Shown piece after piece: positions 1-31,342 of a stretch of DNA of 31,342 nucleotides; position 1 is the first letter of the stretch, and each line of letters starts with the position of its first letter. Source of the DNA: a virus; the IMG/VR virus record IMGVR_UViG_3300047200_000104, positions 1 to 31,342 of that record, one strand, 5' to 3'. The notes beneath the pieces are model-generated. The model was not told the DNA's origin and did not search any database. It saw only the letters and a list, made by a program, of their open reading frames with translations. Both the position numbers and the translations under genes were made by a program.

Positions 1-629
1 TTTGTTCCACCAAAACCTAATAATCTTTTACCTAAACTCTTAGCAACTGATAACCCAATAAGTCCTCCAATTGCTGGAAGATAGGTCATTCCAATACCAA
101 GTAAAGAACTAATTATTTTTTTAGGGTCTTTATTTAATATTCCTTCTAATAAATTAAATGCTGCCAATCCTCTAATAGCACCACCAGCCCCACTAAAAAA
201 TGAACCAACATACTGTTTAATGCCACCAAGTATATCAGTTTTTCTATCTCCTAATTCTTTCTTTCCAAATATTCTACCTCTATTTGCAATCCTTTTTCTA
301 TATTCTTCTACTTCTTTTTTATTTTGATCTTGAGTATTTTTATAATCTTCTGAAATAACTTGAAGTATTCTCTCCAAGTTATTTTTAGTTTGTTCAAGAT
401 TTAAAGTTACTTTACCCAAAGATGAAACATCTCTTTGAGTTGTTGTTATTCCATCATCTAATCCAGAAGATGTGGATGATTGTAATCTACTTACTATCTG
501 CTGAGGAATAGATCTTTTTGGTATTAATGATATTCTTCTAGTAATAGGAGACGCAAAAGATCCAAATCTAGTACCAGCACCAGATCCAAAAAATCTTAAT
601 AGTTTTTGTTTTTGATCTTCTGGGTTCAT
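1..629 (-). CDS. Partial virion/tail protein, putative tape-measure-like (3' end outside window)
   Basis: The gene reads from ATG at 629 and stays open to the window edge, giving at least 209 residues. Its ATG overlaps the stop of the upstream small gene as ATGA. Roughly residues 70-115 are charged and helix-prone, with many K, E and Q. The visible C-terminal part is rich in Gly and Ala with hydrophobic stretches. I recognise no catalytic motif. In many tailed phages the tape-measure gene directly follows the overlapping tail-assembly chaperone pair, and this gene sits in exactly that position after gp26 and its overlapping partner. A tail-length or hub role is therefore an inference from order and composition. 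The missing 3' part prevents a length check. It could equally be another hub structural protein. Confidence 0.6.
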   Translation of the reverse strand, partial: MNPEDQKQKLLRFFGSGAGTRFGSFASPITRRISLIPKRSIPQQIVSRLQSSTSSGLDDGITTTQRDVSSLGKVTLNLEQTKNNLERILQVISEDYKNTQDQNKKEVEEYRKRIANRGRIFGKKELGDRKTDILGGIKQYVGSFFSGAGGAIRGLAAFNLLEGILNKDPKKIISSLLGIGMTYLPAIGGLIGLSVAKSLGKRLLGFGGT

Positions 630-805
630 CTATTTGCTTTTGCTGCTTTTTCTTCTTCCTCTCTAATATGATTTTCAAGAAGGGACAAATAGATTTCTCT
701 TTCCCAAGGCATCATATTTTCAATCTCAGTCAAAGAGTATTTATGATACTGCATCAAGGCAAAATTAATTCTATAATAAGATTCTAAGTCTTCATGACTT
801 AGCAT
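626..805 (-). CDS. Small gp51-like / tail-assembly-chaperone T-part, 59 aa
   Basis: This 59-residue reading frame starts at the ATG that overlaps the gp26 stop (TAATG) and ends at TGA overlapping the next gene (ATGA). It is acidic and helical, with the motif MPWEREIYLSLL in the middle and a run of Glu and Lys near the end. The W-E-R-E-x-Y-x-x-L pattern resembles the C-terminal extension of tail-assembly chaperones, and small genes in this position of T4-like cyanophages are often labelled hub assembly catalyst gp51. No convincing Shine-Dalgarno sequence precedes its ATG. The frame is -1 relative to gp26 and is joined to it by a strong slippery signal. It may therefore be made mainly as the tail of a gp26 fusion. 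Translation by reinitiation is the alternative. Confidence 0.7.
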   Translation of the reverse strand: MLSHEDLESYYRINFALMQYHKYSLTEIENMMPWEREIYLSLLENHIREEEEKAAKANR

Positions 806-817
806 TATCCGAAAAAA
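784..817 (-). promoter_or_regulatory. Candidate -1 programmed ribosomal frameshift signal at the end of gp26
   Basis: On the minus strand the gp26 codons AGT TTT TTC GGA TAA contain the heptamer T TTT TTC (817 down to 811) in the register needed for tandem -1 slippage. Eight nucleotides later comes a perfect 7-bp hairpin, CTAAGTC-ATGAA-GACTTAG (802 to 784). The -1 frame after the heptamer runs into the 59-aa reading frame without a stop. Slippery heptamer, 5-9 nt spacer and stem-loop are the three known parts of such signals. Function is inferred. Confidence 0.65.
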
Positions 818-1536
818 CTTGATAACCCTTCAAGAACTATTTCATTATCAATTCCAGTTTTTGGATTCTTAACTGTCAATGTATGTGAAAGTTTGGGCAT
901 AGTATCAAAGAACTTTTCAATACCTTTGAATTGATTGGCATCAAAAGTTTGCAACCACTCCACAAGTTCTTTTCTAGTTACATCACCAGCAGACCAAGAA
1001 TCATCTTGGGTATAAACCATATCAACACAAGATGCTACAACATCAAAAGATTTATTGATAGTCTCTTCGCTATTACTTGGTTTAGTAAAGTCAAAGTTAT
1101 TATCAATAAATTCTTGAAGAGAAGGATACTTCATCTTCACTGTAATACTATCATCAATTTTAATTTCAGAACTATGACCTTCTGGAATCAATACTTGAAT
1201 CTCATCTACATTAATTGTAACATCAACTTGTGTTTCTCCATCATCAGGGCAGGTGATAATAAGGTCTACTGATTCACCTACAGATTTTGCTCTGATATTT
1301 AAGAACAGATATTCAATATCAAAACTTGGAAGAGTTTCAATCTTAATACCTCTGGTCAAAATACAATCTTTCAATACAGTTTTAACTGCATTATTAATAT
1401 CTTTTGAATCACCACTTTCCATAGCAAGGATTAAAATCTTTTCCTCCTTAACCAGAAAGGGTCTGTATTTAATTTGCTTTTTATTAGATGGAAGAGTCAA
1501 CTCATATGTTGGAGTTGCAACAATAGGTAAAGGCAT
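805..1536 (-). CDS. 26: Baseplate hub subunit gp26-like protein (T4_baseplate family), 243 aa
   Basis: The 243-residue protein starts with a short PTYEL segment followed by a KYRPFLVKEEKIL motif, characteristic of the T4 baseplate protein family that contains gp26. T4 gp26 is about 208 residues, so the length is comparable. The family acts in assembly of the central baseplate hub inside the infected cell. The central part carries an ITCPDDGE segment, and the C-terminal half is acidic with a Trp pair around DDSWSAGD. The last codons carry a slippery heptamer leading into the next frame, as in tail-assembly chaperone genes, so this product may act as a chaperone rather than as a mature virion part. 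A late promoter lies about 30 nt upstream. Membership is by recalled sequence pattern, not by search. Confidence 0.8.
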   Translation of the reverse strand: MPLPIVATPTYELTLPSNKKQIKYRPFLVKEEKILILAMESGDSKDINNAVKTVLKDCILTRGIKIETLPSFDIEYLFLNIRAKSVGESVDLIITCPDDGETQVDVTINVDEIQVLIPEGHSSEIKIDDSITVKMKYPSLQEFIDNNFDFTKPSNSEETINKSFDVVASCVDMVYTQDDSWSAGDVTRKELVEWLQTFDANQFKGIEKFFDTMPKLSHTLTVKNPKTGIDNEIVLEGLSSFFG

Positions 1537-1562
1537 TTTGAAATATACAATTCAGTTGTGAC

Positions 1563-1570
1563 TATTTATT
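1563..1570 (-). promoter_or_regulatory. T4-type late promoter upstream of gp26
   Basis: The minus strand reads AATAAATA, matching the NATAAATA late promoter recognised by gp55/gp33-modified polymerase. It overlaps the end of the upstream gene and lies 27 nt before the gp26 ATG. Confidence 0.55.
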
Positions 1571-2297
1571 ATGCAATAAAGGCATTAGGATTATCTGGTG
1601 TTCCAGTGGGAGGGATTCCACCAGTATCAATAACTCTAGCTGTTGGAGCATCTGATGGGCTGTTAATTTGTTTTCCATCATTTTTAAAGAAGGCATATAC
1701 ATCATAATTAAAAGTTACTGTGGTTTTTAATATACCAGATTGCTCATAAGAAATTGGAAGTGAAATTAAATTCACAGGAAAAGCGTTTCTTAAAATATAA
1801 GTACATCTATTTTTGGGCATTTCATAAACACCACCTTTAACCAATCTTTGATTTGGTTGTCTAAAATTTCTTTCAAATTTTGTAATTATAACTTCTTTTT
1901 GATATCCTACATTATTATTTCCTGGATAGTTAAACTTATTATATGATGTTCCAGGAACTCCTGAGTTAGGTGATATTTCTGCTATCCACTGTTCAAAAAA
2001 TTGAATAACTTTATAATCATAATCTACATAAAAACTTACATCAACAGAAGGATACACTCTTTTATTGGCAAAGGTCTCAGTTACACCTTGACTATCTCCA
2101 AAAACTTGTGTTGTTTCATATGAAGTTCCAGGAAGAACTGCCTCATAAGCTAAAAAATTTATATCATAGTTACTGACTCCACCAAAATCTTTTCCAGAAT
2201 TAACAAAAACATCAAAATAATTTGATAGTGATGGTTTAAACCTACTGACAATTTCATCAGTAGAATAATACAAATGTTTGTAGTCTGTTGCAGCCAT
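1569..2297 (-). CDS. Tail-tube-fold baseplate protein, gp54-like (tube initiator), 242 aa
   Basis: The 242-residue protein has the look of the gp19/gp54 tail tube family. It is beta-rich, with a FDVFV strand near the N-terminus, a long loop ending in LPGTSYET, a strand-rich core with DVSFYVDYDYK, and a C-terminal strand TVTFNYDVYAFF after a RNAFPVNL segment. Tube proteins and the tube initiator gp54 share this fold and stack under the sheath. Its neighbours are gp26 on the same strand and gp4 and gp48 across a divergent junction, consistent with a baseplate role. The tail after residue 215 is Pro-, Asp- and Thr-rich and probably disordered. T4 gp54 is longer (about 320 aa) and gp19 shorter (163 aa), so the exact T4 counterpart is uncertain. 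Confidence 0.6.
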   Translation of the reverse strand: MAATDYKHLYYSTDEIVSRFKPSLSNYFDVFVNSGKDFGGVSNYDINFLAYEAVLPGTSYETTQVFGDSQGVTETFANKRVYPSVDVSFYVDYDYKVIQFFEQWIAEISPNSGVPGTSYNKFNYPGNNNVGYQKEVIITKFERNFRQPNQRLVKGGVYEMPKNRCTYILRNAFPVNLISLPISYEQSGILKTTVTFNYDVYAFFKNDGKQINSPSDAPTARVIDTGGIPPTGTPDNPNAFIA

Positions 2298-2328
2298 CTA
2301 AATAATTGGAAGTGCCTATATTATATGT

Positions 2329-2763
2329 ATGAGCTATAAGGGTATCTATAAACCAGAACATCCACAAAAGTATATTGGTGACCCAAAGAATATCATTTAT
2401 AGGTCACTCTGGGAGCGTAAGTTTATGCACTACTGTGATGTAAATGAAAATATAATGAGGTGGTCCAGTGAAGAAATATGGATACCTTACCTATCTCCAT
2501 TAGATTCTAGGGTGCACAAATACTTCCCTGACTTTTATATCAAATACAAAGATGCCTCTGGGATTGTTAAGGAAAGTTTAATTGAAATCAAACCTAAAAG
2601 ACAAGTAGCTGGTCCAAAAGCAGTTAAAAGAGTAACTCAAAAACAAATGTATGAGATAAAAGAGTTTGCTAAAAACCAGGCAAAGTGGAAGGCAGCAGAA
2701 GAATTTTGTGCTGATAGAAGATGGTCATTCCAAATTTTAACGGAGGATAATCTTGGCGTATAA
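2329..2763 (+). CDS. 4: Head completion protein gp4-like, PD-(D/E)XK nuclease fold, 144 aa
   Basis: The 144-residue protein matches T4 gp4 (about 150 aa), which is needed to finish filled heads before tail attachment. Nuclease-type residues are visible: E30 in SLWERKF, the PD pair at 67-68 in YFPDFYIK, and E86-x-K88 in LIEIKPKRQ. Together these form a PD-(D/E)XK active site like that of TnsA-type endonucleases. The conserved core WSSEEIWIPY lies between. The gene starts a plus-strand late cluster of four genes (this one, an unassigned gene, gp48 and gp53), with only 31 nt between it and the divergent gp54-like gene. Its 3' end overlaps the next gene by 11 nt. A plausible role is trimming or processing packaged DNA ends; the catalytic function is inferred from the residues. 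Confidence 0.8.
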   Translation: MSYKGIYKPEHPQKYIGDPKNIIYRSLWERKFMHYCDVNENIMRWSSEEIWIPYLSPLDSRVHKYFPDFYIKYKDASGIVKESLIEIKPKRQVAGPKAVKRVTQKQMYEIKEFAKNQAKWKAAEEFCADRRWSFQILTEDNLGV

Positions 2764-3292
2764 AACTATCTTTGAACAGATACAACAAAAAACTGGTGGC
2801 AAAAAACAATCAAGAGATTGGTACAGAAGACAATTAACAAATACATCTCCAAGAAATATTATAACTAATGAACAATCAGATGAAGTTGGTGATGAATTAG
2901 AAAGAGATTTTAATAAAGTTACAACCTTTCCAAGATTATTTAACCTAATGTATTATGATTACAAAGCAATCACAAGAAGGAACCTTCCATTCTATGATAA
3001 GCATCCTCTGGCATTTGTTTTAGAGGTTGATGCAAAGTCATTCTTTGCTGTAAATCTACACTACTATTCCCCAGAAGAAAGGATGGGTCTTGTTGCAAGT
3101 TTGGCAGCAGATAAAATACCAAAGTTTCGTAAAGGCGCACATAAATACTTAATATCAGAAGTAAGAAGTCCTTACTTAATTCTAGCACAGCAAGAATGGC
3201 AAACTATGTGTCTATTACCAGTAGAGGAATTTGTAAGGGACTTGGGTGGGGTAGAGATACCAATCCGTTCAGACAAGGTGTGGGGTAGATAG
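2753..3292 (+). CDS. Unassigned T4-like virion assembly protein, possibly gp2-like, 179 aa
   Basis: I do not recognise this protein with certainty. It starts at TTG, preceded six bases upstream by a perfect GGAGG ribosome site inside the 3' end of gp4, so the TTG start is well supported. The first 60 residues are basic and probably disordered. The core contains LPFYDKHPLAFVLEV and NLHYYSPEERMGLV, motifs I associate with a widespread phage protein of unclear function. It ends with TAG immediately before the gp48 ATG. In T4, gene 2 (DNA end protector) clusters with gene 4, so a gp2-like role is possible by position. The protein is shorter than T4 gp2, and this assignment is weak. Translational coupling with gp4 suggests a role in head or tail completion. 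Confidence 0.6.
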   Translation: MAYKTIFEQIQQKTGGKKQSRDWYRRQLTNTSPRNIITNEQSDEVGDELERDFNKVTTFPRLFNLMYYDYKAITRRNLPFYDKHPLAFVLEVDAKSFFAVNLHYYSPEERMGLVASLAADKIPKFRKGAHKYLISEVRSPYLILAQQEWQTMCLLPVEEFVRDLGGVEIPIRSDKVWGR

Positions 3293-4846
3293 ATGGCAAC
3301 TTATGGAGAACCAGGAGAAAATGCACGCACTTGGTCACTAGCATCAGGTGTAAAGGATACTAGACCATATTCTGCAGTTTATAATCCCACTACAAATGTA
3401 AGTCAAATTTATGCAACAAACAACACACTTGGAATAAAAACTTATGAATCATTAGGAACTTATAATTTTAATACACACACATTTACTTGGCGTAGAGATG
3501 CAAGTGTTTCTGTTGCTGATAGATTAAAAATACAAACTTTTCCAGACGCTATTGAAACAATAACCGTAGAAACAATAAAAGATGTTGCACCATCTGCAAA
3601 TACTACACAACTACTTGAACCAAAAGGAACTTTACCACCACCAGCATCAGCAGGAGCACAAAGTGGAACTAACCCAGGACCAAGTAGTTCTGGTATTGGA
3701 AGTACATTTGATACTAGTAACACTCCAGGATTAGAAAATTTAATATCTCAATTTAATGATGAAACTAATAGTAATAGTTTTGAAAAAATTAAAGAATTTT
3801 TATATTATCCAAGTAGCATTAAAGCAAGTGGACAAGATAAGATTACAATAACTCAAATTGAATATGTTGTTGGAAATGTTGCTGGCGCATTAACTGGAAC
3901 ATTAGGAAACAGAGAATTAGATTTTAATACTCAAACAAAAGTAAAAACTCTTGGTATGGTAACATTACCAATACCTAATGAATTAACAGAAGCAAACCAA
4001 ACTGGATGGGGTGAAGATAGTTTATCATCTATTTCAGCAGCATTAATGGGGGCAGGAGTTGGGTTAGTTGGTGATATTTCTAGTGGAAGATTAGGAGGAA
4101 CACTAGGAAATCTTAAAAATTTTGTTGATAATATAACAACAGATGGGGGAGCAATTAATACTAGATTAAAACAATTTTTAACTGTAAATGCAGCAGCATC
4201 TGTATTAAAACTTGGAGGAATTAATGTAAATCCAGAAGCATATATTTCAAGAGTTACTGGAACAGCAATTAACCCAAACCTTGAATTGCTATTTAATGGT
4301 CCCAAATTAAGACAATTTGGGTTTCAATTTAAGTTAACCCCAAGAGATGAAAATGAAGCAAAAAATATTAGAAGCATCATTAAGTTTTTTAAAAAAGGAA
4401 TGGCACCAAGAAGGTCTACCAAGCAAGCACTATCTATATTTTTAGGTGCTCCTAATGTTTTTAGAATTAAATTTACATCAGGAGAAACTGGAAAAGAACT
4501 AGATAGCGTTGGAAAAATTAAAACCTGTGCCCTACAATCATTTAATGCAAACTATACCCCTGATGGATTTTATGCTGCTTATAGAGATAATAGTGCTGGT
4601 GGTTCTCAACCAATTTCAGTTGTGATTAGTCTTGGGTTTGCAGAACTTACTCCAATATTTAATGATGAATATGATGGCAATTCACCATCAGTTGGTCCAG
4701 AGTTTGTTCAAGAAAATGCAAAAGCATTTAATGTAGAACAACAAAAATCAACAACACCTACACCATCAGCAACACCAACAGCACAAAGACAATCACCTAG
4801 ACCTGGGCAAATCCCTGGTCTCCCAAATGCTAGTTTAGGAGAATAG
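3293..4846 (+). CDS. 48: Baseplate tail tube cap gp48-like, 517 aa
   Basis: gp48 caps the baseplate hub and starts the tail tube in T4 (364 aa). The conserved part lies at about residues 155-465 here. It includes IKEFLYYPSS, a Gly/Ala-rich segment resembling a membrane or tape region, an LFNGPKLRQFGFQF strand, PRDENEAKNIRSIIKFFKKGMAP, and the closing FNANYTPDGFYAAY region. The N-terminal 100 residues are an extra strand-rich domain, followed by a Pro/Ser/Gly linker. The C-terminus is a Pro/Thr/Ser-rich tail. The larger size relative to T4 comes from these additions. The ATG directly follows the stop of the previous gene, and gp53 follows after 18 nt, giving a compact late operon. The gp48 assignment rests on the core motifs and on adjacency to gp53. 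Confidence 0.8.
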   Translation: MATYGEPGENARTWSLASGVKDTRPYSAVYNPTTNVSQIYATNNTLGIKTYESLGTYNFNTHTFTWRRDASVSVADRLKIQTFPDAIETITVETIKDVAPSANTTQLLEPKGTLPPPASAGAQSGTNPGPSSSGIGSTFDTSNTPGLENLISQFNDETNSNSFEKIKEFLYYPSSIKASGQDKITITQIEYVVGNVAGALTGTLGNRELDFNTQTKVKTLGMVTLPIPNELTEANQTGWGEDSLSSISAALMGAGVGLVGDISSGRLGGTLGNLKNFVDNITTDGGAINTRLKQFLTVNAAASVLKLGGINVNPEAYISRVTGTAINPNLELLFNGPKLRQFGFQFKLTPRDENEAKNIRSIIKFFKKGMAPRRSTKQALSIFLGAPNVFRIKFTSGETGKELDSVGKIKTCALQSFNANYTPDGFYAAYRDNSAGGSQPISVVISLGFAELTPIFNDEYDGNSPSVGPEFVQENAKAFNVEQQKSTTPTPSATPTAQRQSPRPGQIPGLPNASLGE

Positions 4847-4864
4847 AATAATACACATAAAACT

Positions 4865-5629
4865 ATGACTTATTTCAGAGAAGTATCGGACTTACTTTAC
4901 CAGTCCCAACAACCAAACAGAAACTCTTCTTATGATTATGCAAGAGTCAAGAATCTATTTCGTAGAGCAAAGATTCGTGATGACTTCTTTAAAAATGTTA
5001 CTGCCTTTACCAAGTATAAAATTGTAGGTGAAGAAAGACCAGAACAAATAGCAGAAAAACTTTATGGTAGTTCTACCTATGATTGGGTAGTTCTTATCTC
5101 TAATAATATTATCAATACAAGAACTGAATGGCCACTGTCTGATTCAGAATTTTCAGATTACTTAGAAAGAAAATATACAGAAGCAGAACTTGCACAACCA
5201 CATCATTATGAAACAACAGCAGTCATAGATTCAAGAGGAAAACTTATATTACCTGCTGGTAAAATTGTTGATAGAAACTTTTCCATAACTTATGATGGTG
5301 GCATTACTTCATTTCAAGAAAACAATAAAACTATAAAATTTAGTTCTAATGAAATATCATTTGATTCTAATTTAACTACATTTGATGCATCAACTTTATT
5401 TTACCAAGTTGGAAATATAGTAACAGTAACACCAGTCAAAATGGTAAGTGTTTATGAATATGAAATACAACAGAATGATAAGAAGAGAAATATCTATGTA
5501 CTAAGAAATAGATACTTACAAACTGCTATTGATGATATGAAGAGGATTATGTCTTATGGTTTCTCTTCTCAATATGTAAATGATTCTACCAAAAAAGGAG
5601 AAAGTTTAAGAGTTCTTTCACCAAGATAA
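4865..5629 (+). CDS. 53: Baseplate wedge subunit gp53, 254 aa
   Basis: The N-terminal half has the gp53 signature. It includes SSYDYARVKNLFRRAKIRDD, then a LysM-like portion (YKIVGEERPEQIAEKLYG) followed by STYDWVVLISNNIINTRTEWPLS. This matches T4 gp53 (196 aa), which holds wedges together around the hub. The C-terminal third is less conserved and ends with repeated Lys/Arg-containing strands. The length is 254 residues, somewhat longer than in T4. It is the last gene of the plus-strand operon. Its TAA at 5627-5629 directly abuts the stop of the convergent collagen-like gene at 5630, leaving no spacer and no room for a separate terminator between the two. Confidence 0.88.
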   Translation: MTYFREVSDLLYQSQQPNRNSSYDYARVKNLFRRAKIRDDFFKNVTAFTKYKIVGEERPEQIAEKLYGSSTYDWVVLISNNIINTRTEWPLSDSEFSDYLERKYTEAELAQPHHYETTAVIDSRGKLILPAGKIVDRNFSITYDGGITSFQENNKTIKFSSNEISFDSNLTTFDASTLFYQVGNIVTVTPVKMVSVYEYEIQQNDKKRNIYVLRNRYLQTAIDDMKRIMSYGFSSQYVNDSTKKGESLRVLSPR

Positions 5630-6199
5630 TCACATTCCCATAGCAATACTTAATGCAACAGTACTTGAACTTATAAGATTTCCTGTTATTCTCACATTTC
5701 CATTAACATCTAAACTGTATTGAGGAATTGTAGATCCTATACCAACAGAACCAATACCAGTGACTACCATTGATCTTGTTGAACCAGAACCAACTTGAAA
5801 TAATTGTGTTGGTGTTGTGGTTCCTATACCCACATTAGATGTTGTATTAATTCCAGAAGAATTTAATACCCAATAATTAGTTGCAGCAGAACCTTGTGGA
5901 CCTCTAAGTCCTTGTGGACCTTGTGGTCCAATAAGTCCTTGTGCACCTTGTGGTCCTTGTGCACCTTGTGGTCCAATAATTCCTTGTGCACCTTGGGGTC
6001 CAGTAAATCCTTGAAATCCTTGAAGTCCAATAGGTCCTTGTGCACCTTGTGGTCCTGTTACATTATATAAATCACTACCATCTCCAAATTTATTATAAAT
6101 CTCAGCAAAATTATCATTAATTTTATTTGCGCCTTCATATAAGGTATCCCCAGTACCATCATTAGGGCTAGACCCAGAAAATATTACTTTTTTTGCCAT
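5630..6199 (-). CDS. Collagen-like fibre protein, 189 aa
   Basis: The protein has three parts. Residues 1-47 form a head with [19 protein letters not shown], a motif common at the start of phage fibre proteins. Residues 49-104 are an uninterrupted Gly-X-Y tract dominated by GPQGAQ units, so a collagen-like triple helix is expected. Residues 105-189 are a beta-rich trimer region with [14 protein letters not shown] and [16 protein letters not shown] units. The last residues, [10 protein letters not shown], are nearly repeated at the end of a 68-aa protein elsewhere in the window. It is probably a virion fibre or baseplate decoration. Tandem late promoters precede it, and a gp32 terminator lies just upstream, so it is a separate late transcript. 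Host receptor binding is possible but not shown. Confidence 0.8.
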
Positions 6200-6211
6200 T
6201 ATTATAGGGTT

Positions 6212-6228
6212 TATTTATTTTATTTATC
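6212..6228 (-). promoter_or_regulatory. Tandem late promoters for the collagen-like gene
   Basis: The minus strand contains GATAAATA and AATAAATA separated by one base, 13-29 nt before the ATG at 6199. Both match NATAAATA. They lie just after the gp32 terminator. Confidence 0.6.
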
Positions 6229-6234
6229 TTTGCA

Positions 6235-6260
6235 TAAAAAAGGAGGGCATATGCCCTCCC
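6235..6260 (-). terminator. Intrinsic terminator after gp32
   Basis: A perfect palindrome, GGAGGGCATATGCCCTCC (6242-6259), is followed on the minus strand by a run of seven T (6241-6235). It lies 9 nt after the gp32 stop. Confidence 0.9.
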
Positions 6261-6268
6261 TTAGATAA

Positions 6269-7162
6269 TCACTCCTCAGCTAACCTTTGAAAATATTGTA
6301 AGGTATCATCCTCATCTTCATCTGTTGAAGATTTGGAAATAGTGAATGATGGTTCCTTCTTAGGAGGAGCAGAGAACTCTTCCTCATTCTCAAAGGATTC
6401 ATCAACCTTAAATTGTGCTTTGGGTTTACCTAGAACTGCTTTCAAACGAGTATCAAGTTGTTCATAGGTCTTCATAGATTCTGGATTGGTAAAATCTGTA
6501 AGAGAGTATGCCTTCTTCCAGATTCCTTCAAGCACATCATCATCAAAATCTCCAAGTGTACCAGGAGTTTCAAACTCTGATTTATCATAGTTCCAGTAAC
6601 CATCCTTCTTGGTAATCTTTACCTTGAAGTTAGCACCAGCCCAGAAATCAAAAGGATTGATTGGAGTTTCATCCTCAAACTCTGGTTGCATAGCAGCCAT
6701 AATCTTATCAAAGATTTTCTTACCATACTTATAAAGGAACACACGACCTTCATTTTCAGGGTGTGCCTTATCACTCACAACATAGATGTTTGAGTAGTAA
6801 GACAGTTTGCGCTTACGCTCACGAACAATTTCTTGATTTGCTTTACTACCTGTGTTCCACAACTCACGGTTTGCTTCACACACAGGGCAGTTTTGATTAA
6901 CTGTGGTCAGGCAGTTATCAATAAACCACCCACCAGTGCCTTGGAATGCATGAGTATACACCTTTGCCCAGGGAAGGTCTTCACCTTCTGGTGCAGTAAG
7001 GAAGCGAATAACAGCAAAACCATTACCTGCTTTATCTACCTGAGGTTTAAAAATTCTATCATCAGAAGTTGAACTACTAGTATTAAGTTTTTCAACTTCA
7101 TTAATGAGTTTAGAAGTCAAAGAACCAAGAGAAGATTGTTTTTTAAGATTTTGAAAGGACAT
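6269..7162 (-). CDS. 32: Single-stranded DNA-binding protein gp32, 297 aa
   Basis: gp32 coats ssDNA during T4 replication, recombination and repair. The length of 297 residues compares with 301 in T4. The N-terminal 25 residues include LKKQSSLGSLTSKL, the cooperative self-association region. Zinc ligands are visible as H71, C84, C92 and C95 in the stretch from THAFQGTGGW to NCPVC. The aromatic-rich core includes NPFDFWAGANFKVKI and GYWNYDKSEF. The C-terminus is acidic, with SSTDEDEDD followed by LQYFQRLAEE, and recruits partners such as gp59, which is encoded nearby. Upstream is a near-consensus sigma70 promoter and a leader hairpin; downstream is a strong terminator. It can therefore be transcribed alone or as the end of the cluster from phoH. 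Confidence 0.96.
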   Translation of the reverse strand: MSFQNLKKQSSLGSLTSKLINEVEKLNTSSSTSDDRIFKPQVDKAGNGFAVIRFLTAPEGEDLPWAKVYTHAFQGTGGWFIDNCLTTVNQNCPVCEANRELWNTGSKANQEIVRERKRKLSYYSNIYVVSDKAHPENEGRVFLYKYGKKIFDKIMAAMQPEFEDETPINPFDFWAGANFKVKITKKDGYWNYDKSEFETPGTLGDFDDDVLEGIWKKAYSLTDFTNPESMKTYEQLDTRLKAVLGKPKAQFKVDESFENEEEFSAPPKKEPSFTISKSSTDEDEDDTLQYFQRLAEE

Positions 7163-7186
7163 AGGATTTAAAGATTAATAGGATAA

Positions 7187-7209
7187 AATGGTCAGAAACT
7201 CCAACCATT
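7187..7209 (-). promoter_or_regulatory. Hairpin in the gp32 mRNA leader
   Basis: On the minus strand AATGGT and ACCATT form a perfect 6-bp stem with an 11-nt loop containing GGAG. It lies 25 nt before the gp32 ATG and just after the predicted transcription start. T4 gp32 represses its own translation through a leader structure, so an autoregulatory site is possible. This is inference. Confidence 0.35.
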
Positions 7210-7212
7210 ACT

Positions 7213-7241
7213 AGTATATACCATATTGATTATTATGTCAA
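7213..7241 (-). promoter_or_regulatory. Sigma70-type promoter of gp32
   Basis: The minus strand has TTGACA (7241-7236), exactly 17 nt, then TATACT (7218-7213). The -35 box overlaps the last codons of the GIY-YIG endonuclease gene. This host-polymerase promoter would give early gp32 expression independent of the upstream cluster. Confidence 0.8.
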
Positions 7242-7889
7242 GTGCTTTAAAAAATCATCTCCCAAAATTTTTTTCATTTTTCTTTTTCCATTACAGCATT
7301 CTGAAACGTGACTTGCAGTACACCCCAAAATTTTAGAAGCAGATTTTATACTATCATAGATTTCTAAAAGATTTTTATTTTTATCAAACCTACCTATTGA
7401 TTTTCTATGTGGTTGAGAAAAAGTAAGTTTTTTCTTTGTTTCTTCTGAGTATACTTTACCTTTACTTGATTGTGATATTTTTCTTTTTTGTTCATCTGGC
7501 ATTACATATCCTAAATGAGATAATCTTAGATTATCTTTATGTTTTTGAGAAAATTTTATGCCTATTCTTTTTTTAGATATTTTTATTTTAGTATATTCAT
7601 TATGATCAGATTGATTTCCACCAATTAAAAGATTATATCCATTTGGATAAATGGATTTTTTTTGACTTATCCAATACACTTCTCTATCGTTCAATAAAGT
7701 TTTATCACATTCTTCAATAATATTAATAGTAAAGTAATCCCACCCATATTTACTTATAGCAGAATATAAAGGAGTATTTTTATTTTTAGCAGAATATTTA
7801 TGAGACCTTATTCTTGATTTTAAATCCTTTGCTTGACCTATGTAAACTTTATTATTTTTATTATTTACAATCTCATATATGACTGCCAT
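7233..7889 (-). CDS. GIY-YIG homing endonuclease with NUMOD repeats, 218 aa
   Basis: The N-terminal ~90 residues are a GIY-YIG nuclease domain. The family motif pair appears as IYEIVN and KVYIGQ (residues 4-19), followed by the catalytic Arg region KSRIRSH and a NDREVYWI helix with the metal-binding Glu. Residues ~100-160 contain NUMOD3-type DNA-binding segments such as GIKFSQKHKDNLRLSHLG and GKVYSEETKKKL. The C-terminus has a NUMOD1-like helix-turn-helix (SIKSASKILGCTASHVSECC). These freestanding mobile genes cut a neighbouring allele in related phages and spread by recombination. It sits between the gp59/DUF1825 genes and gp32, the same neighbourhood as SegG in T4. It has its own sigma70 and late promoters. 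It is very AT-rich compared with flanking genes, which fits recent acquisition. Confidence 0.93.
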   Translation of the reverse strand: MAVIYEIVNNKNNKVYIGQAKDLKSRIRSHKYSAKNKNTPLYSAISKYGWDYFTINIIEECDKTLLNDREVYWISQKKSIYPNGYNLLIGGNQSDHNEYTKIKISKKRIGIKFSQKHKDNLRLSHLGYVMPDEQKRKISQSSKGKVYSEETKKKLTFSQPHRKSIGRFDKNKNLLEIYDSIKSASKILGCTASHVSECCNGKRKMKKILGDDFLKHLT

Positions 7890-7917
7890 TTTTATATTAA
7901 CTTAGGGGGTCCATTAT

Positions 7918-7969
7918 TATTTATATAAAAAACATCATAGCAAAGCAGAGGCTACTTGTCAACCTCTGC
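7918..7969 (-). promoter_or_regulatory. Sigma70 plus late promoter of the GIY-YIG gene, overlapping a hairpin
   Basis: The minus strand has TTGACA (7962-7957), 17 nt, TATGAT (7939-7934), then a perfect late box TATAAATA (7925-7918). A 7-bp inverted repeat, GCAGAGG/CCTCTGC (7963-7969 and 7945-7951), has an 11-nt loop (7952-7962) that contains the -35 box and the DUF1825 stop codon. The hairpin is followed by only a short T-run, so termination is uncertain. Confidence 0.7.
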
Positions 7970-8287
7970 TTCCCTTTTTAATCTTTGAATAACCTTTTGC
8001 ATATTTTCAAAAACAACAGACATATTACCAGCATCCCCATACCCAAGAAGCTTTGAAGATTCTAAAATACGTCCCTTCATTTCAACTGCTTCTGGGTCAT
8101 CAGATAAACTTACCCTTGTATACAATATCTTTTGTTTTTCTAAAAGTTCAGATAGAAGATTAACATGCTCTAACTTTTCTACCTTAGACATTATAGGCAA
8201 TCTCAATACGCTTCTTGTCAATTGCCTTTGAAGAGTTTCTATACTCTTTAATTCCTTCTTTACTATCTCTGAATCAAAGAAAGACAT
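7952..8287 (-). CDS. DUF1825 family protein, 111 aa
   Basis: The start MSFFDSEIVKKELKSIETLQ and the central KQKILYTRVSLSDDPEAVEM match the DUF1825 family, a small helical protein widespread in cyanobacteria and found in their phages. Its function is unknown. I chose ATG at 8287, preceded by an AGAGGG ribosome site, rather than the TTG five codons upstream. The protein is about 111 residues, typical of the family, and ends in a Lys/Arg/Glu-rich helix. It lies between gp59 and the mobile GIY-YIG gene and upstream of gp32, in a replication and late-transcription cluster, so a link to DNA metabolism or host takeover is plausible. No catalytic residues stand out. Confidence 0.85.
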   Translation of the reverse strand: MSFFDSEIVKKELKSIETLQRQLTRSVLRLPIMSKVEKLEHVNLLSELLEKQKILYTRVSLSDDPEAVEMKGRILESSKLLGYGDAGNMSVVFENMQKVIQRLKREAEVDK

Positions 8288-8294
8288 ATACCCT

Positions 8295-8879
8295 CTACAC
8301 AATATTCCTTAAAACTTTTTTGTAATCCTCTACATCAATATTTAGGAATGGAGAATATTTTTGTATCTTTAATGACACTAATTCCCATACAGGATCTAAA
8401 AGTTTCTTATCTAAATTATTCCTGAACAGGAATATTTTATCCCAAATGACTAGTGTTTCTATACAAATTTTCCCACTCAGGAACATTTTAAGAACTGGTG
8501 GATGTTGCCTTGAACAATCAAATAACTGCTCTAAGTTGCTTTCAGACAACATCTCCTCTGACTGTTGAGTAAACAAGTACTTCAAACTTTGTTGTCTCTT
8601 CTGCCATTCTTTATAGTAACTGTCCCCATCCCTAATTACATTTCCAATCCATACACTGTTAGGATCATCTGCTTCTACCAAATTAGAAACAAAGAACTCT
8701 TTGATTTCATTATCATTCTTCTGTCTACTAATTCTTTCAAACCAATACTTATCTTTACGTTTTTCAAATGATGCTACTGATGCCCTTGACTTACCTGCAT
8801 ATTTAAAATAATCATAATTTGATTTACCAAAATGATTCTTTAATGCAAGGTAAGTTTTGTAGGCATCAAATGGCGTCAT
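8295..8879 (-). CDS. 59: Helicase loader gp59, 194 aa
   Basis: gp59 loads the gp41 replicative helicase onto gp32-coated forks and recombination intermediates. The start MTPFDAYKTYLALKNHF and the following YDYFKYAGKSRASVASF segment match the N-terminal HMG-like domain of gp59. Residues ~60-80 include an FFVSNLVEADDPNSVWIGN motif, followed by a helical C-terminal domain. The length of 194 residues compares with 217 in T4. It overlaps the gp33 stop by four bases (ATGA), and gp32, its partner, is two genes downstream. No cysteine or metal sites are needed in this family. Confidence 0.9.
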   Translation of the reverse strand: MTPFDAYKTYLALKNHFGKSNYDYFKYAGKSRASVASFEKRKDKYWFERISRQKNDNEIKEFFVSNLVEADDPNSVWIGNVIRDGDSYYKEWQKRQQSLKYLFTQQSEEMLSESNLEQLFDCSRQHPPVLKMFLSGKICIETLVIWDKIFLFRNNLDKKLLDPVWELVSLKIQKYSPFLNIDVEDYKKVLRNIV

Positions 8880-9133
8880 ATCAAAAGTTTAGCTCTGGAT
8901 GTTCTTTTTAAAAAATTTAAATTAATAGCATCACATTTAAGTTTTTCCTTTAATGGTTTACTAATAAGTTTACTAACTGAATCTACTTCATATCCATTCT
9001 CTTCACAGTAATGCACTATTGCATCAATGTAGTTCATATCCTCATTGTTCTTCACTAAATCTTCAATTAGTTGAGAAAATTTTGCCTGGCATAAAAACTT
9101 TGATTCTAATGCATTCTTTAATTTAGTTTCCAT
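8876..9133 (-). CDS. 33: Late transcription co-activator gp33, 85 aa
   Basis: gp33 bridges host RNA polymerase and the sliding clamp to activate late promoters, together with the sigma-like gp55. The 85-residue protein is shorter than T4 gp33 (112 aa). It has a helical start, a YIDAIVHYCEENGYEVDSVSKLI segment typical of the polymerase-flap-binding core (given here only in part as the key pattern), and a hydrophobic last segment ending KLLI, corresponding to the clamp-binding tail. It overlaps the nuclease gene by 11 bases and gp59 by four. The many NATAAATA boxes in this window are its expected targets. Assignment rests on position beside gp59 and on the helical pattern. Confidence 0.8.
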   Translation of the reverse strand: METKLKNALESKFLCQAKFSQLIEDLVKNNEDMNYIDAIVHYCEENGYEVDSVSKLISKPLKEKLKCDAINLNFLKRTSRAKLLI

Positions 9134-9803
9134 ATTCTTTTAATTTGTGTTGGATGAAATCTTTAATGTATCCATTAAGTAACTTAATATACTTCATTTT
9201 ATCATACTCTTCATAGACAACGCAATCCCCATCTTCACAAGCCATAAGAATGACAAGTTTTTTAACAGGGATTCCAGTCAACTCATAGAACATACAAGCA
9301 TATGCTACTGCCTGAACAAAGTAATGTTCAATCCATTCTCTGGGTTTTGCTTTCTTTGATGTCTTAAAGTCAATAATAGAAAGTTCTCCATTATATTCTG
9401 CAATACAATCCACAGTACCTGCAATACCAAGAACTTTACTATACAGAGCACCTTCTAATGAATAGATATTATTTATTTTATTTAATTCTGGTTTAGCAAT
9501 CTTAAATAAAGTTTCTGAAAGGGGTTGGACCTTAGGAAGTTCTGGAACATTAAGAAGATAGTTTTCAGTTAAGGTATGCATATCAGTCCCACGACTGGTT
9601 GCTTGCTTATTAACTTTGGTTGCTTCTGCTTCTCCTACTTTCTTTCGCCACTTCTCAAAGATGTGTCTGTTATGAAAACTTGTAACTGATGTAATAGAAA
9701 CCAACCTGGAAAGGTTATCCTCCCCAGGCACTTTATAATATCTTACGCCATCAATCTCTTCCCTTTCAAGTTTGGGAAGAGAAATATCAATATGATTGAA
9801 CAT
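9123..9803 (-). CDS. RecB/Cas4-like PD-(D/E)XK exonuclease, 226 aa
   Basis: The protein carries a PD-(D/E)XK nuclease core of the RecB/Cas4-like type. H76 lies in RGTDMH, D132 in GTVDCIAEYNGE, and D145-x-K147 in LSIIDFKTSK, followed by the QAVAYACMFYE helix with the Gln-x3-Tyr pattern. These residues bind metal and cut DNA in the family. No Fe-S cysteine cluster is visible, unlike in true Cas4. T4-like cyanophages commonly carry such a gene in this place. Likely roles are recombination or host DNA degradation and nucleotide scavenging. It overlaps phoH by one base (TAATG-type junction) and gp33 by 11 bases, so it is co-translated within the replication cluster. Confidence 0.88.
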   Translation of the reverse strand: MFNHIDISLPKLEREEIDGVRYYKVPGEDNLSRLVSITSVTSFHNRHIFEKWRKKVGEAEATKVNKQATSRGTDMHTLTENYLLNVPELPKVQPLSETLFKIAKPELNKINNIYSLEGALYSKVLGIAGTVDCIAEYNGELSIIDFKTSKKAKPREWIEHYFVQAVAYACMFYELTGIPVKKLVILMACEDGDCVVYEEYDKMKYIKLLNGYIKDFIQHKLKEYGN

Positions 9804-10567
9804 TAAAAACCAGCTGCTATTTTATTAACAATATAAGATTTGACTAATCCAGATCTAACAATATCTTCAATACCAAATTCAATAGATTCAAATTCAGGCA
9901 TTCTTTGGATGATTTTCATAAAGTTTAGAATACCATCTCTTTCGTTATTTTTGGTAAGGTCAGATTGAGTAGCATCTCCACAGAACATAATCCTAGAGTT
10001 GTCACCAACCCTTGTAATTATACTATCAAGTTCATGAAAATTCAAGTTTTGACATTCATCCACAATAATAATGGAGTTATCTAATGTAGTACCTCTAAGG
10101 AATGATGTACTCCAGAACTTGATACTTTCCTGTGCTTTAAGATTTCCATAAAGCATTTCAAACTCAGCATCAGAAGTAAGTTCAAACATATACCTTACCA
10201 TATTCTTATAAGGAATCTGATAAAGACTTGACTTATCTTCATGGTCACCAGGAAGGAAACCAATCTCTCTTGTAGCAACAAGTGATCTGACAATAACTAC
10301 TTTATCATAAGGAGTTAGTTCATCTAAAACATCTTTGAGTGCAAGATATAATGCACAGAATGTCTTACCAGTACCAGCACATCCATAGACAAATAGATGT
10401 TTATCTAAATCATAAGCATCAAATAAAATTGTCTGGTTTTTAGTTAATGGTTGAATATCAACTAAACTATCTGAATTAAGTGCTTTTCTTTTTTTTCTAT
10501 TTTTATTGTTAGTAGTGCCAATATCAACAGAATCTTCTGATACATTCCTTCTTCTGTTTCTTGCCAT
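9803..10567 (-). CDS. phoH: PhoH-like P-loop ATPase, 254 aa
   Basis: The Walker A motif GCAGTGKT is at residues 62-69 and Walker B at IIIVDECQN, followed by a FCGDATQSD sensor segment. This is the SF1-like ATPase core of the PhoH family. The first 35 residues are basic and disordered. phoH is one of the most frequent genes in marine phages; host phoH is often phosphate-regulated, but the phage protein's role (RNA metabolism or another helicase-like activity) is unsettled. It sits upstream of the nuclease, gp33 and gp59 in one tight cluster. I saw no pho-box-like repeat upstream. Confidence 0.95.
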   Translation of the reverse strand: MARNRRRNVSEDSVDIGTTNNKNRKKRKALNSDSLVDIQPLTKNQTILFDAYDLDKHLFVYGCAGTGKTFCALYLALKDVLDELTPYDKVVIVRSLVATREIGFLPGDHEDKSSLYQIPYKNMVRYMFELTSDAEFEMLYGNLKAQESIKFWSTSFLRGTTLDNSIIIVDECQNLNFHELDSIITRVGDNSRIMFCGDATQSDLTKNNERDGILNFMKIIQRMPEFESIEFGIEDIVRSGLVKSYIVNKIAAGF

Positions 10568-10576
10568 ATTTTTAGG

Positions 10577-10819
10577 TTAGATTTTCTTTACACGTGAACC
10601 AGGTGCTCTGCTGGATTTTTCAAGAACATCATTCCATCCAGGATTTCTGGCAATTAGTTTGTCTTTCCATTCACCAACTTCTCCTGGTGTAGCACATCCT
10701 TGTGACCAATCCCTTTGCCATTCTGAATTGTCTTTGTACCATTCAGTAATATCATGAACACTCATTTCAATTACTTTGGTTTCTCCTGTTTCTTTGTTTT
10801 TAATTGGATAAATTGCCAT
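10577..10819 (-). CDS. Small conserved phage protein, degenerate FmdB-like, 80 aa
   Basis: The start is taken at the ATG at 10819, four codons inside a possible TTG start. The N-terminus AIYPIKNKETGETKVIEMS followed by ITEWYKDNSEWQRDWSQG resembles the short phage proteins related to FmdB regulatory zinc ribbons (aromatic start, TGE, Met-Ser, Tyr-x-x-[DN]-[NS]). It has only one cysteine, so it cannot form the usual zinc ribbon. The C-terminus is basic (SRVKKI). It lies ten bases before phoH with a late box upstream. I cannot assign a function. Confidence 0.6.
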   Translation of the reverse strand: MAIYPIKNKETGETKVIEMSVHDITEWYKDNSEWQRDWSQGCATPGEVGEWKDKLIARNPGWNDVLEKSSRAPGSRVKKI

Positions 10820-10840
10820 AAGATATATCAAATATAAAAA

Positions 10841-10848
10841 TATTTATT
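10841..10848 (-). promoter_or_regulatory. Late promoter upstream of the small gene before phoH
   Basis: AATAAATA on the minus strand overlaps the thyX stop codon and lies 22 nt before the ATG at 10819. Confidence 0.5.
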
Positions 10849-11533
10849 CTATGATAATAGAAGGAGCATCTTGACACTCTGGACAATATTCACGAGTCCA
10901 TTCAAGAGCAGCAGATACAGAAGGAAACTGACAGGTAAAAATACATTTAACTGCTTCTGCAATATCCATATGTTCTTTCTGAGTTCCATGAGCAGAACGC
11001 AAATCAATGTAATGAATCCAAGAACGCACAGAACCAGTCATATAAAGTCTTGTAGGAGTTGCTAAGGGCAATACAAACCTTGCACACTCCTTTGCCACAT
11101 CTGCTTCTAGGAGTTCATTGTAGAGGTCCTGAGCAGCAGTAAAGTGATCTAGGATCTTGGAGTAGAGTTCAATTTTAAGGTCTGCTGGAAGGTCATCTGT
11201 GGAGTTCTGACGGTTCTTTGTGTCCTGCCTACGAAGTTCTGGAAGAGGGATAGTAGAAGTCAACAAATTTGTATCTGCATACCTCTGTGAAAACTCTTGG
11301 AATGTAAAACTTCTGTGCCTCAAAATCTGTGCTGCAATACCACGGGTAGTATTAATCTCCACAGTCATTGATGCCTGTTCAAAGATACTCCAATGTTGAT
11401 GTTTAATACAATATTTGAGAAGACCAGAAAAGTTATCATTCTCTTGATTATTTGGATTACTTACACGAGCACAGTAAGCCATATGCTTTTCTGCATCAGG
11501 TGTTACTGAAATAAGTTTAACTTTTTGATTCAT
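10844..11533 (-). CDS. thyX: FAD-dependent thymidylate synthase ThyX, 229 aa
   Basis: ThyX converts dUMP to dTMP using methylene-tetrahydrofolate, NADPH and FAD. The defining ThyX motif is present as RHRSFTFQEFS (residues 72-82). Further conserved parts are ARVSNP near the N-terminus, WSIFEQASMTVEI, the QRYA segment, and SWIHYIDLRSAHGTQKEHMDIA near the end. I chose ATG at 11533. An upstream TTG would lie deep in the preceding small gene, which already overlaps this ATG by 17 nt. The product supplies dTMP for phage DNA synthesis. It is co-transcribed with speD and two tiny genes. Confidence 0.95.
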   Translation of the reverse strand: MNQKVKLISVTPDAEKHMAYCARVSNPNNQENDNFSGLLKYCIKHQHWSIFEQASMTVEINTTRGIAAQILRHRSFTFQEFSQRYADTNLLTSTIPLPELRRQDTKNRQNSTDDLPADLKIELYSKILDHFTAAQDLYNELLEADVAKECARFVLPLATPTRLYMTGSVRSWIHYIDLRSAHGTQKEHMDIAEAVKCIFTCQFPSVSAALEWTREYCPECQDAPSIIIE

Positions 11534-11693
11534 TTTTTCCAAATCCTTTGTAGTCTCTGTGTTCAATTCTTTTAATTTCACTTTCAATTACTTCAAGTTG
11601 ATGTTTCATATAATCCATCTCTGCCAAAGTATACAATTCAGATTGTTTTTCTGTTACTTCTCTAAGAGTCCTCAACATTTTTTTAAGTTTCAT
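11517..11693 (-). CDS. Small helical protein, 58 aa
   Basis: A 58-residue frame begins at an ATG overlapping the previous stop (ATGA) and ends 17 nt inside thyX. The sequence is a charged amphipathic helix throughout (KLKKMLRTLREVTEKQ, then HQLEVIESEIKRIEH), consistent with a short coiled coil. No family recognised. Its support comes from the chained overlaps on both sides and its fit in the speD-thyX operon. Confidence 0.6.
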   Translation of the reverse strand: MKLKKMLRTLREVTEKQSELYTLAEMDYMKHQLEVIESEIKRIEHRDYKGFGKNESKS

Positions 11694-11848
11694 CCACCAA
11701 ATACCTCATCATAATCTCCTTCATATGGACCAATAATAGCATCTTCTTTTGTAATAATTTTATCAGGAATTGATTCAAGTTCTTGTTTTAAAGAATGAAC
11801 TAAAAGTTCCATATTCCTAACAATCATTCTAATTCTTTCTTGATTCAT
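11690..11848 (-). CDS. Small acidic protein, 52 aa
   Basis: A 52-residue frame starts at the ATG that overlaps the speD stop (TAATG) and ends at TGA overlapping the next ATG. The first half is helical (RIRMIVRNMELLVHSLKQEL); the end is acidic (GPYEGDYDEVFGG). No family recognised. The overlaps argue that it is translated. Confidence 0.6.
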   Translation of the reverse strand: MNQERIRMIVRNMELLVHSLKQELESIPDKIITKEDAIIGPYEGDYDEVFGG

Positions 11849-12174
11849 TATCTTTCAATATAACTCATGGTATGAGTTTCTGCTTTGAGTTGCTGAATAA
11901 TTATATCACATCCTATCTTAGGATTGCAATCCCCACAAGTATAAACATCCACAGCAGCCTTCTCTTCTTCAGGCCAAGTGTGGATGCTTATATGACTTTC
12001 AGAAAGTAAACAAAGAACAGTAACACCTTGTGGTTCAAACTTTTTATAAACAGTTTGGCAAACTGTGGCTCCTGATGCTGCTGCTGCATTTTCTAATAAA
12101 TCCATAAGAAAATGCTCATTGTTCAAAAGAACTTCTGAGCATCCATAAAGATTTAATAGATAATGCTTCCCCAT
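11848..12174 (-). CDS. speD: S-adenosylmethionine decarboxylase proenzyme SpeD, 108 aa
   Basis: SpeD makes decarboxylated SAM for spermidine synthesis. The prokaryotic class 1b pattern is clear. The self-cleavage site lies between E59 and S60 in LLSESHIS, giving a pyruvoyl group on S60. H65 (IHTWPE) and C80 (YTCGD) are the processing and catalytic residues. The length of 108 residues is slightly shorter than typical bacterial forms (about 120-130). speD is a known auxiliary gene of T4-like cyanophages, thought to boost polyamines for DNA packaging or host physiology. The ATG overlaps the upstream stop (TAATG), and thyX follows after two tiny genes. Confidence 0.95.
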   Translation of the reverse strand: MGKHYLLNLYGCSEVLLNNEHFLMDLLENAAAASGATVCQTVYKKFEPQGVTVLCLLSESHISIHTWPEEEKAAVDVYTCGDCNPKIGCDIIIQQLKAETHTMSYIER

Positions 12175-12428
12175 TATTTCTTCACCTTCTTAGCAGTATA
12201 TCCATACATCTTTGGATTAACTCTACCTTCTGTCCATTTCATAGAAAGAAGATTTCTATATTGATCATAATAATGATCAAAAATAGCAACTTGTGTTCCT
12301 TGTACTATATCATACACTACTTTATCTTTGGATTTGTATGATACAATATATGAATTTAATGGAAGGGATTTATCCTTTGCAGCAGATTGTTGACAGTCTC
12401 TATGGATAATATTAATTTTTCCTTCCAT
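12174..12428 (-). CDS. Conserved hypothetical protein, 84 aa
   Basis: The 84-residue basic protein has a strand-rich centre (SYIVSYKSKDKVVYDIVQG, IFDHYYDQYRNLLSMKW) and a Lys-rich end (AKKVKK). I do not recognise a family. It overlaps the speD start by one base and lies three bases after the DUF6433-like gene, so it belongs to the same transcript. The tyrosine-rich segment at 50-60 is distinctive, but no function follows from it. Confidence 0.65.
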   Translation of the reverse strand: MEGKINIIHRDCQQSAAKDKSLPLNSYIVSYKSKDKVVYDIVQGTQVAIFDHYYDQYRNLLSMKWTEGRVNPKMYGYTAKKVKK

Positions 12429-12431
12429 TAA

Positions 12432-12866
12432 TCAGTCCCAAACTATATCAGGAAATGCTTCCTGAACTACAACTTTGGTAATCTTAAATCTTTTATGAAG
12501 TTGTTTATCTTTGATAAGACAAAGAATTTCTGCCTCAGAATGATGAAGTGATTCCAATACTTGAATAAACATTACTTCTCTTTTAGTCTGACTAATATCA
12601 CTTACACCCTTTACAAAGTAATTAAACTTTCTACATTCGTGAATTAACCTTGTATGCTCTGTCCCAGCAGGAGCATCATTAGGGGTATAAGGAACATCTC
12701 CTGCAGGAAATACAGATTCTACTTTGGAATGAAAATTCCAAATAAGAACTGACCTTAAAGCAGGACTATCATAATGTCTCAAGATTTCAATCTTTTCGTC
12801 TCTAGTTTTAGCATTAGAAACTCTTTGAATAACTTCAGACACCAATTGATCTGGTGGTAATCTCAT
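12432..12866 (-). CDS. Conserved phage protein, DUF6433-like, 144 aa
   Basis: The helical start (LPPDQLVSEVIQRVSNAKTRDEKIEILRHY) followed by ALRSVLIWNF and then VFPAGDVPYTPNDAP resembles the phage-specific DUF6433 family common in T4-like phages. Its function is unknown. The centre has RKFNYFVKGV and an LESLHHSEAEILCLIKDK helix. The protein ends with FPDIVWD. It is 144 residues long with no membrane segment or metal site. It sits between a membrane protein gene and the speD group. Confidence 0.7.
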   Translation of the reverse strand: MRLPPDQLVSEVIQRVSNAKTRDEKIEILRHYDSPALRSVLIWNFHSKVESVFPAGDVPYTPNDAPAGTEHTRLIHECRKFNYFVKGVSDISQTKREVMFIQVLESLHHSEAEILCLIKDKQLHKRFKITKVVVQEAFPDIVWD

Positions 12867-12883
12867 AACTCAATCTCCATTAG

Positions 12884-13108
12884 TTAATCTTCTAAATCTT
12901 CTTCCTCTTCCATATGTTCAGTATTCTCAAATCTGAATGCTATAAGTTCATCAGACATTACATTACCATTTTCATCAAACATTTCTGGATGATATGTGTA
13001 TGGTTCCCTTTGAGAAAGATGCTGTTTGAGCGTCCATCCAACTAAACCACCAACAACTAATGATAATAAAACAAACAACACTGAAAAAACAAGAGCTATT
13101 GCTATCAT
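12884..13108 (-). CDS. Small single-span membrane protein, 74 aa
   Basis: Residues 2-27 are a strongly hydrophobic segment (IAIALVFSVLFVLLSLVVGG and beyond), so one transmembrane helix with the rest exposed is expected. The soluble part has a YHPEMFDENGNVMSDELIAFRF motif, which I associate with a conserved cyanophage family of unknown function, and ends very acidic (EEEEDLED). The ATG is preceded by AGGAG. Its mRNA has a long structured leader and its own late promoter, unusual in this compact cluster. Confidence 0.75.
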   Translation of the reverse strand: MIAIALVFSVLFVLLSLVVGGLVGWTLKQHLSQREPYTYHPEMFDENGNVMSDELIAFRFENTEHMEEEEDLED

Positions 13109-13284
13109 TTTAATTCTCCTAAACTACTTTGGTTTTCCTATATTCAAGGAAAAATTAAAGTAGATGGTTATTTTTCTATTTAAGAAAGAAACCACCCTTT
13201 CAAAACATATTGAAAATGTTTTTTTACTTGGAGTCCTCCTTCTCAAAAGTAATTCAACTCCCCTGTTATCAGGGGTCTTGTTAT
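13109..13284 (-). promoter_or_regulatory. Structured ~180-nt leader RNA upstream of the small membrane protein gene
   Basis: Between a perfect late promoter and the ATG at 13108, the minus-strand RNA can form three hairpins. The first is CCCCTG/CAGGGG with a TTAT-type loop (13260-13275), a few bases from the expected 5' end. The second is TTTCAA/TTGAAA in the middle. The third is a nested stem at 13124-13163: outer CTACTTT/AAAGTAG, inner TTTTCCT/AGGAAAA, both 7 bp, 7-nt loop. An isolated AAGGAGG site lies between with no close start codon. No convincing gene was found here. It may be a regulatory leader or a small RNA. Confidence 0.5.
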
Positions 13285-13292
13285 TATTTATA
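13285..13292 (-). promoter_or_regulatory. Perfect late promoter TATAAATA
   Basis: The minus strand reads TATAAATA immediately after the glutaredoxin stop codon, the exact T4 late consensus. It would start the long leader of the 74-aa membrane protein gene. Confidence 0.7.
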
Positions 13293-13299
13293 GAACTCT

Positions 13300-13548
13300 T
13301 CAAAGCAAAGAATTTTCTTGCAAGTATCTAACTGTATCAGAACATCCTCCAAGATGTTGTTGGTTCATAATCACCTGAGGAAATGTTGAACCTTGTCCAA
13401 ACTCTGCATAGAACTCTTCTCTGGTAAAATCAGTATCAAGTTCATAACAAACAACAGGAGAACCCTTTGAAATACTTACTGCATTGAGGACTGTTTTAAC
13501 TTTATCACAATAAGGACATGCCCTTTTACTGTAAACTGTAAAATTCAT
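13300..13548 (-). CDS. Glutaredoxin, 82 aa
   Basis: The CPYC redox site is at residues 11-14 (KRACPYCDKVK), with the cis-proline motif STFPQV and the glutathione-binding GGCSDT near the end. This is a complete single-domain glutaredoxin of usual length. In T4-like phages such proteins (NrdC type) reduce ribonucleotide reductase and supply dNTPs. No nrd gene lies in this window, so the partner is presumably elsewhere in the genome or in the host. It lies six bases after the DUF6445-like gene. Confidence 0.93.
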   Translation of the reverse strand: MNFTVYSKRACPYCDKVKTVLNAVSISKGSPVVCYELDTDFTREEFYAEFGQGSTFPQVIMNQQHLGGCSDTVRYLQENSLL

Positions 13549-13554
13549 AATTGG

Positions 13555-14121
13555 TTAATATCTAGTATTAAAAAAGAAGGTTTGAAATAATCTACCATTA
13601 TACATATCACTACCAAAATAGTCAATAGAAGCATGGAATAATTTACCAGGATATAAAATTAATCTATTGTAAACATTACCAATTCTATCTACAACATCCC
13701 ATTTAGTATAATCATATCCATGTTCACCATAATCTACTTTATCTATTGATTCCCTATTACCACTTTCTTTATGTTTGTAAAGAGCAGTACCTCCACTCAA
13801 AGGAGCATCTGGCGTTAAGTAACAAACCCCTGCCCACATATTATGATAATCAGAATGAATCCAAGTACGATCCATAGCAGTACATATTTGAAATGCACCA
13901 GTATATCCATCACCATTTTCATCAAGTAACCAATCAGTTACACCACCAGCAGCATGAGATACAAGAGAATTAATAACTTCTTTATTACTATCAGTTAAAA
14001 ATGATTTGGTTCTTATGCCAGGATAGTTTCCACGTACAGAAAATTCTTGATGCAATGCAAAGTTTCTTACATCATCAGGATTATTATAGAAATCATCTGC
14101 TATTATTAAATTAACTCTCAT
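13555..14121 (-). CDS. Putative 2OG-Fe(II) oxygenase, DUF6445-like, 188 aa
   Basis: The protein resembles the DUF6445 type of 2-oxoglutarate and iron dependent oxygenase-like proteins. It begins with IIADDFYNNPDDVRNFAL. A putative iron-binding HxD is in RTWIHSDYH, followed by AGVCYLTPDAPLSGGTALYKHK. A distal His is in YPGKLFHASIDYFG, and an Arg eight or so residues later (NGRLFQTFFF) could bind 2-oxoglutarate. Such proteins are common in cyanophages. The substrate is unknown; hydroxylation of a protein, sugar or nucleobase is possible. It overlaps the upstream glycosyltransferase by 11 bases, so a joint role in a glycan or surface modification is conceivable. Confidence 0.75.
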   Translation of the reverse strand: MRVNLIIADDFYNNPDDVRNFALHQEFSVRGNYPGIRTKSFLTDSNKEVINSLVSHAAGGVTDWLLDENGDGYTGAFQICTAMDRTWIHSDYHNMWAGVCYLTPDAPLSGGTALYKHKESGNRESIDKVDYGEHGYDYTKWDVVDRIGNVYNRLILYPGKLFHASIDYFGSDMYNGRLFQTFFFNTRY

Positions 14122-14869
14122 TCCAATATGCTCCTGTTCTTGAACAATATTTTACATTAGGATCAATAGTTTTAAATCCTTCCCATCCAGGTTCATTTTC
14201 TGAAACTCTTTTGCCATGGAAGTAATCTCCAATATGATTGACCATCATACCACCATCAATAGTCTTTAATAATCCTGCCCCAATATTATATTTTTGTTGC
14301 AAGTAATGGGCAACAACTGACTCTGATGGATTGAATCCCATTTCTTCTAAGATTGGTTCCTTAGCAATCCATGCAGGATACAATGACATCAACATCCAAA
14401 AATATGGTGTTGCTTTTTCATACCTATAATTTTTAAAAATTACATCATCTTCTTTGGGACCAATTTGTTCTGTCTCATGTCCATACCAATTATTTCTTTT
14501 CAATTGAATTTGAGAAAGAGTATTATCCTGTTGAAGAAGTTCAATCATATCCATTACTTTTAATGGATACATTAACTCAACATCATCTTCATGATGAAGA
14601 ATATAATCATAATCCCTATCTTTTATTAAATCAAAAAGTTCCTGCCAGGTTTTAGTGATTCCTAAATTTTCTTTGTGTAAAATGATTTCATTATACCCAT
14701 AAGACTCAGCAAACTCTTTGATAAAATTATCATCCCTACCCATAGGATAATCATCAATAAAAAGATGATGGACATCTAATCCAGTATAATCAAATTTTTC
14801 ATTTGCTTTAAAAGTTTTTTTGAGAAATTCTATCCTATTGGTAGAAAAAACTACATGACATACTTTCAT
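14111..14869 (-). CDS. GT-A-type glycosyltransferase, 252 aa
   Basis: The start VCHVVFSTNRIEFLKKTF and the acidic motif YILHHEDDVEL around residues 90-100 fit a GT-A (GT2-like) fold that uses a nucleotide sugar and a metal ion. The C-terminal half contains PYFWMLMSLYPAWIAKE and a GDYFHGKR segment. The donor and acceptor cannot be predicted. It overlaps the following gene by 11 bases and the previous one by four (ATGA). This enzyme is separate from the large glycan cluster after 27.7 kb and might modify phage DNA, virion proteins or host surface. Confidence 0.75.
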   Translation of the reverse strand: MKVCHVVFSTNRIEFLKKTFKANEKFDYTGLDVHHLFIDDYPMGRDDNFIKEFAESYGYNEIILHKENLGITKTWQELFDLIKDRDYDYILHHEDDVELMYPLKVMDMIELLQQDNTLSQIQLKRNNWYGHETEQIGPKEDDVIFKNYRYEKATPYFWMLMSLYPAWIAKEPILEEMGFNPSESVVAHYLQQKYNIGAGLLKTIDGGMMVNHIGDYFHGKRVSENEPGWEGFKTIDPNVKYCSRTGAYWNES

Positions 14870-15165
14870 ACTCTAACATTAAAAGGTTCTTGTTGCCCTT
14901 GTGGTAGTTTGATTTGCCCAAGTTGTTTCAGATGACTAATATTTTCTTGGGCATTAGACACTGAAATGTTTGTGGTTGGAAGTGCCTTTGGCATTTCTAT
15001 ATCAACTACCTGACCCATCAGAAACTTATTTCTTGTATAGGTGCGATTGGCAGAATCAAATGCTACCATTGCCAGTGCATCTTGTTCCTCACCACAATCT
15101 AAAATTTTTCTACCAGTTTTAATATCAATCACAGAAAAATAATCTTCTGTATTATACTTGTTCAT
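14866..15165 (-). CDS. Conserved hypothetical protein, 99 aa
   Basis: The 99-residue protein begins with YFSVIDIKTGRKILDCGEEQ, a strand-rich segment, then an Ala-rich helix (QDALAMVAFDSANRTYTRNK) and a Gln-rich, probably disordered end. I recognise no domain. Both ends overlap neighbours (four bases with the glycosyltransferase, 14 with a 42-aa frame), consistent with a translated member of the operon. Confidence 0.6.
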   Translation of the reverse strand: MNKYNTEDYFSVIDIKTGRKILDCGEEQDALAMVAFDSANRTYTRNKFLMGQVVDIEMPKALPTTNISVSNAQENISHLKQLGQIKLPQGQQEPFNVRV

Positions 15166-15280
15166 TCTTAGATTTTAATTCTTTCTTATTATTATAATCC
15201 ATCTTTATTGGTCTGTAAAGATTAGGCCAAGTATCATGAATAATTTCTGCAAGTTTATAAGGAGTTTCTGAGGTTATCAT
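15152..15280 (-). CDS. Small hypothetical protein, 42 aa
   Basis: A 42-residue frame starts directly after the HNH stop codon and ends 14 bases inside the next gene. It reads TSETPYKLAEIIHDTWPNLY near the start and ends Lys-rich. The ATG is preceded by the HNH TAA with a modest AGGA-like site (TTCCTTAA region). No family recognised. Support is positional only. Confidence 0.5.
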   Translation of the reverse strand: MITSETPYKLAEIIHDTWPNLYRPIKMDYNNKKELKSKNEQV

Positions 15281-15652
15281 TTAAGGAATATAATTTCTTC
15301 TAGGAGGATATCTATACAAATTAGATGGTTTTTCTGGTTTCATCCAGTCATTAATTTTACCATAGTTTTCTTCTGAAAAGAAACACTGATTATAATACCA
15401 TTCCTCCCAAGGTGTATGTCCCTTAGATTGATTACAAGAATGGCAACATGCCACTACATTTGTCTTAATATCTAGACCTCCCTTACACTGGGGTAGGATA
15501 TGATCTAGTGTTATGTCTTGGTCAGATTCACAATAAGCACATTGGTGATTCCATGCATCCTTTATATTCTGCCTCCATAATCGCTTTGCTTCACTTTTAG
15601 ATGATGTATGAAGATTAAACAAATAGTCCTTAGGCGAATGCAGAGGACCCAT
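15281..15652 (-). CDS. HNH endonuclease beside psbA, about 123 aa
   Basis: The HNH core is complete. A first Cys pair is in CAYCES (38-41), the HNH strand is LDHILPQCKGG (49-59) with D50-H51, N65 lies in TNVVACC, and a second Cys/His group is in CCHSCNQSKG. These proteins nick or cut DNA and are often homing endonucleases. I chose ATG at 15652, just downstream of a late box and with an AGG site. In-frame ATGs at 15685 and 15721 exist, but the latter would place the psbA terminator inside the gene. It lies directly downstream of an intronless psbA; in cyanophage S-PM2 a homing endonuclease also lies next to psbA. Its role may be spread of psbA alleles. Confidence 0.85.
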   Translation of the reverse strand: MGPLHSPKDYLFNLHTSSKSEAKRLWRQNIKDAWNHQCAYCESDQDITLDHILPQCKGGLDIKTNVVACCHSCNQSKGHTPWEEWYYNQCFFSEENYGKINDWMKPEKPSNLYRYPPRRNYIP

Positions 15653-15672
15653 AAGTACCTGCGACTTATAGG

Positions 15673-15680
15673 TATTTATT
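15673..15680 (-). promoter_or_regulatory. Late promoter before the HNH gene
   Basis: The minus strand reads AATAAATA between the psbA terminator and the ATG at 15652. It would separate HNH expression from psbA. Confidence 0.5.
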
Positions 15681-15685
15681 TGCAT

Positions 15686-15715
15686 AAAAAAACTACCCCA
15701 TATAGGGGTAGTTTT
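15686..15715 (-). terminator. Intrinsic terminator after psbA
   Basis: A perfect 11-bp stem AAAACTACCCC/GGGGTAGTTTT (15689-15699 and 15705-15715) with a 5-nt loop is followed on the minus strand by seven T. It lies 20 nt after the psbA stop. Confidence 0.92.
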
Positions 15716-15735
15716 ACTCATTTTATGAGTGGTTA

Positions 15736-16815
15736 TTAACCAATGGAAGGTGCAGTAAGAGCAACCTGAGTTGTCTCAGTGCTGGCCAAATCTAAAGGAA
15801 AATTATGTGCATTTCTCTCATGCATTACTTCAAAACCGAGACCAGCACGGTTAAGAATGTCTGCCCAAGTAGGAATTACACGTTCTTGATTGTCCATGAT
15901 AGAACCATTGTAGTTAAATCCGTTCAAATTGAATGCCATCGTGGAAACACCAAGAGCAGCGAACCAGATGCCTACAACGGGCCAAGCAGCTAGGAAGAAG
16001 TGGAGACTGCGTGAGTTATTAAAGGAAGCATATTGGAAGATAAGGCGACCGAAATAGCCATGTGCAGCTACTATATTATATGTTTCCTCCTCTTGTCCAA
16101 ACTTATAACCATAGTTCTGACTTTCAGTTTCGGTTGTTTCACGAACCAACGATGAGGTTACTAATGAACCATGCATGGCTGATGCGAGAGAACCACCGAA
16201 GACACCAGCAACACCCAACATATGAAAAGGGTGCATCAGAATGTTATGCTCTGCCTGGAAGACAAGCATATAGTTAAAAGTACCGGAAATGCCCAAAGGC
16301 ATAGCATCAGAGAAAGAACCTTGACCGAAAGGATACACAAGGAATACAGCAGATGCAGCAGCAACAGGTGCTGAGTAAGCAACCATAATCCAAGGACGCA
16401 TACCTAGACGGTAAGAGAGTTCCCATTCACGACCCATATAGGAGTAGATACCAATGAGGAAGTGAAAGACAACAAGTTGGAAAGGTCCTCCATTGTACAA
16501 CCATTCATCTAAGGAAGCAGCTTCCCAGATAGGATAGAAGTGAAGTCCAATAGCATTAGAAGAAGGAACAACAGCACCAGAGATGATGTTGTTTCCATAC
16601 ATTAATGAACCAGAGACAGGTTCACGAATGCCGTCAATGTCCACAGGAGGAGCACCAACAAAAGCAATGATGAAACAAATAGTTGCAGCAAGCAACGTTG
16701 GAATCATCAATACACCAAACCACCCCACATAGAGACGGTTGTTTGTAGAAGTAACCCACTGGCAAAAAGATTCCCAGAGGTTAGTAGAATTGCGTGTAGC
16801 AATAGTAGCAGTCAT
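15736..16815 (-). CDS. psbA: Photosystem II D1 protein PsbA, 359 aa
   Basis: This is a full-length D1 reaction-centre protein of the thylakoid membrane. Key residues are at the standard positions: Tyr161 (TyrZ), Asp170, His190, His198, His332, Glu333, His337, Asp342, and Ala344 before the 15-residue processed tail. Residue 130 is Glu, the high-light D1 form rather than the Gln form. There is no intron or frameshift. Phage psbA replaces photodamaged D1 and keeps electron flow and energy supply going during infection. The gene has its own promoter and terminator and a long leader, so it is a free-standing unit. Its lower AT content and codon use resemble a cyanobacterial origin. Confidence 0.99.
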
Positions 16816-16960
16816 TTTCGTAAAAGGGTAAGTATGAGTCCAAGGGGAATTGAACGATTACAATATATCCTACACCACCCTCCAGTGTAGGTATGAGAGA
16901 TGCTTTACTTCTGATGATCTCGGTTACAGAAGATTAAGAAATGTGTTGATTCCTTAACAT
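16816..16960 (-). promoter_or_regulatory. Long psbA leader with two hairpins
   Basis: The ~145-nt leader holds a 7-bp hairpin CCTACAC/GTGTAGG (16869-16891) with a 9-nt loop containing GGAGG, and a 6-bp hairpin CTTCTG/CAGAAG (16908-16932). The bases before the ATG lack a clear ribosome site. A regulatory leader is possible; no gene was seen. Confidence 0.45.
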
Positions 16961-16995
16961 CTATTTATCATAGCACTGGATGCTAGTGCTGTCAA
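16961..16995 (-). promoter_or_regulatory. Composite sigma70/late promoter of psbA
   Basis: The minus strand has TTGACA (16995-16990), 17 nt, TATGAT (16972-16967), and the -10 box continues directly into a late box (GATAAATA, 16969-16962). An inverted repeat AGCACT/AGTGCT (16972-16977, 16985-16990) fills the spacer and could be an operator. This predicts expression early by host polymerase and late by phage-modified polymerase. Confidence 0.75.
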
Positions 16996-17000
16996 GGGGA

Positions 17001-20000
17001 TTATGCCAGTGTTATATTAGCACTTCTTAAAACACCATCAGTTCCCCTAACCTTAATTCTTAAGTTTGTATCAGTAATAAGTTCAAAACTCATTTGAGAA
17101 TTACTTGGAGGAGTTGATGTTGTTCCTAGACCAACTGTTGTGATTCCAGTAATTAAAGCAGTACCAGCAACTGTAAGTGTTGATGTTGGATTTGTGGTTG
17201 CTATGCCAACATTACCTGAACTTATAATTCTCACTCTTTCTTGATTAACTCCACCAGTATCTGCAACCTTAAATGTTAAAGTACCACCAGTAACTTTGTA
17301 TGCTGTTAGATCACACACTCCCACATTACTAATTGCAAGAGTTGCTACCGATGTTGTATCTGGAGAGTATCCTGCAATAGTGCCAAGAGTTTCTAATTTA
17401 TATGATGGATTTGTTCTACCAATACCAATATTACCAGAAACATAAGCACCACCAGTAACTTGAAGTGGTTGTGATGCAGTTCCTGTTAATACTGTGGTTC
17501 CAATGCCAACATTAGTTCCAGTGTTAATAACAACAGTACCAATACCAGCAGTTGGTCCAATATTGATTTGAGTAATGGAACCAGAAAGACCACCAGTACC
17601 AAGGTTAATTGTCTTGGTTGTTGCAGATGCATTAGCACCTGCTTGAATGTTGGTGGTTTGTGATGCTGTTGATACTCCAACAGACATTATACCAGTTTGT
17701 GATGCTCCACCAATAGTTAAAGTTCCTGTTGTTTGACCACTAGCAAAAGCAATGGTAGTTGTAGTATTACCACCAAGCAGTCCTGCACTATTATTACCTG
17801 CTGTAAAAGTACCAGAAGTAACAGTCAATGAACCTGCTGATATTGTTGTTGCACTATCAACTGTCAAGGTTCCTTGTGTAACAATATTACCATCAAAGTG
17901 TGCAAGTCCTTTTACATATAACTTATCCTTTACTCTGGTTTCATTATTCAGAACAATTGAAGAAACACTTGAAATACCACTGGAAGCAATTTCAAGTGCT
18001 GGTGTATTTGTTGAATATTGGAATACAGTATCACTGGTAGAACCAACAATATAAGCAATATTCTGTCCTGGTATGACATGAAGTCCTGTTACTACAAGTT
18101 CATTAAATCCAATATAAACATCATCATAAAATACAGCAGTAGAAATATCCCAAGCAGTTCCTAAACGGAATTCATAAATTCTATCATTTGTATTTCCAAC
18201 AATCCATAATACAGTTCCTGTGGAATTGAATGAAATATCATTTGGGTTAATTTCTAATAGAATTGGATTTGTTCCTAAGACCAGTGAAATATTATCATAG
18301 GTCACACCAGAAGCAAGACTGTATGGTGTGGAAAGTGAATATTGATAAACAGCATCACCTGTATTACCAACAACATACATCTTGGAACCACTATTTCCAA
18401 AAATAACTCCAGCTGGTAAAGTATCTTCTGTTACATTATAACTCGTAGTCCATCCAACACTTGTTGGATCAACACTCCAAGCAGTTGATAATGAGTATTC
18501 ATGAACATACTCACCACCAACAATCAATGGAGCAAGAGCAGTTTGTCCAGAAACAAACATTTTTGTTCCTGTTGTATTAAAATCAATTCCACTGGGATTA
18601 GTGTCTTGCAATGCAGTAGAGAAAAATGTAACAGCAACACCAGCAGTACTTACATCATAAGGTGTGGAAAGAGTATATTGTATAATTCTATTGTTACCAT
18701 CACCAACAATAAACATTGCAGTTCCTGATGCACCAACATAAACAGCAGTTGGTGTTCCATCATCAGTGGTTACTGATTTTGATTTGTTTGTATAATACCA
18801 AGATTGAATATCAGTTGTTGAGAATATTGAATTAATTCCAACCGTTCCTATGCCAAGATTACCAGAAACATTAAGTTGTGTAATGGATCCAATACCACCT
18901 ATAACACTTGTAGATACACCTGCTTTTGTTGCATAAGTGGCAATACCAGAACTAGTAGCATAAGTGGCAATACCTGCTGATGTTGCATAAGTTGCTGATG
19001 ATGCATTACCAGAAAATGATGATGCTGTTACTATACCAGTGAAATTTCCACCATCATTAACTTGCAATTGTGAAGCAGTTACAAATCCAACAGAAATATT
19101 AGGTGTTCCTGTAAGACCTTGTGCAACAGTTGATATACCAGAGCTTGTAGCATAACCAGCAATAGTTGCAATACCAGAGCTTGTAGCATAAGTGGCAATA
19201 CCTGCTGATGTTGCATAAGTGGCAATAGATCCCCCACCACCACTTACAGACACAAACTCTGCTTTATTGGTTGTAGAGTTCCATTGTAAATACTTGCCAT
19301 CATAAGCAATTGAGTTTGTGGCAATACCTACAATATCATCCAAGTATCTTAATTGAGTTTCTCCACCACCTCCAAGAGTTGAGAGTTGTTGTTGAATACG
19401 ATTAATGAATAAACGATAGTGTTCTTGAAGTTGGTCCAGAGTTACAAACTTTTGATCTAATGGCGTAAGTGGGTCAGAGTTTTTTGTATCTGGTGGTTCA
19501 TTAAGAAGACCTTCTTTGATGACCTCCCTTACAATAGTTTCAGGTTTAATCTTAGAATAAGTTTCCTTAATGTAATCAATTTTCTTTTCAAGTCTTTCAA
19601 GGTTCTCTTGAATATTTCCAACTGGTATTTGTTCTATCTCACCAAATACTTCTTCTTTAAGTTTTACAAGTTCCTTATGATGATTTTGAAGATACTTATC
19701 TACATTCTTAATATGTTGTTCATTAATAACAACATCAGATTTAATATTTGAAATCTCAGAGGATACTTTATCTTTGATAGTATTTACTTCTTCATCAATA
19801 CTATCAATTCTATTGGTTACATTTTCATCAATACTATTAATTTTATTTTTTACATCAGATGAAATAGTTTCAATCTTCTCTTCAATAATTTGATTGTATG
19901 TGGAAGTTTTTTCTTGAAGTGATTCTTCAAGTTCTACAAATGATTTATGAAGTGATTCAATAATCTGAGAATATTCTTCTAGTTTATCATTCTCTTTTGA

Positions 20001-20798
20001 TACTTTATTTTCTAAAATCTTAGAAAGTTTATTATAAGTATCTGTTGTTTTCTTTACCTCAGAAGAAGTTTCTTGGAGTTGAGTATTAAAGGATTCTAAA
20101 TTAGTATCAACTACTTCTTTAATACCATCAATTTTAACAGTTACTTCTTTCTCAATACCATCAATATGTTCTTCTACATTTCCTTTTAATTTATTAATTT
20201 TTTCATTAATATAAATATCATTTCTTTCATTCTCTTTTGATACTTTACTTTCTAAAATTTTGGAAAGTTTGTTATAAGTATCAGATGTGTTCTTTGACTC
20301 AGAAGAAGTTTCTTGAAGTTGTGTATTAAAATATTCTAAATTAGTATCAATGACTTCTGCAATATCATTAACTTTGGTATCAATTTCATTTCTAATACCA
20401 ATAATAAATTCATTAAATTTTTCATCAATAGCAACTTCATTCTTGGTAACTTGCTTCCTATACTTTGGAAGTTCATTCTCTACAAGGTTACCAACAATCT
20501 CAGTGAGTTCTGATACTCTTTCTTTGAACTCTACAATATCTTTTTTGTTTGATTTTCTAAAATCATTTTGCAGATAATCAAAGTTCTCCTGCATAGTATT
20601 GATTTGAGAAAGCACTAAACTTTCCAAATCACTCTTAATAACTTTCTGTGATAATTCCTGTTGAAGTTGGATTACTTGTTCAGAAAGATTTTCTACTTTA
20701 ACTAATTCTTCACGTAAAGTATTATCGGATTCAACAATTTGAATATTATTTTCTTCTGCGGTTTTATCAAACAGATCTGATGGTTTTTTAAGTGCCAC
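17001..20798 (-). CDS. Giant fibre-like structural protein with coiled coil and propeller-like repeats, 1265 aa
   Basis: Residues 1 to about 440 are almost pure coiled coil (heptads rich in I, L, E, K), including an 80-residue internal duplication containing NTQLQETSSE and NKLSKILE. A Gly-rich hinge follows, then short repeats of the type ATYATSSGI. Residues ~680-935 contain about five related blade-like units with the pattern tGtkMyvvG-x-D-x-vyqYsLsT, suggesting a beta-propeller or similar sensor domain. The C-terminal third is strand-rich with VGIGTTxP-type trimer units and no intramolecular chaperone. It is probably a trimeric tail or baseplate fibre that contacts the host; the blade region is the best receptor-binding candidate. 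A late promoter lies upstream. Function is inferred from architecture. Confidence 0.8.
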   Translation of the reverse strand: MALKKPSDLFDKTAEENNIQIVESDNTLREELVKVENLSEQVIQLQQELSQKVIKSDLESLVLSQINTMQENFDYLQNDFRKSNKKDIVEFKERVSELTEIVGNLVENELPKYRKQVTKNEVAIDEKFNEFIIGIRNEIDTKVNDIAEVIDTNLEYFNTQLQETSSESKNTSDTYNKLSKILESKVSKENERNDIYINEKINKLKGNVEEHIDGIEKEVTVKIDGIKEVVDTNLESFNTQLQETSSEVKKTTDTYNKLSKILENKVSKENDKLEEYSQIIESLHKSFVELEESLQEKTSTYNQIIEEKIETISSDVKNKINSIDENVTNRIDSIDEEVNTIKDKVSSEISNIKSDVVINEQHIKNVDKYLQNHHKELVKLKEEVFGEIEQIPVGNIQENLERLEKKIDYIKETYSKIKPETIVREVIKEGLLNEPPDTKNSDPLTPLDQKFVTLDQLQEHYRLFINRIQQQLSTLGGGGETQLRYLDDIVGIATNSIAYDGKYLQWNSTTNKAEFVSVSGGGGSIATYATSAGIATYATSSGIATIAGYATSSGISTVAQGLTGTPNISVGFVTASQLQVNDGGNFTGIVTASSFSGNASSATYATSAGIATYATSSGIATYATKAGVSTSVIGGIGSITQLNVSGNLGIGTVGINSIFSTTDIQSWYYTNKSKSVTTDDGTPTAVYVGASGTAMFIVGDGNNRIIQYTLSTPYDVSTAGVAVTFFSTALQDTNPSGIDFNTTGTKMFVSGQTALAPLIVGGEYVHEYSLSTAWSVDPTSVGWTTSYNVTEDTLPAGVIFGNSGSKMYVVGNTGDAVYQYSLSTPYSLASGVTYDNISLVLGTNPILLEINPNDISFNSTGTVLWIVGNTNDRIYEFRLGTAWDISTAVFYDDVYIGFNELVVTGLHVIPGQNIAYIVGSTSDTVFQYSTNTPALEIASSGISSVSSIVLNNETRVKDKLYVKGLAHFDGNIVTQGTLTVDSATTISAGSLTVTSGTFTAGNNSAGLLGGNTTTTIAFASGQTTGTLTIGGASQTGIMSVGVSTASQTTNIQAGANASATTKTINLGTGGLSGSITQINIGPTAGIGTVVINTGTNVGIGTTVLTGTASQPLQVTGGAYVSGNIGIGRTNPSYKLETLGTIAGYSPDTTSVATLAISNVGVCDLTAYKVTGGTLTFKVADTGGVNQERVRIISSGNVGIATTNPTSTLTVAGTALITGITTVGLGTTSTPPSNSQMSFELITDTNLRIKVRGTDGVLRSANITLA
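18930..19225 (-). repeat. Short coding repeats (ATYATSSGI units)
   Basis: Units of about 24-30 nt such as GTAGCATAAGTGGCAATACC recur in this stretch on the plus strand, in two clusters near 18930-18995 and 19145-19225. They encode the ATYATSSGIAT repeats of the fibre protein. Length changes in such repeats are an easy source of fibre variation. Confidence 0.75.
19988..20350 (-). repeat. 240-nt coding duplication in the fibre coiled coil
   Basis: The segment beginning CATTCTCTTTTGATACTTTA at 19988 recurs at 20228 with few changes for about 120 nt. The 240-nt offset equals 80 residues and keeps the heptad register close. It looks like tandem duplication that lengthened the fibre shaft. Confidence 0.85.
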
Positions 20799-20827
20799 TT
20801 ATAATACTAATTACTTTCTTCTACTCA

Positions 20828-20835
20828 TATTTATT
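20828..20835 (-). promoter_or_regulatory. Late promoter of the 1265-aa fibre gene
   Basis: AATAAATA on the minus strand, 29 nt before the ATG at 20798, matches the late consensus. Confidence 0.6.
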
Positions 20836-20859
20836 ATATCATAAATCATTCTATTATAC

Positions 20860-20892
20860 AAAAAAAAAATCCCCTCTCCAAGGAAAGGGGAT
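20860..20892 (-). terminator. Intrinsic terminator after the 1005-aa structural gene
   Basis: Stem ATCCCCT/AGGGGAT (20869-20875 and 20886-20892) is followed on the minus strand by at least nine T. It lies 18 nt after the stop at 20911. Confidence 0.88.
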
Positions 20893-20910
20893 AAAAATGT
20901 ATTAAGTTGT

Positions 20911-23900
20911 TTATGCCTGTGCCTCAGTCCAGGAAAGTCTTGCAAGTACATCAACTGCTGATGCACCTACATTTGTTGCAGTAATTGTAAGAACATCAGG
21001 TCCATCAGGATAAATTTGAACATTGGAAGTTGCTCCTCCACCACCAAGAATGCAGTTGCCCAAGTCACGAACTTTATCCAATTCAATACTTGATGTATTG
21101 TTAACAAAGAATCCAGCAGTAACCTCACCACCAGATACTGTAGTAGTATTACTAGGACCACCATAATCAGCAATTTGTGCCAAACTTGAATTCAGTGCTC
21201 CAGGAACATTACCAACAGCATTTGTCCAAGGTGTTGCAGTACTTGGAATTGCATTCAAATATGCTCTCACCAAGAAGTTTGCACCACTTGTTTTTGTTGT
21301 AAGGTCAAGAGTACGAAGAACCAACTGCATTCTATTAATCAATTCTCTTGATCCAAATGGTGCAGCAATACCATTATCTACTGATGGAGAAACTCTAATG
21401 GAGAAGAGTGCTTTTGTAGAACCAGTAGGTATATTAGTAAATGGTATTTGACCATAAGTAAAGACCAACGATTTATCATCATCAAATCTACCATCCATAA
21501 TTACACTAGTTCCCCAGTGGGAAATAGAAGGTCCATAAGTTGGGAATGCAAGTTCAACAGCAACTGGATCAGTTACAGAATATGTAAATGCTTGCCCCGA
21601 TGTTGCCCCCATTGCAACTGCTGCCACTGTTGGGTTTGCTGTGGTTGCTGATTGACTTAATGTAACAGATCCAGTACCAATGGCACTAATATAAGTTCCA
21701 TCTGGGAAACCTGTACCTCCAACACCTATAATTCTTTGTCCTACTTGCAAGTTTGTTGTAGATGCAGTTGCCACATTAGAACCTACTGCAACAGTAAGAG
21801 CAAGAGAACCAATACCAGATTGTCCTCTGGTTAATCCAGTGAATGCAGTTGTTCCAATTCCTGCATAATTCACATACTCATAAATTTCTGCATTTCTGAT
21901 GCATAATGTTCCAGCAGTTGGGAAACCTGCAGTACTTGCTACACCAACAATAGTATCAGTTGTTCCTAAATTAGTAGTAATTTTAGTTGTTGGAGGTCTG
22001 CTTTCACTTTCATATCTTGCTGGTAGGTTTCCAGAACGCATATATGCTTCTGTATTAATATTATTATTTGGAACTTTATGGCAGTAAATTACATCCCCAT
22101 TTGTAGCTCTAAATCCCCAACGAATAAATCCAGCACCATACCAAGAATAATCAATATAGAACATCTGCATCTTGGTAAGGTCAATATTATATCCAGAAGG
22201 ACCTGTACCATCACATTTATCAAGATTCCAAGATGATTGTGGATATTTTGTATCAACAGTTTTTGAAACTATTGCATAATCAGCAGTTGTTCCCCTATAA
22301 GAAGGAGAAATTGTTAAGCTAGTATCACTTGCAATATCAACAACACGATATGATTGACCACGAATAACAATAAAGTCTCCAATATTTAATTGTTTTGAAA
22401 ATGCTGTTGGGAATGTTGAGTTTGTTTGTGTTACTGTATTAATTCCACTTGTAACACTTACTTTTCCAGAAGTTTGAAAAGTAGAGTTTCTGCGAACAGC
22501 ATAGAGTGTTTGTCCATCAAACTCATAAAAAATACCATTTTGTGCATCAAAAGTTCCAAGACGATTGGAGCATCCATACCAACCAGAAACATTGCAATTA
22601 TAAGGACCAGAAGCAGTTGTAGATGTAAGTCCTGCTAATGCAGCAACTTGGAAAGTATTATACCCAGTTATAGAAGTTACACTATAAGTTTGATTATAAC
22701 CAGTTTCATTTGCACCAGAAATTGTAATTGTAGTTCCTGGAGTTGCTGCCTGAATATTATGTTGTTCTTTGGTTTGAACAGTAATGGTACTTCCAATACT
22801 TAATCCAGTAGAAGTTAAAGAATCAATTTGAAGATTTGGTTTAAGAATTGTACCAGAACTAATTTGAATACCTTTACCAGATTGATAACGGAAATATCTT
22901 CTTGTTTGACGAGTTGCTGTTTCAAAGTTGGAAGTTGCATTACTTGTGAAGAATACTCCACCATCAAATGGTCTATGTAAGAATTGTCCTTGTGGTCTCA
23001 CATAAATCAAACCACCAGTTGGGTTTGCTGCTGGTGCAGTAACTGAATAATAAGTAAAGGTTCTTGAACTTGTAATACCTGCAACAATATAAGAACCATT
23101 TGCATTTACTTGGTTTGTTCCAACAATTGCAACTTCATTTCCAATTGCAAGACCGTGTGGAACTGTTGTAGTTACAGGAATTACTTGACCAGCAGTCCAC
23201 CCAAATATTGGAGTTCCACCAATTGCAGCATTAGCATAAACTGTCCCACCAAAAATATTAGTTTTATTTGAATCAAGAATATTAGTAACTATTCCAGTAT
23301 TTGTTGCTCTTGCAGTATATGTAAAAATTGTATTTCCTGCTCCACTTACAGATTCTACAAGGAAATTTCCATTCGCAATATTTAAATAAGTATCTTGAAC
23401 AGTAATTGCAGTTCCAATTCCAGGTGCTGCTGTTGCTAATCCAACTGTAACTGTTCTAGAACCATTTGGAAGATTTATAGAATTAATTGTGCCTACACCA
23501 ACAGCAGAAGGAAAAGCAAAAGGACGATTATTAATTGTTGCTATATTTTCCCATTTTGAAATCTGTGGTCCATATTCAAAGTCAGTATCAATCAGTGCTT
23601 GTGGTTGAGAAGTTCTAAATTTATTTACTGGATCTTGAAGAACTTCTGATGCAGTCATTGTAACTGCATCTTCTTCTGTATAGATTTGAAGAGGATCAGT
23701 TGCTGCCATTGCAGAGCAATTATATGTAAGAACAATACTAGTTTGATCAGTTGCACTACTGTAAGTTATAGAAGTAGAACTTAAAGTAGGGATTGCAAAA
23801 TTGTAAATTACAGTATTTGTTTTTACATTAGTAATTAAAAGAAGTCTTTTAGCATCAACATATCCATTCAAAACAACAGTATTAGTTGATGGAGTGAATG

Positions 23901-23928
23901 TATAGTTATATCTTAGTTTTCTAGCCAT
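20911..23928 (-). CDS. Large virion structural protein, 1005 aa
   Basis: This long beta-rich protein has no signal peptide or membrane span. It begins with RKLRYNYTFTPSTNTVVLNG, which I associate with a large structural protein conserved in T4-like cyanophages. Many short strands separated by Gly, Thr and Ser suggest a fibre, baseplate or adhesin-like fold. Middle segments such as GSTITVQTKEQHNI and VIPVTTTVPHGL look like repeated small beta modules. The region near DGRFDDDKSLVFTYGQ is followed by a SIRVSPSVDNGIAAPFGSRE domain. It has its own late promoter and terminator. A role in host attachment is likely, but which virion part it forms is unknown. Confidence 0.8.
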   Translation of the reverse strand: MARKLRYNYTFTPSTNTVVLNGYVDAKRLLLITNVKTNTVIYNFAIPTLSSTSITYSSATDQTSIVLTYNCSAMAATDPLQIYTEEDAVTMTASEVLQDPVNKFRTSQPQALIDTDFEYGPQISKWENIATINNRPFAFPSAVGVGTINSINLPNGSRTVTVGLATAAPGIGTAITVQDTYLNIANGNFLVESVSGAGNTIFTYTARATNTGIVTNILDSNKTNIFGGTVYANAAIGGTPIFGWTAGQVIPVTTTVPHGLAIGNEVAIVGTNQVNANGSYIVAGITSSRTFTYYSVTAPAANPTGGLIYVRPQGQFLHRPFDGGVFFTSNATSNFETATRQTRRYFRYQSGKGIQISSGTILKPNLQIDSLTSTGLSIGSTITVQTKEQHNIQAATPGTTITISGANETGYNQTYSVTSITGYNTFQVAALAGLTSTTASGPYNCNVSGWYGCSNRLGTFDAQNGIFYEFDGQTLYAVRRNSTFQTSGKVSVTSGINTVTQTNSTFPTAFSKQLNIGDFIVIRGQSYRVVDIASDTSLTISPSYRGTTADYAIVSKTVDTKYPQSSWNLDKCDGTGPSGYNIDLTKMQMFYIDYSWYGAGFIRWGFRATNGDVIYCHKVPNNNINTEAYMRSGNLPARYESESRPPTTKITTNLGTTDTIVGVASTAGFPTAGTLCIRNAEIYEYVNYAGIGTTAFTGLTRGQSGIGSLALTVAVGSNVATASTTNLQVGQRIIGVGGTGFPDGTYISAIGTGSVTLSQSATTANPTVAAVAMGATSGQAFTYSVTDPVAVELAFPTYGPSISHWGTSVIMDGRFDDDKSLVFTYGQIPFTNIPTGSTKALFSIRVSPSVDNGIAAPFGSRELINRMQLVLRTLDLTTKTSGANFLVRAYLNAIPSTATPWTNAVGNVPGALNSSLAQIADYGGPSNTTTVSGGEVTAGFFVNNTSSIELDKVRDLGNCILGGGGATSNVQIYPDGPDVLTITATNVGASAVDVLARLSWTEAQA

Positions 23929-23952
23929 TGATGATAATTTCTATTTTTACAG

Positions 23953-23960
23953 TATTTATA
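23953..23960 (-). promoter_or_regulatory. Late promoter of the 1005-aa structural gene
   Basis: The minus strand reads TATAAATA, 25 nt before the ATG, the exact late consensus. Confidence 0.7.
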
Positions 23961-23966
23961 TAAATC

Positions 23967-24173
23967 TCACATACCCATTACGATACTTAGTGCAACCAAT
24001 GAAGATTGCGAAATAATACCACCAGGAGTTACTCCATCAGAATATCTAATATCTCCTATGTTTGGATCATAAAACAATTCACCTTTATTACCCACAAATG
24101 ATGCAGGGGGTGCAGCACCCAACTTTTCTACATAAAGACGATATATTGTATTTGTAGATAAATTCTTTGCCAT
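23967..24173 (-). CDS. Short fibre-base-like protein, 68 aa
   Basis: The sequence FVGNKGELFYDPNIGDIRYS followed by DGVTPGG is the short beta-prism-like motif seen at the base of many phage fibre proteins (GEL-Y-D-x-G-x-[IL]-R-x-[SG]-DG-x-TPGG). Here it forms nearly the whole protein. The end, LVALSIVMGM, almost repeats the end of the collagen-like protein at 5630. It may be a stand-alone adaptor or a reduced fibre. One half of a palindromic late promoter drives it. Confidence 0.75.
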   Translation of the reverse strand: MAKNLSTNTIYRLYVEKLGAAPPASFVGNKGELFYDPNIGDIRYSDGVTPGGIISQSSLVALSIVMGM

Positions 24174-24193
24174 TTCTTTTAATCATTTATTAG

Positions 24194-24208
24194 TATTTAT
24201 GATAAATA
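24194..24208. promoter_or_regulatory. Palindromic bidirectional late promoter
   Basis: TATTTAT-G-ATAAATA is a perfect palindrome around one central base. It gives GATAAATA on the plus strand and CATAAATA on the minus strand. The 68-aa gene starts 21 nt away on one side and the 37-aa gene 24 nt away on the other. Confidence 0.65.
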
Positions 24209-24231
24209 ATAAAATATACCAATCACCAAAG

Positions 24232-24345
24232 ATGGCAAAGTCATCAAATAAAGGTAAGAAAGGATCTGCTGGTGGAAAGCAATCCAAACAAAATCAAGGT
24301 AATGCTACTGCAAAAAAAGCAAAAAATGGTGGTAAGAAAAAGTGA
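24232..24345 (+). CDS. Tiny lysine-rich protein, 37 aa
   Basis: The frame codes for 37 residues of which about a third are Lys, with Gly, Ser and Asn making up most of the rest; it has no acidic residues. It begins AKSSNKGKKGSAGGKQ and ends GGKKK. Such composition suggests a disordered nucleic-acid-binding peptide. A late box lies 24 nt upstream, and the next ATG follows after a GAGG site. Translation is inferred from this context. Confidence 0.6.
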   Translation: MAKSSNKGKKGSAGGKQSKQNQGNATAKKAKNGGKKK

Positions 24346-24351
24346 GGTATT

Positions 24352-24549
24352 ATGGCACGCGAATGGAACACCCCAAAGCGTGAATGCTGGAATGCTCCCA
24401 TTCATAATATCTTAAAAGCAATAGACAATCATACTAGACTTTGGATGGAGACTGGTGATTCTTGGCACGAAGAACAAGCACAGATATTAAGAAAATACGT
24501 TAAAGATTTAAAGGTTTGGGTACATCAACAGGAAGGGTGGGATGAATGA
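24352..24549 (+). CDS. Conserved small protein, 65 aa
   Basis: The 65-residue protein is Trp- and His-rich (REWNTPKRECWNAPIHNI, TRLWMETGDSWHEEQAQILR) and ends acidic (GWDE). It resembles a conserved cyanophage hypothetical; I cannot name a function. GAGG precedes the ATG. Its stop overlaps the next ATG (ATGA), so the three small genes here form one late operon on the plus strand. Confidence 0.65.
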   Translation: MAREWNTPKRECWNAPIHNILKAIDNHTRLWMETGDSWHEEQAQILRKYVKDLKVWVHQQEGWDE

Positions 24550-24707
24550 AAAAACTTATTCTTTTAGCAGTAATGTTATTTCGTTTATTTACCCATGATG
24601 GAATATTCTTATCACAAAGAAGAATACCACCCAAACCTCAACCAGCTGAGATAAGAGTGGCAATTAGAAGACCTTGGAAAAAAGGTAAAAAAAAGTTTAA
24701 AAAATAA
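24546..24707 (+). CDS. Small hydrophobic-basic protein, 53 aa
   Basis: The N-terminus KKLILLAVMLFRLFTHDGIF is a short hydrophobic segment after two Lys; the rest is Pro- and Arg-rich and ends in a Lys-rich tail (KKGKKKFKK). It could be membrane-anchored with a cationic tail or secreted. It has no cysteine. The stop directly abuts the stop of the convergent C39-like peptidase gene. A role in lysis, or in envelope or DNA contact, is speculative. Confidence 0.55.
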   Translation: MKKLILLAVMLFRLFTHDGIFLSQRRIPPKPQPAEIRVAIRRPWKKGKKKFKK

Positions 24708-25403
24708 TTATTTAAAAATTCTTCCCCAACCAGTCTTATCTTTACCGTGGTCCAACCATCTACAAGTTAAGTCAGACTTCTTATACACAGCACCCTTACC
24801 ATTAGTAACAGCACCAGTATAACCATCATTCAAACTACCATAAGGATCATTAACCACATAGTCTTGACCTTTCTTACCAATCACTACAACCATGTGCCCA
24901 CCAGTAGGTGCAGAAAGAGAACCCCTGTGAAGAATACCAATAACGACAGGTTTACCAGCAGATAAACTCTTATCAAGATCAGCAAAAGAAAGATTGTAAC
25001 TAAACTGTGACTTAACACCATAACTTTCAAGAACACGGGTTTGAACTGCGTGATCTGTTGAGTCTCCAATTGCAAACACTTTTTGAACATAGGCATCATC
25101 GCCCTTTGCTCCTTTTAGAGTACCTGGTTTAAGATATTCAAGACACATAGCACAAGAAGAACTGTTGCAAGTACGATTAGCATCTCTATAATTATCAGTT
25201 TGAGGATAATATGGAACTGCCAAAACTCCTACCTGTGCAGGAACTGGTGCTTTTTCTCTGAATATTTTTACCCAATTAGATTCATCTTGAATCAAATCTG
25301 GTTGCTTTTGTTCCAAATCTTTTTCAAATTGCTCTACTGCTGCAACGTGTTTTGGATTCTTTGGATCATAATGTAGAAAAAAGTTATGAAGATCAATTTT
25401 CAT
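24708..25403 (-). CDS. C39-like (papain-type) cysteine peptidase, 231 aa
   Basis: The C39_2-type pattern is visible. A Gln is in PYYPQTDN (Q68), the catalytic Cys probably C84 in NSSSCAMCLEYL, His at H170 in GGHMVVVIG, and Asp at D186 in VVNDPYG. This is the order expected for a papain-like fold. The N-terminal 55 residues are charged and helical. No signal peptide is present, so it acts inside the cell or in the virion unless released by a holin. It could be an endolysin-type amidase/peptidase or a virion protein-processing enzyme; neither can be proven here. Confidence 0.8.
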   Translation of the reverse strand: MKIDLHNFFLHYDPKNPKHVAAVEQFEKDLEQKQPDLIQDESNWVKIFREKAPVPAQVGVLAVPYYPQTDNYRDANRTCNSSSCAMCLEYLKPGTLKGAKGDDAYVQKVFAIGDSTDHAVQTRVLESYGVKSQFSYNLSFADLDKSLSAGKPVVIGILHRGSLSAPTGGHMVVVIGKKGQDYVVNDPYGSLNDGYTGAVTNGKGAVYKKSDLTCRWLDHGKDKTGWGRIFK

Positions 25404-25427
25404 TTTATTATATTTTTAACAACTACC

Positions 25428-25505
25428 TTATTTAGATTGTGATGACTTTATTATAAACACTCCCATCATTAATATAAAATACACTAAAAAGAAATAGTAT
25501 ACCAT
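25428..25505 (-). CDS. Candidate 25-aa single-span membrane peptide
   Basis: The frame encodes VYYFFLVYFILMMGVFIIKS and a short polar tail, so one transmembrane helix is nearly the whole product. It starts just after the hli terminator. The nearest AAGGA is part of that terminator and is too far away for a standard ribosome site. Size and composition recall the small one-helix subunits of photosynthetic complexes, but there is no specific match. Confidence that it is translated is low. Confidence 0.3.
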   Translation of the reverse strand: MVYYFFLVYFILMMGVFIIKSSQSK

Positions 25506-25511
25506 TTAAAC

Positions 25512-25544
25512 AAAAAAATCCTTGCCCTATATTTAGAGCAAGGA
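25512..25544 (-). terminator. Intrinsic terminator after the hli pair
   Basis: Stem TCCTTGC/GCAAGGA (25519-25525, 25538-25544) with a 12-nt loop is followed by seven T on the minus strand. It lies 30 nt after the 40-aa hli stop. Confidence 0.88.
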
Positions 25545-25574
25545 TAAGTATGAATACTTATTTGTGTCAGGGTC

Positions 25575-25697
25575 TTACCAAATTCCTGGAAAAATCTGAC
25601 CAGTTGTAAGATAGGTTCCCACTGCAATTACAAAACCTAACATTGCGAGTCTACCATTAAGAATCTCTGTCTCAGGTGTCCATCCAAATTTTTTCAT
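25575..25697 (-). CDS. hli: High-light-inducible protein, 40 aa
   Basis: This is a minimal Hli protein: a short lead (KKFGWTPETE) and the signature ILNGRLAMLGFVIAVGTYL, the single chlorophyll-binding helix of the Lhc superfamily with Glu, Asn and Arg ligands. Hli proteins bind chlorophyll and protect or help assemble photosystem II in thylakoids. The ATG is preceded by AGGAG. It lies 46 nt after the second hli gene, under one promoter and one terminator. At 40 residues it is one of the shortest versions. Confidence 0.93.
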   Translation of the reverse strand: MKKFGWTPETEILNGRLAMLGFVIAVGTYLTTGQIFPGIW

Positions 25698-25743
25698 TTT
25701 AGTTCTCCTATTAATGTTTTTGTGCAAGAATTAATGTTTTTTG

Positions 25744-25953
25744 TCAGGCAAGTCCAAAAAATAGGTTGCCAGTGATAGCATAAGATGCAAGTCCAGTAAT
25801 GATGCCCATCATAGCCCAACGACCATTAGCAAGTTCTGCTCTTTCATTATGGGTCATCATACCATATTTAATGGCATCTTCATCAGAAATGTACATAGTG
25901 GGTTCTTTGGCAAACATATTTTGTTGCCCAAACTCATTAGTTGTTACAGTCAT
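25744..25953 (-). CDS. hli: High-light-inducible protein, 69 aa
   Basis: The C-terminal half has the Hli signature ERAELANGRWAMMGIITGLA. The N-terminal 35 residues (FGQQNMFAKEPTMYISDED region) are the usual longer cyanophage type. It is predicted to bind chlorophyll in the thylakoid and protect photosystem II, with phage D1. It is the first gene after a near-consensus sigma70 promoter. Having two adjacent hli genes suggests different partners or dosage. Confidence 0.95.
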   Translation of the reverse strand: MTVTTNEFGQQNMFAKEPTMYISDEDAIKYGMMTHNERAELANGRWAMMGIITGLASYAITGNLFFGLA

Positions 25954-25980
25954 TATACTTTTGTGAAGATTTATAACAAT

Positions 25981-26016
25981 AGTATATATGAAAAAGGGAG
26001 GTTTGTCAACCCCCCC
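25981..26016 (-). promoter_or_regulatory. hli sigma70 promoter fused with the porin terminator
   Basis: TTGACA (26009-26004), 17 nt, TATACT (25986-25981) on the minus strand. A terminator-like hairpin GGGGGGTT/AACCTCCC (26015-26008, 26003-25996; one G-U pair) with loop GACA is followed by five T. The -35 box therefore forms the loop and part of the stem of the porin terminator. Confidence 0.75.
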
Positions 26017-26025
26017 AGTTTATTA

Positions 26026-27609
26026 TCAGAACTTAAAGGTTGTCTGAATCACACCACCCAACCCATTGAACATAGGTTGTGCAGCAGCATTTGTGGTTGA
26101 ATTGCTTGAACCAGATGCATAGAACAGAGCAGGAGTAACTGAGATGTTGTCAGATACTTGGTACTTATAGAACCACTCAACCAACCAAGGATTGTTACCA
26201 GAAGCACCAGCAGAGTTTGCAGGTTGTCCAAAAGCAATACCAGCAGCATTACCCTTAATGAATGCATCATCCCACTGGAGACCAACCATCCAAGACCTGG
26301 AAGATTGTGCTTGTTTCTGAGCAGTTGCACCAGTAGAAGTGGAGTTACCTTCAACGAAGTTATAAGCATAACCTACGCTGACTGAGGGAACTGCACCAGT
26401 TTTCTTAGGTTGCCAATAACCGTTGACAGCAACAGCATTAGAATACTGCCCAAGACCAAGAGTACTACCTGCAACACCATTACCATCACGAACTCCAGAT
26501 TGAGTAGTACCATAACGATAACCAACTGCTGCACCCCACTGAGGAGCCTTATAACCAAGTTGAGTCATGATGTTGATACCAGACTCAGAATTGAATACAC
26601 CATAGGAACTATCAGCACCTGATGCACCATTCTTACAACCAGCAGTACAAGTTGTATTGGCACTATTCACACCAGAACCATTAACAACATAGTTGGCATT
26701 GAATACCCAAGCAGGTTTTCCTTTTGCAACAGGTTGTTTCCATTGCAGACCAACACCTTCACCAGTTGCCTTGTTGTAAACAGCACCAGTGCCACCAACA
26801 GCAAATGTATCAAGAATGTTTGACTTATATGCACTTGGAATCCAAGCCATCTCAGTGTTACGAACCAGAGCACCAATAGTCAGTTTGGTTGCTTGGTTCT
26901 TACCAACAGGGAATTGATAGTACAGACGATCAATGTAGACTGCATTGTTCCAATCTTCTGCCTTATCAAGTTTGAAGATGTTGTTAGTGGCAGTACCAAA
27001 AGGATACTTGGAGAAGTTACCAGTACGCAGACGAGTACGCAGCAAATCTTGACCAGTGTATGATGTATCCAAGTTGATACGAAGGTCATAGTTGAAGGTT
27101 GTGTTTCCATAACCTTTTACACCAGCAGCAGTATATCCAGGAATACCCCCTAGAATCATACTTGCTTCACCAGCCAGTTTAGTGGTAGTAGAGAACTGTT
27201 GTGCTTGAAGAGTACGAACTTTGTTTTCAAGTCCATCCACACGAGCAGTCAGAATTGTGAGCTCTGTATCAAACTCTGCAAGGAGTTTTTTGAGTTCATC
27301 TGTTGTTTCAGTGACACGATCAAGGCAAGAGTTCAGAAGTGCTGCTGCCTCAAAACGAGTCATTGCTTTTCCACCTGCAAAAGTACCATTAGGATATCCT
27401 GCTACACAACCATAACGCTCTACAAGGTTGCTAAGTGCCTGATATGCCCAATCAGTAGGTTTTACATCGGAAAATTGTTTGACACTTGTGACCTGTTCTG
27501 CCGAAGCATATTGGTTGACTGCTGCCAAATTAATGTCTGCTGCTTGTGCAGCAGGTGCAATCATTCCAAGAGCAACAGGTGCAAGCATCAGTTGTTTGAA
27601 AAATTTCAT
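26026..27609 (-). CDS. Cyanobacterial-type outer membrane porin (SLH + OprB), 527 aa
   Basis: The product has all parts of a cyanobacterial porin. A signal peptide ends in AQA (about residues 21-24). An SLH domain spans about 46-100 (FSDVKPTDWAYQALSNLVER, then YPNGTFAGGKAMTRFEAAALL), which anchors to peptidoglycan-linked polymer. A coiled coil spans about 102-145. An OprB-like 16-strand-type barrel region follows to the last residue, a Phe (TTFKF) as needed for barrel insertion. There is no frameshift. Such host porins (Som type) pass ions and small nutrients. In a phage it may aid nutrient or iron uptake, change receptors or block superinfection; these roles are inference. It has a composite sigma70/late promoter like psbA. 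Confidence 0.93.
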   Translation of the reverse strand: MKFFKQLMLAPVALGMIAPAAQAADINLAAVNQYASAEQVTSVKQFSDVKPTDWAYQALSNLVERYGCVAGYPNGTFAGGKAMTRFEAAALLNSCLDRVTETTDELKKLLAEFDTELTILTARVDGLENKVRTLQAQQFSTTTKLAGEASMILGGIPGYTAAGVKGYGNTTFNYDLRINLDTSYTGQDLLRTRLRTGNFSKYPFGTATNNIFKLDKAEDWNNAVYIDRLYYQFPVGKNQATKLTIGALVRNTEMAWIPSAYKSNILDTFAVGGTGAVYNKATGEGVGLQWKQPVAKGKPAWVFNANYVVNGSGVNSANTTCTAGCKNGASGADSSYGVFNSESGINIMTQLGYKAPQWGAAVGYRYGTTQSGVRDGNGVAGSTLGLGQYSNAVAVNGYWQPKKTGAVPSVSVGYAYNFVEGNSTSTGATAQKQAQSSRSWMVGLQWDDAFIKGNAAGIAFGQPANSAGASGNNPWLVEWFYKYQVSDNISVTPALFYASGSSNSTTNAAAQPMFNGLGGVIQTTFKF

Positions 27610-27647
27610 AAACTTTTTGTATTAGTACTAAACGACAATTGTTAAGA

Positions 27648-27706
27648 AATCCTACAATAGGATTCAAGTACATATTTATCTTACTTTAGTTTTTGATATT
27701 TGTCAA
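27648..27706 (-). promoter_or_regulatory. Composite promoter and leader hairpin of the porin gene
   Basis: TTGACA (27706-27701), 17 nt, TAAGAT (27683-27678), continuing into GATAAATA (27680-27673) on the minus strand, the same design as before psbA. In the leader, AATCCTA/TAGGATT (27648-27664) is a perfect 7-bp hairpin with a 3-nt loop. The -35 box overlaps the stop of the upstream glycosyltransferase. Confidence 0.75.
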
Positions 27707-28485
27707 CCCACCAAAGGTTCCCAAAAACCATAGAAATCATAATCTAATAATTGCTCTGTTCCCATTTGAGGTTCTCTGTTTTTCCAGAAGTTCATTACAC
27801 CTTCAACATTATTCTTATGGAAGATTTCAACATGGTCTTGATGAATACCAGATTCAAAATCATACCTATAAGTAAACAAAGGAATAGAATATGTTCTTCC
27901 AGTATTATAGATAATTTCTTCTGATGTAGCTCTTGGTTTGATATTTTGGTCTAGTCTATACTTATCTCCCCTTGTATGATGTTTAATGATTTTTGCTGCA
28001 TGGTGTCTAGTAATAACATAAAATGCTGCACAAAAATCATTAATTAATCTTGGGTGAAGATTTGCCCTTAGATTTTTTGTGCTGGTAATAGCACACTGCA
28101 ATACATCCCAATCATATGGAACATAGGACATAAATCCATTCCAAGTAAAAGGCCAGTACTGAACAGTATCAAATATAATATCATCTTCACAAATGATAAT
28201 AGAATCTAATTGTGTGTTAAAGTAGAAATGTTTGATTGCTTTCAGATGCGACATAGTACATCCAAGTTCACCTTGGGTAACTAGTTCTGGATATTTTCCT
28301 ACTAACAAATCACTAACATCATTATTTCCCCTAGCATCAATAGCAGAAATTCTTGTATTAGGTATTTCATAAAAATCAAACAGTCCATTCATATGTTCCT
28401 GTCTGTTTGTTTCTGTGTCAAGATTGATCCAAAGAATTGGACCCATCCCTTTAAGTTTCTTTTTTATTGTAGATGTGTCAGTCAT
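27703..28485 (-). CDS. Glycosyltransferase family 25 protein, 260 aa
   Basis: The GT25 pattern is visible: ILWINLDTETNRQEHM at the start, then GELGCTMSHLKAIKHF, and the metal-binding DSIIICEDDIIF. Family members move galactose or related sugars onto lipopolysaccharide. It ends the five-gene glycan cluster and overlaps the previous gene by four bases (ATGA). Its substrate cannot be read from sequence. Host LPS modification or virion glycosylation are the two main options. Confidence 0.88.
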   Translation of the reverse strand: MTDTSTIKKKLKGMGPILWINLDTETNRQEHMNGLFDFYEIPNTRISAIDARGNNDVSDLLVGKYPELVTQGELGCTMSHLKAIKHFYFNTQLDSIIICEDDIIFDTVQYWPFTWNGFMSYVPYDWDVLQCAITSTKNLRANLHPRLINDFCAAFYVITRHHAAKIIKHHTRGDKYRLDQNIKPRATSEEIIYNTGRTYSIPLFTYRYDFESGIHQDHVEIFHKNNVEGVMNFWKNREPQMGTEQLLDYDFYGFWEPLVG

Positions 28486-29180
28486 TTTCTGTTGTAATAA
28501 TCTTTTATAAGTTCTCTATGTGAAGGATCTAATGGTTTATCATTTTCATCAAATGGTTCTCCTATAAATGCAAAATTATCTATCTTCCTATCTCTATTAA
28601 TTGAAATAGATTTACCTTCAAAATTTACAAACTCATCACTTATGAATGAATGCTCCTTTACAACTGGGTAAATGCATTCTTTAAGGAACCACTGATCAAC
28701 TTCTCTTACATTTACTTTATCACTTTTTTGAAAATATTCATTCATAGATTCTTCAATGTCTTCAATAAACCCACCAACACATCCCCACATACCAGCATTA
28801 ATTACCCAAGTATGTCCCCAAGGATGTTCCCTAATAATATGAAATGGTTTTTCAGATTCAATCCAATCATTTACTGATATTACATCTCTTTCAAATAATC
28901 TAGAATCACAATCTCTGGATATAAAATATTCAACAGATTCATCTCCTGCTGGTAAAAATCTCCATAAAGCATTTCTTGGTCCTTCATCAACTTGGGTGTT
29001 TATTAATTTTACATCATTTTTAATAAGTGCATCTAGGGTTTCTTGTGGAACAGAGTCATTATAATAAACCCACATTTCCCAATCTGGAAAAAACTTTTTA
29101 TAAAGTTCTGAGTTTTTAATAGCTCCAATATTATACTTTGGCAAATTGCCATATAATGAAAATGAAATAACTTTTGTCAT
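28482..29180 (-). CDS. Glycosyltransferase-like protein, 232 aa
   Basis: The start TKVISFSLYGNLPKYNIGAI and a DxD-type motif in ISRDCDSRLF, then HIIREHPWGHTWVINAGMWG, fit a GT-A sugar transferase common in viral and bacterial surface-glycan loci. I chose ATG at 29180, which overlaps the upstream stop (ATGA) and has a GGGGGA ribosome site, over an ATG four codons earlier. No membrane segment is seen. Acceptor unknown. Confidence 0.8.
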   Translation of the reverse strand: MTKVISFSLYGNLPKYNIGAIKNSELYKKFFPDWEMWVYYNDSVPQETLDALIKNDVKLINTQVDEGPRNALWRFLPAGDESVEYFISRDCDSRLFERDVISVNDWIESEKPFHIIREHPWGHTWVINAGMWGCVGGFIEDIEESMNEYFQKSDKVNVREVDQWFLKECIYPVVKEHSFISDEFVNFEGKSISINRDRKIDNFAFIGEPFDENDKPLDPSHRELIKDYYNRK

Positions 29181-29824
29181 GGTTTCCCCCATTGTGGATA
29201 TCTATGGTTTTTTAAGAACGTATAATCAACATTAAATTTTTCAATATCAGAATAACTATTTTTCTGCCAAGTTAAATGTGGAACTATTACATATGCATTA
29301 ATTTCTTTATGAGATTCTGCATAATGCATGTCACATGGTTTTGTAATGTCTACTACTTTATCAATAAATCTATCAAATACAGTGTGTTTAAATGCTACAG
29401 AGTGTGCACATAATGTGTACTCACATTTAAAAACATTTTCTGTTACTTGTTGAATATTCATACCATGATAATGCTGACCACCAAGATATAACATATCCCA
29501 ATCATCAGGAACTTGATTTAAATAAATGTCTTTAAATTTTTGATTAATATTTGAATCAAACTCAATGTCATCTTCTAAAAGAAGAAAATTATCTAACTCA
29601 TAATGTTTTGCTAATTTAAGTGTAAACAGTTGGGACAGTGCACATCCAACTGCACCCTCTTTAATTTCTGGAGGAAAATCTAAGTTCATTTTTGAACCAT
29701 TAATTCCAGGAATTCTTTCTACGTCAATTTCAATTTTATGAAATTCTTCTTGTGCACTTTCCCATCTATCTGGTCTTGAATCTAAATTAATACAAAAAAT
29801 TCTATCAAAATAATCATTTAACAT
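29177..29824 (-). CDS. Glycosyltransferase family 25 protein, 215 aa
   Basis: A second GT25 enzyme: FDRIFCINLDSRPDRWESAQ, then GAVGCALSQLFTLKLAKHY and the metal site FLLLEDDIEF. The start is taken at ATG 29824, which overlaps the fucosyltransferase stop (TAATG) and follows a GGGAG site; an in-frame ATG five codons upstream is less likely. It is distinct in sequence from the GT25 at 27703, so the two probably add different residues of one glycan. Confidence 0.88.
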   Translation of the reverse strand: MLNDYFDRIFCINLDSRPDRWESAQEEFHKIEIDVERIPGINGSKMNLDFPPEIKEGAVGCALSQLFTLKLAKHYELDNFLLLEDDIEFDSNINQKFKDIYLNQVPDDWDMLYLGGQHYHGMNIQQVTENVFKCEYTLCAHSVAFKHTVFDRFIDKVVDITKPCDMHYAESHKEINAYVIVPHLTWQKNSYSDIEKFNVDYTFLKNHRYPQWGKP

Positions 29825-30630
29825 TAGATAATCTCCCATCCATTACAATAAAGATCTGAAGTATTATGTTGAGACAGTGAAGGACCAAACCAATTTTTAG
29901 GAGCAATGACTTTTTCACTTTGAGATAACCAAGCTCCCCACCAACTAAATGAACTATTAGCAATAATATGATAATTACACATACTCATAAGGCACATATC
30001 ATACTCAGCAAGGTTTGCTTCTGAAATATAAAATCTATCTTCATCAAATAAATGTTGCTTAGTTGCCCATTCAATATCATCTGAAAAAATAATAACAGGA
30101 ATATTTGGAAATTTATCTAATGCCTTTTCATAATATTTAATAGAAGGAGTTGGATGAAAATCTTGTAAATTTAAATAATCACCACGTCTAATATGCAATG
30201 AAATTATTTCTTTACTATCAATAGCAGTTTCTATAAAATCTTTACATGTATCTATTACATACGATTCAAAAGTAAAATCTTTTCTAATGTTTTTTTCAAT
30301 ATGTTTGAAGTATTTCTCTGATTGAAAGTAACCATAAAGATCTACATTATCTGGACAATTGTTAAAAATGTTTTCATCAAAATGATATCCAGATTCTTCA
30401 ACTCTTTCATAGAGAATAGGATTGCCAACTTTATTACACTTACTTAAATCAAAAGCAGTATGAATGTTTGTCTTGCAATTTTTTACATTGGGATCAATTT
30501 CTCCAAACACATGTTCTGGAGGAATACAAAAATCAAATCCTCTATTCGCAGCAATACCTCTTAAAGAGGCATACTGAAACATTTGATTACCAAGTCTTCC
30601 TAGATTTCCTAATTGATTAAATGAGATCAT
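29824..30630 (-). CDS. GT11-family alpha-1,2-fucosyltransferase-like, 268 aa
   Basis: The three GT11 motifs are clear: GRLGNQMFQYASLRG (11-25), HIRRGDY near residue 145, and NSSFSWWGAWLS near residue 225. These bind GDP-fucose in bacterial alpha-1,2-fucosyltransferases of O-antigen synthesis. No GDP-fucose synthesis gene lies in the window; the donor may come from the host or from phage genes beyond it. It overlaps the FkbM gene by 14 bases. Fucose on the host O-antigen would be expected to alter phage adsorption. Confidence 0.92.
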   Translation of the reverse strand: MISFNQLGNLGRLGNQMFQYASLRGIAANRGFDFCIPPEHVFGEIDPNVKNCKTNIHTAFDLSKCNKVGNPILYERVEESGYHFDENIFNNCPDNVDLYGYFQSEKYFKHIEKNIRKDFTFESYVIDTCKDFIETAIDSKEIISLHIRRGDYLNLQDFHPTPSIKYYEKALDKFPNIPVIIFSDDIEWATKQHLFDEDRFYISEANLAEYDMCLMSMCNYHIIANSSFSWWGAWLSQSEKVIAPKNWFGPSLSQHNTSDLYCNGWEII

Positions 30631-31246
30631 CCTTCAATACCCAATGAGTATCCCATTCAACAAAAGGTTCACTATCTTTTGACATTACTTTTCCATCAAG
30701 ATAAAAATCTTTTATCTTATAATTTGAAGACAATATTTCTTTAAACCCACCAAATTGATTATTCAATCCAGAATAAAGTTCCACAGAAGATCCATGAGTT
30801 TCACAAAACAATTCTCCAATTTTTTTATCAGTTATATATGATTCAATTGTTTTGATAATAGATAAATCACTTCCTTGGCAATCAGTAATTAATGTATCAA
30901 CATAATCAATATTATTTTCTAAAAAATAATCATAAAGATTAATACAATTAACTTCAAAAGTTTTAAATGATGATTTACCACCAGAAAATCCATAAGTTAA
31001 AGAGTAGTCAGACAAGTCAGAAAGAGAAGTAGAATGTCTATTTTCTGTGACATAAAGAGTCTTGGTTTCTGCTGTATCTGAACAAGCTGCATTTACAAAT
31101 ACAACATGTTCTTTGTTTCCAAATTTAGTTACTAATTTATCAAACATTTCTGGATCTGGTTCAAAAGCATATACTTTATCATAAAGATCAATATACTCTT
31201 CTAATCCAAACCCCTCATTAGTTCCAATATAAATTAATGTGGTCAT
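30617..31246 (-). CDS. FkbM-family methyltransferase, 209 aa
   Basis: The SAM-binding core is visible as IYIGTNEGFGLEE (motif I), VYAFEPDPEMF (acidic strand 2), NAACSDTAET, and DTLITDCQGSDLSIIKT (motif IV). FkbM enzymes O-methylate sugars in surface polysaccharides and natural products. The gene follows the preceding stop with no gap and overlaps the fucosyltransferase gene, consistent with methylation of the same glycan, for example a capping methyl group. Confidence 0.9.
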   Translation of the reverse strand: MTTLIYIGTNEGFGLEEYIDLYDKVYAFEPDPEMFDKLVTKFGNKEHVVFVNAACSDTAETKTLYVTENRHSTSLSDLSDYSLTYGFSGGKSSFKTFEVNCINLYDYFLENNIDYVDTLITDCQGSDLSIIKTIESYITDKKIGELFCETHGSSVELYSGLNNQFGGFKEILSSNYKIKDFYLDGKVMSKDSEPFVEWDTHWVLKDDLI

Positions 31247-31342
31247 TCATTTCTCCAAATAATTTTTATAGATAAAATCTTCAAGAACTTCCATTTCTTT
31301 AACTCTTTCTAAATTATCTTTAATGGCATCCATTTTATTATA
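31247..31342 (-). CDS. Partial gene, 3' end only
   Basis: A frame open to the window edge ends at TGA directly before the FkbM ATG. The visible end (DAIKDNLERVKEMEVLEDFI and a short tail) is a charged helix. An internal ATG at 31333 could be its start, but the frame continues upstream, so the start is unknown. It probably belongs to the glycan cluster. Confidence 0.5.
   Translation of the reverse strand, partial: YNKMDAIKDNLERVKEMEVLEDFIYKNYLEK

Follow-up and report, generated by a model that had tools for sequence, protein, structure and literature searches.

The locus examined here raises the question of whether two neighbouring frames of a phage, gp26 and a small gp51-like frame, encode two separate proteins or the short and long forms of a single one. 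The window, meaning the whole stretch of 31,342 nt (31.3 kb) that was analysed, comes from a T4-like cyanophage, as indicated by its genes for psbA (D1), PhoH, and a single-strand DNA binding protein of T4 type, and the clade of this phage is one of freshwater cyanophages. Frameshifting in the −1 direction is well known in the tail chaperones of tailed phages. We consider it very probable (about 0.93) that gp26 and the gp51-like frame are one tail-assembly-chaperone (TAC) gene, giving TAC-N and TAC-NC by way of predicted −1 frameshifting, with a hairpin probably helping. This reading builds on the observed sequence and register of the junction, on its conservation, on the homology of the fusion to gp51 along its full length, and on a fold predicted for gp26 that resembles a TAC.

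Slippery junction at the end of gp26

The features of the junction and its surroundings are as follows.

805..1536, minus strand: gp26, or TAC-N, the zero-frame product of 243 aa (PF12322, phrog_150; annotated in relatives as a baseplate hub subunit)
811..817, minus strand: slippery heptamer T_TTT_TTC, in register, 10 nt before the gp26 stop, counted start to start
805..807, minus strand: zero-frame stop TAA of gp26, whose last A also begins the −1-frame ATG (TAATG; sequence)
803..810, minus strand: 8-nt spacer GGATAATG from heptamer to hairpin (sequence)
784..802, minus strand: 7-bp hairpin CTAAGTC-ATGAA-GACTTAG, probable stimulator (folding; pairing in close relatives; family structure peak)
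626..805, minus strand: TAC-C (gp51-like), in the −1 frame, 59 aa counted from its ATG (phrog_634; homology to the C-terminus of T4-type gp51)
626..1536, minus strand: TAC-NC, predicted frameshift product of 303 aa, 242 + 61 (virtual translation; full-length profile alignment to gp51)
1569..2297, minus strand: tail tube protein gene, upstream of gp26 (phrog_45, E 8.7e-26; PF23849 Phage_TTP_2, E 1.3e-11)
3..629, minus strand: candidate tape measure gene, of which the window holds the start only before it ends (position)

The 3′ end of gp26 reads AGT TTT TTC GGA TAA, which places the heptamer in the zero-frame register for −1 slippage, and the −1 frame is open through to position 626. The base-level description in the initial annotation (the end of gp26, the register of the heptamer, the spacer, and the hairpin at 784–802) holds at every coordinate. 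Its open −1 frame of 59 codons with a W-E-R-E-x-Y motif was likewise found, as WEREIY within 626–805, and the fusion that it predicted at about 300 residues comes to 303 by virtual translation. The conserved motif of TAC-C is NFALMQ-HKYSLTEIENM-PWEREIY. The window, of 34% GC, contains 39 in-register X_XXY_YYZ heptamers in 42 ORFs (9,706 codons), and of those lying no more than 40 nt from a stop, gp26's alone opens a long −1 frame (63 codons; runner-up, 20). A gene for a GIY-YIG type homing endonuclease (7233–7889, minus strand) has an in-register TTTTTTA 19 nt before its stop, with an open −1 frame of 20 codons, and this occurrence is probably due to chance.

According to the proposed mechanism, the majority of ribosomes would terminate at the UAA of gp26, producing the 243-aa TAC-N, and a minority would slip one base back on U_UUU_UUC, where tRNA-Phe in the P and A sites would re-pair together on UUU UUU, producing the 303-aa TAC-NC. 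The hairpin at 784–802 would probably aid the slip.

Conservation among relatives and the case for frameshifting

A total of 176 related loci were collected, 80 of them by way of gp26 and 80 independently by way of the downstream domain, together with isolate phages of Synechococcus, Prochlorococcus, Methylophilales, Pseudomonas, Ochrobactrum, Aeromonas, Stenotrophomonas, Vibrio, Delftia, and Salmonella. These gave 143 distinct junctions, and counts over them are not independent because the sequences are related; this kinship is controlled for by contrasting the junction with other Phe codons of the same genes. Relatives that lack the heptamer or keep the two genes in unrelated frames, which the initial annotation had named as counting against the idea, were looked for specifically: TAC-C lies in the −1 frame relative to gp26 in 141 of 143 junctions, and T_TTT_TTN is present in 142 of 143, exactly 10 nt before the stop in 140 of those 142. 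Both the heptamer and the −1 relation persist down to relatives at 23–33% identity (L086–L090 and L094), and the zero-frame stop itself differs (TAG in 61, TAA in 59, and TGA in 22).

The conservation extends to codon choice. Among 41 conserved gp26 columns, ranks 1 and 2 in synonymous conservation belong to the pair of Phe codons in the heptamer, the first being TTT in 141/141 and the second TTC in 131/139. The preceding residue is variable (Ser, Asp, Asn, Ala, or Gly), with the last base of its codon always T. Other Phe-Phe pairs within the same genes form T_TTT_TTY in only 5/140 cases, and the other conserved pair, at residues 209–210, has mixed codons (TTC/TTT 89/51, then TTT/TTC 115/18). 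Because they are conserved in this manner, the heptamer, the frame, and the predicted fusion are, by sequence comparison, far beyond chance.

The sole junction without T_TTT_TTN is that of Salmonella phage Vi01 (L091, Ackermannviridae), where AATTTTC replaces the canonical heptamer and could be a different slip site; a weak C-domain match is retained in the −1 frame of this homologue. In Synechococcus phage S-SCSM1 (L084, MK867354.2; locus 1470–1510), the heptamer is intact and, compared with L108, a net 11 nt have been inserted after it. TAC-C is kept there in the +1 frame, and since the insertion has moved the C-domain, −1 slippage would meet a stop. The insertion is either a sequencing error or the mark of a phage that gave up the fusion. 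In the records of S-CAM1, S-WAM2, S-H9-1, and S-PRM1, the C-domain is encoded and its gene unannotated, an omission that is common in public cyanophage records.

The closest competitor to frameshifting alone is that both routes operate in the window's phage, with frameshifting giving TAC-NC and some reinitiation at TAATG giving free TAC-C, as the initial annotation had allowed. We regard this combination as rather unlikely. The overlap occurs in the window and in the relatives nearest to it (L001, L002, L007, L009, L010, and L011), but conservation already breaks down inside the close clade, where L003–L006 and L008 have GATAGTC in its place and no start codon there; moreover, free TAC-C has no known role. 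Over the 16 codons that follow the slip, ahead of the conserved core, ATG is missing from 41/142 junctions, and 26/142 contain none of ATG, GTG, and TTG; an SD-like sequence precedes the first ATG of TAC-C in 3/101 cases, compared with 48/141 for gp26. A free C-domain from reinitiation may be a small addition in the window's phage, but, as judged from these sequences, reinitiation cannot be the mechanism shared by the family.

Far less probable is translational coupling without any fusion, in which termination at the UAA and reinitiation at the overlapping AUG (UAAUG) would yield a separate 59-residue protein. Such coupling would agree with the UAAUG of the window, with the ATG found shortly after the slip in relatives (at zero-based codon index 5 in 74 and 4 in 16), with the annotation of gp51 as a separate gene in GenBank records, and with S-SCSM1, which broke the −1 fusion yet retains TAC-C. 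Pure reinitiation was nonetheless rejected, since start codons and SD-like sites are so often missing and since it would not account for a heptamer so strictly conserved at the synonymous level; the encoding of the fusion as one chain in other myophages also speaks against it.

Slightly less credible still is transcriptional slippage, in which the polymerase would slip on the T6 run and generate mixed mRNAs. Runs of this kind are able to promote polymerase slippage, but the conserved register and stop spacing, the preference for TTC over T7, and the downstream stem fit tandem tRNA slippage better. Finally, the reading of the heptamer as a by-product of conserved Phe-Phe residues in an AT-rich genome, with an accidental −1 relation, was rejected as highly improbable: the low GC content, the many in-register heptamers of the window, and the conservation of the C-terminal Phe-Phe in T4 gp26 as well (GLKEFFELL) would suit it, but synonymous conservation is specific to the junction pair, the codons at 209–210 being mixed, and the −1 frame is kept almost throughout.

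RNA stems downstream of the heptamer

The perfect 7-bp hairpin described in the initial annotation is present 8 nt after the heptamer, but its conservation in the window's clade is no more than moderate, and marine relatives use another stem. By itself, the stem folds at −6.8 kcal/mol, and a perfect stem of at least 7 bp arises in 648/3000 mononucleotide shuffles when G-U pairs and loose spacing are allowed, so that taken alone the hairpin does not stand out statistically. The 50 nt after the heptamer fold with z = −1.90 (10/200 shuffles equally stable), and a 91-nt fold at the junction gives z = −0.87. Because RNAalifold, run on the window's clade, missed this 7-bp stem, its pairs were tallied directly. 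Among 27 close relatives, 83.6% of the stem's cells are paired, compared with 21–52% for slid partners, and covariation is weak, both bases having changed in two of the pairs. On these comparisons, the hairpin of the window is a probable, modestly supported stimulator.

Across the family, folding in 45-nt windows reaches its minimum mean z of −2.52 exactly after the heptamer, with the window's hairpin inside this peak, and non-overlapping windows more than 20 nt away never fall below about −1.3. In a marine subset, a 10-pair stem that begins 5 nt past the heptamer is 88.9% paired and has 19 double-change cells where shuffles give 4.9 ± 1.9, its covariation score lying above all 500 shuffles. 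Since this subset was chosen partly for pairing, the compensatory changes outweigh the pairing percentage as evidence. The same helix is the best-paired among 561 ten-pair helices in 122 unselected sequences. Other members have a shorter stem, GATCC, of 5 bp at a distance of 10 nt, setting three stem types side by side: 7 bp at 8 nt in the freshwater clade, a covarying 10–11 bp at 5 nt in marine phages, and this short one. Several distant relatives have no strong stem after the heptamer. The strongest stimulators seen, in the marine junctions L117 and L170, combine T_TTT_TTA with an 8-bp stem of very high stability, GGGCTCTC-ACAT-GAGAGCCT.

Differing stems downstream of the same heptamer lead us to suggest that the slip site is fixed and the stimulator turns over. 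The fuller proposal, that the slip site is essentially frozen across T4-like cyanophages, that the stem has been replaced more than once, and that S-SCSM1 has apparently left the −1 fusion, is one on which we remain evenly divided. The stem turnover and the S-SCSM1 exception may be new.

Protein identity, gene neighbourhood, and known systems

The gp26 protein matches PF12322 (T4_baseplate, E 2.7e-73) and phrog_150 (E 3.2e-79), and TAC-C matches the PHROGs family phrog_634, baseplate hub assembly catalyst (E 6.5e-28), with no family found in a Pfam scan of the 59-aa frame. Both sets of profiles, phrog_150/PF12322 and phrog_634, are named as baseplate hub proteins; in T4 itself, gp26 and gp51 are listed as hub assembly chaperones, and cited genetic work puts gp26 in the hub (PMC3004832). 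Single-gene gp51 proteins of T4, Aeromonas phage ZHF, and Klebsiella phage KP1079 align along the whole 303-aa fusion, across the junction, and this alignment of the virtual fusion with gp51 spans profile columns 25–292 of 306 (E 2e-19). In ZHF, the C-domain match lies at residues 200–246 of gp51. For T4 gp26, the alignment is confined to the N part and stops at the Phe-Phe (E 4.4e-19). As coding potential, the locus holds a short and a C-terminally extended form of the same protein, and since gp51 matches the whole fusion, some phages therefore encode as one gene what the window's phage would need a frameshift to make.

For an AlphaFold2 model of gp26 (mean pLDDT 83.7), VIA ranks the HK97 tail assembly chaperone 2ob9 first, at Z 8.0, a value at the edge of the range reached by chance best matches; next come 3klu (YqbN, Z 7.0) and unrelated entries down to 2.4. 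About 86 N-terminal residues of the model superpose on 2ob9 (rmsd 3.5 over 84 residues), at only 6% identity and with some 150 further residues in gp26. Foldseek gave no significant match for the model in the PDB (2ob9, E 1.3), and a PDB sequence search with the gp26 profile returned chance matches only. The N-domain of gp26 has a TAC-like fold as predicted by the model. The proposal of the initial annotation that gp26 and its partner are the tail chaperone pair of this phage gains support from the full-length gp51 alignment, the 2ob9 match of the N-domain, and the conservation of the frame.

The gene order is tail tube, TAC, and a candidate tape measure, with the tail tube gene adjoining TAC. 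The gene after the chaperone encodes 527 aa in L181, a contig near-identical to the window, and its identity as a tape measure is plausible from position. The earlier expectation that the tape measure comes next fits in this respect, but homology did not bear it out: tape measure profiles did not match the 527-aa protein, which had lytic-domain matches only, and tblastn of the gene as a tape measure against phages gave no match. Between L181 (2233–3816) and L186 (8001–9710), both termini of this gene are conserved and the middle domain is swapped, being a DPBB lytic transglycolase in L181 and a different region in L186; in the second gene past the chaperone, a peptidase M23 is present in L186 and absent in L181. 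In S-PM2, the large protein directly after gp51, S-PM2p209 (L180:957–4460), has an N-terminal ADP-ribosyltransferase-like stretch (PF01129, E 1.3e-5) beside a phage tail lysozyme domain, and it is possibly an ejected virion protein.

The slippery site of the window, T_TTT_TTC, is unlike that of lambda, G_GGA_AAG, and no detectable sequence similarity to gpG/gpGT is claimed. The likeness lies in a short form and a −1-frameshifted long form, an adjoining tail tube gene, and a site near the end of the short gene (PMC5009743). In lambda, the tape measure is bound by gpG, and a low level of −1 frameshifting yields gpGT, whose additional domain attaches to tail tube subunits; the two occur at a ratio of 30:1, and both are absent from the virion (PMC5009743). 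By analogy, TAC-N would coat the tape measure protein, the C-domain of TAC-NC would recruit tail tube subunits, and the short:long ratio would matter in tail assembly.

Within T4-like phages, Vladimirov et al. reportedly found the frameshift conserved in several groups and absent in T4's own. The TAC genes of these phages (gp26/gp51), identified by Vladimirov, Gautam and Davidson (2022, Virology 566:9–15, doi 10.1016/j.virol.2021.11.003), belong to the same gene family as the window's (PF12322/phrog_150 and phrog_634). Some T4-like phages have separate short and long genes, according to a passage of PMC10885494 citing that study, and a passage of PMC12846349 credits it with −1 signals of poly-T type in the TAC-N genes of these phages. 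In T4 and its close relatives, gp26 (TAC-N) and gp51 (TAC-NC) are separate complete genes, whereas the window has one locus from which both would come by predicted frameshifting. A similar arrangement is described in passages of PMC12846349 for the TAC of Pseudomonas phage Adele and of Vandenendeviridae/Andersonviridae, myoviruses with a conserved −1 frameshift, an invariant poly-T GTTTTT, and a downstream frame misannotated as a separate gene; these phages belong to another family, and those passages report no downstream stem. The window's junction is a solid site and, with the TACs of T4-like phages published in 2022, a point absent from the initial annotation, a further example of a kind already known in this group.

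The finding corrects a widespread annotation of gp26 and gp51 in T4-like cyanophages, which have been recorded as two baseplate-hub proteins, or with gp51 missed, and are, on the present evidence, a shorter and a longer version of one tail assembly chaperone. T4's two genes then look like an alternative answer to the same need, a view reportedly put forward by Vladimirov et al. The family also offers a large natural data set in which an invariant slip site is combined with changing stimulators and, if true, a frozen slip site with replaced stems would constitute a natural series on the tuning of the short:long chaperone ratio.
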